Assembly: GCA_949751835.1 (NCBI GenBank)
Contig: CATKHK010000101.1
Location: forward strand, 1-64,000
Source: Blepharisma japonicum
Taxonomy: Eukaryota > Ciliophora > Heterotrichea > Heterotrichida > Blepharismidae
Reading direction: 5' to 3'
DNA length: 64,000 bases
The position numbers and the translations under genes were made by a program. The stretch's first letter is position 1. Each line of letters opens with the position of its first letter. The notes under the pieces were generated by a model, which worked only from the letters and a program-made list of their open reading frames with translations, was not told the origin of the DNA and ran no database searches. Positions 1 through 64,000 of the stretch are shown here, piece by piece.

Positions 1-478
1 TATTTTCCAAAACGGATGAATTTAAGTTATTTGTGATGATTGCAATGACACAAGCTTTGCAAAACTTGTGGGTGCATTCTAATGTAAGTGGGTCTTGCTC
101 TTCACAGTAGCAAACTCTGCATAGGTTATCTATTGGGATGACTGGGGCTGGAATTGGCTCTTGATGGGCTTTGACTTCAATGAGGATTTCAGAAATCTCG
201 GCCAAAAGTTTTGGAAGTTCTGCACTGAAGCCTTTCTGTAGAATTGGAAGCTGAAACTCAGCTTCGTTGAAATCTAAATATTGCTCATAAGCAAGATCGA
301 TTTTTGGTATGTAATTACTATGGACTAACATATTTCTGACACTATATTGACTACTATTAATTTTTAAAACTGGGCAGCCAATCAGATTTGAGATAAGAAA
401 CAAATTCTGGCGAGAAAAATGGCACCTTAGAGATCCTATGATTTCTGAATAATTTTTACGGGCTAAAACTGTTTCAAT
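1..478 (-). CDS. RING-finger (RBR/ariadne-type) E3 ubiquitin ligase, 3' end outside window
   Basis: Partial gene running off the left edge. Near the window end is a Cys/His cluster, CRVC followed by CTHKFCKAC, with the C-x2-C...C-x-H-x2-C-x2-C spacing of a RING1 domain. Its position after an acidic helical N-terminus is typical of RBR ubiquitin ligases, which transfer ubiquitin through a RING2 Cys lying beyond the window. The first ATG in frame is at 331, but the frame stays open with coding-like composition up to a TAA at 479-481, and the codon right after that TAA is ATT (476-478), not ATG. A possible 15-nt intron with the local consensus lies at 445-459; it has no internal stop, so I cannot prove it. 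The RING call is good; RBR rather than a simple RING protein is likely but unproven; the start is unresolved. Confidence 0.6.
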   Translation of the reverse strand, partial: METVLARKNYSEIIGSLRCHFSRQNLFLISNLIGCPVLKINSSQYSVRNMLVHSNYIPKIDLAYEQYLDFNEAEFQLPILQKGFSAELPKLLAEISEILIEVKAHQEPIPAPVIPIDNLCRVCYCEEQDPLTLECTHKFCKACVIAIITNNLNSSVLEN

Positions 479-904
479 TTATAATAAACTTTTACAAATA
501 TTATTTATTTCGCATTTGGTTTAATTTAAAACTATAGTTTATCACTTTTGTGTATTAAAAAATATTTTTAAATTCTTTAAGAAGTAATTTATGGCTTTTT
601 GGGTAGATTATTCAAAAATCACTTATATATAATTAAACTTATCAAATAAGAAATAAATACTTCAGCAGTTTAATAATCTTAAACAAAATTTTCAATAAAT
701 TAAAAAGAAAGCTATCAAGGTATTATTTATTAACTATAGATCTTCTATTTATAAAAGAAAAGTCCAATAATAAATTTGCAAAACATTTCAATTTTAAATT
801 TTGATAAGGTGCTATATTTATGCCCATACTTTAATAATTAAAGCTTTACAACGCGGCTTATTTGCTCAATAATCAGTATTAAGAAATTCTTTAAATTAAA
901 TATT
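479..904. other. AT-rich spacer
   Basis: About 430 nt between two minus-strand genes. Very AT-rich, with stops in all frames. I see no RNA gene or repeat in it. Confidence 0.5.
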
Positions 905-2323
905 TTAGAGACTATTTCTATTATTCTGTAAAACTTCTCTTAAGTTCGTTGCGTATTCACTAGCATTAACATCCTCTATTGAATCCTCAATGCTTTCAAT
1001 TATTCTATCATTCTCTTCTTCATTTATAATGTATGGCACTTTTCCTATAATTGAACTCAATGCCTCAAAAATAATAGGCCTCCATTTCTTGCACTTAAGA
1101 CTCATAATAAATTCTTTGACTATCCCCATTTGTGCTAACCTCATTATTTGATTTTCGTCACAAACAATTACTGATGTCTTTATCATGCTTAATGCTTCTT
1201 TTTGAACATTTTTGTTGTCTGTTTTTATAATGGTTAATAATTTTTCAAATATTTTATTTTCAAATAATTTATCGATTGTTTCTATAAATTCAGCAGCAAT
1301 AAGTGATAGCGTCCAGCAAACTTCTGACCTCATAGATACGCTTTTGTGGTTGAGCAGACCTTCAATTTTCTCGAAAAATCCATATTTCAATAGAATTTTG
1401 AATGGATCATCCATTTCAAGCACAATATTTCGAATGATTTTTAGGCAAGCTGTTAATGAAAGCACCTTTCGACTTGATAATTGACTAATTATTTTTTCAA
1501 TAAATGGCTCTTTTTGAAAAATATCTATATTTTCTTCTAATTCTGAAAGGTACGAACACCCCACAGTAGCTTCTATAAGTGTATCTTTGTCTTGCGTTTC
1601 AATAATGACTCTGTATAAAAATGGCGCAAAAGGAAGCACTTTTTCTGAGATTTGTTCTGAACATTTTCGAATGATATTAGACACAGCTCATGAGCAAACA
1701 TTTATAAAGTTCGCATTACTAAAATTTGCATTATTGCACAAATCAATAATACAGCTGAAATTCTCATCGTTGATTATTAAATCTCTTCAATCGCTATCAC
1801 CTGCTGCAATATTGCCAAAAGCCATAATAACTGGCTCTTTAATATCATTATTATTTTTACCTAAAGCTGAAAATAAAAATGGTATCACATCTATCTGCAC
1901 TAAATAGGATGCTTCTCTAGAAGTCCCTGATAAAATATTTGAGAATAGCCAGAGAGATTCCAACAAAAATTTTTCATCAGTTTTTGTTGAAGCTAATTCA
2001 AGGATACTCTCACATATTCCTGAACTTATAATTTCATATATAATTAAAGGTGCACTATCTTCTTTAGAAGTCTCTTTACTAAGAACTTGTAACCCTTCGA
2101 ATTGGAGTAAAGCGTCATCAGAATTTATTTTGTCAATAGCTTTTAAAATTGAGGATTCATCATGATTGCTTCTAAGTCCTGTCTGAGTAAAGGAAGAAGA
2201 AATTTCATTGCTAGGAGTGTTAGAGGAGTTATTAGGATTGGGAGGGGAAGATTGGTTGTTTGATTCTCCGAAATAAAATAATGAATTAGTGGAATTCTGT
2301 CTAAGTCCGAAGTTTGGTTCCAT
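905..2323 (-). CDS. importin-alpha-like armadillo-repeat protein
   Basis: 472 residues. Karyopherin-alpha proteins bind classical nuclear localisation signals and hand cargo to importin-beta for import. Armadillo repeats fill most of the length after about residue 60. The signature stretches SLWLFSNILSGTS, AFGNIAAGDSDWRD and EVCWTLSLIA match the H3 helices that carry the Trp/Asn ladder of the NLS groove. In-frame UGA codons (for example at 1787-1789, giving the Trp of SDWRD) are read as Trp. The N-terminus is rich in Asn, Ser and Pro and lacks the Arg/Lys-rich importin-beta-binding domain of ordinary importin-alpha, and the ladder is degenerate in the middle. It is therefore a divergent family member; it could be an adaptor with another role. 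A decayed copy of its last 40 codons lies just upstream (2620-2745). Confidence 0.75.
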
Positions 2324-2857
2324 TTATAGTAAACAAACATAAATAAAATTTTAGCTTATTTTTTGTACAAAGTATAAATATATATAAGAAAATTAAAACT
2401 CAGCAAATATATTCATAAAATGACTTGAATTAATTAAGATTTGATTGATATTTTTATAAAAATATATTAATTATAATTTATTATTATTTAAGTAAAGATG
2501 GAGTCAATCGTTTGTAACATTTTTCTCTGTGCAAATCTATAATAAAATCAAAAATGTATTTTTTAGCAAAAAATTCTAGGATAAAGTCATAATATTTTCT
2601 TTATTAATTGTCTTAACTTTTATTTCTATTATTTTGTAGAACTTCCTTAATGCCATTGTATGCTCATTAGTATTACAATTTTCAATTAAATTATCAAAGT
2701 TTTCGATTAATATATCAGCCTCTTCGTCATTTATGCTTTTCACTCAAAAATATAAGATATTTAATTAAAAATTAAAATTTTTTATGGCTGGTATAAAACT
2801 TTATTGCAAATAAAATGCTATTAGTTGTTTAAATCCCTCAAAATCTTAATTATTATA
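2324..2857. other. spacer holding a pseudogene fragment
   Basis: Between two minus-strand genes. Apart from the importin-alpha-like relic at about 2620-2745, it is AT-rich and shows nothing I can name. Confidence 0.5.
2620..2745 (-). pseudogene. relic of importin-alpha-like C-terminus
   Basis: Read on the minus strand this gives SINDEEADILIENFDNLIEN and then TNEHTMALRK. This aligns residue for residue with the C-terminus of the gene at 905-2323 (IINEEENDRIIESIEDSIED, then ASEYATNLREVLQNN). One base is missing near the LRE/LRK position; after it the frame EVLQNNRN resumes, and no upstream ARM repeats remain. I read it as the last piece of a duplicated paralogue. It sits upstream of the intact gene in the same orientation, as a tandem duplication would leave it. 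Confidence 0.7.
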
Positions 2858-4771
2858 TTAATTAGGTTGAAATATTTTCTCATATTGTTTCATTTGATTT
2901 TTCAAAACCATTCGATTTTTCTTTAGCTCTTTTACTTTATTTTTAATATCTTCAAATCCTTTTTTGTAAACTAAAGAAACCCTTGGTGTTGTTTTTGATA
3001 TCCTTGATGAAGACAAAGCAGAGTTATCATTTGAGCTTGGCGATTCTAATTTTAAATGGAATCTATTGCTAATGAGAACATTATTTGATGAAGATCTTTG
3101 AGAGCAATCAGACATAGAATGATCTAAGCTTGCAATTTTAAAAGGAGTCATGGGTAGAGATTTTAAAGCATCTTTAAATTCAAGACTTGACAAAACGCTT
3201 TGATCTTCATATTCTTTAGCTTTTTTAGCTAAATTTTGTTCTAAATTGCTATAAAAAGTCATTTCTCCTTTAATTATATCATTTCTTTCTTTTTTTAAAT
3301 TTAAATATCGATTATTTTGAGGTTGCTCTTGTGATTTTTTTTCAAAATTATTTGTATTTTTTTGAGCTTTTTCAATAAATTCTTTAAGATAGATATTTTC
3401 TTCTTTAAGAGATTTATTTTCTATAATGAGCTTTTCTATGATTTCTTGATAAGATTCTTTTATTTGATTTATTTGTTGAGAATGCTCTGATTTAAGACCT
3501 GAAATCGTTTCAATTAACATAGAATTTTTCTTTTGTAAAAGGGCAATTTCTTCAGCTTGTAAATTATTTATGGTTGGAGACCCAAGCAAATTTGAAGGGT
3601 TGTTAATAGATTGCAGAGCATTTTTCGAAATAAAACTTTGATCTACACACTCCAATGAAGCTTTAGGGCTGAGATATAAAGAATCTAATGAAAATTGCCT
3701 GCTTTGTGCTACATTTGATAACCTCAAATTGACTTTTCCTTTTTCAGCTTCATTTATAAGATTTTCTCTTTGGGTTGGAATTTTATATTTTCTTTTCGAA
3801 ATAATCGCAAGAAATGAAGATCCCATCAAAAAATTTTTAATTTCTGAATCCATACTAACTTGTGATAAATAAGAGCAATTATTCAAATTTCTCGTCCCTA
3901 ATTCCCCATGATTATTACTTCCCCAAGTCCATAAATTTCCATATTCTGTAATAGCAGCGCCTGAGCATTCTCCTAAACTGATATCCATAATGTTTTCATT
4001 ACAATCTAATATAGTCGGCTCTAAATATTCTCCAAAAGTTCCAGTTCCTCATACATATAGCTTTCCTCTGCTTATTGCGGCAGAATGATGCCCACATGCA
4101 ACTTTATTGGCCATTTCTAAGCTTGCTATTCTTTCAAAGGCATAGCAGCTTCTTTTATGGCCAAGCCCAAGCTGGCCAAATCTATTATCTCCAGCCACAT
4201 AAATATTCCCATATTCTCCTATTACTGCTGAGTGATTTATGCCACAGCTGACTTCTTTTATATTGTCATTAATTTCGACTCTTGTGAAGCTTAATTCTCG
4301 GCTTGATCTTCCGTTTCCTAGTTGTCCTTCATTTCCTCTGCCAGTTACCATAAGAAATGAGTGGCCTGTTTTAGTTTTTCCTATAGCAATAGTATGTCAT
4401 CCTCCACATGATATTTTTTCAATATAAAAATCGCTTGATAGATTTACTTTTGTTGGAAAATTTTGACTTTGTGTTAGACCTAATCCTAGTGCACCTCATT
4501 CGCCGTTTCCTCAGGTATATAATTCATTAGAATCAGTTACAAATGCGCAATGCTCTCTCCCACAAGAAATTTGTATAGGTTTTATCCTAATAGGAATTTG
4601 CATTAAACTAATAGAGTCTCCTCTAATTTCTGTTTGGAATAAATTTCCTTCTGTTGTCAAAAGATATAAACTACTATGAGTTGCTGACAATGATTTCACA
4701 GCATTTTGGATTACGATTGATTTATTTTTTAGCTGAAAAGTCCCTAATCGACCCCATATATGTAATTCCAT
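2858..4771 (-). CDS. RCC1-repeat protein with C-terminal coiled coil
   Basis: 637 residues, one exon with several UGA-Trp codons. RCC1 repeats fill roughly residues 1-290: blades with the G-x-N-x-x-G-x-L-G signature are visible as WGNGEWGALGLG, GRGNEGQLGNG, GDNRFGQLGLG and WGSNNHGELG. These form a seven-bladed propeller used in guanine-nucleotide exchange or as a general interaction platform. The C-terminal half is polar, with a coiled coil around LLQKKNSMLIETISGLKSEH and more coiled segments to the end. The catalytic role of true RCC1 (Ran exchange) cannot be inferred, because this fusion is like the many protist RCC1-coiled-coil proteins. Start: ATG preceded by TAA; the stop of the upstream gene lies only 7 nt away. 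Confidence 0.8.
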
Positions 4772-4778
4772 TTAATCT

Positions 4779-5207
4779 TTAATTAGATAATTCACTAATA
4801 AAAGTATGATATGCAGCTTCATTGTGGTAGATTTCAGATAGTCTTGATATGTCAACGTCATATTTTAGCGCCTTTACTGCTTTGTTGAATAATGCTGGAT
4901 ATTCTTTTCAAACTTTAAGCTTGACAAATTGTAGTAGTTTACCGACATCAGTTTCTTCTAATATCACTTCAGTTGTATTATGAATTGCTGGGGATATCGG
5001 CGACTGGCTCACAATTTCTTTATTATCTTCGATTTTTGGCCTTGAAGCATTTTTATACTGATTTGCATAAGTTTTAGAGAGCTTGCAAATATTTTTTATT
5101 TTTTTCCTCAATTCTTCATAGTAATTTTCTCTTTGCTGCTCCACTGTTTCTATGTCCATATGCAGATCTTTATTATCAGATCAGATATCATTGCCTATGT
5201 TTTCCAT
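4779..5207 (-). CDS. small unknown protein with N-terminal coiled coil
   Basis: 142 residues, beginning MENIGNDIWSDNK. The ATG at 5207 is chosen because it extends the frame upstream of the internal Met at 5159 through a UGA-Trp codon. Residues 20-45 look like a short amphipathic helix (QQRENYYEELRKKIKNICKL). The C-terminal 60 residues are helical and contain a second UGA-Trp (KVWKEYPALF). I do not recognise a family. It is the middle gene of three minus-strand genes in a row; its stop is 7 nt from the next start codon. Confidence 0.65.
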
Positions 5208-5268
5208 ATTCAAATATAAGAAAATGATTAATATAAGTAAATATGTAATGAACTAATTAACTGAACTT

Positions 5269-6384
5269 TTAATCGTCTTCTTCCTCTTCTTTAATATTTT
5301 CCAATAAATCCATTTTCTTGAAATCTGAAAGTGAAAATTTTCCTCCATCGCCATCACGAGTTTTAATTATTGTCCCAAGTAATTGCCACACATTTGAGAG
5401 TTCTTCTCTCAGTTTTGCATTTTCTTCTTTAAGAGCATTAATCTGAGTTTCTAACTCAGTGTTTTTCTGCTCTTTTGTGTCTTTGTGGTGCAACTCTGAA
5501 ATAGCCATTCTGGGCATATCGGTGTTTTCTTCATTATTTCTTCCGATTCTTCTTATAGTTGTCGATTTCTGCCCAGCTTGCTGGCGATCTTCATTGTTTA
5601 CAGCTACTGAGTCTAATTTTTCTAATCATAAATGATATAAAATTTTTTCTTTAGAATCCTTGGTTTTTACCATACAAGGGTTCATAAATATCGATAACTG
5701 TGTGAGTTTCGGGAATCCTTTCAAAACGTCTAAGGTGTTATCAAAGCTGAAAATCTGGTTATTGCTGATTTTTAAGCATAAAATTCTTTTACATGCTCTC
5801 AATGGTGAAATATCTTTAATTTTGTTGTGGGCTGCTTTAAATGTACTTAGTCTAATTAACGATTGTAGTGGGGATAAATCTTCGACACTGTTATTGTTGA
5901 CATTAAGGTATCGTAAATTGGTACACTGACCTACCCCACGTAAGCTTGTTATATAGTTATCAGACAAGTCTAGAACTTTTAAATTGAAGAGCCTTGATAA
6001 GTTGATATGGTCATTAGTCTCAAATTGACTCAAACCTTTCCCACTTAACTTGAGTTCTTTTAAGGCACCAAGGTTGGGAGATTTTGATAATTGCAAGATT
6101 CTTTTTTCTGTTAATGTACCAATGTCGCTTAAAGGATTTTCAGGAATTTTTACATCTGTTAAGATTGATGACAGGTTTCGTTTAGATTGAGTCGAAGGAA
6201 ATGGAGCCGACTCATCACCAAAGCTTAAAAAGCTGGAGCTTGAAGAAGTTCTACCATTGTGGCCATTGTCTCCTTCAGGATCATCAGCTTGGTAACACAC
6301 ATGCCTACGTTCGATATGTGCCTCAAGCTCGCTGCGAGATTCGAATTCTTGATAATCAAAAGGACATGAATAGCTTCCTTGCAT
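5269..6384 (-). CDS. leucine-rich-repeat protein with zinc-finger-like N-terminus and coiled-coil tail
   Basis: 371 residues. Residues 4-27 (CPFDYQEF...HIERRH) resemble a C2H2 finger, but the second Cys is replaced, so metal binding is doubtful. Residues about 95-235 contain SDS22-like 22-residue leucine-rich repeats: LKVLDLSDNYITSL, LRYLNVNNNSVEDL, LSTFKAAHNKIKDI and LCLKISNNQIFSF. An LRR cap-like end follows (LTQLSIFMNPCM). The C-terminus is a coiled coil (TELETQINALKEENAKLREE) ending in an acidic tail. A UGA-Trp at 5626 joins the two halves. Such LRR plus coiled-coil proteins are common around basal bodies and axonemes, but nothing here fixes the role. Confidence 0.75.
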
Positions 6385-6725
6385 ATTTATTGTTTACTAA
6401 TGGCTAAAATTGAGTCCACATAATTTGTTGTGAAAGAAGATTATTGAAAGACGCAGCAGAATATTTAGAATATATTATTGGATGAATAAAAGCTAAAATG
6501 ATTATTATTGGTAGGTGGTAAAATATGAAATTTATCAAATTTTATTACATAAATTTTTTAATAAAAATTTAGAATAATGATTAAATTAACAAAAATTTCA
6601 TTATTAAACAGATTTATTACGTAAAATTTGGTTAATTTAAAAACTAAAATTATTCATTTAATTTAATAGTTTGTTCCACATATTTATATCTTTAATTCTC
6701 TATATTACTGAATAATTTATTAATT
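6385..6725. other. divergent spacer (shared upstream region)
   Basis: 340 nt between the start codons of a minus-strand and a plus-strand gene, so it must hold both promoters. Strongly AT-rich. No motif stands out to me. Confidence 0.5.
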
Positions 6726-7415
6726 ATGGACACGAAAGATAGAACAATCAAAGAGCTTAAAAGGCACATTCATGAATTATCAGAGGAAAATAAATTACTT
6801 AAAGAAACTGTCCAGCAGCTTCAATGTCGAATCAACGAATTAGAATCAAAAATCTCTTCTGAATCTCCAAAAATTAATTCTTCAAAGCAGTCAGTGAATC
6901 CCCCTACAGCTCAAGCATCAGAATATAATCAAGATGTTCTCCAACACATAGAAATGGACAATTTATCCTTTTTTCAATCACTAATTACAAGCGGTTTATC
7001 AGTTGATCACTATTTTGAAGAATCAGGGACATTTTTAATTCATGAAGCTGTAAAATCAGGAGCTATTAAAATTATACATTTTCTAGCATCAAGATGCAAT
7101 GTAAATAATGTTACTGCTGATGGCGAAACTCCGCTAACCCTCGGCGCTGAGCTTGAAAAGCATGATTCGATCTGCATGCTTTTGCAAACTGGCAGGGACA
7201 GGGTCGATTTAGAGCATAAAAATAAGCAAGGCTTAACAGCTTTACAAATCGCAGTGAAAAGAGGAAACAAAGAAATCGTAGGTTTACTATTAGAGCATGG
7301 AGCTGATATTACAGTAACTACTGTACTTGGAGATTCTCTATTAAGAATTGCCCAACATGCTGGGCATCAAGAACTAGTTTTATTGCTCGCAAATTCTGGC
7401 GCTTCATTAAGATAA
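6726..7415 (+). CDS. coiled-coil ankyrin-repeat protein
   Basis: 229 residues with no UGA codon. Residues 5-45 form a coiled coil (LKRHIHELSEENKLLKETVQ). After a Ser/Pro-rich linker come ankyrin repeats from about residue 75 to the end: IHEAVKSGAIKIIHFLASRC, DGETPLTLGAELEKHDSIC, QGLTALQIAVKRGNKEIVGL and GDSLLRIAQHAGHQELVLLL. Ankyrin repeats mediate protein binding; the coiled coil probably dimerises the protein. No enzymatic domain is present. The partner is unknown. Confidence 0.85.
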   Translation: MDTKDRTIKELKRHIHELSEENKLLKETVQQLQCRINELESKISSESPKINSSKQSVNPPTAQASEYNQDVLQHIEMDNLSFFQSLITSGLSVDHYFEESGTFLIHEAVKSGAIKIIHFLASRCNVNNVTADGETPLTLGAELEKHDSICMLLQTGRDRVDLEHKNKQGLTALQIAVKRGNKEIVGLLLEHGADITVTTVLGDSLLRIAQHAGHQELVLLLANSGASLR

Positions 7416-7469
7416 ATTAATTATAATAAACGCCCATTTTTGTGTTGAAAACGAATAAATACAATAAAA

Positions 7470-8702
7470 ATGCTGGTTTTTCTTCTTTTTTTGCATGTGG
7501 TGATTGGGAAGCAAGTAAGCACAAAGTTCAGATTTGATGAGCAAAATCCATGAAAATATCTCACAAAGTTTGCTGTAGGAGTTGGCAATGCTAATTGGGA
7601 ATTAAACGTGACAGTGGTAGATCCAGTTGATCCTGCAAGTAAAGAACGAATTCGGCCAACTCTCGTTATATATTTAGATGACCAATTAGAAGAAATTTCC
7701 AGCGTTCCTGATTGTGAAGGAAAATTAGCACTCAGCAAAAAAGTCCAAAATTTCAGTGTGTCATACAACGGTGAGCACACTTATATCAAAGGAACTTTTA
7801 CCCAAAAATCACGTCCTCATGTGTGGTATTATGTCCTTGCTGACTGTAAAAATTCAAGCAAAGGAGCCAAGTTAAAAATCAATATCCATTTAACAGGAAC
7901 TGATGATTCTGAATTTTCTATTGAAGAAGTAGGATTAGTATATTTATATCCAATTGTTACTGTAATTTTCTTTTTATCACTGTCACAAAATTTGAAGAGG
8001 ATGATTAATAGGTTCCAAAAAACAGAAAAATTAGATAAAATTTCAGTAATCTTAAATTTATCTATTTTTTGTGAATTTTCTGGGATGGTGTGTAAAATTG
8101 CTCATTTGTGGATTTATTCTTTGAATGGAAAAGGAATTTTTATAGTGAATGTTTTGAGTCAAGCTTTAGAAATGGTTTCCAGCTTGATTGTAACTATTAT
8201 GTTTATTGTGATTGCAAAAGGCTGGATATTGAAGCATAAAGAGCTGCCTAGAGCTGAAGTAATAATTCCTATAGCTCTTGTAGTCTTAGTCGCAAATATT
8301 GTGATTATTTTATATGGAACAGTGACTGATGATTCTCACAATAAATTCAGTGAGTATGAAGGCACAGCTGGAATAATGCTAATTTTATTAAGGGTTGCAT
8401 TATGGTGCTGGTTTTTATATCTTATATGATTCCTTTATGATTCTCAACAAAATAGAGAAAGTACATTGAGCTTTATCATAAATTTCGCATTTATCGCTTC
8501 TGCTTACTTTTTGGCATTACCTTTACTTGTATTGGTTTCTACAATATTTCCGAATTATTTAAGAAACAAATTAGTAAGCCTTGGAAGCGAGGTGATACAG
8601 ATTATTGTTTTTATTTTCCTTACGCATTTGTTTGGGAATACTAGCTCATTTTACAAAATTTCAACGCTATCGCATAGTGATCTCCCAGGAAAGTCTCATT
8701 AA
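7470..8702 (+). CDS. GPR180/TMEM145-like seven-transmembrane protein
   Basis: 410 residues. ATG at 7470 opens a signal peptide (MLVFLLFLHVVIG), then a lumenal beta-rich domain of about 135 residues, then seven hydrophobic segments from about residue 155. The junction motif HVWYYVLADCKN followed by LTGTDDSEFSIEEVGL matches the rhodopsin-like transmembrane family that includes GPR180, TMEM145 and GPR107-type proteins (an Ig-like or GOLD-like ectodomain before 7TM). In animals these act in the secretory pathway or in surface signalling. UGA-Trp codons occur in the ectodomain (QNPWKYL) and before TM6 (LIWFLYD). It starts 54 nt after the stop of the ankyrin gene. Confidence 0.65.
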
Positions 8703-9862
8703 TTTAACTAATTTAGGATTATTTATAAATTTGATTAAAAGGTTAATAATAGCAGAAAGCATTATTTTATTCAAAGTTATAAATAATTATTTATATTAAA
8801 TTGCTTATTGGTAAATTCAGGCTTAAAATTGAATTATTACGTAATGATAATTACTTATGATAAGCTAGATAAGCTAAAATTACTATGTTTATATTTTGAA
8901 AGGCAAATGTTGCAAGCAATTAATATACTTTTAAAAAATAGGTATAGTGATTTAACTTATAATTTGGCCATTTATATTTGTTTCATAAAAGTTTTATGCA
9001 TTAAATATCATTTTTGTTTTTAAATTAGCTTCAGATAATATTTTAATTCGAGAATTTTGAAATAATAGCTCTTTTTCAAGTAATGAGTTGTTTGAATTTT
9101 TAAAAAAATTATCCTAAATTTAAATTAATTTTAAGGTATACTCTTAGCCTATAAAATTCCAATAATTTACTTTTCTACTTCTGGAAGAAATTATTATAAA
9201 GCAAATTAAATTACCTTGGTAAAATATGCATTAATTATTATTTGTTCTAATATTTTTTTTTAATTGATTTTAATTATAGGTTTTAAAATTACCTAGATTT
9301 AAAACAATAACAATAAGTCGGATGGTTAAGACCCTTTTATTATGAGTTAAGGAATTAAAATATGAATTTTACAAGTCTAGTTAATTATGGCTTATTATGA
9401 AAAATCTTATTTACCATCTATCTTAAATAATTACATAGACACTAATATAAAACTTTTTTTAAATAAACAAAATAATTCTGGATTTATTATTTTCAGCTCA
9501 TAAGAAGAATAAAAATAGCTAATGCCATTTGCCGGCTCATTTACTGGCCCTTGAAAAAAGGGTCACCTTAAATTGGGAGAAATAGAGGAAAAATTTTAAA
9601 TTTCACAAACTAGGCAGAATTTAAATTCTTTTATTCAATTTGAAGGGTTGCTGAAAAGTGCCAATTAAAGTTTAGGAAATAAGAATATTCTTAGAAATAT
9701 CCAACTTTCTGTCTAAGCTTATTTGTATCCATTTCTGAAATAATCTTAATCTTTAAATAAATACTGAAATGAGTTCGACTGGCGTATGATGAAACTAAAA
9801 ACATAAATTATTCATAAATTAGCTATTGTAATTCTTATCTAATTGATGGTTATAAATAATAA
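8703..9862. other. 1.16-kb AT-rich spacer
   Basis: The longest spacer in the window. It is strongly AT-rich with short, biased open frames that look like noise. The only GC-richer island is around 9520-9600, which holds a 25-codon open frame and a small inverted repeat (GGCCCTT...AAGGGTC). I see no tRNA-like fold or repeat unit. Confidence 0.45.
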
Positions 9863-10672
9863 ATGTCATCGAATGATCGGCGAACTTGGTCAATAGAAGT
9901 AATTCTTATTTAGGAAGATGAAGCAATCAAAGAGCTTGTCCTCGGTATGGGAATCAGCAAGTGGTGCCAGGTCGCAAATCTTCTCAAAAAACAATTTGGA
10001 ATCAAGAATCGGACAGGAAAACAATGTAGGGAACGATGGCATAATCATCTTGATCCTTCCATAAACAGAGACCCCTGGACTCCAAAAGAAGATAAGCTGA
10101 TCCTAGAACTCCAAAAAAAATTCGGAAACAGCTGGTCTGAAATCGCAAAGTTTCTCCCTGGCCGCACAGATAATGCGATTAAAAACCGTTTTTATTCCAC
10201 GATTAGAAGGAACCTACGGAAATTCAACAGGAAAAGACCAAAAAGCTTAAAAATCACAGGGCCGCTTAAAAGTATACTCAAAGACAGTGAAACTGTAGAG
10301 CTTATATTTAAAGAAAAAGCCCCACCAAGAAGAAAAGCTTATAAGGAAGAAGACTCATCAGACCCGGAGAGTCTTTTTGAAGCAGAAAGTGGGTCTTTTG
10401 AAGCATTCGAACAACAAAAGGGTGATACAAAAAATATCGCCATGTCAGAAACTGATGAAACAGCTCTGTCAGTTACAAACACCAATGCAGCTTTACAAGA
10501 AAATATTCAAAATATTGATGTATATAATACTACTTACAGTCCTAATTGGGAATGTAGCAATCCTATTGTAAATTACAGAAATGCCATCCAGTGGCAATAT
10601 TATACAGTTGCATTGGCTAATTATATGAATCTCAATATGATTCAGCAGTTCCAAAGATTACTTTCACAATAG
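9863..10672 (+). CDS. R2R3-type MYB transcription factor
   Basis: 264 residues after removal of a 15-nt intron at 9899-9913, which contains an in-frame TAG. Joined, the N-terminus reads RRTWSIEEDEAIKELVLGMG, a normal MYB repeat start. Repeat 1 (about 6-60) has the Trp ladder W...W...W (TW, KW, RW) and ends GKQCRERWHNHLDP. Repeat 2 (about 61-110) has PWTPKEDKLIL, GNSWSEIAKFLPGRTDNAIK and NRFYSTIRR. The pair has the plant/protist R2R3 arrangement and binds DNA as a transcriptional regulator. The C-terminal 150 residues are low-complexity, as in most MYB factors. No UGA codon in this gene. Confidence 0.9.
9899..9913 (+). other. 15-nt spliceosomal intron (MYB gene)
   Basis: GTAATTCTTATTTAG. Contains an in-frame TAG; removal joins SIE to EDEA and restores the first MYB repeat. 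Confidence 0.9.
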
Positions 10673-10982
10673 TATAAAGTTCAGTAGATAGACAGTATAA
10701 ATTAAAAAAATTTTACTAAAACGTGTTAGATAAAGTTTATTCTTAAGTAAAAATGAATAATAAACTAAAATTTTCACAAAAACGAAAAAAAATCAAAATC
10801 ATTGAGAAATTCAGTGAACTGTAAGGAAGAAGAGGAAAACCAGATAAAATATATAAGAATAGATAGTGATAAGTAAAAACTAATAAGCATTATTTCAAAG
10901 GCACAATGATTAATGATGTGTTTGTGTTATTTCATAGTAAATTGAGAAATTTTGTAAAATTAAATAAAAATTATTTTTGTGA
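10673..10982. other. AT-rich spacer
   Basis: 310 nt between two plus-strand genes. A 23-codon Lys-rich open frame at about 10753 is probably chance. Nothing else is seen. Confidence 0.45.
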
Positions 10983-11411
10983 ATGCTTAAAAGTTTAAGC
11001 TCTGGAAGAAGCTCTTACAATAGATCTCCAAAACAATCTTTACTACCTTCTTTAACCCCGAAAAGTGTTCGAGGCAGCATCCAAGTCGATGATCCTCAAT
11101 TTTCCCAGTTATCAACTTTTGCAGGACGTGAAATAAGGTTAAAATCGTCATATGCTACCAAAGAGATTTTACGAAGGAGATCTATAAACTTATCAACAGA
11201 AGACAAAATTAATATTCGATCGCTCTCACCCAAACCTAGGAGAAAAAATATGATTTCTCAATTGCCGTCTATAAAGGAATATTTAGAAAAAGTACCAAAA
11301 TCTGAAACTAGTAATCAGAAAACCGACAATGTTATTTCTGCTTCGGTTCAAGTTAAAAAGTCAGTCTCGCGTATACGAAAATTAATAAGCAATTGTTATA
11401 CACCTGTATAG
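10983..11411 (+). CDS. small basic unknown protein
   Basis: 142 residues, rich in Ser, Arg, Lys and Pro, with repeated S-P and K-S motifs (RSSYNRSPKQS, IRSLSPKPRRKN) that look like sites for proline-directed kinases. It is predicted to be largely disordered, with a net positive charge. No UGA codon and no domain that I recognise. The codon texture is coding-like and the frame is clean from ATG to TAG, but its status as a real protein is less sure than its neighbours. Confidence 0.5.
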   Translation: MLKSLSSGRSSYNRSPKQSLLPSLTPKSVRGSIQVDDPQFSQLSTFAGREIRLKSSYATKEILRRRSINLSTEDKINIRSLSPKPRRKNMISQLPSIKEYLEKVPKSETSNQKTDNVISASVQVKKSVSRIRKLISNCYTPV

Positions 11412-11881
11412 ATTAATAAATACTTGAGAAAAAGAGCGCCTTTATTACTTTTAATTTTATTATTACTAAAGATAAGTAAATAATTGATAAAAAATTTTTG
11501 AAATTAAAATTTATTAAACATTGAGGAAAATTAAGAGACTCTATTTATTTATATTTTTCATATGCTTCACTTTGCTTTAATTTCTCTGACAACATTCTTT
11601 AATAATTTTGTCAGAAAATTTAACTTGATAAGTCTATGGCTAATTGATATTTAAGTATGATAGAAGCATTAAATGACTTAAAATAATGATAAATTATCAA
11701 AATTTATCAAGGTTTTGATAGAATAAACGCTGGAAAAGCGAAATATTCGGGTCAAAATTAATATTTTAATTTTAATTCTATTGTTTCATTATAATTTCAG
11801 CTTTATGTAATAGGACATTCAAAAAAGAGATCTTAATGTTATTTCTTACAAATTCCCCCACCAAATTGATATTGGATTATA
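11412..11881. other. AT-rich spacer
   Basis: 470 nt with stops in every frame. Nothing recognised. Confidence 0.45.
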
Positions 11882-12748
11882 ATGAATAAAAAACTCAGCA
11901 TAAATGGAAATGATTTCTTTCTAATTGAAAGAGTGAACTCATCTTCATCTCACGCTGAAGACAAACTCAAATGCTCTATCTGTATGAGCCTTATGAATAG
12001 AGAAGAAGGAGAAAGCCACCAATGCAAGTCTCCAATGGCTCAACCACACTTTGCTAATTTTATTCAATCTGATAAGAAAGGTATTTATATTTGCAAGATT
12101 TGTGGGAAAGAGATACATCAGCTCATGGTCAAGCCTCATGCAAACATTCATAATTCAAATAAATCAAAAGAATCACCTATCCCTAATAAGCATGTTGCTA
12201 AAAAATCTGCAGGAGTACAAGAAATTATTGAAAAGGAAGATGTGTTAATAATAAAATCTAAAAACTCGCTAGAACAGAGTAGCTTCAACAGGATGGTAGT
12301 AGAAGGGTCAGCCTTACAGCAAAATATCAGACAAGATTCTATTAATTCGTTAAATATTGCACCGAAAATAATTGAGGAAAATAAAATTGCAAAGAAAAAG
12401 CCAAGTGATGATGGAAGCTTTGAAGAGCGAAAGCCTAATGAAATAATTAGAGAAAGCAAAGAAAAAGAAGCAAATAAATCGCAAAAAAATGATATGAAAT
12501 TAATAAATGATTGTGAAATACAACCACAGAATTCTTTTCTAAGGTCAGATATAAACTTATCTGAAAACCCTAAACTTCCTATAAAAAGACAAAGAAATGC
12601 TACAAAATCTCCGACTCTAAAAATTATCAAGCAAGCTCGACGAATACAAATTATTCTTGAAAGATTAGTTTCAGTTAATAAAAGAATTATATCAGTAGAT
12701 ACTAAAGCTGCATTCAAGAAATTATATAAATTGGCTTTTATTGACTAA
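11882..12748 (+). CDS. Cys/His-rich (zinc-finger-like) protein
   Basis: 288 residues. The N-terminal 85 residues carry two Cys/His clusters. One is CSICMSLMNREEGESHQC. The other is YICKICGKEIHQLMVKPH with HANIH following, which has the C-x2-C...H-x3-H spacing of a C2H2 finger. The rest is Lys/Glu/Ser-rich and probably disordered, ending in a helical basic segment (IKQARRIQIILERLVSVNKR). I know no precise family. Its 3' 540 nt were copied, and have since decayed, at 15057-15600. It converges on the reductase gene 12776-14959 with 27 nt between the stops. Confidence 0.7.
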   Translation: MNKKLSINGNDFFLIERVNSSSSHAEDKLKCSICMSLMNREEGESHQCKSPMAQPHFANFIQSDKKGIYICKICGKEIHQLMVKPHANIHNSNKSKESPIPNKHVAKKSAGVQEIIEKEDVLIIKSKNSLEQSSFNRMVVEGSALQQNIRQDSINSLNIAPKIIEENKIAKKKPSDDGSFEERKPNEIIRESKEKEANKSQKNDMKLINDCEIQPQNSFLRSDINLSENPKLPIKRQRNATKSPTLKIIKQARRIQIILERLVSVNKRIISVDTKAAFKKLYKLAFID

Positions 12749-12775
12749 CTACTTCATAATTTTTTAATTTATTAA

Positions 12776-14959
12776 CTACATTATTACTATTCTTTTTTTT
12801 TCCAAGCCAGATTCCAATAAATTTTCTTCTACAAATCTATTAAATCCAGACGGTCCACATATCCAAGCTCTTTTTGGATTATTTTTCCCTAGCTTCACCA
12901 TAATCTCTGATATATTTTTATTGTCTTTTTCACTGGTAAAAATTAATATAAGCTTAAATATATTTTCATCAAGTGCCTGCTCTGTAGCTTTTAATAAATC
13001 AATAGCAAACGCATCTTTTTGAGACACAAAAGATACATAAAGCATTAATTTAAATTCATGAGGATTTTTTCTATTTTTCCACAAATAATATACTAAATCT
13101 AAAAATGGGATTAATCCAGTACCACCTGCAACAGCAAGAAAGCTGCCAGATAAATTATCAATCCCTAGTCCTGGTCCTAATGGCCCTTTTAATAATAAAG
13201 TATCATTAATATGCAATGCAATCAAATAGTTACTAACAACCCCAAGCGGATATACCTTAAAAATAAATTTTAAGCCTTTTTTCTCTTTATTTATAGGCTC
13301 AATAACTTCATAGCCTTCAGCAAGAATTTCTTGCCTTCATTTGTCTAAATTTACAAAAAAACAGCTATAATACCTAGAAATATTTTTTCTTTTATCCAAA
13401 ATATTAGGAAATGATAAAGGAATCGTCGCTTTAAAATGTTTTCCAAGCCACTCTGCTTTTTCTCAATTTTCATTTATTTCAAATTCATCTGAAGTCATAG
13501 TAATAATAAAATGATTTTCGTTAATTTGATTTTTTTCAATAATTTTTCAGGTCATCAAATTTTGGTTCGAATTTTTTGTGCTGATTAAAAAATTTTTTGG
13601 GTAGGGAATAGTGGCAATAGATAAATGGCCAGCTATTTCTAAGGCTTGAACTGTATGAGTATAAGGGTTGTAATTTTTTTGGCTACTACAGCCTATCATA
13701 TATTTCCCTACATCTTCTCCGATAACGTTTTTTAGCATATTATAGCCGCCTGGATGATCATATTTGAACCAAGTAATATCCAATAACATTTCTTCTAGAA
13801 ATACATATTCTCTGTTTTCTTTGTTGATTTTCTCTCGAACTTCAATATGAGATAATTGCTTATTTCTTTTGAAATAAAAGGATAAAAATTTTCAATAAGG
13901 GCTAATTTGATGTCTGAATTCAAATAGTAAAATTAGCCCAATTACTGCAAACATAAAGCCAAGATATATTTTATTTTGGCTATCATCATATAATTCTCAA
14001 CCAAACTTATTATTTACAAGGGCAGAAATTAATAATCCCCATCCGACCACCTTATGCAATTTCCTTGCATAAGAAATAGAAAACAATTGTTTCGAAAAAA
14101 TTTTTGAAAATAATGCCGCAAGGCCCAAAACCCCTTGCCCTACAACTAAAGATAAAATAATAAGCCCAATTACCATATGAGCTTGATTATCTTGGTCATC
14201 CATTGGCAATATTGGCTCTTCATCTTGATATCTTTTACTTGAATTTCACATAGTCAATCCAATTGTCGCCCCCATTAACAAAAAATGAATAATTAAATAT
14301 CACGGACCCCACCATTTAAAATACCTTGTAAAAATAATTCCAATTGGAACTGCGCAGGTCCACATAACAGTCATAAAGAGTCCATGGGTATACCTATCAT
14401 CATCTTTATTACTTGACACTCCAACAATAACTGGATCATCTGAATTTAATGTGACAATAATGTGAGCTGCTTATTAATTACTTGCAATATCATGCTTAAT
14501 CCATGCCTTTTGACTTTCCGTTGCACAGACCATATCTATGGTTGAATTCTCGACTATTACTGAGTCATATTTATCGCCAGTATCTAAAAGTCGAGAAACA
14601 GTCGCCATAAACCCGTAATCTGTGAAATTAAATGACTCGAGGTAGACGTCATATTTTCCACCTAAAGATTCATCATCTGGAGGAGTACTTTCTGTTAAGG
14701 AATATAAGTCCATTAATGTTAGGGTGTCAGAAGATTGGCTTGAAAGGAGAGCTATCATATCAGTATTATACATATCAGTACCAAAACCGATGCCACATCA
14801 TCCTGCGCTGCACTATATAGATTTTACATTGAAGCTAAATCTTACGCTTGTTTCATTAAATTCAAACCCTATGTCAAGTTTGGAGCATAAATTAACATAG
14901 TTATAGGAAAAAACCAAAATGGGAAGGTATAGGAAAACACCCCTTCTTATCAGATTCAT
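12776..14959 (-). CDS. DOMON-b561-cytochrome b5-flavin reductase fusion, copy 1
   Basis: 717 residues from three exons. A signal peptide (VFLYLPILVFS) precedes a DOMON domain, about residues 25-155, with the GWCGIGFG and TGDKYDSVI motifs. Then comes a b561 core of five TM helices with the haem-ligand histidines H182, H215, H251 and H292. Next is a cytochrome b5 domain (WFKYDHPGG; haem ligands H392 and H425), then a b5-reductase module: RYYSCFF for FAD, GPLGPG, GGTGLIPFL and CGPSGF for NAD(P)H. Electrons would pass from cytosolic NAD(P)H via FAD and b5 haem to the membrane haems and out to the DOMON haem. Likely substrates are Fe(III), Cu(II) or monodehydroascorbate. Several UGA-Trp codons are present. 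Domain calls are strong; the substrate is unknown. Confidence 0.9.
14467..14481 (-). other. 15-nt intron 2 of fusion copy 1
   Basis: On the coding strand GTAATTAATAAGCAG, with two in-frame TAA codons. Removal joins the end of DOMON to the linker before the b561 core (HDIA-THIIVTLN). The same intron is present in copy 2. Confidence 0.9.
14813..14827 (-). other. 15-nt intron 1 of fusion copy 1
   Basis: Coding strand GTAAAATCTATATAG, containing an in-frame TAG. Splicing gives VRFSFNCSAGWCGIGFG, a canonical DOMON motif. Confidence 0.92.
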
Positions 14960-15056
14960 TAAATTTTTATTAAAAATATGAAATTATAATTCTCATTTAT
15001 TGAAAAATGAAATTTTATCAAAATTTTCTCTAATTTAAAGAGTGAGATTAAAAAAT

Positions 15057-15600
15057 CCGAAGGAGTGCAAGAACTATTGAACAGGAAGATGTGCTAATAA
15101 TAAATCTAAAAATCCGCTAGAACAGAATAGCTTTAATAGGATGGTAGTCGAAGGGTCAGCCTTACAGCAAAATATCAGACAAGATTCTATGGATTCGTTA
15201 TATTGCACATAAAATAATTGAGGGAAATAAAATTGCAAAGAAAAAGCCAAATGATGATGGAAGCTTTGAAGAGCGAAAGTCTAATGAAATAATTAGAGAA
15301 AACAAAGAAAAAGAAGCATATAAATCGCACGAAAATGATATAAAAATAATAAATGATCGTGAAATACAACCACAGAGTTCTTTTCTAAGGGCAGATATAA
15401 ATTTATGAAAACCCTAAACTTCCTATAAAAAGTCAAAGAAAGCTACAAAATTTCCAATTCTAAAAATTATCAAATAAAGCTCGTTACGAATACAAATTAT
15501 TCTTGAAAGATTAGTTTCAGTTAATAAAAGAATTATATTGGTAGCTGCTAAAGTTGCATTCAAGAAATTATATAAATTAGCTTTTATTAACTTACTACTT
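15057..15600 (+). pseudogene. decayed 3' copy of the zinc-finger gene
   Basis: Matches 12211-12748, but the first ~105 codons are absent. It has several small deletions (one A lost in the AATAAAATC run near 15103, two bases near 15200, two near 15406), insertions near 15475, and the stop codon has changed. It has no start codon of its own. This is what remains of the gene caught at the edge of the duplicated unit; the reductase in the same unit stayed intact. Confidence 0.85.
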
Positions 15601-15729
15601 CATAATTTTCTATGCTCTTTAGCTTTATATTTTATTTCTCCTTTTTATATTAAATTTCTTCACATCTTTCATTAAAAGTTAAAATAAGAGATTAACTGAA
15701 AATTAATTCATAATCCTATAATCTATTAA

Positions 15730-17910
15730 CTACATTATTACTATTCTTTTTCTGTCCAGCCCAGATTCCAATAAATTTTCTTCTACAAATCTATTAAATC
15801 CAGATGGTCCACATATCCAAGCTCTTTTTGGATTATATTTCCCTAGCTTTACCATAATATCTGGTATATTTTTATTTCCTTTTTCACTGGAAAAAATTAA
15901 TATAAGCTTAAATATATTTTCATCAATTACCTGTTCTGTAGCTTTTAATAAATCAATAGCAAACGCATCTTTTCGGGACCCAAAGGATACATAAAGCATT
16001 AATTTAAATTCATGAGGATTTTCCCTATTTGACCACAAATAATACACTAAATCTAAAAATGGAATTAATCCAGTGCCCCCTGCAACGGCAAGAAAGCTGC
16101 CAGATAAATTATCAATCCCTAGTCCTGGTCCTAATGGTCCTTTTAATAATAAAGTATCATTAATATGTAAATCATTCAAATAGTTACTAACAGTCCCAAG
16201 TGGATATACCTTAAAAATAAATTTTAAACCTTTTTTCTCTTTATTTATAGGCTCACTAATTTCATAGCCTTCAGCAAGAATTTCTTGCCTTCATTTGTCT
16301 AAGTTTACAAAAAAACAGCTATAGTATCTAGAAATATTTTTTCTTTTATCTAAAATATTAGAAAATGATAAAGGCATAATCGCTTTAAAATGTTTTCCAA
16401 GCCACTCTGCTTTTTCTCAATTTTCATTTATTTCAAATTCATCTGAAGTCATAGTAATAATAAAATGATTTTCGTTAATTTGATTTTTTTCAATAATTTT
16501 TCAGGTCATCAAATTTTGGTTCGAATTTTTTGTACTAATTAAAAAATTTTTTGGGTAGGGAATAGTGGCAATAGATAAATGGCCAGCCATTTCTAAGGCT
16601 TGAAGTGTATGAGTATAAGGGTTGTAGTTTTTTTGGCTACTGCAACCTATCATGTATTTCCCTACATCTTCGCCGATAACGTTTTTTAGCATATTATAGC
16701 CGCCTGGATGATCATATTTGAACCAAGTAATATCCAGTAGCAGTTCTTCTAGAAATACATATTCTCTGTTTTCTTTGTTGATTTTTTCTAGAGCTTCAAT
16801 ATGAGATAATTGCTTATTTCTTTTGAAATAAAAGGATAAAAATTTTCAATAAGGGCTAATTTGATGTCTGAATTCAAATAGTAAAATTAGCCCAATTACT
16901 GCAAACATAAAGCCAAGATATATTTTATTTTGGCTATCATCATATAATTCCCAGCCAAATTTATTATTTACAAGGGCAGAAATTAATAATCCCCATCCGA
17001 CTACCTGATGCAATTTCCTTGCATAAGAAATAGAAAATAATTGTTTTGAAAAAATTTTTGAAAAAAATGCTCCAAGACCCAAAACTCCTTCTCCTACAAC
17101 TAAAGATAAAATAATAAGCCCAATTACCATATGAGCTTGATTATCTTGATCGTCCATCGGCAATGTCGGTTGCTCATCTTGATATCTTTTACTTGCACTT
17201 CACATAGTCAATCCAATAGTAGCAGCCATTAACAAAAAATGAATAATTAAATACCATGGACCCCACCATTTAAAATACCTCGTAAAAATAATTCCAATTG
17301 GAACTGCGCAGGTCCACATAACAGTCATAATGAGTCCATGGATATGTCTATCATCGTCGATACTTGACACTCCAGCAACAACTGGAGCATCTGGATTTAA
17401 GGTAACAGTAATATGAGCTGCTTATTAATTACTTTCAATATCATGCTGAATCCATGATTTTTTACTTTCCGTTGCACAGACCATATCTATGGTAGAATTG
17501 GAGACTATTACAGAGTCATATTTATCACCAGTATCTAAAAGTCGAGAAACAGTCGCCATAAATCCGTAATTTGTAAAATTAAATGACTCAAGGTGGACAT
17601 CATTTTTTCCACCTAAAGATTCATCATCTGGGGGAGTATCTTCTGTTAAGGAATATAAATCCATTGCTGTTAGGGTGGCAGAAGATTGGCTTGAAAGGAG
17701 AACTATCATATCAGTATTATACATATCAGAACCAAAGCCAATGCCACATCATCCTGCGCTGCACTATATAGATTTTACATTGAAGCTAAATCTTACGCTT
17801 GTTTGGTTAAATTCAAACCCTATGTCAAGGTTAGAGCATAAGTTAACATAGTTATAGGAAAAAACCAAAATGGGAAGGTATAGGAAAACACCCCTTCTTA
17901 ACAGATTCAT
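15730..17910 (-). CDS. DOMON-b561-cytochrome b5-flavin reductase fusion, copy 2
   Basis: 716 residues, same order as copy 1: signal peptide, DOMON, five-helix b561 core, cytochrome b5, FAD/NAD(P)H reductase. All haem-ligand histidines, the FAD motif RYYSCFF and the pyridine-nucleotide motifs are kept, and both 15-nt introns are present, so the copy looks functional. It differs from copy 1 by scattered substitutions (for example YDVYL/NDVHL and KNRKNP/SNRENP) and one deleted codon in the DOMON-b561 linker. Keeping the whole frame while the neighbouring gene piece decayed suggests selection on both copies, for dosage or for slightly different acceptors (inference). Confidence 0.9.
17418..17432 (-). 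other. 15-nt intron 2 of fusion copy 2
   Basis: Coding strand GTAATTAATAAGCAG, identical to copy 1 although the flanking exon differs. Confidence 0.9.
17764..17778 (-). other. 15-nt intron 1 of fusion copy 2
   Basis: Coding strand GTAAAATCTATATAG, identical to copy 1. Confidence 0.92.
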
Positions 17911-18782
17911 TAAATTTTTTATATACTAATAATAAAAAAATATGAAATTTTAAAAACATTATAATCGAATAATATGAAATTTTTGATCTAATTTGCTTTA
18001 TTTCGTAATTTTCTGATAAACTATTGATCTATAATGAATAATTATAATATTTTTTATTATATCGGAAATTAAAATTAAGGTAAATAGTAATGAGTATTTG
18101 TCTCTTGATGGTATTTAATACTGAAACAACTTTGGTAAGAATTTAAAGCATTGTAATTTCTTTATTAAGAATTTAAAATTCCTTTGTTTTTATTAATAAA
18201 ATAGGCTATTTAAATATGATATTGCACCTTACATGAAAAATTTAATAAGCTAAGTGCACTCTTGCCCGGCCATATTTATCAAAACCTTTCTATGTTTATT
18301 ATTAAACCTTATAAAATACTATTAATCCTGTTATTTGAAATTTATTTTCGTAATAAAGACCGCAACGATAAATGAAATCAATTAATTGTTTTAATAATTT
18401 ATTGATCTTAAGATAAAACATCTATAATTGATACTAAATTATCTTAATCTTAACCAGTTAATAATAAAAGCAGGTGAGAGAGCAAGAGTCACAAAGTGTG
18501 AATTCCTTTTTACTTAAAAGGCCTTTTATATTATGATATTTAGTTCAATCATATTTTATGATTGGATTTGCAAATTATATATAAAATATAAAATCTCAAT
18601 AAAATTGTACCAATTTTAACTATTAATTTGATTATTGTCAAGCACTCTCATTATTCAAAAAATTTGAAAGGATTTTTTAATTATATTAAAAAATTTATAA
18701 GTTCAAACTTTGATGAAGGTTTCCAGTTTGGCGTTTAAATTTCTTTGCTTTACTAAATAAAATTAAGCTTATAGTTGAGTAA
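17911..18782. other. 870-nt divergent spacer
   Basis: Between the starts of fusion copy 2 (minus) and Rictor (plus). AT-rich throughout; I find no open frame, RNA fold or repeat worth naming. Confidence 0.45.
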
Positions 18783-21700
18783 ATGGAATCCAAAGAACAG
18801 CAAGCATTTCAAGAAATTCTTACAACCTGCACATCTCCCATATCCCAGCCTTCTGATTCTACTCCTCAGCCCAACCCACTTGGTCATATATTTTCCAGAA
18901 TAAAATATCTTATAGATTCTCGTTCCTCCCTCATCCCTAGTCTCAATAACATATCAATTTATAAGTTTATCAGGCATTTTCTTAATGATCGCGACAAAGA
19001 GATCCGAGTTTCTGCACTTCGTACTCTTCGATATCTCGCCTTATCTGAAGAATCTATGATAACTATAAAAGAAGCTCGAGTCGAGCATTTTATAGTCCGA
19101 GCTTTTGAATCAGAAGGAAGATCTCAAGAAAGAATAGAAGCTTGTAAGCTTATTAAAAGATGACTTGAAATTTCACCTAAAAATTTCCCTAAAGGTTTTA
19201 TTAATGCACTGATAGCTTTAAGTGAAATAGAAAACGATGAATTAAGAGAATTAGCAATAGAAGCCCTTCGCCTATTAAGTATATCCAATACTTTACTTGT
19301 AGCTTGAAGCGGTGGATTTAGAGTTCTTATTAATTGTGTATTAGATTTAAAATGCCCTCAAGCTTTGAGTGAAAATATTGTTTTGACATTTTTATATTTA
19401 TTAAACGAAAAGAAAACAAGAGTATTTTTAAGAAGAGAAAAAGAAATTGCACGACTTTTAGCAGTCTTCACTGACCAAGACAGCGGACTCCGAGAAAACG
19501 AACTTGAAGCCCAGATTAAATTAGCTAGAAGAGCTTTAGTTTTAATGTCTAGAAGTTGGGTAGGATTAATATTTTTAGCATCAGGAGGATTAAAAGAAGT
19601 TATCGATAATTTGCGCCAGCCTATAAAACAGCTTATAAAAGAAGGGATTTTGGATACAATTACAGATATGCTAAATATTCCTATTGAAAGCAGCTCAAAA
19701 AGTCAAAATTTGTTAAATAATTATCTGGCAATGCTGCTTAGAGCACTATTACATTGTAATCTTTACCCGGCATTAACTCAGCTTTCTATGGACAGAAGTG
19801 ATAGAATTGCCCATAGAGCCAGAAAATTATTGAAGCTTGTAACGAAATCTGCATCTGATTTATTGCCTGAAGCGCCACAATTCCCATTAATTTTGAATTC
19901 AAATGCATCAGGAAAAGCTGCAGAGGTTGTGGCAGATATTGATTCTTCTGCAAGGCTCCAAAAGGAGTCTGATAATAGAAATTTGGTATATTCTGCTTGT
20001 GAGTTTGTAAGCTATGAAAACATGGGTGGCGCTTCTAGTGTTAACTGGGTTCTCTCCAGTATTTACAAGCAGCATGCCATGAATATGATCAACGATAGCA
20101 TTTTTACAGATTTGCTCAACAAAAGCCAAATCGTGAGAGAGCCAGCAAAATGGGACTGAGACGTTATCTATGAAATAGTGGCAGGCCCAATCTCAACTCC
20201 AGAGCGTTTCCAAACAGCTTTAAAATTCCGCTTCCTCAAATTCCTCCTTGGCTACTTTATGCCTAGTCGCAACCTATTCCCTCTTCTTCCATGGCATACC
20301 TCTAATTTTATTAAAGCCCGCGTCGGCAACTTACTAATCCCTCTATTACTTTCCCAAGAAGACGGGATTCAGCTCCTCACTACCACCTTTTCTGAAAGTT
20401 TTTTTGTTATAAGAAAATCCTTTATGTCTGAGCTAGTTGACGCCTTGGATGAAGAAATAAAAGCCATGGAAACCAACAAGTCAGGGATCGGGCGCATTTT
20501 AAGCCCAGAAAAAGTTAGGGGATTTATGACCCGAGAGTATTTCAAATGGATAGGCCAATTTACTATGTTCCGAGGCGGTAGAAAACTCGTAAAAACATAT
20601 GGAATTGATGCAAAACTTATGAAATTGGGAGGAGTTGATCATCTTAGCCCAATTTTGTTGCCGCATTTAGACTATCGTGAACAAATGTCGAGAGATTTCT
20701 TATCATTTGCAATGCAAGCGAAAAGTGTCAGTGTGAGAAAACATGCTATGGAGCATTTAAGAGTGCTATTTAGGGCTGGAATTTTTGATTTGTCGTGGGC
20801 TATTAGGGAGCTGGTAAACCAACTTTATTGTCCTGATCAGGACACTATAAGCTGCGCATTGTCAGTAATTGATGAACTGTGCCAGGATAAAGAAAACTTG
20901 AAAACTTTTATAGAAACTGGCCCACAGACATTGACAAGGCTGGGAGAAGAAGGAAATAAATGCTTAATTCGCTTTCTTTCAAGCTCGTCTGGGGTGTCTT
21001 ATTTATCACATTTAGATTTTATTGAAAATGAGCTGCAAAAATGGCACCAGAGAGGAAATTTGGATTATGTGAGGACTATTGAGCAGAGAATTGAAATGGG
21101 ACTGAGTGCTACAAAAAAGACTTATTCTTTGACATTGCCAACTCCTCCTGCATATCTCCATTCAGAAAGACTTGAAGCTGCCTGAATTCGAAGTTTACCA
21201 TTTTCAATCACAATCAGTATTAATAATTCAATTACAAAGTCATTTGACCCAATTATTGAGGTAGAAGATGACGATGTTTATATGACAGCTAAAATCGAGA
21301 TGGAAAATCCAAGTGAATGTATGGTAAATGATGAAGATTCTATTAATATTTCTTTATTGCTTGGGAATTATTTTATTGATGCCAAAGGACAAGAAAGTTT
21401 AGAACCAGACTGGGTTAATTGTAATAAAGAAGACAGACAAAGGGAACATTATGGAGAATCACTGCTTGTAGAAAAAGATGGAATTATTTTTAAATTTGAT
21501 GTAATTAGACCTGGAAGATTTATGCTTAACCGAATAAGCTATAGGCTACTTTGTGTCCCAAGAGCTGCACCTACTATGCTTTTCCCTCGACACTTATATG
21601 GAGAATTGGTAAAAACGAAGCTTGGACTTAAAAAATTGAAGGATTCTAGGCATATTGAAGAATTACTAGCTAAATTAACGTCGGATGGACCTATAATAGA

Positions 21701-22313
21701 AAAAAGAGCTGCTTTATGGGCACTTGGGCATACTGGCTGTACAGAAAGAGGAGTCATATATTTGACGTCTCTTAGAGCTATAGGAACAATGATAAATATT
21801 GCAGAGCAGAGCCCAGTTCTCTCATTGCGAGGCACTGCATTTCAAGCTGTTTCCTTATTAGCGAAATCTCAGCTCGGTAGATCTGAGCTTGCCAAGCATG
21901 GCTGGGCTAGTCCTGTTTCTATGCAAGCTACTATTGCAATGCCGCTTAAAGCTGAGGCTATTTTCTGGCTTGAAGATGAAGAAAAAACCCCATTTTATTC
22001 TGATAAATGTTTGGAAGCAGAAAATGTGCTTGATTCGATTGACCTGAATGAAGAAGAAAAAGAGGTGTTAAACCATGTAATAGGCTTAGGAAGTGTAGTA
22101 AACAGAAGTGAAAGTGAACAATTTTTAAGAAATAAACGAATGCAATCCCCAAACATTTTTCAGTCAATTCCACTTTTCCATGCTACCATGACTATTATTG
22201 CTGCATATACATTTAAGATGTCTGCAAGAAAATTAGTTCATAAGCTTTTTGAAAGGATTTATCGTTCACAAGAAAATCTGAAAGAATTGGATGGGCTAGT
22301 TTCTTTGGTGTAG
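18783..22313 (+). CDS. RICTOR: Rictor/AVO3 homologue, TORC2 subunit
   Basis: 1176 residues, one open frame containing four UGA-Trp codons. Rictor is the scaffold that defines TOR complex 2, which phosphorylates AGC kinases and controls actin and the cell surface. The family's most conserved block is at about residues 940-1040: ELVKTKLGLKKL, then EKRAALWALGHTGCTERG, then SPVLSLRGTAFQAVSLLAKS and the ending KHGW; human Rictor has the same order of words. The N-terminal block (RDKEIRVSALRTLRYL, about residue 75) matches the armadillo start of the Rictor N-terminal domain. It is shorter than the animal protein (about 1700) because the long phosphorylated C-terminal region is missing. The next gene follows 71 nt downstream on the same strand. 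Confidence 0.88.
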
Positions 22314-22384
22314 CTTGATCTTAGAAATTGTTTAGACTAATATTAAAAATTCTCGACATATCTAAGTATATAATCTTTTTTAAA

Positions 22385-23299
22385 ATGGGCTGCTGTCATG
22401 ACCGTGAGGTAAATAATAACTAGGAACGAGGATCTGGACAATATCAAAGAAAAAACCACAGAAGATTACTATTAAAGCGTGACTATGACATCGACACTAT
22501 GAAAGATCAAGATACAATGATCATAAAAGAACATTCAGACATATCCATGTCTATTGAAATAACCGAACCAGATGATGAAAAGTACTTACGAACCCAGCTA
22601 GAAGTCTATAAACTTAACGGAGAATGAGGCCAAATTGCTAAAATGATATCAAATCGAACTGAAATAACTGAAGCCAAAATCTATATCAGCTGGGCGGAAA
22701 AGCCAAAAACTATTGGAAGTTTAGCTATTGCTTATTTATGTAAAGAATGCAAAAACGATCCTAAAACTATCGCACCATATATAGACAAAGATCTACCTTT
22801 ATTGCTGGCTAGCATAAAGATGGGAACTAATGACCTCAGAGAAAATTCGCTTTTGCTGCTTTTTTATTTTGTGGATGTAGCTTCAGAAGAGTCTATTACG
22901 AAACTATTGAAATTAAATATATTTAATGCTTTGGTGAGATGGTTTTTATGCTCCAAAGCTGAGCTAAGACATATATCAGCCGATATATGTGCTAAGATTT
23001 ATAGAGGCCGAAGAGCAGCTCAAGAAGCATTTTTAAACGAACAAGGAGCCTTTAAGCTTGTGCAATTAATCGCATGGAGCTCAGACCAAGAAGATGTTCT
23101 TTTAGATCTGCTTGGCTATTTGATTGATTTAATGCAGGACGAAAACGACGACCCAGTGCTAGAAAATGTAGGAAGAGTCCACGAATGCATGGTATGGGAT
23201 ATTATAAGGAATATTGACACCACAGAAAAATCACAAGAGCTAATGGAGCAGCTTGATGCAGTAATAAGGCTATTATCGTTCCAAGGAGGATATTCATAA
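22385..23299 (+). CDS. putative N-myristoylated helical-repeat protein
   Basis: 299 residues from two exons. Exon 1 is only 8 codons and encodes MGCCHDRE, a dual acylation signal: Gly2 for N-myristoylation and Cys3/Cys4 for palmitoylation. Removing the intron at 22409-22423 fuses it to a basic stretch (RKNHRRLLLKRDYD) that could bind acidic lipids. From about residue 95 the protein is helical and resembles armadillo/HEAT repeats (LPLLLASIKMGTNDLRENSL, FNALVRWFLCSKAELRHISA). It is probably membrane-anchored by lipid. I cannot name the family. It follows Rictor closely on the same strand, which may or may not be meaningful. Confidence 0.75.
22409..22423 (+). other. 15-nt intron (MGCC protein)
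   Basis: GTAAATAATAACTAG, with in-frame TAA and TAG. It separates the 8-codon acylation exon from the rest of the gene. Confidence 0.9.
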
Positions 23300-23366
23300 A
23301 TAATATAGTTAATAAATAACCAATAAGTAATTTATTATCTATTTCTTAATTTATATTATTTTCAAT

Positions 23367-23909
23367 ATGACAACTGCACAAGGAATTCCTGATTTTGCTT
23401 TCCATCTTCTTATCAACGAAGTCATCAAGCAAACAATTATAAAAAACTCCCAGCAATCCTTAATAGACGCGCTTAAAGAGCTAACAAGAGAACAAATACT
23501 TGAAAAGAAAAAAGAACTGAAAAAACTTGGACTCATCATAGGTGAACGTGTAATTGGCTATATTGTAAAAGAACACATATGACTAAAAGAGCCAAATGCA
23601 GTGCTTCGCTTTGTCTGTAAAGAGTTTTGGCTTTGTTTGTTTGGAAAATATATAGATAGACTGCAATCAAATAATAGAGGAGTTTATATCATGTATGATT
23701 ATAAATTCAGATGGCTGCAGTCATTGTCTTTAGATACAACAGATTCGGTAGATAAAGAAGCTATTGAAAAATTTTATAATTTTATGCTCAGCTGGGTTTG
23801 TGGAGTAATTAAAGGAGGGTTGAAGGGGTTAGGAGTTTCCGCGCGATCTGAAGCGAAAGTAGAAGAAGGATGCAAATTTACAGTGACTCTAAAAAATATG
23901 ATTTTTTAA
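23367..23909 (+). CDS. TRAPPC6: TRAPP complex subunit 6 (Trs33/Bet3 family)
   Basis: 180 residues, the usual size. TRAPPC6/Trs33 is a core subunit of the TRAPP tethering/Rab-activating complexes of ER-Golgi and Golgi traffic. The diagnostic central block is present: LRFVCKEFWLCLFGKYIDRL followed by NNRGVYIMYDYKFRWL, matching KFICKDFW...KQIDNLRTNHQGTYVLQDNKFR in animals. The N-terminal helix pair and the C-terminal alpha/beta region (FMLSWVCGVIKGGLKGLG) fit the Bet3-like fold. One UGA-Trp (residue 72, EHIWLKEP). It begins 67 nt after the preceding gene. Confidence 0.85.
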
Positions 23910-23956
23910 TTAGATAAACCAGCCTATATGAGTTTGGATTTAAGATAAAGCATAAA

Positions 23957-24712
23957 TTATAGATTACAGATTCTTAAACTGTGAAGGCTATCAAATGTGC
24001 ATAAATTGCTAATCTCATTGTGCTTTTCTTTTAGCACTTTATTTTCTTTTTTTATCTTAGGCTTTTTCCTTGCTAATTTTTTGTAATATCGAGGTGAGAT
24101 TTTTAAAGTTGTGTTACTTGCATTTAAATTTTTCAAATGTTCCGAATTATTCATTTCTTTAGTTTTAGGCGTTTGTATCAGCAAATCTTTAAGATCATTT
24201 TTTACAATTGGAGATAACGATCTTTTTATCGTAAAAATTTTTGAAGAAGGCTTGATGCTTTTTGAGCTTTTAGATTTAAAGAATGATGAATAATCAGAAT
24301 CTGCAAATTTGTTTATAGGGGTCATAGATTTAGATATTTCTCCTGCTGGATTATGAATATTTTGAAGCCTAGGAGTCATTACTAGTCCTCTATAAAATTC
24401 AGCTTTTGTTACTTTTTTTGGTTCTTTTCTGCCTATATTTTTCACTTGTGGTTTTAAATCAAGCTCATTCCCTGCATCTCCAAAATGGTGGCTTGAATCT
24501 TTAGAATATGAAGACATGAATGAAAAAGCTGGCTTAGCTAATCTATCAATTAATTCCACTTTTGAGTTGCACTGGATTCCAATTGTGCCTCTTTTCTTAA
24601 TTTTACAAAAAATAGTATGAGAAGCTTCATTAATTTCAGGGCTGCTAAATTTTGATTGTGACTTGTTAGGGAGAAAAGATAATAAGGTAGGATTAAATTT
24701 GCTTTTTTTCAT
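23957..24712 (-). CDS. basic disordered protein, unknown
   Basis: 251 residues, rich in Lys, Ser and Pro, with no UGA codon and no domain that I recognise. Motifs such as SLSPIVKND, MTPINKF and LIQTPKTKE look like proline-directed phosphorylation sites. The C-terminus is very basic (KKLARKKPKIKKENK). This composition is common among ciliate cytoskeletal proteins, but that is only a guess. It converges on TRAPPC6 with 47 nt between the stops. Confidence 0.6.
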   Translation of the reverse strand: MKKSKFNPTLLSFLPNKSQSKFSSPEINEASHTIFCKIKKRGTIGIQCNSKVELIDRLAKPAFSFMSSYSKDSSHHFGDAGNELDLKPQVKNIGRKEPKKVTKAEFYRGLVMTPRLQNIHNPAGEISKSMTPINKFADSDYSSFFKSKSSKSIKPSSKIFTIKRSLSPIVKNDLKDLLIQTPKTKEMNNSEHLKNLNASNTTLKISPRYYKKLARKKPKIKKENKVLKEKHNEISNLCTFDSLHSLRICNL

Positions 24713-24910
24713 TTTGTTTTTATATAATTAACTTTGCATAATGGATATGAGAAATTAACATTTTCTTGTATAATTGCTATATTCTAATTATAGGTATATA
24801 AACATTTAATATAGAGGAATTATATAGAGAGGATTCTTATAAATTTAATTTTACATTTATTCTTGATTTCTACATATGAAAATGTTTCTCATTTATATCT
24901 CGAATATTAA

Positions 24911-25801
24911 ATGAATAAGAAAAATGGCTTCCGCACTCCGTTTCATCCTTTTCAGATAGCTAGCTGAGTCGTTATGATATTTCACATACTCATTGGAATT
25001 TTATGTATCTCTTTTTTACTATCTAAGGAATATTTGATCGTTTTTTTGCTTCTTTATTATTCAACCCTTCTAGCTGTGCTAATTCAAGGATTAATTCTTA
25101 CAAAATCTGACCCAAGTGCTTTCATTCCCATAGAAAATATTGATAAATCGCCGGAGGCTGTCAATTATTTGTGCACAATTTGTAAAAATTATGTTACAGA
25201 AACCTCAAAGCATTGTGGAAGCTGTGATAGGTGTGTTGATCGATTTGACCATCATTGTAAATGACTTAATAATTGTATTGGAAAACATAATTATAAACAA
25301 TTTATTATTTTGATTGTGCTTTTGGAAATTAATACATCAATTTTGATCGTTTTTGAAATTTCTCTTATCGACAAATGAAAAACTCATGGGCTTGATAAAG
25401 CAAAAGAAATTGTCCAAACTGATGTAAGCTTTATTATCGCTGATATTATCATAAATGCATCAATTTTGCTATTTAATGGGTATCTTATAGGCTTCCACAT
25501 ATTTTTAAAATTCAAAAAAATGACTACTTATGATTTTATACAGCAAAGAAGAATAAAAAAGAAAAAAGAAATTCAGCCAGAGATGCAGCCTTTTGAAGGG
25601 GAGGAAAATGGAATTTCGATGATGAATAATGATATGAAAAGCCCACGAGGAACAAATGACGAAATAGGTGGGACAAATTTAAAATCAGAAACAGAAATTG
25701 GCTCTCCCAAATATTTTAACCCAATGTTCCAGATTTCACGCTCATTCCACAAGTCAATTATAACAGTAGATTCAGATATAGTAACAAATGAGCATACTTA
25801 A
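24911..25801 (+). CDS. DHHC-type protein S-acyltransferase
   Basis: 296 residues. Palmitoyltransferases move a fatty acid from their own Cys to Cys of target proteins at membranes. Two TM helices (about 17-35 and 40-63) precede the Cys-rich domain: CTICKNYV, HCGSCDRCV and DRFDHHCKW. The catalytic D-H-H-C is at residues 113-116, with NNCIGKHNYKQF after it. Two more TM helices follow (about 128-150 and 170-197), then the TTYD variant of the TTxE motif at 205-208 and a polar tail. The start at 24911 is upstream of a UGA-Trp (IASWVVM) that would hide the first exon part under the standard code; two more UGA-Trp codons follow in the body. Confidence 0.92.
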
Positions 25802-26103
25802 TCTTGAATAATATATATAAATTATTTTCATGTCCTTATATAAAGCTTCTAAGCGAAGCTTATTTATAAGGCTATCCCTTTAATTTTATAATAAAATATA
25901 TATAATTTTTAAAGAGTTCTATGCTTCTAGGACTATTGGCTAATTTTCTAGTATTTAAAGTTCTAATAAGGTAGTTATTTTTTCAGACACAGTATTATCT
26001 GAGATTTCTGCTGGGGAAATTAAAGGAAAAACTATATAAATCTGAAGTAACTAAATTATCTTACATAAGCAGCATTTGATAAGTCATTTTTATAATTATA
26101 ATT
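25802..26103. other. AT-rich spacer
   Basis: 302 nt with an inverted repeat (AAGCTTCTAAGCGAAGCTT, about 25845-25863) that could fold in the 3' UTR. Nothing else. Confidence 0.4.
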
Positions 26104-26598
26104 ATGAAATTAAAGGCATTGATTCTCCTTATCTTAGTAGTTGGAAATTTCGGAAAGTTCAACCAAGAATTATGTGTGCAAAGCCTCGAAAATGTTGCAA
26201 AAAACTATTATCACGCAGTGCTTTACTGGAATTCCTTTGTGTATTTTAAAGAAGCGATACAGAGCATGGGAGCTATGCTAACTAGTATTGGGCTCGCTTT
26301 TAATTACTGCGATTTTCTCTCAGATATAATTAAGTCTGAATCTGTAGAAATAGCCAGAGGAAATTTGTTTTTATTAGGAAATGAATGGGAAAGCCTAAAG
26401 GACCTTAAGCTTGAGAAAATCAATGAGGTTTCTGGAGAATCCGAAGACAGTTGCATGAAGTTGACAATTAAAGTTAATGAGGCAATTGATCGTTTGGCAG
26501 AAAGTCTAACGGCGGAGGATATATATTTAAGCCTAGCCAAGCTTATGGAAACTACAGGAGAAACTGTAAGAAAATGCGAAAATATCATTAATAAATAA
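26104..26598 (+). CDS. small secreted four-cysteine protein, unknown
   Basis: 164 residues. Residues 1-17 form a clear signal peptide (KLKALILLILVVGNFG). The mature part is helical with four Cys (24, 69, 117, 158), an even number that could make two disulphides; this fits export or a place in the secretory lumen. No family recognised. No UGA codon. The short upstream gap and clean ATG...TAA frame with signal peptide make the gene itself likely. Confidence 0.7.
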   Translation: MKLKALILLILVVGNFGKFNQELCVQSLENVAKNYYHAVLYWNSFVYFKEAIQSMGAMLTSIGLAFNYCDFLSDIIKSESVEIARGNLFLLGNEWESLKDLKLEKINEVSGESEDSCMKLTIKVNEAIDRLAESLTAEDIYLSLAKLMETTGETVRKCENIINK

Positions 26599-26669
26599 CA
26601 TTGAACTAGAAATAATATTAAGACATGCTTCTATTATGTTAATGTAGATAATTGTGCATCAATCCATGC

Positions 26670-27416
26670 TTAGTTCTTATAAAATCCAATCAGCTCAGCT
26701 TCCTTTTGTTTACGAATATGAATCCAATTTTCAAATTCTGTCTGATGGTCTTTGGTGTCAGATTGGTATGGCTTATAGTTCCGAATAAATGCTTTAGGAT
26801 GCAATTCTTTAGCAGAATTTTTTGAATAATAAATTGAATTTTTTTGAGGAGTTTGTTGATTTATTGTGCATGGGTCTTTTTGGATGGTGATAGAATCATA
26901 AAATCAAGAATTACTTAAGTTCTCTTGGTAATAAATTGAGGGATTTCTATCATTTGAGTTAACTTGATATCCATAATCATATACGGAAGGCTGACTCTGA
27001 GAGAAATTTTGAATTTGAGTAGTGTAAGTATTTGAAGAAATGCAGTTTAAAGGGCTATTCAGAGGCTGACGGATATAAGGATCTATATTTGGTTGTCTTG
27101 CATATGAATTTTGAGCTTGAGCAAAATAGGGATCCACATAAGATGGAAAATCATGAGAATTTGTTATAAAGCTTGGCCTCTGCACACTATTTTGCTCAGC
27201 AGGTGGAGGCATTCTATTAAAAATATTCATTCCTTGCTGCCCTCATACACCCTCATACGGAAGATTTCCTATAGAACAATGACTTTTTTCTTTATACCTC
27301 GATACAAAATTTTCATTAAATTTACTCAAAACCCCAATGAATTCTCCTTTATCCTTTGTCTCAGCTAGCTCCTTCATTAAACCTTCCACTTCCCCTCCAC
27401 TTATCCCAAAACTCAT
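26670..27416 (-). CDS. Gln/Asn/Pro/Tyr-rich low-complexity protein
   Basis: 248 residues, start ATG at 27416. The N-terminal 60 residues look folded (FGISGGEVEGLMKELAE, VLSKFNENFVSRY). The middle (about 65-175) is a disordered segment dense in Pro, Tyr, Gln, Ser and Asn (NIDPYIRQPLNSPLN and similar), like prion-like RNA-binding regions. The C-terminus is basic and helical (FENWIHIRKQKEAELIGFYK). UGA-Trp codons at EGVWGQQ and NSWFYDS join the parts. No known domain. Confidence 0.65.
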
Positions 27417-27517
27417 TTTAGCCTTAAAATTAATATAGAAAAAAGCAAAATTTCTTTGTTTTTACTCCAATTTTATTATTCAAAAAAGTTATATGAACAT
27501 TAGCACTTGCATTGAAC

Positions 27518-27907
27518 TTAAATGTCTTCAATTTGATGCTCATGCACTTCTTCAATTTGAATCATAATTGGGTCACCTATAGATAGTGACACACCGTCGT
27601 CTGAACTGTTGCGCTTTTTTCTTTCGTAAAGGTAATTATCTAAAGGAGAAGTCATTTCATCGGTGATGCTTTTAGCCGGAATTGAGACATTTTGAGGCTT
27701 GTGCTTACGCTTGACAAGCTGGAAAATTTCAAGTTCAATTGTACTGAGCTCGGTTTCTGAGCTATATCTGCTTAAAATTTGGAGCAGAACAGGGTCGTTT
27801 TTATTGATAAGCTCTTGGAAAATTTGAAGTTCTGCGGTACTTATTGCTTTAGTAGACTGGAAACTAGCTAGAATCGAGTTTGCGAGAAGAATGGCTGATG
27901 AATCCAT
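27518..27907 (-). CDS. small unknown helical protein
   Basis: 129 residues from the ATG at 27907; the open frame extends about 20 codons upstream without another ATG. Two similar short helical units recur: ISTAELQIFQELINKNDPVL and LSTIELEIFQLVKRKHKP, suggesting an internal repeat of about 30 residues. The C-terminus is acidic. No UGA codon. No family recognised. Confidence 0.55.
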   Translation of the reverse strand: MDSSAILLANSILASFQSTKAISTAELQIFQELINKNDPVLLQILSRYSSETELSTIELEIFQLVKRKHKPQNVSIPAKSITDEMTSPLDNYLYERKKRNSSDDGVSLSIGDPIMIQIEEVHEHQIEDI

Positions 27908-28541
27908 TTCTTTTATAAGAAAATTGGAAAAATGAGAATTTTTGATGTGATAAAATGAAGCAATATACAATTTAGATTTAGAAAAAATAGTAAAATAGTT
28001 AAAGAAAATCTTTATCTGATTTAAGTGCAGCTTGCATTATAGGCTATTGATAATTTTATTTAGTTTTGCTGACATTTTGATTGGCTGAGCACCTATTTAA
28101 TTTCTTACTTTTTAGCTTCAATATAGAAACATGCTATTATCAAGATGTATTATTTCTTTATTTTAATTTCTCATTGATTAAAGTTATGATCATAATGATT
28201 TTTTTAAAATTTAATCGTAAGTTTTTAGGAAGATAAGAAAATTATTATATAAACTCTTTAAAAATGACCAATTTTTTATCCAAAATTAATGTTTTTCATT
28301 TTACCGATATATTTATTGCTCAAAAAAAGTCTAATTAATTTGATATTTTTAATAAAATGATTTATTCAATAAATTTAATTATTTAAATTATTCTTTTACT
28401 TTTTGTATGCAAAATGAATTTTCTTCATAACTGCTAATAATTAAATATAAGAATAAGCAGATAAAAGTCTTATTTTTAGATTTTTGAAATTTAAGAAATG
28501 ATTGGCGCTCTGCTTAATTATTAACAAATTTTATTGATAAA
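27908..28541. other. divergent AT-rich spacer
   Basis: 634 nt between a minus-strand and a plus-strand start. Nothing recognisable beyond AT-rich runs. Confidence 0.45.
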
Positions 28542-29378
28542 ATGGCTGATCTTACACATGCAGTCGCTGGGTCATTTGCATCAGTAATGACTGCATCAAT
28601 GGTGCAACCTTTAGATGTCATAAAAACTGGAATTCTTACACAAGTTCGTCCAATTACAATAAGAGAAGCATTTGTATTGATATACGAAACTTATGGATTA
28701 AAAGGATTTTGAAGAGGCCTAAAGCCTGCTGCTTATAAAGCTTTTATGGCTGGAGGGATTCAATTTACATTACTTGAAATGTTTAACAAAATTCTAAAAT
28801 CTAACAAATCAATTGCAAGCCGATTTTTGCATGATAGCCAGGCAGCAGGTCTATCAAGACTTGCAGTGATCACAGCATTGTCACCTTTAAGTATAATAAA
28901 GCTGCGAATGGAGGCTCCACAATTTAATCAATATTCTAGTGTTAGTGATGCTTTTGTTAAAATTTTTAGAGAGGAAGGATTAAGAGGGTTTTATAAAGGC
29001 TTATTTTCGAATCTACTAAGGGATTTACCTTACTCTGCATTAGCATATGCATTTTATGAGCAATATTCTACGCTCATATACTATATTACTGGGATGGATA
29101 AGAGATATTCACTCAATAATTTTTTTTCTGGTGTCTCAGCTGGATTTACAGCATGTTTAATAACACAGCCTTTTGACATCATGAAAACAAGGCTGCAATT
29201 TGCTGATGTTGGAGGACAAAAGGTTAGAGGACTTTTCTATGGATTAGTAGGTATATGGAACGACGAAGGCTTAAGAGGATTCACCAGGGGCTTAACAGTC
29301 AGAGTAGTAGAAAGGTCTTGCTCTTTTGGAATTGTATGGCTGCTGTATGAAAAAATGAAGCTGGGATTGAAAAAATAG
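28542..29378 (+). CDS. mitochondrial carrier, SLC25A38/Hem25-like
   Basis: 278 residues, the usual carrier length, three repeats of two TM helices. Each repeat has its carrier signature: QPLDVIKT (about 22-29), SPLSIIKL and QPFDIMKT. Each is followed by a G-(F/Y)-x-x-G element (GFWRGL, GFYKGLF, GFTRGL). The unusual second signature (SPLSIIKLRMEA, without the acidic residue) matches the glycine-importing SLC25A38/Hem25 branch (PITVIKTRYES in animals), as does LLRDLPYSALAY. That branch brings glycine into mitochondria for haem synthesis. The assignment within the carrier family is by motif only. One UGA-Trp in repeat 1 (FWRG). Confidence 0.85.
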
Positions 29379-29551
29379 TCAAAATAAACTAATTGGTAAT
29401 CTAAAAAATATTAATATTAAATTTTCAAAAACAAGTATTCAGTGCATGCTGTTTTTTAGATTATTTAATATTTTGTGAAAAGTCTAAATAAGCATTAGTC
29501 AGTTTATTGCAAAAAGGACTAATGAAGTTGACTTTAGAATAATTAAATAAT

Positions 29552-30970
29552 TTATTTTCTAGCCCCTAGCCTGAAAAACACTGCAAAGCACGCAACCTTA
29601 CACAGAAAATTAAGGAAGCTTAGTGCGTCTCCCCAAAACTTTATCCTCCCTTCATGCTCTAAAAAATTGCCACTTTCAGCCCAAGCCTACTTCTAAATTA
29701 CCTTCGAAAAAAATAAAAACCACAACAAGTCATAAACCATCGCCCCAAGAATCGCAAAAGAAAGCTTCATATACGTCAAATCCTCATTAAGCTTAGCCAC
29801 ATGAAAAACAAAGCACCCAAGAGCTATTGTAACCTATATATCCCCTACATTAATAAAATCCGGTCTATATCCCATCAGCAAAACCGAAAGCAATAAATAA
29901 ATAATTGTGACTATATAGCTGCTCCAATGCCAATCAATATCTTTTCCCAAAATCCCTTGCACAACATTTTCTATTTTTTTCGAGACCGCTTTTTCTACTC
30001 CTACAGTTTTACTCCCAACAAGCTCAGCATCTATAAGTAGCCCTCCAAACGGCTGATGTAGCTTTTCCAGCTGGTCTTCTAAATGTGCAAGCTCAGCTTT
30101 GTCAAGCTGCACATTTTCGTTTCACTGAGCCAAAATAGCTTCATAATACTTAACTTTGCTAAAAACCCATAACAACCCTAAATGTACTTTTCCGACTACC
30201 ACTCCTTTAGGATCTTTTATGTCTACATATACATCATGCTTCATTTGGTCTCTTAACCCACTTAATAAAGACGTGGATTCTCCTATCAGCTTATGATTTC
30301 CAAAATTTGAATGGTTTTTTACAGCAATATAAAGGTCATCTTCTCCTGTAGTAATCTGAAAAGTAAAAACTTCATTATAAGTAGGTGTCAATGTTTTCGC
30401 TGCAAATTTTGTTTCAATTATCTGCTGCTCACAGCTGAGCTCTATAAAAGGGTCTAAGATTTGCGGTGACTTAATGGTAGCCTCAATCACATATACAGTA
30501 AGTACACTTCCTTCCATAATTCCATTTTTGCCTAATTTCTCAGTAGCTTTTGCAGTAATTAATTTTCTATTGTAGTCGTCGACTTGTTTTATATTGTCAG
30601 CGATTTGGCGCTTTAGTTCCGTTGTTCGTCTTTTTATATTATTTTCGGCTTCTACATAGGACCAGATGAACTCTTCAATGGTGACGACTGCATCTTGGTC
30701 TTTGTCCATCTTAGCGAATAGTCCTAAACAGACTTCTCGGTCATAGTCGCCACCACTTTTCTTTTTGAGAAATTCATAGACTTCTTCAAATGTCAATTCT
30801 TGATCTTTATTGGTGTCCACTTCGGCAAATTCGGCTAAAAGCTGGTCATGGCGGTCTTGCAGGACTGCATTTATAGGGGAAACACCTACAGATGGCCGAA
30901 TAGAGGCAGCACTTTGTGAGAGTTTTGGAGAAAGTCCTGAAAGACTTGGGGACATAGGGATATTTAGCAT
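29552..30970 (-). CDS. EF-hand, C2-domain, multi-pass membrane protein
   Basis: 462 residues from three exons. Residues about 45-110 hold two EF-hands with good calcium loops (DTNKDQELTFEE, DKDQDAVVTIEE). A short coiled helix follows, then a C2 domain (about 152-275: GSVLTVYVIEATIKS, DPFIELSC, TLTPTYNEVFTFQI). C-terminal are four hydrophobic segments: IVTIIYLLLSVLLMGY, VTIALGCFVFHVAK, LSFAILGAMVYDLLWFLFF and ALSFLNFLCKVACFAVFF. Two introns (29834-29848, 29687-29701), both with internal stops, must be removed to read helices 2-4. This suggests a calcium sensor that binds membranes in cis or trans, for example in exocytosis or at cilia (inference). I know of no named family with this order. Confidence 0.82.
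29687..29701 (-). other. 15-nt intron 2 of EF-hand/C2 gene
   Basis: Coding strand GTAATTTAGAAGTAG, two in-frame TAG codons. Splicing joins WFLFFSK to AWAESGNF, adding a fourth TM helix and 44 residues. Confidence 0.88.
29834..29848 (-). other. 15-nt intron 1 of EF-hand/C2 gene
   Basis: Coding strand GTAGGGGATATATAG with in-frame TAG. Splicing joins GYRPDFIN to VTIALGCF, restoring a TM helix. Confidence 0.88.
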
Positions 30971-30994
30971 TTATTAAATTTATTATATGACTCG

Positions 30995-33052
30995 TTATGA
31001 CGCTTTTCCTCCTGATATGATTGCTGCTGCTATCATTTTCATATTTTTTGTTTTTACAGCTTCCCTAAAGCTTGCGATTGTCCTGGTTTTTGCTTGTCCA
31101 CATCTTAAATTCCCAGCTCTTTGTATATATTGGTTGACTTGTTTTAAATAACTCAATAGCTCATTGTGATTATTCGTCCTTATCTGGAATTCACTTAATA
31201 GTTCTCCATTAAATTGATGCAAACTAGCCATCGCCTGCTTAAAAAATCCCATATTTCTTTGAATTCTTGAATCTTCAGCTTTCACGATCAGCGCCTTTAC
31301 GTTTTGAGCGTTTTCTGCCATATTAATAGAAAGCTGCGTCCTTACATTGCTGTATTCTTCGACCTTTTCCATAAGTCCGCTTATTTTTTCTATTTCGTGA
31401 GGATAGTCAGCTCTACTTTCAAGCTCAGGAATATTGAAATAAGAAATTATGTCTTGGACTAGTTCAGCTGCAAGCTCTAAGGTTTCTGTATAAATAGAAA
31501 GCTTATTAATTGTGAGGATGAAGGAAATGTTTTCAGACTCCCCGAGAAAAGAAACTTGAAGCTCTGCAGATGTTTTAATTGCAGAGGGGTTTATAATAAA
31601 ACGGTCTTGCAGTCAATTTATAAGGCGGTTGCCTTGTGGGAAATCGAAATTTACATAGCCGTTTGGCAGCTTGCAGTCTCCGTATTCGAAATTGCAGAAT
31701 TTCGGGATTTTCATAGAGCGCTCCATTACTTGCAACTGGGATGCGCCTGCCGAAGCACAGACTAAAGCTTTAATTTCAACTTCTAAGCCAAGGTGTTTAG
31801 GATTTTGTATAGGTATTTGCAACTCAGAGCTGGGCCTGGCGGGATGCACAAATTTACTATCACCTTCAAAAAACCCTTCTCCAAGGACAAAGGCGCATTT
31901 TATCAGAGAACTGTTGCTGGTGTTTAAAAATATTCTAGGAGGGCTTGGAGCTAATGAAGCTATTAAGCTCGTCCCTGGGGCTAAAATTGAGCTCCCTGAT
32001 CTTGTTGAAGCATCTTTATAATGCTGAAGTTCATTAAGCAGTATTTGCTTTACTCTCATTAAGTCTTCAATATCCTCTTGTTGAGCTTCTGCGCTTTGTT
32101 CTTTGTGTGGGATATCCTCCTTAATATATCCTAAAACCCTTCCTGCTACTGTACACGCAATGACTTGGCTTTTTCCTTGCATTCTGTAGTCGGTATAAAA
32201 CACCTTTGCAATAGTCTGTTTTAATGATTTTTTAAAAATATTTTCCCCTTTATTTTCGCTTCTGACCTCCAATTTTCCATTAGACCATCCTAATATCATA
32301 TCTGGGACTCCGTCTCCAGTGACATCTCCGCTTACAATGCTTAAAACCTTATTTTTTGCCTTAGCTTTCCAAGCCCTATGCTTTCCTTTATAAATCCCAA
32401 TTCCTCCATTATCAAGTGTATACGCGAATTTTCCTTTATCCATTTCTGCAAAGCCTGTAATTTTGGCATTTTCCATAATTTCAGTCTCCAGTTCTTCATT
32501 ATTAAAAATCCTGATAGCATAGTCTGTGCCTCCTACAAGCAGTCGTTTTTCATTCCTTTCAGTCCTAAAAAATCCTATAGCGCTGACATCATCCCCAGAA
32601 ACCGTCCAAAATTCTTCTTCACCTGACTTATTAAAGCCTTTAACTGAACAATTTCCACCTACAAGGGCAAGAGGAGTCTCTCTTCCTGATATATAAAGGG
32701 AACCAAGTGAAAGAGAAGTGACACCTTCTTTTGTTTCTGTATGAAATAAGTCAGAGTTGGAGTCAATGTCATAAGCCATAAGGGAACTTGGACTTCCTAT
32801 AACTAAAACGTCTCGGTTTAGAGAAGGATCTAAGCGACCACCATCAAGGCAAATAATATTTTTGTTGATATTGAGAAAATTATTGGATGAGTTTGGAATA
32901 TGAGGGGTGTGGATAAGAACCTTTCCACCTGTGATCCCACAGGCAAGAGTTGGATGAATTCCGTCAACTGCTTAGAAAATACAATAGGAGATAGTGGCTA
33001 GGCTATGTAGAACTGCTTGATTTAGCTCAAAAGTATAGGCTGAAGAAAGCAT
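30995..33052 (-). CDS. BBS2: BBS2, BBSome subunit
   Basis: 680 residues after removal of one intron (human protein 721). The BBSome moves membrane proteins into and out of cilia; BBS2 pairs with BBS7 and BBS9 by its beta-propeller and C-terminal helices. The N-terminal propeller (about 10-330) has words shared with animals in the same order: YFDGIHPTLACGITGGKVLI, DIDSNSDLFH, GGNCSVKGFNKSG, FWTVSGDDVSAIGF, DVTGDGVPDMILGWSNGKLE and YRMQGKSQVIACTVAGRVLGY. After this come a coiled coil (about 320-345), a GAE-like beta domain and a helical C-terminus (NNHNELLSYLKQVNQYIQRA). UGA-Trp at NRLINWLQD. Exon 1 is 70 nt. It starts 24 nt upstream of the EF-hand/C2 gene on the same strand. Confidence 0.95.
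32968..32982 (-). other. 15-nt intron (BBS2)
   Basis: Coding strand GTATTTTCTAAGCAG, with in-frame TAA. Splicing gives ATISYFDGIHPTLACG, aligned with the animal BBS2 N-terminus. Confidence 0.92.
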
Positions 33053-33096
33053 TTTTATTAAAAATTAATGCAGATTATTATGTCAATTGTAAAATT

Positions 33097-33726
33097 TTAA
33101 TTATCTTGGTTGTTTTTCTTCATCTTTAAGTTCTGAATGATTAGGTTAAAGGCAATTTTATTTTCAGCCCCTCTTGGGACGATAATGTCAGAGAATTTCA
33201 TCATAGGGAATATGAATTCATCAAATGCAGGTTTCACGAATTTTCTATACTGATTAATGACTGAGTGAATATCTCTCCCTCTTTGCTCAGTATCTCTGAT
33301 AATTCTTCTTGCTAGGCATTCATCTGAATCAGTATGGATAAAGATTTTTAAATCCATCATATCTCTAATTTTAGGGTCATAAAGCGCCATGATACCTTCT
33401 AAGATAATGAATTGGGTTGGCTTAGCTGCAATAAATGAGTCTGATCTTCGGTAACGTGCGTAATCATAAATTGGGACGTTAACTTCTTCACAGTGCAAAA
33501 GCTTCCAAAGCGCCTGATTCATCTCTACAAAATCGAAAGCGTCAGGATGGTCAAAGTTATACTCAGCTACCTCTAATAGCTGAGAAGGGGTTAGATCTTT
33601 ATAGAAACAATCTGTACTTATTACTGTACAGTCAACAGACAAAGCCTCTTGAATTTTATTACTCAATGAGGTTTTACCGCTCGCTGAGCCTCCAGCGATG
33701 CCGATCAAGTAAGGGCGGACGTTCAT
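33097..33726 (-). CDS. UCK: uridine/cytidine kinase
   Basis: 209 residues, single exon, no UGA codon. Phosphorylates uridine and cytidine to UMP and CMP in pyrimidine salvage, using ATP or GTP. Walker A is GGSASGKTS (residues 12-20). The substrate-binding stretch STDCFYKDL, then NFDHPDAFD, then VPIYDYARYRR follow in family order, as does the hydrophobic strand with the Walker B-like FIILEGIMAL. The lid/arginine segment DECLARRIIRDTEQRGRD completes the kinase. It is short, lacking the UPRT domain of fused plant/animal UCKL proteins. It lies between BBS2 and PDE6D. Confidence 0.95.
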   Translation of the reverse strand: MNVRPYLIGIAGGSASGKTSLSNKIQEALSVDCTVISTDCFYKDLTPSQLLEVAEYNFDHPDAFDFVEMNQALWKLLHCEEVNVPIYDYARYRRSDSFIAAKPTQFIILEGIMALYDPKIRDMMDLKIFIHTDSDECLARRIIRDTEQRGRDIHSVINQYRKFVKPAFDEFIFPMMKFSDIIVPRGAENKIAFNLIIQNLKMKKNNQDN

Positions 33727-33899
33727 TTTATAATACCGCGAAATTTTATTGGGGAAATCTTTGCCAATATGGAGGCGTTCTTTATTAGTGAGCTTAAAAA
33801 GAAAAAGGATAAGAGTTTTCCTTGAGAAATTTTGAATTTTTTTTACAAGAATTAAGGTTTATTTCCATTTTCGCAAATTTTATTAGAATCCATTTATAT

Positions 33900-34328
33900 A
33901 TGTCTTCAGTTGCAGAAGGTTTTTCTATTAACTGGATCAAAATGAAAGACTTTGAGACTGGAACAATCCTATGGGAGCATCAATCTGCCTGAGATATGGA
34001 CTCTCTCATAGAAGCCCACATCCCTAAATCTATTTTACAATGCCGAGCTATATCAAGAGAAATCAATTTTTCCTCAAAGCAAGCTATTCAGCAGTTTAGG
34101 CTAGTTCAATATGTAAAACTCTCAGGAGAACTCTTAGAAGAATGAATCTTTGAATTTGGCTTTGTCATCCCGGGAAGCGAAAATTGCTGGGAGCAAGTAA
34201 TTGATGCAGCCCTTCCAGAAGAAATGCTGCCTGCTGAGATATTGTCTGGGAACATTATTATTGAGACTTGCTTTTTTGATGACGATGAACTTATACATAG
34301 GTCTTTTGTGAAGGTATTTTATGAATAA
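33900..34328 (+). CDS. PDE6D: PDE6D (PrBP/delta), prenyl-binding carrier
   Basis: 142 residues; human protein 150. This immunoglobulin-like beta-sandwich shields prenyl tails and delivers lipidated proteins to cilia, where ARL3-GTP releases them. The match is close along the full length: FSINWIKMKDFETGTILWEH, then CRAISREINFSS, FRLVQYVKL, LEEWIFEFGFVIPGSENCW, LSGNIIIETCFFDDDEL and the C-terminal VKVFYE. Two UGA-Trp codons (residues 31 and 84) break it into fragments under the standard code, so it is easily missed. It is divergent from the uridine kinase, 173 nt between starts, and 0.85 kb from BBS2, another ciliary-traffic gene. Confidence 0.95.
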
Positions 34329-34415
34329 GCATATAAAATTATAATCATAGACTGTGAAAATATATAGCTTTTAAGGAATTTGGAGGAGATTATTGATAAT
34401 TAATAAGGAAATTGA

Positions 34416-35087
34416 CTATCTAGAGACTTTTGTAAGTCTTGTGACTTGGACTATAAAGTTCGAATTAGATGATTTCAGATTTTCTGCTTTTTCTTGCAAA
34501 TGCTGGATTTGTTTTTGCAATTTTTGAGATTCTGCTTTAAAATTATCCCTTTCTTTTTCTTGACTCTGGATTTCTCTTCTCATTTTCCTTATAATATCTT
34601 CTAATTCTTTTACAGTTGATTCCTGCTTTGTAACTTTATTTAGCGCTTTTTCACGGTTTCTTTCAGAAATGCTGACTGATTCTTCAAGATTGGCGATTTC
34701 TGTATTAATTTCTCTAGTTTCTCTTAAATATTGCATTTTTTCTGTTTCAAATCTTCTTGTAGTTTTATTGTAGCTTAAAGAATCATTATGAAGCCTTTCA
34801 TGGTTTCTTCTAAGATTTTTTTCGTCTTGAGAGCACTCGCTAATACATTTCCTTAATTCTTCATTGTATTTTATGAGTGTTTCTTTTTCTTTATTTAAAG
34901 TTTCTAATTCGTCATTTCAAAGAGAAAGATGCTTAATAGAAACTGAGACATCATCAAATTTTTTTTCACTTTCAATACTTTTATTATGCTTTCCAGTTGA
35001 TGGCCTTGGCTTAGGAGATAAAACTGGCTGATTCTTTGGAGTTTTCTGGGGAGGGTTTCCATTAAGAGCTGAGCTAGATTTCTTCAT
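34416..35087 (-). CDS. coiled-coil protein, unknown
   Basis: 223 residues. The first 55 are Pro/Ser/Lys-rich (NGNPPQKTPKNQPVLSPKP). From about residue 60 to 215 almost everything is heptad-patterned coiled coil (LETLNKEKETLIKYNEELRK, KELEDIIRKMRREIQSQEKE, LQKQIQHLQEKAENLKSS). UGA-Trp at HLSLWNDE joins the parts. Probably structural; no family recognised. Confidence 0.7.
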
Positions 35088-35304
35088 ATTAATAATTTTA
35101 ACTGTGCTTCATCGATGCCATTAATAAAAAATATATTTTGAAGAGGGATTTATAATAAAACCATCTGCAATTTAATTGTATACTGGGCATGAAATCTATA
35201 AAAAAATACAAAACACAATGAGGACTATTCATAAATTTCATTAAATTTATTTTATGTTGAATTGAGTAAAGATAATTTATTTTATTTATAATCTAAATTG
35301 TTTT

Positions 35305-36450
35305 TTATGCGAAACTTTCTTGAGGGACTAGGTTATCAGGGTTTAGCTTCAGTCTATAAAGTCTAATTAGTTTTTCTAGCGAAAACAAAAAATCATCATC
35401 TTCTTCATATTCGCTTTCTCCACTGTAATCCTCATATGTTGACTCAGAAACTTGAGCACTAATACCTTCAAAAGAAAAAAGTGAAGCTTCCCCCCTTCCA
35501 TAATTTTTACAAGAATTGATGGCTATTTCTAATTGTGAGGCAGAAAATATTTCTGATAATTCAGTTCTTAAAATTAAGCGGAAATCTTCTAAGATTTTAA
35601 AGCAGGATCTTCTTTCTTGACAGTCTAATTTTTCATATCAATTTTTTTGGCTTATACCCCTTATTTTTTTCTGATTAATAATCATATTATCTGTTGTGAT
35701 CCCATTTATTTTGCCTGTTGGGTTGTCTCCAACAATAATCATTTCTCCTCCGATTTCCAAAGCTTCAAATATTGCATTATCAACGTTTTCATGTTCATAC
35801 TGTAATACACAAGTTGGATGAAGTGAATTACAAATTCTTCTGAGCTTTGTGCTGAAATTATTTTTGTTTTTATTTACAATATAATCTGCTTTGTAATTTT
35901 TAAGTATATTTTTTTCTGCGTGTGATTCCACAATATTTATGCAGGTGACGTCAATAAAACGGCATCAATTAATTATCATTTTCCCAAGGACAGAAAACGA
36001 GTTAGCTTGTATTATGCATGCATGATTGTGCTTTTTTATCTGTTCTGTGATCATAAGCACGGTTAAAGGGTTATACATCATTAAACTACCTGATGTAAAG
36101 CTTAAATCATTATTTAGGATTATGCAATCCTTTGAGTTGCACACCACATATTCAGCTCAAGTGCCTTCATTTTCATCTAATTTAATAAAACTGACTCGTT
36201 TTCCTTCAAGTCTCCAAGATTTTGAAAGAGGGTGTGATCGAATTACCACACCTGAGCCTTCTCGCCCAAGAATTTTTGGAGTGCAAGTTTGACAATTTAA
36301 AGCGTTTTCGATATAATTCAAATCTAAAGAATGAATAGGAGAATATTCTACCTTTATTAAGACTTGGCCAGGCTTAAGGATAGGTATTTGGACGTCTTCC
36401 AGCTTAAGAGATAGCTTGCCCTCTTCTTTGTCTAAAATTATTGCTTTCAT
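35305..36450 (-). CDS. MDR-family oxidoreductase (quinone/enoyl reductase-like)
   Basis: 381 residues. The N-terminus has the GroES-like start of medium-chain dehydrogenase/reductases: LKPGQVLIKVEYSPIHSLDL, then ILGREGSGVVI, and GKRVSFI. The order matches NADPH-quinone/trans-2-enoyl reductases (MECR type) rather than zinc alcohol dehydrogenases, since no catalytic Cys/His zinc set is seen. The cofactor-binding centre follows (MMYNPLTVLMI, ACIIQANSFSVLGKMIIN), but the usual glycine-rich AxxGGVG is not recognisable; NSFSVLGKM takes its place. The acidic C-terminal tail (about 310-380) is unusual. At least three UGA-Trp codons. The family is fairly sure, but the substrate and even catalytic activity are open. 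Confidence 0.7.
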
Positions 36451-36713
36451 TTATTATAATTTGTCAGTTTAAAAAATAAATGTTTTTAGTATTTTCTCTT
36501 TATCTATATCTATAACTAATAATTTAAATATACATTGTGAAGTTTGGCATGCTTAAAAGATAAATGAGAGCTATTGATTTGATGGAAGTCTAATTATTTT
36601 GCGTATTTTGGTCCAATTTATGAAATTAAATATTAGATTATTATAGGATTTTGATATTAGATCTTTTATTATAGAAAAATTATTATATATAAAACTGTAT
36701 GATGCAAATATAA

Positions 36714-37490
36714 TTAGTGCTCATTTTGAAGTAATTTAATGTCAATTATTTCCCACCGGCCATCAATTGATCTTATCTTCATTTCGCAATAATTTCCAAA
36801 CACTGATGGCCCTGGGTTTACAACAAGAATACTATTTAAATCAAAAATTCCTTTTCCGCGGTGCTGGTGACCATGAAAATTTATCAAAATTTTATCACGA
36901 ATTTGATATAACAAATCAGTCAATCCTTGGTTGCCTGATTCAACTCTATCTTTAAAACTCTTAGTGGTATCGCTTCCTAACGGTCCAAAATGAGTTAGCA
37001 AAATATATTGCCCTTGAAAGTTTAATTGTGGACGTAATACTTGCCTTACTACTCAATCACAGATTGTTTTAGTTTGATATGGTTTTCCATAATATCTTTC
37101 TTTGTCTCCTACAAAGCTTGGTGGTGCACCTCCTAGTCCTGCTATAAACAGTCCAGGAGCAATTTCATGTGCAATATCTCCTAATAAAACAGATTTTCTT
37201 CTATTTAGATACTCACTGTAATCACCTGGAAATTTTCTCAAAGGATTCATGTGGAGTATAAAGCTATTATGATCATGCTAAATACCTCTTACATTTCCTG
37301 GAACCCAATAAATTGGCTTACCTAATTGTTCTAAAATCTCCAACTGTCTCTTTACAGATGGGAGATCATCATAACCTCTTGAAAAATCTCCTGCATGCAA
37401 GATTATGTCAGGCTCAGTATTTTCTACAATTATTTTTAACTCTTCAGTCCCTTCATGACTATCAGTGACTACCAGAATATTCAATTCCAT
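36714..37490 (-). CDS. calcineurin-like metallophosphoesterase
   Basis: 253 residues from two exons. Motifs of the dinuclear-metal phosphoesterase fold appear in order: VVTDSHEG (residues 7-14, variant of D-x-H), HAGDFSRG (GD), VPGNHD (only after splicing: exon 1 ends PGN and exon 2 begins HDH), THFGPLG and GHQHRG (GHxH). All metal ligands are therefore present. The family hydrolyses phosphomono- or diesters; members of this size act on cyclic nucleotides, nucleotides or proteins, and I cannot choose. UGA-Trp at CDWVVRQV. Its start codon lies 8 nt from that of a divergent gene. Confidence 0.9.
37278..37292 (-). other. 15-nt intron splitting the GNHD motif
   Basis: Coding strand GTAAGAGGTATTTAG with in-frame TAG. 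Without splicing the phosphoesterase stops at PGN; with splicing the active-site GNHD is made. Confidence 0.95.
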
Positions 37491-37498
37491 TTAATAAA

Positions 37499-37966
37499 AT
37501 GATGCTAACTAATCGAGCAATGACTGACTTGGCAATACAAAGAAGAATGGACGCATTAGATATTTTAGAATTGCCTGGAGTCACAGCTGAAGAAACTGAA
37601 AAAATTGAGCTAGGGCTTCTTAAACAAAACATGATGTGATGGTTCAATAAGGTGGGATATTTATTTTATGGACTTCTTATATATAAAGGAAGACTTTTGG
37701 AAAGAAATAAATTGCATGGACTGAGCCTAATAAGGTGTTGGCTTGTATTTAGTGTTGGAAAGTACTATTTACAGTTTGGGGATTATTTAGGAGGCTGCTG
37801 CTTGAATGGGGAAATTAAGTATATTTTCTTAAAATATGAGCCACTTATTAGAGAAAAGAGGATTGAGCGAAACGCAGCTTTTGTGAATTTAGAAAGCTTT
37901 AGGAAGAGGGTAAGTAATGCAGCTCCAGGAATAAATGCTAAAGAGTTTTATAATGTTAAAGATTAA
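37499..37966 (+). CDS. unknown protein with central hydrophobic segment
   Basis: 155 residues; two ATGs in a row at 37499 and 37502. The first 50 residues are helical and acidic (LDILELPGVTAEETEKIELG). UGA-Trp gives MMWWFNK. Then a moderately hydrophobic region (VGYLFYGLLIYKG, CWLVFSVGKYYLQFGDYLGG) could be one or two membrane-associated helices. The C-terminus is charged. No family recognised. It starts 8 nt from the divergent phosphoesterase start, and its last 11 nt overlap the end of the convergent acyl-CoA oxidase gene. Confidence 0.65.
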
Positions 37967-40016
37967 TTGCTTTACGCGTTTCGTGGATAAGACTAAGCCA
38001 GCTTGGAGGATCATAACACCCAGGAGCATTTTCTACTGCTTGAGTATATCTCTGATAGACTTGTCCATCACTGTGGCCAAGGGCTGAGGCAATAACATGG
38101 TCTGGAAGTGCGATGGCATCTATGATTTTTACTGCATTTTCTCCGACTTCGTCACATAGCTCGTCAACAGTTTCAGCGATCCATCTAGCTTGTTCTGGGT
38201 TAAAATTAGTCTTAAAAGATGAAGTTTCTTGATCTAGCACATGGCTTGCGAAAAGATACATGACGTTTGCAATCACTTGTCCAGTAGCTGGACACTTTAT
38301 AGTGAGATCGTTAACAAAGTTATTGAATTCTTTAAGCTGGATGAGCTCTCCAAAAGATTTTGCAAGGTCAATCAAATAATGCACTTGGGTACGATTCCAA
38401 GCCACTGTCGCATCTTGGTAAATTCTTCCATTATCTTGCAGTTTGGCAAGTGATTCAGATATGTAACAATTACATCGATACTCAAATAGAGAAATTAGCC
38501 ATTCTGCATGCTTTAGTTGCTCTTTATTTGAAAATTTCGGCTTAGTAGAACTCAAATTAATGAACTGCAAGTATGGAGATTTAATAGCGCCGCCTTTAAA
38601 TGTGCTTTGGACAGTTCTTAAGATCCATTTGGAAGTCTGTTGGATGACGACCCAGTTTTCTCCTTCCCAAGTCATGTGGGCATCGTTGTCAGCTCTGAGT
38701 TTAGCAAAGCCTGCGTAGCTTGAATACCCATGCCCTGCGCAGCATTCTCTACATTCTTGAATTGCTTTTTGATTATACCATCCATGGAGTGCTTTAAAGA
38801 CACTAACAAGGGCATGAAACTCAGTAACATCTGGAGATTCTGGGTCTTTATCTATTAATTTTACACGTTCGTTGTAAAGTCTTACAATAATCTTCATGCT
38901 CATATTTGCTGCAAAATCTTTAGCAAGATGTGGCATAAGTCTGAATCTATGGACTGGGTAGTCTAAAATTGGCCTTTCTACTTCTCCTCCAAATTGTTTT
39001 CTTACTGCACCATATCTTATAGCAATAGTAAGCGCATTTCTTTGATGAATTTCAGCACCAATTAAAACACAGCATCTGCCTGTAATAAGCCCAGTAAGCA
39101 TAAGTCCAAACCTTTTTTCTTTGTTTTTTATATGACTTTTGAATTTTCCGTCAAGAGAAATTTGAGAAAGTTTATCAAGTAATGCATCATAAGGAACTCT
39201 ATAATTTTTAAACAACAAAAACCCATTATCTATCCCTTGCAGTCCTGATTTATGCCCACAGTCACCTAAAGTAACTCCATTAATTGGTTTATGAGTCTCA
39301 TAATCTCTTATTGGAACCACAAATGCATGAACCCCATGATTAGTACCGTCTACTATCAGCTGACAAAAAATAGCAGCCATGTTAGCAGTTTTCCCTACAG
39401 CTCCGATCCACCATTTCGCTGCAGTTGGAACAGGCGAATTTATAACAAATTCTCTTGTAGAGTGATCATATGTCGCTGTAGTTTCTACTTTAGCCACATT
39501 AGAGCCATGCCCTAGCTCAGTCATCCCACAGCATCCATAGTCTTTCAGTGCATATGCCTTTCTAATAAGATCGAGATGCTTTTCTGTGCCCAAATTCTGC
39601 AGTGTCTCAATGTACAGACAAGCATGGACAACTACCCTTGTCGCAAAAGTAATATCATTGGACATCATTCCTGTTAAAATCCCAACTTTATGAATTGGGT
39701 TTTCTCGAACACTTTCATAAGTCAAATTACATTTAGGGTATATATGCATAATTTGGCGCTGAGATCGCTCTTTAAATCCTTCTCTGCTGAGATCTGCATG
39801 TAGCATGTGATTGAATAAATCTTCTTTTTCTTTCATTAAATTCCAAACATAGTTATAATCATCATGCAACGGCTCAAAAAACTTATCGTGAAGGAGCTTC
39901 TGGTTCAATGGTCTTCCTCGTTCTCTATATTCGTCTAATGAATTGCACTTTTTTCCAAAGGCAAATGAACCAAGGATGTGGGAGTTTATAAGATGGAGAC
40001 GACGGGCTTCTACCAT
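37956..40016 (-). CDS. ACOX: acyl-CoA oxidase, copy 1
   Basis: 686 residues. Peroxisomal acyl-CoA oxidases catalyse the first step of beta-oxidation: acyl-CoA plus O2 to trans-2-enoyl-CoA plus H2O2, with FAD. Family motifs: YGCCGMTELGHGSNVAKVET (FAD and substrate contacts), the second FAD-binding segment around AIRYGAVRKQFGG, and CRECCAGHGYSSYAGFAKLR followed by MTWEGENWVVIQQT, where the Glu of the WEGEN motif is the catalytic base. Length and order are typical. The C-terminus (KAINL) is not an SKL-type signal. The N-terminus has RLHLINSHI, close to the PTS2 nonapeptide R-L-x5-H-(L/A), so import by PTS2 is possible. All 11 Trp codons are UGG. Confidence 0.95.
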   Translation of the reverse strand: MVEARRLHLINSHILGSFAFGKKCNSLDEYRERGRPLNQKLLHDKFFEPLHDDYNYVWNLMKEKEDLFNHMLHADLSREGFKERSQRQIMHIYPKCNLTYESVRENPIHKVGILTGMMSNDITFATRVVVHACLYIETLQNLGTEKHLDLIRKAYALKDYGCCGMTELGHGSNVAKVETTATYDHSTREFVINSPVPTAAKWWIGAVGKTANMAAIFCQLIVDGTNHGVHAFVVPIRDYETHKPINGVTLGDCGHKSGLQGIDNGFLLFKNYRVPYDALLDKLSQISLDGKFKSHIKNKEKRFGLMLTGLITGRCCVLIGAEIHQRNALTIAIRYGAVRKQFGGEVERPILDYPVHRFRLMPHLAKDFAANMSMKIIVRLYNERVKLIDKDPESPDVTEFHALVSVFKALHGWYNQKAIQECRECCAGHGYSSYAGFAKLRADNDAHMTWEGENWVVIQQTSKWILRTVQSTFKGGAIKSPYLQFINLSSTKPKFSNKEQLKHAEWLISLFEYRCNCYISESLAKLQDNGRIYQDATVAWNRTQVHYLIDLAKSFGELIQLKEFNNFVNDLTIKCPATGQVIANVMYLFASHVLDQETSSFKTNFNPEQARWIAETVDELCDEVGENAVKIIDAIALPDHVIASALGHSDGQVYQRYTQAVENAPGCYDPPSWLSLIHETRKAINL

Positions 40017-40032
40017 TTATTGGGATTTTAGT

Positions 40033-40050
40033 ATGACGTATGCAAAATTT
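40033..40050 (-). promoter_or_regulatory. shared upstream motif of acyl-CoA oxidase copy 1
   Basis: On the coding strand AAATTTTGCATACGTCAT, ending 16 nt before the start codon. An almost identical element sits at the same distance before copy 2. It contains TACGTCA, which resembles a bZIP/CRE-type half site (inference). Confidence 0.5.
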
Positions 40051-40110
40051 GACAAAAATATATAATATGAGAAATCAAGTAAGATGACTTTGATAAATAA
40101 CTATTAAGGT

Positions 40111-42171
40111 TTAATGATTAATTGCTTTACGGGTTTCGTGAATAAGATTAAGCCAGCTTGGAGGATCATAGCACCCAGGAGCATTTTCTACTGCTTGAGT
40201 GTATCTCTGATAGACTTGTCCATCGCTGTGGCCAAGGGCTGAGGCAATAACATGGTCTGGAAGCGCAATAGCATCAATGATTTTTACTGCATTCTCTCCG
40301 ACTTCGTCACATAGCTCGTCAACGGTCTCAGAAATCCATTTAGCCTGTTCTGCATCAAAAGTGTTCTTAAAAGATGAAGTTTCTTGATCTAGCACATGGC
40401 TTGCAAAAAGATACATAACATTGGCAATCACTTGTCCAGTAGCTGGGCATTTTTTGGTGAGATCGTTGACAAAGTTATTGAATTCTTTAAGCTGGATAAG
40501 CTCTCCAAAAGATTTTGCAAGGTCAATTAAATAGTGTACTTGGGTATGATTCCAAGCTACAGTCATATCCTGATAAGATCTTCCATTTTCTTGTAATTTA
40601 CTGAGTGATTCAGTTATATAATAATTGCATCTATACTCAAATAGAGAAATTAGCCATTCTGCATGCTTTAGTTGCTCTTTATTTGAAAATCTTGGTTTAG
40701 TGGCATTTAAATAAATGAATTGCAAGTAAGGAGATCTTATAGGATGCCCTTTAAAAGTCCCTTGGACTACTTTTAATATCCATCTCGATGTCTGCTGAAT
40801 CACAACCCAATTTTCGCCTTCCCAAGTCAAATGAGCGTCATTATCAGCTCTCAGCTTTGCAAAGCCTGCATAACTCGAAAACCCATGTCCTGCACAGCAT
40901 TCTCTACATTCTTGAATTGCCTTTTGGCCATACCAGCTATGGAGTGCCTTAAATACACTAACAAGTGCATGAAACTCAGTGACATCAGGAGACTCAGGTT
41001 CTCTGTCGATTAGTCTTATCCTATCACTATACAGCCTACAAATGAGTTTCATGCTCATATTTGCTGCAAAATCTTTAGCAAGATGTGGCATAAGTCTGAA
41101 TCTATGGACTGGGTAGTCTAAAATTGGTCTTTCTACTTCTCCTCCAAATTGCTTTCTTACTGCACCATATCTTATAGCAATAGTAAGAGCATTTCGTGTA
41201 TGGGTTTCAGAAACAATAACAATAGAACATCTTCCTGTGATTAGTCCGGTTAGCATAAGGCCAAATCGTTTTTCTTTATTTTTTATATGACTTTTGAATT
41301 TTCCGTCAGGGGAAATTTGGGAATATTTGTCAAGTAAAGCATCATATGGCACTCTATAATTTTTAAACAACAAAAACCCATTATCTATCCCTTGTAGTCC
41401 TGATTTATGTCCACAGTCACCTAGAATAACTCCATTAATAGGTTTATGAGTCTCAAGGTCTCTTATTGGAACCACAAATGCATGAACCCCATGATTAGTA
41501 CCGTCTACTATCAGCTGACAGAAAATAGCAGCCATGTTAGCAGTTTTCCCTACAGCTCCGATCCACCATTTCGCTGCAGTTGGAACTGGAGAATTTATTA
41601 CAAATTCTCTTGTAGAATGGTCGTAAGTCGCTGTAGTTTCAACTTTAGCTACATTAGAGCCATGCCCTAGCTCAGTCATTCCACAGCATCCATAGTCTTT
41701 CAGTGCATAAGCTCTTTTGATAATTCCAAGGTGCTTTTCTGTTCCACAATTTTGCACTGTCTCAATATAAAGACAATAATGTACAAGGCTTCTAGTCCCG
41801 CTAATAAGATCATTGCTACCAATTCCAGTCAGCATACCAAGCTTACTCAGAGGATTTTGCTGAACACTTTCATAGGTCACATTACACTTAGGGACGATGT
41901 AATTAATTTGACGCTGAGATCGCTCTTTAAATCCTTCTCTGCTGAGATCTGCATGTAGCATGTGATTAAATAAATCTTCTTTTTCTTTAATTAGGTCCCA
42001 AACCTGCTTATAGTCCTCAGCAAAAGGCTCATAAAATTTGTCATGTAAAAGTTTTATGTTGATTTGTCTTCCTCTTTCTCTATATTCGTCTAAGGCAGTG
42101 CATTTCTTATCAAAATTAAAAGCTCCAAGAATATGGGAGTTAATGAGATGTAGACGTCGAGCTTTTACCAT
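40111..42171 (-). CDS. ACOX: acyl-CoA oxidase, copy 2
   Basis: 686 residues, the same length as copy 1 with no indels that I can see. All catalytic motifs are kept, including CCGMTELGHGSN and the WEGEN base. Differences cluster: the region after the N-terminus (GIGSNDLISGTRSLVHYC against GMMSNDITFATRVVVHAC) and a central stretch (RCSIVIVSETHTRN against RCCVLIGAEIHQRN) differ strongly, while about 75 residues from CCGMTEL to VVPIRD are identical. The variable positions may alter chain-length preference (inference). PTS2-like RLHLINSHI is retained; the C-terminus is KAINH. All 11 Trp codons are UGG. The spacer to copy 1 is 94 nt. Confidence 0.95.
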   Translation of the reverse strand: MVKARRLHLINSHILGAFNFDKKCTALDEYRERGRQINIKLLHDKFYEPFAEDYKQVWDLIKEKEDLFNHMLHADLSREGFKERSQRQINYIVPKCNVTYESVQQNPLSKLGMLTGIGSNDLISGTRSLVHYCLYIETVQNCGTEKHLGIIKRAYALKDYGCCGMTELGHGSNVAKVETTATYDHSTREFVINSPVPTAAKWWIGAVGKTANMAAIFCQLIVDGTNHGVHAFVVPIRDLETHKPINGVILGDCGHKSGLQGIDNGFLLFKNYRVPYDALLDKYSQISPDGKFKSHIKNKEKRFGLMLTGLITGRCSIVIVSETHTRNALTIAIRYGAVRKQFGGEVERPILDYPVHRFRLMPHLAKDFAANMSMKLICRLYSDRIRLIDREPESPDVTEFHALVSVFKALHSWYGQKAIQECRECCAGHGFSSYAGFAKLRADNDAHLTWEGENWVVIQQTSRWILKVVQGTFKGHPIRSPYLQFIYLNATKPRFSNKEQLKHAEWLISLFEYRCNYYITESLSKLQENGRSYQDMTVAWNHTQVHYLIDLAKSFGELIQLKEFNNFVNDLTKKCPATGQVIANVMYLFASHVLDQETSSFKNTFDAEQAKWISETVDELCDEVGENAVKIIDAIALPDHVIASALGHSDGQVYQRYTQAVENAPGCYDPPSWLNLIHETRKAINH

Positions 42172-42187
42172 TTATTGAATGGACTCC

Positions 42188-42204
42188 ATGACGTATGCAA
42201 ATTT
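42188..42204 (-). promoter_or_regulatory. shared upstream motif of acyl-CoA oxidase copy 2
   Basis: Coding strand AAATTTGCATACGTCAT, ending 16 nt before the start codon, as in copy 1, while the bases between motif and ATG differ between the copies. Confidence 0.5.
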
Positions 42205-43176
42205 AGGTTGGAAAATATGGATATTCAAACCCTTGTGGGCGTTTTAAATTTTGGAAACTTGCAAGAGCGAAAAAAAGGCCAGGTGAAACTATTTCTTCAA
42301 ATATTGATTTTTAAGAAGGTTTATTGATTTTTTGTTTAAAACATGACAATTAATAAGACTGATTAATATAGATTTAAAGAGGAATAATTTATCAGGATAA
42401 GTGATATTTAAATATTTTAAATTAGTTCAAGAAGAATACTATGTTCAAAGTCCTCCTATTTATTGAAAAATTATTAAAAATATATATCTTATTTACAAGA
42501 CTGCATGGTGAGGAATTTATACTTTTAAAAAATCTTATTAAGATAATAAACCTGCTTTAACTTTATTTACATACAGAATAAATTCAACTTATTAAAAAGT
42601 TGCTTTTGCATTTTGAGCTTTAACTTAAATGTGGAAAATAAGAAGTTTTAGTTTTAATTCAAATCCAATAAACCAGCTCAAATCTATGGCGAGAAAAGCA
42701 AGGCTTTTCAAAATAATTTGTATTCTCTATATTTAAGATGAAGAAGACAAGAAATTATTAATTAAATATTTTCAAGCTTGGTATTAGAAATGAAATGGAT
42801 ATGAAGACTTTATCTGAAAACATGGAAAAATATAGTTTATAATAATTGATGTAATATATTAAAGAAAATCATTATTTGATAAAAACAGCTATGTGAAGAT
42901 CAAGAATCTGAATATAAGCAAGCTGATTATATCTAAGTTAATCAAAGGAAAACTGCCACTATTATCACCTTCGTATAGGCAAGGGAAAAATATAACAAAA
43001 TTAATAAATCTTATTATTAATATTTCTCAAAAATTTATATACAAGTCCTTACTATTTTCTTTATTTTTCTAATATAATAGCAAATATATTTACTTTCCAG
43101 CTTCTTCTCGAATATTATTAATAACTCACTCCGCTTTTATCAATTTTTATCAAAATGCTCATAAATCCTACTTATT
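42205..43176. other. about 1-kb divergent spacer
   Basis: Between the starts of acyl-CoA oxidase copy 2 and the next plus-strand gene. AT-rich. Only very short open frames (for example 16 codons from about 42687), which I take as noise. Confidence 0.45.
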
Positions 43177-44658
43177 ATGAAGCAAGACATAAGCCTGCAC
43201 GAAGAGCTCCGAGGCACATATGAAAAAACTCTCCAACTCGCAGTTTCTATCACCCAGAGTAAGGCTGACTTATTCAGCTCAAAAGTTCGAGGCAATGATG
43301 CTAAATTCGTAAAATCAGTTGCAAGAGAATTCCACGATTTCAAAACAATTCATGATGATTATTTAAAGTCAAACAACAATTCAATTAAAGCAGACCCAAT
43401 AGAAAACACATCAAAATCTGAATCCCCAATCAGTAGGCGTCACAAATTTATGTACTCAAAATACGCAGGGAAGTTAAAGCTAAACACATCAGTTGATGAA
43501 GCCCATGCAATGGTCGCCTTAGCCAAAGCTGGCAATATATCTCCAATTATGAACTCCGCGAAGGAGTCAGATCAGCCTTCACCGATTTTAAAGAAGCTGA
43601 AATTTAATCATTCGTTATTATTGCAGAATGAAAAAAGCTCTACAAAGCTACCTTATGTATCTTTACTTAGTGGGAAGACTAAGCCGCCTCTTGATTTGCC
43701 ATCATATAAAGAGTACTTAAAAAACTATAAGACTTATAATAAAAAAGAGCCAAAAGAGACTCCTTTCCAAAAAATCGACAGATGCCAACAAATTTTGGAA
43801 AATTTACAAAAAGAGATTTCAGGGCTTGAAATATTTTATAATGAAAACCCAGGAATCCCTTGAAATAATGACAAAAAATTACTATTAAAGCTGAATAATA
43901 GTCCTTCAAGAAGAAATGCTATAATAAAAGCATATAATGACAAAATAGCTGGGATCTCTAAAGATATTACACAGAATTCAAGACTAAAAAGATTTGCCAC
44001 AAAAAAAGTCCCGAAAACTCCATCAATGTCTCCAGAAAAATTCAATGATTTTAGCAATGAAAACAGCAAAACGGCATCAACGAGACAAAAAATGAGTTCA
44101 CCTGATTTTTCTATATCATTCGAAAAATCTGGTGAATCCAACCCACTTTTAGAGGATCCGAAAGATGTTTTAAAAAGATGCTCAGAAAGATTTAAACTCA
44201 CTGAAGATTCAGAAAATAAAAAATTAATTGAAATTCTCCAAAAATTAAAAGTGGAAAGGCCTTTAATTTTAAAGAAAAAAGCCCGACTTATTCTTGATGA
44301 TAATGAAAAATACTGTGATCGGGTGTATTCTCTCAACAAATTTGAAGAATATAAGCGTACAATAGAGTTTGAAAGATTTAGCACTATGAAAAAGAACAAA
44401 TCCCAAGCATCAATTTATAATTCTCTATTAAGCTACCTTAAAAAAAGAGAGCGAATCCCTTCTGAAATCGAGCTATCCCTTATGGATATTCTAAAAGAAT
44501 ACTTAGAGTCTGGAAGTGTCATTTCTTTTCAAACCATCAAAGAAATACTCAACGACCTTTCTTTTAAAGAAAGAATCAGCCTTAAGCCTCTATTATCTAT
44601 AGCACAATCCTTTTTAGAGATAAGTGATGAAGAATTTGATATATTATTTATTGAATAA
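43177..44658 (+). CDS. large polar helical protein, unknown
   Basis: 493 residues, one exon joined by a UGA-Trp (GIPWNND). Ser/Lys/Glu-rich with several helical stretches (FQKIDRCQQILENLQKEISG, ELSLMDILKEYLESGSVISF) and phosphosite-like S-P and T-P motifs (SMSPEKFND, KVPKTPSM). No domain recognised. The last 70 residues look folded and could be a small helical domain. A cytoskeletal or scaffold role is only a guess from composition. It ends 39 nt before the transporter gene on the same strand. Confidence 0.7.
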
Positions 44659-44697
44659 TTGTAAATATTTTTTCTCTATGAATTTAAACTAAATAAA

Positions 44698-46374
44698 ATG
44701 AGAAATTCATTGTACTCAGTAACCTTTGAAGACGCTATTCAAACAATAGGAGGCCATCATAGATACCAAAAATTGCTTGTAGCACTGGTTTCTGGTATAT
44801 GGGCAATTCAAGCATTTTTTATTATTTCTTTGAGGTTCTCATTAATAAGTCCAAGCCTTGAATGTAGTCCTAATTCTGACGACTGTTGCAAATCCATCTA
44901 CAAGATAGCAGAAGCCTCACCTTATAATGCAGCTAGAGAATGAGATTTAGTATGTGACGATAAATATAAAATAGACCTTATAAACGTATGTTTTTATGCT
45001 GGACTTGGTATTGGGATTTTTTTGCTTTCTTGACTTGCGAATGCATGGGGAAGGAAACCAGTGATCTTTTCGAGCTTAATCTGTGCAGCAGCCTCTCTGA
45101 TAGCCGCTTGTTTAAGTGTCTCTGCAGAGTTCTTTATGGGCTGCTGCATGGCTATTGGGTTCTTTATAGGTGGGGTTTATATGACTTGTTTAGCTTACCT
45201 TATAGAAGCTATCAGTATAAAATTCAGAGGGCTTTATACAGGAGCTATTTTTGTCGCCTGGGGCTGTGGTATGCTTTTAATGAGTTTATTTTCCTTACTC
45301 GTCGATTCCTGAAGGATTCAATTTATTGTGATCGCTTTTTTTGACATATCTATGACCCCAATTGTCTACAAGTTTCACGAATCTCCTCGATTTTTGGCAG
45401 CAAATAGAGGAAAATACTCAAAAGCAAGGTATATCCTTAATAACATAGCACACATAAACAGTCAGCAGCCCTTTGTAGAGATGCTTGAAGGAGAAAAGGT
45501 GATTGGGTACCAAGAAGACCACAGCATAAGCACATCGTCACAGCCTAGTGACAGCACACAGTCAAGCCGAAAATATTCATTTATTCCAATTTCTAAAGGA
45601 ATTGTGAGTGTTACTGAAGCTGAATTGAAAAACGTGAAGCATTATTCTTATATTGATTTGTGTAGATTGCAGTCAGTTAGAGCTGAATATGCAATCATTT
45701 TTATGCTGTTTTTCCTTTTGGGATTGAGCGATTTGACTGATGGTCAGCTGGCTCCAAGCTATTTGGATAATAATTATATAAACCAGGCTATTATATCTGC
45801 TATTGAAATTTTGGCGTATATAGGGACGCTGTTTAGTCTTGGAAAAATGGGAAGACAAGTGGGGCTATTGATTACTTTTGGGATTACTGGGCTGTCTTTA
45901 TTAATAGCTTTAGCTTTTTCACAGAATAAATGCAGCACAAATGCATTCTGTGCTATAAATACATACGTATCCAAATTACTTTTGTCTATTTCAAGATTCG
46001 GTATATGTGGCTCAAAATTGATAATATTGATTATGATTAATGAAAAATTCCCTACGTCTATTAGGAGTTTATCATTAGGTGGCTTAGGAGTTGCGATAAT
46101 AGCAGCGAGCTTGCTTTATCCTCAAACAATTATTTTCTTTGTGAAATCAAAGATGAGTCCTATGCTTGGAATAGGAATTTTAATGCTGTTTGGGAGCGTG
46201 ATTTCTTGCATGGTTACTGAGACCAAAGATAAGCCGATGGAAGATTATGTGGAAGAAGAAAAAGAAGAAATGAAAAACCCTGTAGATATTAGCAATTTAG
46301 AAATTCAGCCGGCAGAGAATAATTCTTTGAATCACCAGAATGAGAACTTCCAGCAGTTAAATGAAGAACAATAA
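44698..46374 (+). CDS. major facilitator (SLC22/sugar-porter-like) transporter
   Basis: 558 residues with about 12 TM helices: TM1 around LVALVSGIWAIQAFFII, then an extracellular loop with paired Cys (CSPNSDDCC), then TM2-TM6. The loop after TM2 has NAWGRKPVIF, the family's G-R-K-P motif, and ESPRFLAANRGKYSKA after TM6 is the PESPRWL-like motif of SLC22 and sugar porters. A long cytosolic loop (about 245-310) follows, then TM7-TM12. The organic-ion (SLC22/SV2) type fits best because of the long TM1-2 loop. The substrate cannot be told. UGA-Trp codons: REWDLV, LLSWLANAWG and VDSWRIQF. Confidence 0.85.
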
Positions 46375-46738
46375 ATTAAGTCTATATTATATTGCATTTA
46401 TGCTTTTTTTATTTTAATAAATTAAAGATTATTTTAATTTACCTTATATTTAATAAGTATTGTTTCAATTTTATCATTATTTTACAAACTATTATAATAA
46501 AATAATAATCTAACTTATAGACTTAATTAACTGAAATAAACTATTAATTAAGCATTGTCTTTCAATATATAATAATTACTTCAAACGTTTCTATTTACTC
46601 TGGGTGCAATAATTAAATTAATTTTAATGATAAATTAATCCTAGCACGCATATTACTAATTTTATGTGATTTTAACATTCTGTTCTTCCAGTTAAAAAAA
46701 ATTGAATTCTTATCCTATTAATAATTTTTCCAAATTTT
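46375..46738. other. AT-rich spacer
   Basis: 364 nt between two plus-strand genes; nothing recognised. Confidence 0.45.
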
Positions 46739-48109
46739 ATGTCAAGACTTAAAAAACCTTCAGAAAATTTATCAATTGAAACTCAAAACCAAAATATTCT
46801 CAACAAAATCCACCACAGGCATTCTCTCTCTAATCCTAATTCGCGAAGTCCTTTATCAAACAGCCAACAGCAATCCAAAATAAAATTTTCAAATATTCTC
46901 ACAAACAAGCATCAATCTCTTAACAGAGAGTCCTCTCCATATGCTCAAAGCCAATCCATTTCCAAAACCTACTCAGTCTCAAACATTCACAAAAAAAAAG
47001 AAAAAACCCGAATCAAGATGAAATCAGCATCAACTTTGAGTTCGAATAATTCGTCAGCACAATTAAGTAAACTAACTTTAAAGCCAATTCGTAATGAGAA
47101 TCCTTTAGAAACGACTTTTCCAAATTTCAGCTTTTATGATGATTGGAAAGAAAAAAATAGAGGAAAGCATGCGTCGGCTGATATGAGTCTTTCTGTTACA
47201 AATTGTATTAATTTGGTGGATCAAAGTAAAGATCAGGACTTAAAAGATCCACTGAGAGATTATGCAAGGCAGAATGAAGAAGCTCAAGGGCTAGAATTCA
47301 AGCTTACTAAGCTTCTAAGAGAAAAATCAGCTAAAACCGCATCTCCAAAAATGCAAAAAGAAGTTTTTGATGTATATAGCAAAATTTTCGAAGAAACAAT
47401 AACCAAAGACAAATTGTTTGGACCTTTGCTGCTAAAAATTCAACATGCTTATGAAGATTGAATCGAAGCTGCAAGCAATGATTTTAAAGAAGCCTCGAGC
47501 AATCTTAAGTTTGAACTATCTGAATTAAGCAAAAAATGTCAGCAGCAAAGTGAAGACAAAAAAACAATGGACCGAAAAATCGAAAAATTATCAAAAGAAA
47601 ACTATGAATTAAGCAAAACTCTGGAAGAGCAAGAAGCTAGATACACAGATTTGCAAGACAAATTTTTTAAAATTGCTAATATTAAACTAGATCAAGTGCC
47701 TCAAGATGACAGTACATGAAAATATTTAATCGCTGAAAACCAGAACTATGCGAGTGTTTGTGAAAAAATGAGAAATGAGCTGAAATCTTTTGCATACAAA
47801 GAAAAAAAGCTGCTGAAGCTTATTTTAGCTATGAAGAAAAGAGGCTACCCAGTCGAAGAAATATATGAACAAGAAGTCCGAGGACACTCGAAGAAGAAGA
47901 AAAAAGATTATGAATACAATGAATCTGATGAATGCCCTGATGACACAGAAAATGAACAACTTGTATCAGGAAGGCCAAAATCTGTCGAGAAGCCAGGCAT
48001 GATTCCAAGCTTGAATCTTAAAGAAATAAAGCTAGATACTCCTTATTCCTCATCTTCCTCGTCTAGCTATTATTCAGACAGTGAGTCACGATTTATGAAG
48101 ACTCAATAG
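46739..48109 (+). CDS. disordered N-terminus plus coiled-coil protein
   Basis: 456 residues. Residues 1-130 are Ser/Asn/Gln/Lys-rich and disordered. From about 175 to 345 it is coiled coil (KFELSELSKKCQQQSEDKKT, KIEKLSKENYELSKTLEEQE). Then comes a conserved-looking helical block KKLLKLILAMKKRGYPVEEI and an acidic, Ser-rich C-terminus. UGA-Trp at YEDWIEA and STWKYL. Resembles centrosomal or cytoskeletal coiled-coil proteins in outline; no specific family. Its stop is 6 nt from the convergent alpha-galactosidase stop. Confidence 0.75.
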
Positions 48110-48115
48110 ATTAAT

Positions 48116-49267
48116 TTAACTTGTAGGTGTAACCTTATAAATCTTGATCCCATGAGGTGGTATCCCAGTCGCTGCAATGAAATTTCCAGTCGTGGTAGTC
48201 TTATCCCACAACTCATAAATTGTAGCGTTACCAGAAATAGCGATATCTCTCAAATTTAAATGATAATTCCTCTTCAAAACGCTCCAGTTCATAAGTGCAA
48301 CCACTTGGCTGCCTCCTGACAACTGTCCAGCCCATACTTGTACATCGACCCCAGTAAGGTAATTTTGATAATCACAAGCCAGTCTGCAAGTTGCCTGTAT
48401 TCCTAATGGATCTTGATTAATAGCAATTACATCAGAATTTCCCAAAATAAATAAGGTTTCGTTAGACATTTGAGTCAAATCACACCCAATAATAAGTGGA
48501 GCTTTGGATAATGCCCAAAGCGAAAAATGGCTTTTATATTCTTCAAAGTTCATGCCTCCATTGCCGACTTCTAACATATCAGGGTCATTCCAGCCTCCAG
48601 GTCCTGCATATTGTGAGTGCATGGAATTTAAATAGAAATTAAGCAACATGCTCTGCCATACATCCTTGATGTCTTGGGTTGTTCGCCAGCTGTTTCCTGT
48701 GGCATTTCCCCAGGTCCAGACATCACCTTCTCCCCAGTCACATATTGAGTAGAAAATTGGTCTGCCACATTGAGATAAGGCTACTCTCATATCAACATAT
48801 CGCACTTTTGGAGGGATGTTTTGGTTGTTACAATTGTCATATTTTAAGTAGTCAACTCCCCAAGATGCAAAAGAATTTGCATCAGTTTGTTCATTATCTA
48901 ATGAGCCAGGCTGCCCTTGGCATGTATTAGTTCCAGCATCTGAATAAATTCCAAGCTTCAAGCCTAAATTATGGACATAGTTAGCAACCCCAGAAATCCC
49001 TTGTGGGAACTTTGTTGGATCTGGTACTAGTTGGTCGTTTGCATTTCTTTGATGAAGAGCCCAACAATCGTCGATATTTATATATTGATAACCTTTTGTG
49101 CTGAGACCTGAAGAAACCATTGCACTTGCAGCTGAAGTAATGACTGTTGCATTTATGTTACATGCGAAATGATTTCATGTAGACCAGCCCATTTGAGGGG
49201 TTAAGCCAAGACCATTGTTCCATGCAAAAGCATAAGAAAGTGTAAGGAGAAGAAAAGAAAGTCCCAT
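48116..49267 (-). CDS. secreted alpha-galactosidase, GH27
   Basis: 383 residues. Hydrolyses terminal alpha-galactosyl (or alpha-N-acetylgalactosaminyl) residues of sugars and glycolipids; here probably lysosomal/food-vacuolar or secreted. Signal peptide residues 1-16 (GLSFLLLTLSYAFA). The mature start NNGLGLTPQMGWSTWNHF matches the family opening (LTPPMGWNSW). The (beta/alpha)8 motifs include YINIDDCW, GIYSDAGTNTC and YLKYDNC with nucleophile D144, and WNDPDMLEVGN with acid/base D229. A C-terminal beta domain follows. Length is normal. The start at 49267 is upstream of a UGA-Trp (GWSTWNHF). Confidence 0.95.
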
Positions 49268-49461
49268 TTATAAGACTTAATTATAGTGATTAATTTGCCT
49301 TGTTTTGGGTGAAATTATATGGATTCATTAAAGAATTATAAATAGAATTTAAAATTTAATGCTTTTTTAAAGATAAAAAACTGCGAATTATTGGGATGAT
49401 TTACTACAAGGCAGCTTAAGATCCCATTTCAATATTTGTAAGGTAATAATATTTTACCTAA

Positions 49462-49755
49462 ATGGAAGAGGAAAAATTAAACAGACTATTAGTTGAAAAG
49501 GATGCAAAAATAAACGAAATGGCTAAAAAGCTTGATGAGCAGCTTAAAATAATGGAAACATTGAGCCAGAGACTGAGGGAAGATGAATTAGAACATCAAA
49601 GACTAACAAAAAAGTACCAGAAAAAAGATGAACAGGTAAAACAAGAAAAAAGCGACAAAAAGATTTTGATTGGGCGAGAAAAAGAACTTACTCAGCAAGA
49701 AGGCGACCAAGGCTGATTTGGAAAGATTAAAGGCTTGATAATGAAAAATATCTAA
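49462..49755 (+). CDS. small coiled-coil protein
   Basis: 97 residues, nearly all charged coiled coil (KLNRLLVEKDAKINEMAKKL, LKIMETLSQRLREDE), ending after a UGA-Trp in GWFGKIKGLIMKNI, a short amphipathic helix. No family recognised. Clean ATG with AAATGG context. Confidence 0.6.
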
Positions 49756-49972
49756 TTCTGCGCAGTCTACACTTCTTTCAGATATCAAAAAGATAAATAT
49801 TTAATTTCTAGCTCTTAAAACTTGTAGAATGTTAGCTGAATGTTATTATTAACTGCTATAAAAGATACTATTCATGAAAATTAAAATTAATCTATTTAGC
49901 AAGCTGCTTCTTATTAATTTTTTTCCTTATTCTAAATATAAATAATAATTATTTGCTATATTTTCACCTAAA

Positions 49973-52900
49973 TTACTGGACCCTCAAATATGGTATCCCA
50001 TACTGCACAATTCCATACTTCATCAAAATATTCGCTGCATCATGTCTATACCTAAACATCGCTCCACCCACACTTTGATTACTAGTTAGCCCTTTCCACA
50101 ATCCTGCTGTAAATTCCACTGCATTTTTGCTTAAAATCGGCCAAGTATTATTAACCACACTCGCACAGCCCATCATAGAAAACAGCTCCGGTATAGGATG
50201 CTCTCTTGCTTTATTTTTCTTCACATACTTTTTCAGCATAATAAATCTTTCTAAGTTTACTATACATCGGCATAACGGAGAAGAGCTTAAAGAAGTAACC
50301 GTTTGTTCCTCAATTCCTTCAGAAATCAAATTAAAAAACAATGAGGACTCTGAGCATAATTTTTCCCACTGTCCTGGGTCAGCTTGTCTTATGCCTTCAA
50401 ATTTGGCAGTTGTGAAATCTTGGGCTAATTTGTCAGAGATTTCTTTGGTTTTGGGGTCTTGGAGCCTTTCTATTGCAAATTTGAGTGTATCTTTGGTAAA
50501 GTTGGAGGTGGTGGCTAATCTGGAATCAAGGGTTATCAAGGAAAAATCACGAGAAATGATAGGGACTACTGAGAGAAATGGCAAAGTTTCCCAAGGAAGA
50601 TTGATAAAGCGATGGTCAATGCAGAGATAAAGAGTAGAAATCCCTGAAGAAGGTAGAGGAAGCCCTGCATCCACATTTTTGTCTTCAGCTGCTTTGCCTT
50701 TAGGAGGTGGAGGAGCCTTTTTCTTTGGGTTTTCTTCAACAGGCTCAACTGGCGCTGGTGGGCTAATTATCTCTTGTAAAGCTTCTAGCCACACCCCAAT
50801 GCTCCCTACATCCGAAATAATTTCTTCCAGTTTCCTAACCCCTTCTCTTACCAAAGCTTCTACAGCTTCTTCGTCATTTACTGGAGTTTTCTGCAAATAA
50901 TTTTTCATAGCTTTGAATTTTTCCAATAATTCCAATGTTTTTTCCTGTTCTATATTATCGACTTTTCTCGACCTTGCCCAGTATTTTGCGTTTTTTTTTT
51001 TATCAGTACACATAAATCCAGCCCATACATCAGCTAAATCTTGTGAGTACTGTAAAACAAGGACTGCTGAGTTAGGCGCCATTCTTTCTTTCATTTCTTC
51101 TAATGTAGGGTGCCAGTTGAGATTTCTTCATATAGACGAGCCTTCTAAATAGCTTTCTGTTGATGAAGGGCCTGGCATAATACTTTTTTGGATAGTATTT
51201 GATAGTAATAAAGAAAGCATTAGCCTATCTTTGTGATAAGGCTTACTAGAGTCTAAAAATAGCTTCAAAAAGTGTTGGCGGACGTAGGAGAATTGGAGGT
51301 AAGCTATTGTGGAGAACATTTCTTGGTCTGTAGAAGAGATAAGCAGTTTTGAAAGCTGAAGCTTAGAAAGACTGTTGGAAAAGATGATAGAGAAAACTGA
51401 GTTCATGTTTGGAAATTGTGGAGGAGTACCGTTATAGATTTGAATTAATGACATAGCTGTTTGAATTAATCCATAAGCAGGATATGAAGGGTTGACTGAA
51501 CTTTCAGCCATTTGTATATATCTCATCGCTTTTTCTAAGCCAGTTTCAGTCTTCCTGCTTTCATCTTCTATCTGTCTATCCAGCTCATCCAAATACTTGC
51601 TCACAATATTTTCATAAACACACCTTCCTGTGAGTTCCCTTCTTAAATGTTCTTCCATCAATCCTAGCTCTCCCAATCTCAAATCAATAATCCCATATAG
51701 TCCTTTAGCTTCTCCTCTAATTTCACTATCTAAATCAAACAGATCTCCACATGTCGAGCTGCAAGACCCTAAAATCCTTCTCAAATCTAGCAGTTTTGTA
51801 GTCCTTTTTGTTAGTCTTTCTTTGGTTAAGTCACTTAAAAGCTTGCCTGCTACATAATAAACTTGAGAATCATAGACCTCTAGGTATGCGTATAAATGCT
51901 GAGCTGTGACTCCATGCATTTTGGCGTGATAAAGGAACTGCTCAATGGAATTTGTAAATGTTTCTCTGAGCCTTTCTTTCTCTTCTTTAGTAATGGCAGG
52001 ATTTTTAGCTTGCATTAAAGAAAGCTGGGCAAGCTTGATGTGGATAGAAATTTTTAGCCATATAAAGGTAAGAGAATTGCCTGTGATGGGCTGAATGGAC
52101 TCTAAAGAGGAAATAAGCATGCTTTGAGCGTCTTGGAATTTATTGAGAGAAATGAGATGGGTAGCTATTTCTGGAATTGTGCTCAAACTTTCTACTGTTT
52201 TTGATTTTAACACTTTTTGGTGTAATTTCATAGCTTCTTTGGCTTTGCCTTGGATAAAAGCAATATTAGCTAGCAATCCAACTGCTTTTGCTGATTGGCT
52301 AGGCTTTAAAACAGATTCTGCTTCTAGCCACTCTTCTCTTTTATACATCTCTTCGCCAAGATTATCTCTTTCAGAGTCATTCAATTTGTCATAATTAAAG
52401 CTAATTTTTTCTTTATCAATTCCAAGCTTTCGATAGACACGATTTCTCCATGACTTATAAATTTCTTCACTGATTGGACTTTTAAGTACAATTTTTGAGT
52501 AGATCCTCATAAAAGTCAAAATCACCACACACTCATGGTGATACAAATAAATTTCGTCAAGCCAATAAGCCATCAGTCTTAAAAAATAATGTGTTAAATT
52601 CGGCTTATCAAAAGCAAAGCTGCAGAATTTGTCCCTTGTTTCTTCCTTAGTAAGCCCCTGCAAGGTTTCCTCAGGAATTTCATAACTCAGTCATTCTTGC
52701 TTATTCCTCGACATCGGCCCAGTTACGCTTTCCAAAATCCTTTTAATCCACGTAAAAGATTGCAATAAATAATGCTTTCTCCTATGCGAATTCTGTGCGA
52801 GCTCTGCAAGCATCATATAAATTCTAACGAGCCTCTCATAATGTGTGATATTTAGCTTATCAGGGTTTCCTTCAACCTCATCATGAGAAGTCAACTTGGA

Positions 52901-55900
52901 TCTTGAAGTCTTCTGATGCAGATTTGACTGGGATTTTAAGCTTTTCCCGCTCATTTTTGAGCTTAGCCGTGAGCTGCTATAGCTGCTTAAGCTTGCGTTG
53001 TCTTCAAAAGTTTCTTTTTCTATTTCAAGCAATATGTCAGCGGCATTTGTAAGTTTATCATTTACATCAATTCCGCGGCTGTGGAGCCAAGTTGACCATT
53101 CTATTAAAATTTCAGAACTTTCGACGTGCCCTTTAAGCAAATCCGCAGCTTTTTTGTAAGCATTGTCTATATCGTTTGGCTGTATTGATGACCTTGCTAG
53201 TTTTACCCAGATTTTAGCCTGCATAAGTGGCTCACTTTCTTTCATCCTTAGCAGATAATTCATGACATTTTTGCCTTGCTTTGATAAAAATAGCATTTGG
53301 GCTTCCCAAAGCCACTTCTGGTGGGACGTTGGGGTGATTTGGAAGGCGTCTTCTACGATTCTTTCGCCTTGGTTTCACTGTTCAGCCTTTGTTAAAGCTT
53401 CAATTAAGCTTTGATAAAATAACAGTAAAAAATCAGGATCAGAGTCGTCGTTTAGCTCTACTAAAAATTCAGCCATTTTGGATAGAGGTTGTATAAGTGC
53501 TTCATTTCCAGGGATAAGTAAAGAAGTATTGAAGCAAGCTCTTCCTGCATCTAAAATCAGCTTATTTATGCCAGTTTGGAGCCCAATCCTAGCAGATTCT
53601 ACAAAATGGGCAAGTGCTGAAGTAATTAATGCCATTTGTGACTCTTTTTCTTGCTTTTTTTCGTCTATTAGTTTTATAAGGATTTCTCCATATAAAAATT
53701 CTGCGACTGAGTACCAGCAATGTCGTTTCTTACAAGGGGTTCCTTTTTCTTTAAAATTAAGCGACCTTTGTGCACATAGCAACGCAAGCTTATTAATGTC
53801 ATTCAATTCAAAGGTCTGCCTGCCTAGTCTTGCCCAGATTTCACAATGCACTACAAGCTCATTTTCATCATTTTCTGCTGGCACCCATCCTGTTAAAACA
53901 GTATTTGCTTTTTTTAATGCTTCTATACAAAGGCTTTTTTTACCTGGCTCCCTTTTCATAGCTCTTGCGCTCTCCATAAGCGACAAAACTTCTGCTGTAG
54001 GAGACTCAGCTGCTACTTGGCCTTTTGCCGGAGCTTTTGGCTGAGAAATTCCTTTAGAAGCCAATGATGTGCCTTTTAGCTTTTCCAGCTCTTTTCTATA
54101 ATGTGGGCCTATAGGCTTAGTCAATAAAGTATCGCAATCTTTAATAGATTCATCATGCAGGTTATTGTGAATTAAAAGTTTTATAAGAGATATAGCGACC
54201 TCTGATATGATACGAAGCTTGCTTTGATAATTAAAATCGACAGTTTTATTGAAAGGGACAAGCACCCCAGGGACATTTACAAGGGCTTGCTTTTCTAATT
54301 GAGAAGCAAGGGTTTCGAAAAGATAGCGAAGACAATCTAAAGCTTCATTAAAAATATGCTTTTCAAATGAAGAAAACCGGAAAACTGGGATGTAAATGTT
54401 GTAGAAATAGACTGCGCCATTAAAGCAGATCCAGGACTGAGAAATTGCAATGCCTAGCCTTACTCCGTTCCTTGTATGCATCACTATTTGCCGCTTTAGT
54501 TCAACTGCTTCTTCAGGCTGGTTATTTGTAGCTAGAGATTCTGATGGTAAAGAGCCTACAGGGATTGATTGGGCAAAGCCAGGTTCGAACCCTAATTCTT
54601 GAATTCTCCAGGACTTGCATTGTGCTAGCACAAAATGACAGCTGGCCTGAGTTGCTATTAAGTCTGCTTCTTTATTAGCGTCCCACTCTCTAGAAACAAC
54701 AAAATCACTAGCCTGCCATGCAATTTCATAAAATTTTTCTTTCAATGCAGCTTGTGCTACTTCTCCAGAAATAAGGTACCTTAATTTTAAGTCCTTATAG
54801 TCCTGATATCTTTTCAATTTCAATTTTTCGTTTTTTTCTTCTTCTACAAGATTAGGCTCCATTACAATTTCGACCTGTTCGTCTGTTAACAAATTTTGGA
54901 CAGCTCTTCTTAATAAGTTTTCTTTAGCTCCTTTACTATCAAGATTTTTGGCGTTTTCAAGGTCAAGCCAGGCTTGTTCAAAAAGTCGTTCAGGGTCTTT
55001 GTAGATGTCCCTTTTAAGTTCTAGTTTTTTCTTGAGGGGGTATAAAGCGCGCTCATAAGGCCTTTGCATAAACTTCTGGTCTTCAAATTCAGTAGGAGGG
55101 GCATTAATCTTGAAATTTGTTGCGTCTAAAGAATAAGCTTTGATGATTTGGCCTTCTGCTTTTGCAATAAAATCTTCTTGAAGTTCATATTTAGCAAGCT
55201 CCATATGGAGATTAATTCTCAGCTCATGCAGAGGAGACTGCATTACTTCTAAGTATCCTGCTGCTGTCTGGAACGGTTTATAAACATGAGCTCTTCCACT
55301 GCCAATCAACAAAGGTTTTCCTATATTCCATATTAATACACATCCTTCTGTAGTAACTCCAGGGTCATTTAGCCTCTTGTTAGCAATCATAGCTCTGTCT
55401 ACAATTTTTAGCGCTTCTATCCTTTTTTCTAATTCCTGCTGTTTTAGCTTGGCTAATGAAATTTTGGTACCTGTCGCTTTATCAATCTGTTCAGAATTAT
55501 CCTTAACTAGCAGCTCAGCTTGAGAATACTCAATCCAAATCCTCGCTCTCAAGCTAGGCTGTCTGACATTTTGCAACTGGTCTAAGCACTGTTTAGCTAT
55601 ATTAATCAAGTTATATTGCAGAGCAGCTCTTGATAACTCAGCCAACGCTTCACTTCCAGGTTTATTTTGTAGCACTGAAGTCAGTTCTTTTTCTACCTGG
55701 TTATCTGGGAGTCCTCCTGACCTGATTTGTTGGAGCCCTACAAAGAATTTTAAGTCACTTTTGCTGGATTCTGCTTCTTTTTTAAGCGAACCTACAGTTC
55801 CTGAGTTTTCTTTGTTTACGTGGACTTTCATCCTCCACAAAACTTCTTGAAAACTGACTGGGCCTTTTCTTTTGGTGATATCCCAGATTTTGTCAAGCAT

Positions 55901-56554
55901 TTTTGATGCATCTGGCTTCCTTTCTGCGTCTAAGTAGCAGTTAGCTAAGGCCTGCATAAATCTGATTCTTCAGGCTGTGTCTTGGTCGTCTATTTCTTCT
56001 AATAGTGCACTCATTTTTTCAAAGGCGTCAATAAAATTCTTTGAAATCCCAGTGAGCAGCATTGGTCTGAGAATTTTTCAAGCTGACACCGAAATATTGT
56101 AAACTAAAAACTGGTATTTTGGCTTGTTTTCTGGCCTTATCACAATTTCTATAGCTTTTAAGACAAAGGAGTATGCAAGCTTCGCTTGATCGACTGCGTC
56201 CTGGCCTTTTAAAGACTGAGTTTGAATTTTGAAGCTTTGAATTTCTGCAAATGCAAGTAACGCCCGGACATAAAATTGATCCTGCATTCCTGAATATTGA
56301 AAATAGATGTTTAAATACCTTTCGACTACTTCATTGCGGTTTTCTATCATCATTCCAACTTCGCTGAATAAAACAATAAGCTGCAAAGAAAATTTTTGTG
56401 GAATTACTCTTGTATTTGATCTTAAAAGTAAATCTGCTTCATCAAAAGTTGCTCTTGCTTGGTCTGGATATGTTTGGTCGCTTTCCCTATTATTCCAGAA
56501 GTACTTAATAGTTTCAATAAGTGCCCGGATCTTATATTCTTCAGCACTAGCCAT
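49973..56554 (-). CDS. CFAP46-like ciliary protein with TPR array and CHAT-like C-terminus
   Basis: 2193 residues in one exon of 6.6 kb, at least four UGA-Trp codons. CFAP46 belongs to the C1d projection of the axonemal central pair and is needed for ciliary beating. Most of the length is helical-hairpin repeat: TPR-like pairs run from residue 1 to about 1800 (for example AEEYKIRALIETIKYFWNN, RARIWIEYSQAELLVKDNSE, AESVLKPSQSAKAVGLLANI). A Pro/Lys linker (KKKAPPPPKGK) leads to a C-terminal alpha/beta domain: LYLCIDHRFINLPWETLPFL, IISRDFSLITL, then CASVVNNTWPILSKNAVEF and VGGAMFRYRHD. Those words resemble both the CFAP46 C-terminus and CHAT (caspase-like) domains. The orthology call rests on memory of the family, not on an alignment. 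Confidence 0.72.
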
Positions 56555-56868
56555 TTTATAAAGAGCCCTGGTTTTATCAACTTTTATTTAACTTTTCATC
56601 ATTTTCAAAGAGAAATAAATGCCCTAAAATTTTAAATAAATAAGCATGGCTGTCCATACTTCTTAATCTGACCAATTCTTAATATTCTGATTATTTATTC
56701 AGACCCGATAAGGTTCTGAATTGAAAATTTTAGCCTTAGGTTAAAGAATTCTGATAAGTACATCATGAGCCGGCCCAATGATAAAAATCTTATACATTTA
56801 TAAAATTCGCCATATCAGAAGATTGGATATTTGAGTATTTTTTAGAATTAATACAACATTAATTCAAT
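56555..56868. other. divergent spacer
   Basis: 314 nt between the CFAP46-like gene and the AT-hook gene; AT-rich, nothing recognised. Confidence 0.45.
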
Positions 56869-57633
56869 ATGAAGCACGAAAATAATGATGACAGAGAGAC
56901 ACAAAACTCTATAAATCAGCAGCAAGATCAGAACGCGGATTATAAGAGTTTAATAATTCCTGATAATATTTGGGTCGCCTGGCCAAATTATTCTTCTATG
57001 GATCCTAATTCAAATTTATTCGCCCTTAATCAGAACTATATTCCTAGCTCAGAAAAAGAGCCCCAAGCGGCTGCTGGAAGTCAAGGAGGTAAGAAAAAGC
57101 GAGGGAGAAGGCCATTACGTCCTTTTGATCCAATTAAGAAAAAGACTGAAGAAAAAGATAAGTACTGACTTCGATCATTTAGAAGCTATATGAAATTTAA
57201 TTATCCAAACATTGAATCTGCACTGACTGATGAAGAAAAAGAATTTTGGCTTGACCATTTAGGAGGGAATGGTAAGCCTGATAAGGGGAATCGATTTTTA
57301 TCATACGGCAAAAAGTATAAGGACTATCTTTTTTCTCATCAAACTTTTGTTGAGCAATTTCAGAACTGATTCAGCAACTATGGCCAATGCGAACTGGTAA
57401 AAAAGTGTAAGCCTGACACTGATTTGTGGTTCGTATACTATGATTATGCGTCGAAAGAACTTTATAATTACACCCCACAAAAGGAAAAAACGCCAGAGCA
57501 GCAATTAAGTGAAGTTGAAAATATTGAGAAAACCCAAGAGCAAATTCTGGAAGAAATGATGCGGTTTTATATGTCAATGGGATGGGCCTATGCAAATTTT
57601 CCATTAGAAAACCAAAATAAAAAAATGTTGTAA
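56869..57633 (+). CDS. AT-hook protein, unknown
   Basis: 254 residues. Residues 75-87 are GKKKRGRRPLRPF, an AT-hook-like core (R-G-R-R-P in place of R-G-R-P) that would bind the minor groove of AT-rich DNA or act as a nuclear localisation signal. After UGA-Trp (KYWLRSF) comes a folded-looking domain of about 110 residues rich in aromatics (FRSYMKFNYPNIESAL, EFWLDHLGG, FVEQFQNWFSNYG, LWFVYYDYAS), then a Gln/Glu-rich helix. I do not know this domain. A nuclear protein is the best guess. Confidence 0.7.
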
Positions 57634-58519
57634 TAGGATTTTGCGACTTTAAGTTAAAATATTCTAGAAAAATTATTCAGCTAAATTAATACAGAAATAC
57701 TAAATAAATTATTTCCCTTAAGCTGTAATTGTAATGTGTTCTGATCTCATTCTTTCGTTATTGAATTTTAGCCTTTATTAAACGCAATTTAAATATGGCA
57801 CCAGCTAGAAGATTTTTATTTGTTAAAGCAAATCACTTTATTCCAATATGGTAATAAAATTGGCTAATTTCATTAATATTAAAAAGCTTGATCTATATTT
57901 ATAATTGTGAGTATAGTGCCCTAATAAAAGATTTAGAATAAAAATAGATTATGATTAAGAACAAATAATTTCGTCATCAGAAAAAATTATTATATTTTAA
58001 AACAATTAAAATCGTTTACAGAAGCGATAAATAATATCATGTTTAATTGCCATAACTTTAAAGGTCAAATCTTGATAAAATCTGAATTTAAAAATATTGA
58101 TATTAGATTACTTGATTGATTTATTTCAAAATGCACGAAAAAGTATTTTGTAATGAAGTTTGCTGATTATTTCACAGAAAATGTTTGATTGCTATTTCAA
58201 TATCGAAAAAATATTTTATTCTTCTAATTACATTTCAGCTTATAGTTTATTAACCAATTTAAACAAAACCTTTATATCAATTATCTAATTTATTAATTTA
58301 TTATTTTAAGAAATTTATTAAAACAAATTTTATTTTATTTTATTAAATTCAAAATAAATTTATGGAGATCAAATTGAATTTCATATTATGTCAAATTACG
58401 TTTTGAATGATTTTTAAAGAAAACCTGAAAGAATTAGATTTTATTATTTTCGATTCATATTTTTTACCCTCCCAGCTAGTGTTTGTGGCAATAAACATAA
58501 TCCATTCTTTATAATAATT
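57634..58519. other. 886-nt AT-rich spacer upstream of 14-3-3
   Basis: No open frame of note. Very AT-rich, with long A/T runs before 58400; it must contain the promoter of the 14-3-3 gene. Confidence 0.45.
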
Positions 58520-59266
58520 ATGGGGAAAATTGATGATCTCTCAAGCCTCTCTAAGGGTGAACTTCTTCAGCTAGCAAAACTTGCTGAGCATGCAGAGCGC
58601 TACGAAGAAATGGTTGAATTCATCAGAGCCTATGTCCAAAAAGACCGATCAGCGCTGTCGACTGAAGACAGAAACCTCCTTTCAGCTGCCTACAAGAATC
58701 TCGTAGGAAATAGAAGAACTTCATGGAGAATCCTGAACTCCATTGAACAAAAAGAAACCAAACGTGGAAATGACGAAAACAAGCAAAGAGCTGCAGACTA
58801 TAAGTTGAGAGTCGAAAATGAGTTAAGAAGCTTCTGCAGAGAAATTCTGAGATTAATCGACACTGATTTGATCCCACAAGCAGCAGATGATGAAAGCAGA
58901 GTTTTTTACCTAAAAATGAAGGGAGATTATTATAGGTACATCTGCGAATTCACTCTTGGACAAGCCAGAGATGAAAGCTCAAAGAACGCCTTGGAGTGCT
59001 ACCAGCAAGCATTGACCCTCGCAGAGACAGGCTTAGATCCTACTCATCCTACCAAGCTTGGGCTTGCTTTGAACTTCTCAGTCTTCAAGTACGAAATTTT
59101 GCAAAACCCTAGTGAAGCTTGTGCAATGGCCAAACAAGCTTTTGATGACGCAATTCCTAGCTTAGACTCTTTAACTGATGAAGCTGCTTATAAGGACGCA
59201 ACAATGATTCTTCAACTTTTGAGAGATAATTTGACTCTTTGGCAATCAGAAGAAGCCGAAAGCTAA
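58520..59266 (+). CDS. 14-3-3 protein
   Basis: 248 residues, full length. Binds phosphoserine/threonine motifs in many signalling partners as a dimer. Signature RNLLSAAYKNLVGNRRTSWR (about 46-65) is nearly canonical; the phosphate-binding basic residues are present (K/R in helix C, and the R-Y of DYYRYICEF). The second signature region NPSEACAMAKQAFDDAI leads to YKDATMILQLLRDNLTLW at the end. The codons are GC-richer than the neighbours and both Trp codons are UGG, as expected for a highly expressed gene. No intron needed. Confidence 0.98.
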   Translation: MGKIDDLSSLSKGELLQLAKLAEHAERYEEMVEFIRAYVQKDRSALSTEDRNLLSAAYKNLVGNRRTSWRILNSIEQKETKRGNDENKQRAADYKLRVENELRSFCREILRLIDTDLIPQAADDESRVFYLKMKGDYYRYICEFTLGQARDESSKNALECYQQALTLAETGLDPTHPTKLGLALNFSVFKYEILQNPSEACAMAKQAFDDAIPSLDSLTDEAAYKDATMILQLLRDNLTLWQSEEAES

Positions 59267-59514
59267 AATTAACTCTTTAAATTCATTTAAGATCTTTCTA
59301 TCAGCATATAATAAGCTCAATTATCTATTTTGTAGAGTCGCCTCTACGAAGCTTCTGATCATTAAAATTTAAATTATGCAAAGTTCTTATATGAAATATC
59401 TCTCCTTAAAGCTTATTGCTTATATAATTATTACCTAATTTATTGATAAATTTTATATGCGCCAATAGCTTATCTAGTTATTTTATTTATTTTGTAGTAA
59501 AAATTATTTTAGGC

Positions 59515-60537
59515 TTAATTAAATATCGCTTTCATCATCTCTTGCTTTTTCTTTAAATGCCCTAAATACAGCATAGCTCCAGCAAAAGACAAAACCAGAA
59601 AGCAAAAATTAACGATTCCAAACAGTCCTGCAAACTTAAAATTCATCTTTAACTCTTCACCAAAGTCTTCAATCTCTACATCATACCCAGCTTCTTGCAA
59701 ATTTGCATTTATTTGAGGCCAACTATCTTCAAGATATTTCATAACAAGTGATGACAGTAGAATTGATCCTATTCCAGCTACAAGAATCATAATCGAAATA
59801 AATCCTAAAGTTGTAGCGAACCAAATAATCATGGTTTGCCTTGAATGTGTAGCTGCATAGTACCCTAAAATTCCTAGCCCCATCATGCTGAAGCCAATAA
59901 ACACAAAAATAAAATTCGTCCAGCTTGGTAGCTGTGTATAATTAGAATGCTGGGCTGAGTAAAAACTCACAGCGATTAAGGCGCTCCCTAAAATGCTTAA
60001 AATTAAGCTAGTCACTGGGAAAAGGCTTTCTCTGATTTTTTTCCTAATCAAATTTCATATATTCGCTTCAGCACTTATCATGATCATATTGACTGCAAAT
60101 GAAAAAGCTATGAGGGACTGGATTTCTGACTCTGCATGCCTTTTAAATCCTGCCATGCTATAGCCTTGAGCTGAATTCCTTAAGCTTTCCCAGTTTCGGT
60201 CAATAAAATCTTGAATATCATTTAGCATTAACCATGCGCCAAGTGCAAAAACACTAATAAAGATAATTAAAATAATTGATGAGTAAAAAGTAAACAGCAG
60301 AACTTTTGAGCTTTTAATCATGTTGCCAACAATAGCAATAATTCCTAGCATCGACACAATTCCTCCCATTCCCATTAAAGCTTTGTCAGCAATCAAGATT
60401 TCTACCCCAAATTTATTGGCTTGATAACCTAGTGTCATAATAATAGGCCCGAGTGCTATAAGTGTTGCGCTGCAAACACCAAGAATTCACCTTGTAAATG
60501 TATGAGGATTCTTTTTCGCTTTTTCTTGAATTTGCAT
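59515..60537 (-). CDS. eight-TM protein made of two four-TM modules
   Basis: 340 residues. Two modules of about 165 residues, each with four hydrophobic helices and a polar loop before the last. Module 1: ILGVCSATLIALGPIIM, MGGIVSMLGIIAIVGNM, LLFTFYSSIILIIFISVFAL and LIAFSFAVNMIMI, loop DIQDFIDRNWESLRNSAQGY. Module 2: TSLILSILGSALIAVSFYS, FIFVFIGFSMMGLGILGYYA, TTLGFISIMILVAGIGSIL and FGIVNFCFLVLSFAGAM, loop VMKYLEDSWPQINANLQEAG. The loops align (D/E-x2-W-x2-(L/I)-(R/N)). The layout is tetraspanin-like but without the CCG motif. UGA-Trp codons: TRWILG and ANIWNLI. Function unknown. Confidence 0.75.
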
Positions 60538-60623
60538 TTTATTTCATATATTCCTTAATTTAAATTCTCTGAATAAAGTTCTCAACTTATAGTTTTGCTT
60601 AATAAAAATAACGATTACTAAAA

Positions 60624-61046
60624 ATGAAAACTCTGGGTTTTATTAGTGTCCTTATTTTTTATATTTCTTATGCAGTTTCAAGGTCTTTAAAATCAAATGA
60701 TCATATTTTAAACCAAAACTTTTTGCAGACAAATGGGTACAATTCAGATGGAGTTATTATTTATTCGGAAGATGTATTGGAAAACTCTGTGGATGGAAAT
60801 GATAGTGATGAAAGCGTGGATACTGATGGGTTAACGCTAGAGGAGCTAGAAGATACTGACCTGCAAGATTATTATGAAGATTTGGACGATTCAGACGAAA
60901 TGTACTATAGCGAGGATCAAGCAGAAGCGGAAAGTGATTCTGAAGATGGTTACGAGGATTATTCTAACTATATAGTGACCTCAGCTGAAGTAGCTGAGGA
61001 TGAAGAAAGTCAAGAAGAAAATGAAAGTGAAAATAGCACAGAATAA
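60624..61046 (+). CDS. secreted highly acidic protein
   Basis: 140 residues. Signal peptide (KTLGFISVLIFYISYAVS), then a mature chain dominated by Asp, Glu and Ser (EELEDTDLQDYYEDLDDSDE, AEDEESQEENESENSTE). Such chains bind calcium with low affinity in ER lumen or secretory granules (for example extrusome matrices). No domain. It diverges from the eight-TM gene with 86 nt between start codons. Confidence 0.7.
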   Translation: MKTLGFISVLIFYISYAVSRSLKSNDHILNQNFLQTNGYNSDGVIIYSEDVLENSVDGNDSDESVDTDGLTLEELEDTDLQDYYEDLDDSDEMYYSEDQAEAESDSEDGYEDYSNYIVTSAEVAEDEESQEENESENSTE

Positions 61047-61188
61047 AGAATTAAAAGCTCAAAAGCCCACTTTTTGAATTAGATAAATTAAAATATTCAT
61101 AATACTTATTTTTATACAAAAAATTTATTTTTAAAATCTTTTATAAATCTAATTCACAATGAAGTAATGTTAATTCAGAAGTACATCA

Positions 61189-62874
61189 ATGGATAGAGGA
61201 ACAAGAACTCCATCGACACGGGGTGTATCTCCATCAACTATTTTCAACTGCACTGAAGTATTGATTCAAGATCCTGACAGAGATCTAACCCCTAACTTAC
61301 CTTTACTTCACAAAAGAATAAATTCGAGTTTTGCAGTTTCTCAAAACACAAGCCTTAATTCATTTTCAAAAGAAAATAAAAAACCACCGAGATCTAGCTC
61401 TTCAAAAGGGTTTTTGAGAAGAAACTATAGTTCATTAAATAAAACATCTGCTGAAATAGAGCCATCAAGCCATCTTATAGATACTATAGAAAATATTAAA
61501 AATAAGGTCGAAAAGTCTTTTGCAAATAGCACATTTCAACAAAACGGAGATATCTCTGGATTTATTCATAATATTAAAGATCTCGAAGGACTAAAACACA
61601 TAAGAAGCTATATAAATGAAATTGGAAAAGAAGTTGTATTAAAAAAACAACGCTATAACGAAATCCATGGAGAAGTCATAGAACGACAAGAAAAATTAAA
61701 AAAACTTGAAGAAACCTTAACTTTATTAGAAAAAGAAGAAAATGATACAAATAATTTGCTGGAAGTCTATAACTTTCGAAGAGATGAATACCGCGATTTT
61801 CAGCAAGGCTTAAATAATGAAGTTTATTACCAAGAAACCCTAAAATATATGATTGCCTGCAGACAGGAAAATTCCAAAGCGATGTCTTATCCTTTAAATA
61901 CAGATAATTTAAAACTAAAACAAATAAGTCAGAAGATCAAAAAAACTGGAAAAGAAATAGTGAAATATGTATCGAAATTTGGAGAAATAAAGAAACAAAT
62001 TGAAGCAATAACTGGGGAAACTGAAAAAGAAAGAAAAGAAATGGAAAAGAAAGTTCAGTCTGAACTTAAAGTCTATGAAGACTATCAAAAAATAAAAAAA
62101 TGCATATCTCTTGAGCATGATAGAAATGTCACAATAGAGAGGCAGCAAAATAATGCAGTTCAATTATTGAAATTTGAAAGAAAAATAGGAGAATTGAAAG
62201 AAGAGCACATAATACAAGATGAAGCTATGAAGCTAGAAAAAAGCCAAGAAATCCTAGAGAAAAAGTTAATAGCAATTCAAAGGGTTGCGAATATTGCAAC
62301 AGTCCAAGATATGGTTCCTTATTATCAATATCTTTTAGAAAAAAATAAAAACTTAAAAGCCACAGTTGAGCAGCTCCAAACACAAATCGATAATCTAACG
62401 CAAGAAAAAGAAGAATTGGTAAAGGAAGCTGATTTTTGGAAATTTCAAGATGACTCATACTTTAAACTCAGCATTCAAGAAGCGGATATAGCTAATGAAG
62501 AATTGGAAAAGAAAATAGAAGAAATAATACGGAGTGAAAACAATCTGCATAAACTTCAAGAACTTGTAAACGCTTCTATTAACGTTCTTAGTCGAGTAGT
62601 TTTCCAATTATCTGATAATGAAAGTTCTGCAATTGAAGTAAGCGAAAAAAAACTGAGCAGAGCTTTGGCTTATGCATCAACCAGGCTGGATCAAATGATG
62701 GAAGTTCTTCAAAATCATCAAAGCGTGTTTTACATTGAAAGTATTAATACCGGGATGGAGTTTGGATCTGCTCCATCATTCTTGAGATTAAATAATAGCA
62801 GGCAGGCTAGAGGTGAAAACAATGAGCGTTTAGGTTTTTCTTATGAGAAAGAAGAGACAGCGAAAAAGAATTAA
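61189..62874 (+). CDS. coiled-coil protein, outer-dynein-arm-docking-like
   Basis: 561 residues with no UGA codon. Residues 1-90 are a Ser/Thr/Pro-rich leader; from about 95 to 500 it is almost unbroken coiled coil (RYNEIHGEVIERQEKLKKLE, ELKEEHIIQDEAMKLEKSQE, VEQLQTQIDNLTQEKEELVK). A block near residue 365, IATVQDMVPYYQYLLEKNKN, resembles the conserved segment of ODAD/CCDC151-CCDC63 docking proteins (a short globular break between coils followed by coil), and the position in the chain fits. If right, it anchors outer dynein arms to doublet microtubules. Other coiled-coil families cannot be excluded. Confidence 0.6.
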   Translation: MDRGTRTPSTRGVSPSTIFNCTEVLIQDPDRDLTPNLPLLHKRINSSFAVSQNTSLNSFSKENKKPPRSSSSKGFLRRNYSSLNKTSAEIEPSSHLIDTIENIKNKVEKSFANSTFQQNGDISGFIHNIKDLEGLKHIRSYINEIGKEVVLKKQRYNEIHGEVIERQEKLKKLEETLTLLEKEENDTNNLLEVYNFRRDEYRDFQQGLNNEVYYQETLKYMIACRQENSKAMSYPLNTDNLKLKQISQKIKKTGKEIVKYVSKFGEIKKQIEAITGETEKERKEMEKKVQSELKVYEDYQKIKKCISLEHDRNVTIERQQNNAVQLLKFERKIGELKEEHIIQDEAMKLEKSQEILEKKLIAIQRVANIATVQDMVPYYQYLLEKNKNLKATVEQLQTQIDNLTQEKEELVKEADFWKFQDDSYFKLSIQEADIANEELEKKIEEIIRSENNLHKLQELVNASINVLSRVVFQLSDNESSAIEVSEKKLSRALAYASTRLDQMMEVLQNHQSVFYIESINTGMEFGSAPSFLRLNNSRQARGENNERLGFSYEKEETAKKN

Positions 62875-63087
62875 ATTTTTAAGAAGTTGTAATTTATCAT
62901 TGATTTGAATAATTTATATAGAAAATATTTTCTCCTAGCTCTAGCTTATATGTGTATTATAATTGTAAAAATAAAATAGTAAGAGTATATAATTTAAAGC
63001 AAAGCTTCGGAAATTTATTTCTATATGCTACTATTTAATTATTAAATAGAACTATATTCAAATTAATTAAAATTAATCTTTCCAAAC

Positions 63088-63786
63088 TTAAGAATTTCGT
63101 GATTTCGCACGCTTGCTTAATACTTTCTTAATCATATGCGACAGTCCATTAACAGATGCATCAATATGATTAAAATCAGTATAAAGGAACTCCCAATTTC
63201 CTCTATTTTCTTTTGCTGTCCTCAAAACGCCCACAGACGTATATCCCAGCATAATAAATGCATTTTTAAACCTCGTAAGAGTATCTGCGTGGAAATCTTT
63301 TCCCATCTTGACTTTCAGCAAGTCAAATAGCTCAGTAATATCCATAGAATTCGGATACTTATATGGTGGGCCTTCACTAATCTCAGTTGAAGTAAAATGC
63401 AAATAATTTTCAGCAGGGTCTTCTTCCTTTAAATCCAAAGCCAGCATATTATCAACATCACTTATTGTCAGGTTTTCGAACTTCAGATCGGTAAAATCTT
63501 CTGCGCATATTTTATTATTTATGTCTCATTTGTTTACATCATCCTGGGTAAAGCAATATGTGTGCCTATTCGCTGAATTTATTGAAGAAAATCTTCTAAC
63601 ACAGTTAGAGAATGGTTTATTACAGGGAATCGCATTGCAATTATCAAGCTTTGTATGCTTTACAACTCGAAGGGAGCTTTTTCCAGCTTCGAAAGTCATA
63701 TAGCATCGTGGACACCAAGCTTTCATCCTTCCAGGAGTTGTTTCAGCCTTTTTTGGCTCTTCTTTTCTATTTGGGCTGGATTCCAT
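63088..63786 (-). CDS. Cys/His-rich protein, unknown
   Basis: 232 residues. Residues 25-79 hold a cluster of Cys/His (CPRCYMTF, VVKHTKLDNCNAIPCNKPF, CVRRFSSINSANRHTYC) that could ligate one or two zincs; the spacing does not fit a family I know. UGA-Trp (NKWDINN) joins it to a helical C-terminal domain (ITELFDLLKVKMGKDFHADT, LTRFKNAFIMLGYTSVGV) and a basic tail (KKVLSKRAKSRNS). Only the metal-binding guess is supported by sequence. Confidence 0.7.
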
Positions 63787-64000
63787 TTTATTTGAGTAAA
63801 CCCCTATTTCCTATTTTATCCTATTTTGGAAATACAAGAAAAATTCGGATTGGATTTGCTATAAAATATGATTAAAATTGCAAAATCAAAGTTTATAATT
63901 GATAATATTTTTTTATGATTCGTAAAAATTGAATTGATTTTTGTGCCCAACTTGTTGAATAAATTAAGCGTTATCAGAATAGATTGATCTTAATAATTAG

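What the first reader, a model, noticed from the sequence alone, without database searches (positions are those of the whole stretch)
12776..17910. Duplicated four-module electron-transfer fusion (DOMON, b561, cytochrome b5, FAD/NAD(P)H reductase)
DOMON-b561 proteins are known, and so are cytochrome b5-reductase fusions. Here one chain of about 717 residues carries both sets with all visible haem ligands (H182, H215, H251, H292 in the membrane core; H392 and H425 in the b5 domain), a DOMON with GWCGIGFG, and FAD and nucleotide motifs. It would carry electrons across a membrane without a partner protein. Two intact tandem copies imply the activity matters. Pairing the b561 core with its own reductase removes the need for ascorbate as donor (inference).
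Basis: partly seen in the sequence, partly recalled or inferred. Interest (0 to 1): 0.72.

Follow-up and report, generated by a model that had tools for sequence, protein, structure and literature searches.

The report
NAD(P)H-powered transmembrane electron carrier, ciliate
A single-celled ciliate carries about a dozen copies of a gene whose one protein seems to take electrons from cell fuel inside and pass them through a chain of iron groups to the outside, a job other organisms do with differently built proteins.

Summary
Two tandem minus-strand genes (A 14959-12776, 717 aa; B 17910-15730, 716 aa) read open with TGA as Trp once two 15-nt introns per gene are removed. Each encodes, in order: a likely signal peptide, DOMON, a b561-like core, cytochrome b5 and an FAD/NAD(P)H reductase. 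The genome holds 11 full-length paralogs, A and B included. Two of the 11 have no intron, so all four modules lie in one unbroken frame, which argues strongly against a splicing artefact. Six histidines of the b561 and b5 modules are invariant in 11 of 11. A/B dN/dS is 0.21, while the gene fragment duplicated alongside has decayed.

Best reading: a CYBDOM (DOMON-b561) with its own reductase. Electrons would run NAD(P)H, FAD, b5, inner haem, outer haem, DOMON haem, external acceptor. Every step is inferred from sequence.

The parts are known; the four-module arrangement did not appear in the paper listings I searched, but key older papers were not held and no other ciliate could be searched. 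A further member has four DOMONs before its b561 core and runs off a contig end. Searches of limited sensitivity detected no NOX/FRE-type reductase, stand-alone b561 or ascorbate-forming oxidase.

The parts
12776..14959 (-). Fusion gene A: 717 aa, TAG stop, two 15-nt introns, TGA read as Trp
14813..14827 (-). Gene A intron 1, 15 nt, GTAAAATCTATATAG, phase 0, just before the C-x-x-x-W-C-G motif of DOMON
   Evidence: a stop-bearing 15-nt GT-AG intron at the same place in 9 of 11 paralogs (A and B included), none in 2
14467..14481 (-). Gene A intron 2, 15 nt, GTAATTAATAAGCAG
   Evidence: a stop-bearing intron here is also seen in B and in L011
14522..14866 (-). Gene A DOMON domain (aa 32-141), candidate haem ligand M58; the partner H151 lies just downstream
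   Evidence: Pfam DOMON 50.9 bits; M58 in 11/11, H151 in 9/11
13895..14401 (-). Gene A b561-like membrane core (about aa 177-345): H182/H251 outer haem, H215/H292 inner haem, fifth helix returning to the cytosol
   Evidence: Pfam B561 19.6 bits, sub-threshold, 8 of 9 members at E<=0.01; invariant His and spacing; weak Dcytb alignment
13580..13849 (-). Gene A cytochrome b5 domain (about aa 361-450): H392-PGG and H425
   Evidence: Pfam Cyt-b5 24.8 bits; 9 of 9 members scanned; PDB cytochrome b5 2ibj
12779..13558 (-). Gene A FAD/NAD(P)H reductase (about aa 458-717): RYYS, GGTG and CGPSG motifs
   Evidence: Pfam FAD_binding_6 25.1 bits; NADH-cytochrome b5 reductase 2eix E 9e-13 with the family profile
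15730..17910 (-). Fusion gene B: 716 aa, same architecture, 656 of 716 aligned residues identical to A
17764..17778 (-). Gene B intron 1, 15 nt
17418..17432 (-). Gene B intron 2, 15 nt
17473..17820 (-). Gene B DOMON domain (aa 31-141)
   Evidence: Pfam DOMON 54.9 bits
16849..17355 (-). Gene B b561-like core (about aa 176-344)
   Evidence: Pfam B561 16.6 bits, sub-threshold; alignment
16534..16803 (-). Gene B cytochrome b5 domain (about aa 360-449)
   Evidence: Pfam Cyt-b5 26.4 bits
15733..16512 (-). Gene B FAD/NAD(P)H reductase (about aa 457-716)
   Evidence: Pfam FAD_binding_6 26.2 bits
12199..14968 (.). Duplicated unit 1: 3' part of the neighbouring plus-strand ORF and the whole of gene A
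   Evidence: blastn within the window
15049..17919 (.). Duplicated unit 2: decayed copy of that ORF fragment (15049-15612) and gene B (15701-17919)
   Evidence: blastn within the window

Best explanation
A transmembrane oxidoreductase made by fusing a CYBDOM protein (extracytoplasmic DOMON + b561 core) to its own cytosolic electron supply (cytochrome b5 + FAD/NAD(P)H reductase of the NADH-cytochrome b5 reductase kind). NAD(P)H gives two electrons to FAD. Single electrons pass to the b5 haem (H392/H425), the inner b561 haem (H215/H292), the outer b561 haem (H182/H251), the DOMON haem (M58/H151) and then an acceptor outside the cytosol, most likely ferric or cupric ions or chelates. Shown by sequence: the four modules in one chain, their order, the invariant His, family-wide conservation and purifying selection on A/B. 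Inferred: haem and FAD occupancy, topology, direction, donor, acceptor and membrane.
For: Domain matches. Reductase part closest to NADH-cytochrome b5 reductase 2eix (E 9e-13) and b5 part to cytochrome b5 2ibj (E 8e-7). Six His invariant 11/11, with b561 His spacing of 32/33, 36 and 41. H182/H215/H251 align with H50/H86/H120 of human Dcytb, at a weak E of 0.013. In cytb561s the first and third His hold the outer haem and the second and fourth the inner one (PMC10691727, passages). DOMON Met-His pair: the M58-H151 spacing of 93 in A equals Met286-His379 of Drosophila CG8399 in that paper, though it runs from 93 to 112 among the paralogs; CDH-cyt matches the tetra-DOMON paralog at 49.7 bits, cut-off 27. 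N-terminal hydrophobic stretch in the 4 members tested. Intronless single-frame paralogs. HYP1, a DOMON-b561, moves electrons outward and reduces Fe(III)/Cu(II) (PMC10784544, passages).
Against: No transcript, protein, spectrum or activity. A confident fold was not obtained (mean pLDDT 35). B561 and NAD_binding_1 are sub-threshold for A, and for B B561 is sub-threshold and NAD_binding_1 not listed; CDH-cyt scores only 13.1 of 27 on B and is not listed for A; 1 of 9 members reaches E<=0.01 for CDH-cyt. The H392-H425 spacing of 33 exceeds the 24 recalled for cytochrome b5. The DOMON His is absent in L017 (P) and displaced in L019, so not every member need carry that haem. In A, B and L018 the fourth helix scored under my hydropathy threshold. 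No partner gene marks the cargo; Nramp and FTR1 gave 0 matches, though ZIP gave 7.
Confidence: 0.72

Rival explanations
1. The same electron chain, but in an internal membrane (ER, phagosome, cortical sac or pigment granule), feeding a lumenal enzyme or lumenal metal rather than the cell surface.
For: A signal sequence (hydrophobic N-terminus in the 4 members tested) fits any secretory membrane. Other b561 proteins work in internal vesicles (general knowledge).
Against: No retention motif was searched for. The nearest tested DOMON-b561 protein, HYP1, is at the plasma membrane (PMC10784544, passages).
Confidence: 0.17
2. A NOX-like role: electrons go to oxygen to make superoxide or peroxide outside, with DOMON serving to bind sugar or a surface partner.
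For: No Ferric_reduct/NOX-type membrane domain was detected, so such a role would be vacant. Some DOMONs bind sugar (stated in PMC10691727, passages). A has a weak NAD_binding_6 (ferric reductase NAD-binding) match, 16.6 bits against a cut-off of 22.2.
Against: The DOMON Met-His pair is kept in 9 of 11 members; PMC10691727 says the pair is not conserved in sugar-binding DOMONs. Not detecting NOX does not show that its function is needed.
Confidence: 0.08
3. The fusion is not real as one protein: separate transcripts or assembly error join a CYBDOM gene and a b5-reductase gene.
For: No transcript was available here.
Against: The same order in 11 of 11 full-length loci on seven contigs, two with no intron at all; TAA or TAG only at the ends and in the inferred introns.
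Confidence: 0.03

Closest known systems
CYBDOM proteins (plant HYP1 and CRR, animal SDR2/FRRS1, Drosophila CG8399)
   Same: Secreted-side DOMON followed by a b561 core with four haem His; Met-His pair in DOMON; HYP1 reduces Fe(III)/Cu(II) outside the cell (PMC10784544, passages)
   Different: They are described as ascorbate-driven, and the passages I saw name no cytochrome b5 or reductase module; CYBDOMs are said in PMC10691727 to end outside the cell, whereas here a cytosolic C-terminus is needed (HYP1 is modelled with five helices)
NADH-cytochrome b5 reductase and b5/reductase fusions (e.g. cytochrome b5 reductase 4)
   Same: b5 haem module with an FAD/NAD(P)H reductase; best PDB profile hits are of these kinds
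   Different: As I recall, those are not joined to a transmembrane b561 core or a DOMON
NOX/FRE/FRO ferric reductases and STEAP proteins
   Same: Would work like them (their anatomy recalled): NAD(P)H and FAD inside, haems through the membrane, acceptor outside
   Different: Different membrane and flavin domains: Ferric_reduct and FAD_binding_8 are not listed for these proteins, and NAD_binding_6 only weakly for A; functional analogy only
Cellobiose dehydrogenase cytochrome domain and AIR12
   Same: DOMON-fold haem domain; CDH-cyt model passes its cut-off on the tetra-DOMON paralog
   Different: CDH-cyt is sub-threshold on B and not listed for A; as I recall CDH joins its DOMON to a sugar-oxidising flavoprotein; AIR12 is a single DOMON with a GPI anchor (PMC10784544, passages)

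Membership tests
CYBDOM (DOMON-b561) | DOMON domain upstream of the b561 domain | tested here: met
   DOMON over cut-off in A and B, B561 sub-threshold in A and B; B561 over cut-off in 6 of 11 full-length members and in C124
CYBDOM (DOMON-b561) | Four conserved haem-coordinating His in four consecutive helices | tested here: met
   11 of 11, nearly constant spacing; helices by inspection and hydropathy only
CYBDOM (DOMON-b561) | Met-His ligands for a DOMON haem | tested here: inconclusive
   M58 in 11/11; H151 in 9/11, P in L017, Q in L019 with a neighbouring His
CYBDOM (DOMON-b561) | Reduction by cytosolic ascorbate | not testable with these tools
   HYP1 R307-equivalent (-7 from the fourth His) is Arg in 0 of 11; no biochemistry
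CYBDOM (DOMON-b561) | Even number of membrane helices and extracellular C-terminus, as stated for CYBDOMs in PMC10691727 | tested here: inconclusive
   Five helices by inspection and in L015 by hydropathy, four in A and B at my threshold; HYP1 is modelled with five (PMC10784544)
Cytochrome b5 | HPGG motif and a second haem His | tested here: met
   His-Pro 11/11, HPGG in 10 of 11 (HPAG in L017), H425 11/11, but spaced 33-34 residues; Pfam 9 of 9 scanned
Ferredoxin/NADH-cytochrome b5 reductase superfamily | FAD motif RxYS and nucleotide motif GGTG/CGP (motifs recalled) | tested here: met
   YYS and CGPSG 11/11, GTG 11/11 with GGTG in 9; FAD_binding_6 9 of 9 scanned, NAD_binding_1 4 of 9
NOX/FRE ferric reductases | Ferric_reduct (PF01794) membrane domain and FAD_binding_8 | tested here: not met
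   Neither listed for the 9 members scanned at E<=0.01 nor for A and B at E<=1; NAD_binding_6 sub-threshold in A (16.6 of 22.2)

The most novel reading that the evidence does not exclude
A heterotrich ciliate has replaced NOX/FRE-type and ascorbate-driven b561 systems by one expanded family of self-powered CYBDOM reductases. The family includes a member with four tandem haem DOMONs (seven predicted haems if its missing 3' end is like its siblings), and it works with at least eight short DOMON-only proteins that look secreted: in effect a eukaryotic multi-haem route for moving electrons out of the cell.
Probability: 0.28. Interest if true: 0.8.

Novelty: new variant of a known kind. Interest (0 to 1): 0.5.

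Why it matters
CYBDOM proteins are known from plants, animals and algae, and their donor is generally taken to be ascorbate. A natural fusion of a CYBDOM to an NAD(P)H reductase suggests which side is the input and gives a single-chain system for measuring electron flow through b561 and DOMON haems without added ascorbate. It would also be a convergent solution to the task of NOX, FRE and STEAP enzymes, in a lineage where NOX/FRE-type domains were not detected, with bearing on how ciliates reduce iron or copper.

Tried and rejected
Structure prediction of the b561-b5-reductase exon from A and B alone gave mean pLDDT 35 and pTM 0.20; I draw nothing from it.

PDB profile search with the DOMON alone found only one weak match (7b04, nitrite oxidoreductase subunit C, E 0.23), and the tetra-DOMON stretch found none, so the DOMON haem ligands rest on motif, spacing and the CDH-cyt match. 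The search for related loci gave one reductase-only match in Hydrogenophaga and none in viral contigs; by their description these collections hold bacterial, archaeal and viral sequence, so the spread of the architecture in other ciliates is untested.

A third candidate 15-nt intron (14238 in A, 17192 in B) was rejected: it holds no stop in frame and the paralogs keep coding sequence there.

Absence claims are weak. The own-genome search reads six frames exon by exon, and its B561 run missed 5 of the 11 known full-length members, so a stand-alone b561 could be missed too. FAD_binding_8 rang in no control genome, so that zero says nothing. Ferric_reduct, NAD_binding_6, ALO, FTR1 and Nramp gave 0 here and rang in 3, 2, 3, 4 and 7 of 14 controls. 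ZIP (7 matches) shows that multi-helix families can be found here. Finding no Nramp is surprising and makes me cautious about the other zeros. FAD_binding_6 gave 16 places: 10 full-length fusions, the C71 piece and 5 others with better scores, so separate reductases of this class do exist in this genome.

Literature: searches (10 of 10). Nothing in the titles and abstract openings listed points to this four-module fusion, but I opened few papers, and searches listed only 20 of 48, 25 of 28, 20 of 148, 15 of 35 and 15 of 20 papers. I saw passages only of PMC4855317, PMC10784544, PMC10691727, PMC11934334 and PMC9942806. Iyer 2007, Asard 2013 and Verelst 2003 are not held; any of them, or automated domain listings, may already show this architecture. 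The organism name Blepharisma is my inference from UGA=Trp and 15-16 nt introns (PMC9942806, passages).

Changed on checking: the DOMON-only places were re-read, 8 of 8; I had seen 7 of 8 before. The novel-case probability was lowered from 0.30 to 0.28 because the B561 search misses known members.
Full report
What is there. The minus strand of 12776-17910 holds two tandem genes. Read with TGA=Trp, each frame is open except for two in-frame 15-nt GT-AG stretches that carry TAA/TAG. Removing them gives 717 aa (A, 14959-12776) and 716 aa (B, 17910-15730), both ending in TAG. Across the 11 paralogs, 31 of 39 in-frame TGA codons fall in columns where at least one paralog has TGG. UGA=Trp and 15-16 bp introns are reported for Blepharisma stoltei (PMC9942806, passages seen), so the source is probably a Blepharisma or close heterotrich; this is inference. 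The source genome is 45.2 Mb in 224 contigs.

Domains. Pfam on A gives DOMON (aa 32-141, 50.9 bits), Cyt-b5 (366-420, 24.8) and FAD_binding_6 (539-585, 25.1) over cut-off; Cytochrom_B561 (249-310, 19.6 vs 23) and NAD_binding_1 (600-701, 18.9 vs 22) fall just short, and NAD_binding_6 is weak (16.6 vs 22.2). On B, B561 is 16.6, NAD_binding_1 is not listed and CDH-cyt is 13.1 against 27. Scanning 9 of the 11 full-length members one by one: FAD_binding_6 9 of 9, Cyt-b5 9 of 9, DOMON 8 of 9, B561 8 of 9 (best 3e-9), NAD_binding_1 4 of 9, CDH-cyt 1 of 9, at E<=0.01. A family profile finds NADH-cytochrome b5 reductase 2eix (E 9e-13), and the b5 part finds cytochrome b5 2ibj (E 8e-7). The b561 part finds human Dcytb at a weak E of 0.013, with H182, H215 and H251 opposite H50, H86 and H120.

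A family, not a pair. A protein search of the same genome found 11 full-length matches on seven contigs (C101 two, C33 three, C53 two, C18, C21, C6 and C2), A and B among them, 34-49% identical to B over the match for the nine others. Nine of the 11 carry a 15-nt intron at one shared place in DOMON; L015 and L018 carry none, so in these two genes all four modules sit in a single frame broken only by TGA codons.

Conservation. In the alignment of all 11, H182, H215, H251, H292, H392 and H425 are invariant. The spacing of the b561 His is 32 or 33, then 36 and 41, in all 11, although pairwise identity falls to 27%. In cytb561s the first and third His hold the non-cytoplasmic haem and the second and fourth the cytoplasmic one (PMC10691727, passages). 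In HYP1 the pairs are H211-H278 and H245-H314, with M90-H174 proposed in DOMON (PMC10784544, passages). Here the DOMON pair is most likely M58 (11/11) and H151 (9/11). L017 has P, and L019 has Q with a His next to it. The M58-H151 distance in A is 93, equal to Met286-His379 of CG8399 as numbered in PMC10691727, but it runs from 93 to 112 among the paralogs and is 84 in HYP1. The second b5 His lies 33-34 residues after the first, against 24 as I recall for cytochrome b5; an insertion is the simplest explanation.

Topology. The four members tested begin with a hydrophobic stretch. Four His-bearing helices and a fifth after them (aa 320-338 in A) would put DOMON outside and b5-reductase inside. 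Hydropathy at my threshold showed all five only in L015; the H292 helix was missed in A, B and L018. The AlphaFold attempt was unusable (pLDDT 35).

Selection. A and B share 656 of 716 aligned residues; dS 0.196, dN 0.041, ratio 0.21. The duplication also copied part of the neighbouring plus-strand ORF: 12199-12766 against 15049-15612, 90.5% identical with 7 gap openings, while the fusion-gene stretch is 93.2% identical over 2222 bases with a single 3-base gap. The ORF copy has lost its frame and both fusion genes have kept theirs.

Donor. HYP1's modelled ascorbate residues include R307 and N311 (PMC10784544, passages). At the same distances from the fourth His this family has Arg in 0 of 11 (-7) and Arg in 11 of 11 (-3); an invariant Lys lies 9-10 residues before the second His. 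This fits a changed donor side but does not exclude ascorbate. The own-genome search found no ALO-type oxidase, no Ferric_reduct domain and no NAD_binding_6 at E<=0.001. The 7 places matching Cytochrom_B561 lie in the fusion family, so no stand-alone b561 was detected; but the same search missed 5 of the 11 full-length fusions, so this is weak. Nramp and FTR1 also gave none and ZIP gave 7. FAD_binding_6 also lies at 5 places outside the family, so separate reductases of that class exist.

An extended member. At the end of contig C124 a frame holds four DOMONs, a b561 core and the start of b5 before the contig stops. The four DOMONs keep the Met and the His, 96-97 residues apart, and the cellobiose dehydrogenase cytochrome model matches at 49.7 bits against a cut-off of 27. 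A reductase piece of the same kind lies at the end of contig C71. Of the 22 DOMON places in the genome, 10 are full-length fusions, 4 belong to C124 and 8 stand apart. The 8 frames are 187-272 aa from their first Met, begin with a hydrophobic stretch and show only a DOMON by eye; two were scanned with Pfam, one over and one under the DOMON cut-off, and 7 of 8 exceed it. L015's DOMON is not among the 22, although its Met and His are present.

How it most likely works, and what is new. NAD(P)H to FAD to b5 to inner haem to outer haem to DOMON haem to an outside acceptor, probably ferric or cupric. Only the sequence features are shown; every electron step is inferred. The parts are known kinds; the combination as one chain did not appear in the searches listed under Tried and rejected, but most listed papers were not opened and the most relevant older ones were not held. 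I therefore call it a new variant of a known kind. It would work like NOX/FRE/STEAP enzymes but is not a member of those families.

Noticed in passing
G000:C124:102500-107033 (L034): Gene with four tandem DOMONs, each with Met and His, then b561 and the start of b5; runs off the contig end
   Followed up: partly
G000:C71:243668-244168 (L035): FAD/NAD(P)H reductase piece of the same family at a contig end, possibly the 3' end of the C124 gene
   Followed up: partly
G000 C42, C4 (two), C143, C54, C30, C64, C44 (L036-L042): Eight DOMON-only frames of 187-272 aa with hydrophobic N-termini; C44 has a second DOMON-like frame beside it (by eye) and a Ser/Gly-rich tail. Candidate acceptor partners
   Followed up: partly
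window 11882-12748 and 15049-15612: Plus-strand ORF of 288 aa with no Pfam match; its partial copy between the two fusion genes has decayed
   Followed up: partly
L012 and L016 downstream flanks (C53, C33): Both fusion genes are followed by a closely similar PP2C-like phosphatase gene (named by eye), suggesting an older segmental duplication
   Followed up: no
L017 (C21:248009-250186): Paralog whose DOMON has lost the candidate haem His (P) and has Tyr where the others have M63; may not carry the DOMON haem
   Followed up: no
G000 C56, C65, C20 (three places): FAD_binding_6 places outside the fusion family with stronger scores (77-95 bits), probably separate cytochrome b5 reductase-like genes
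   Followed up: no
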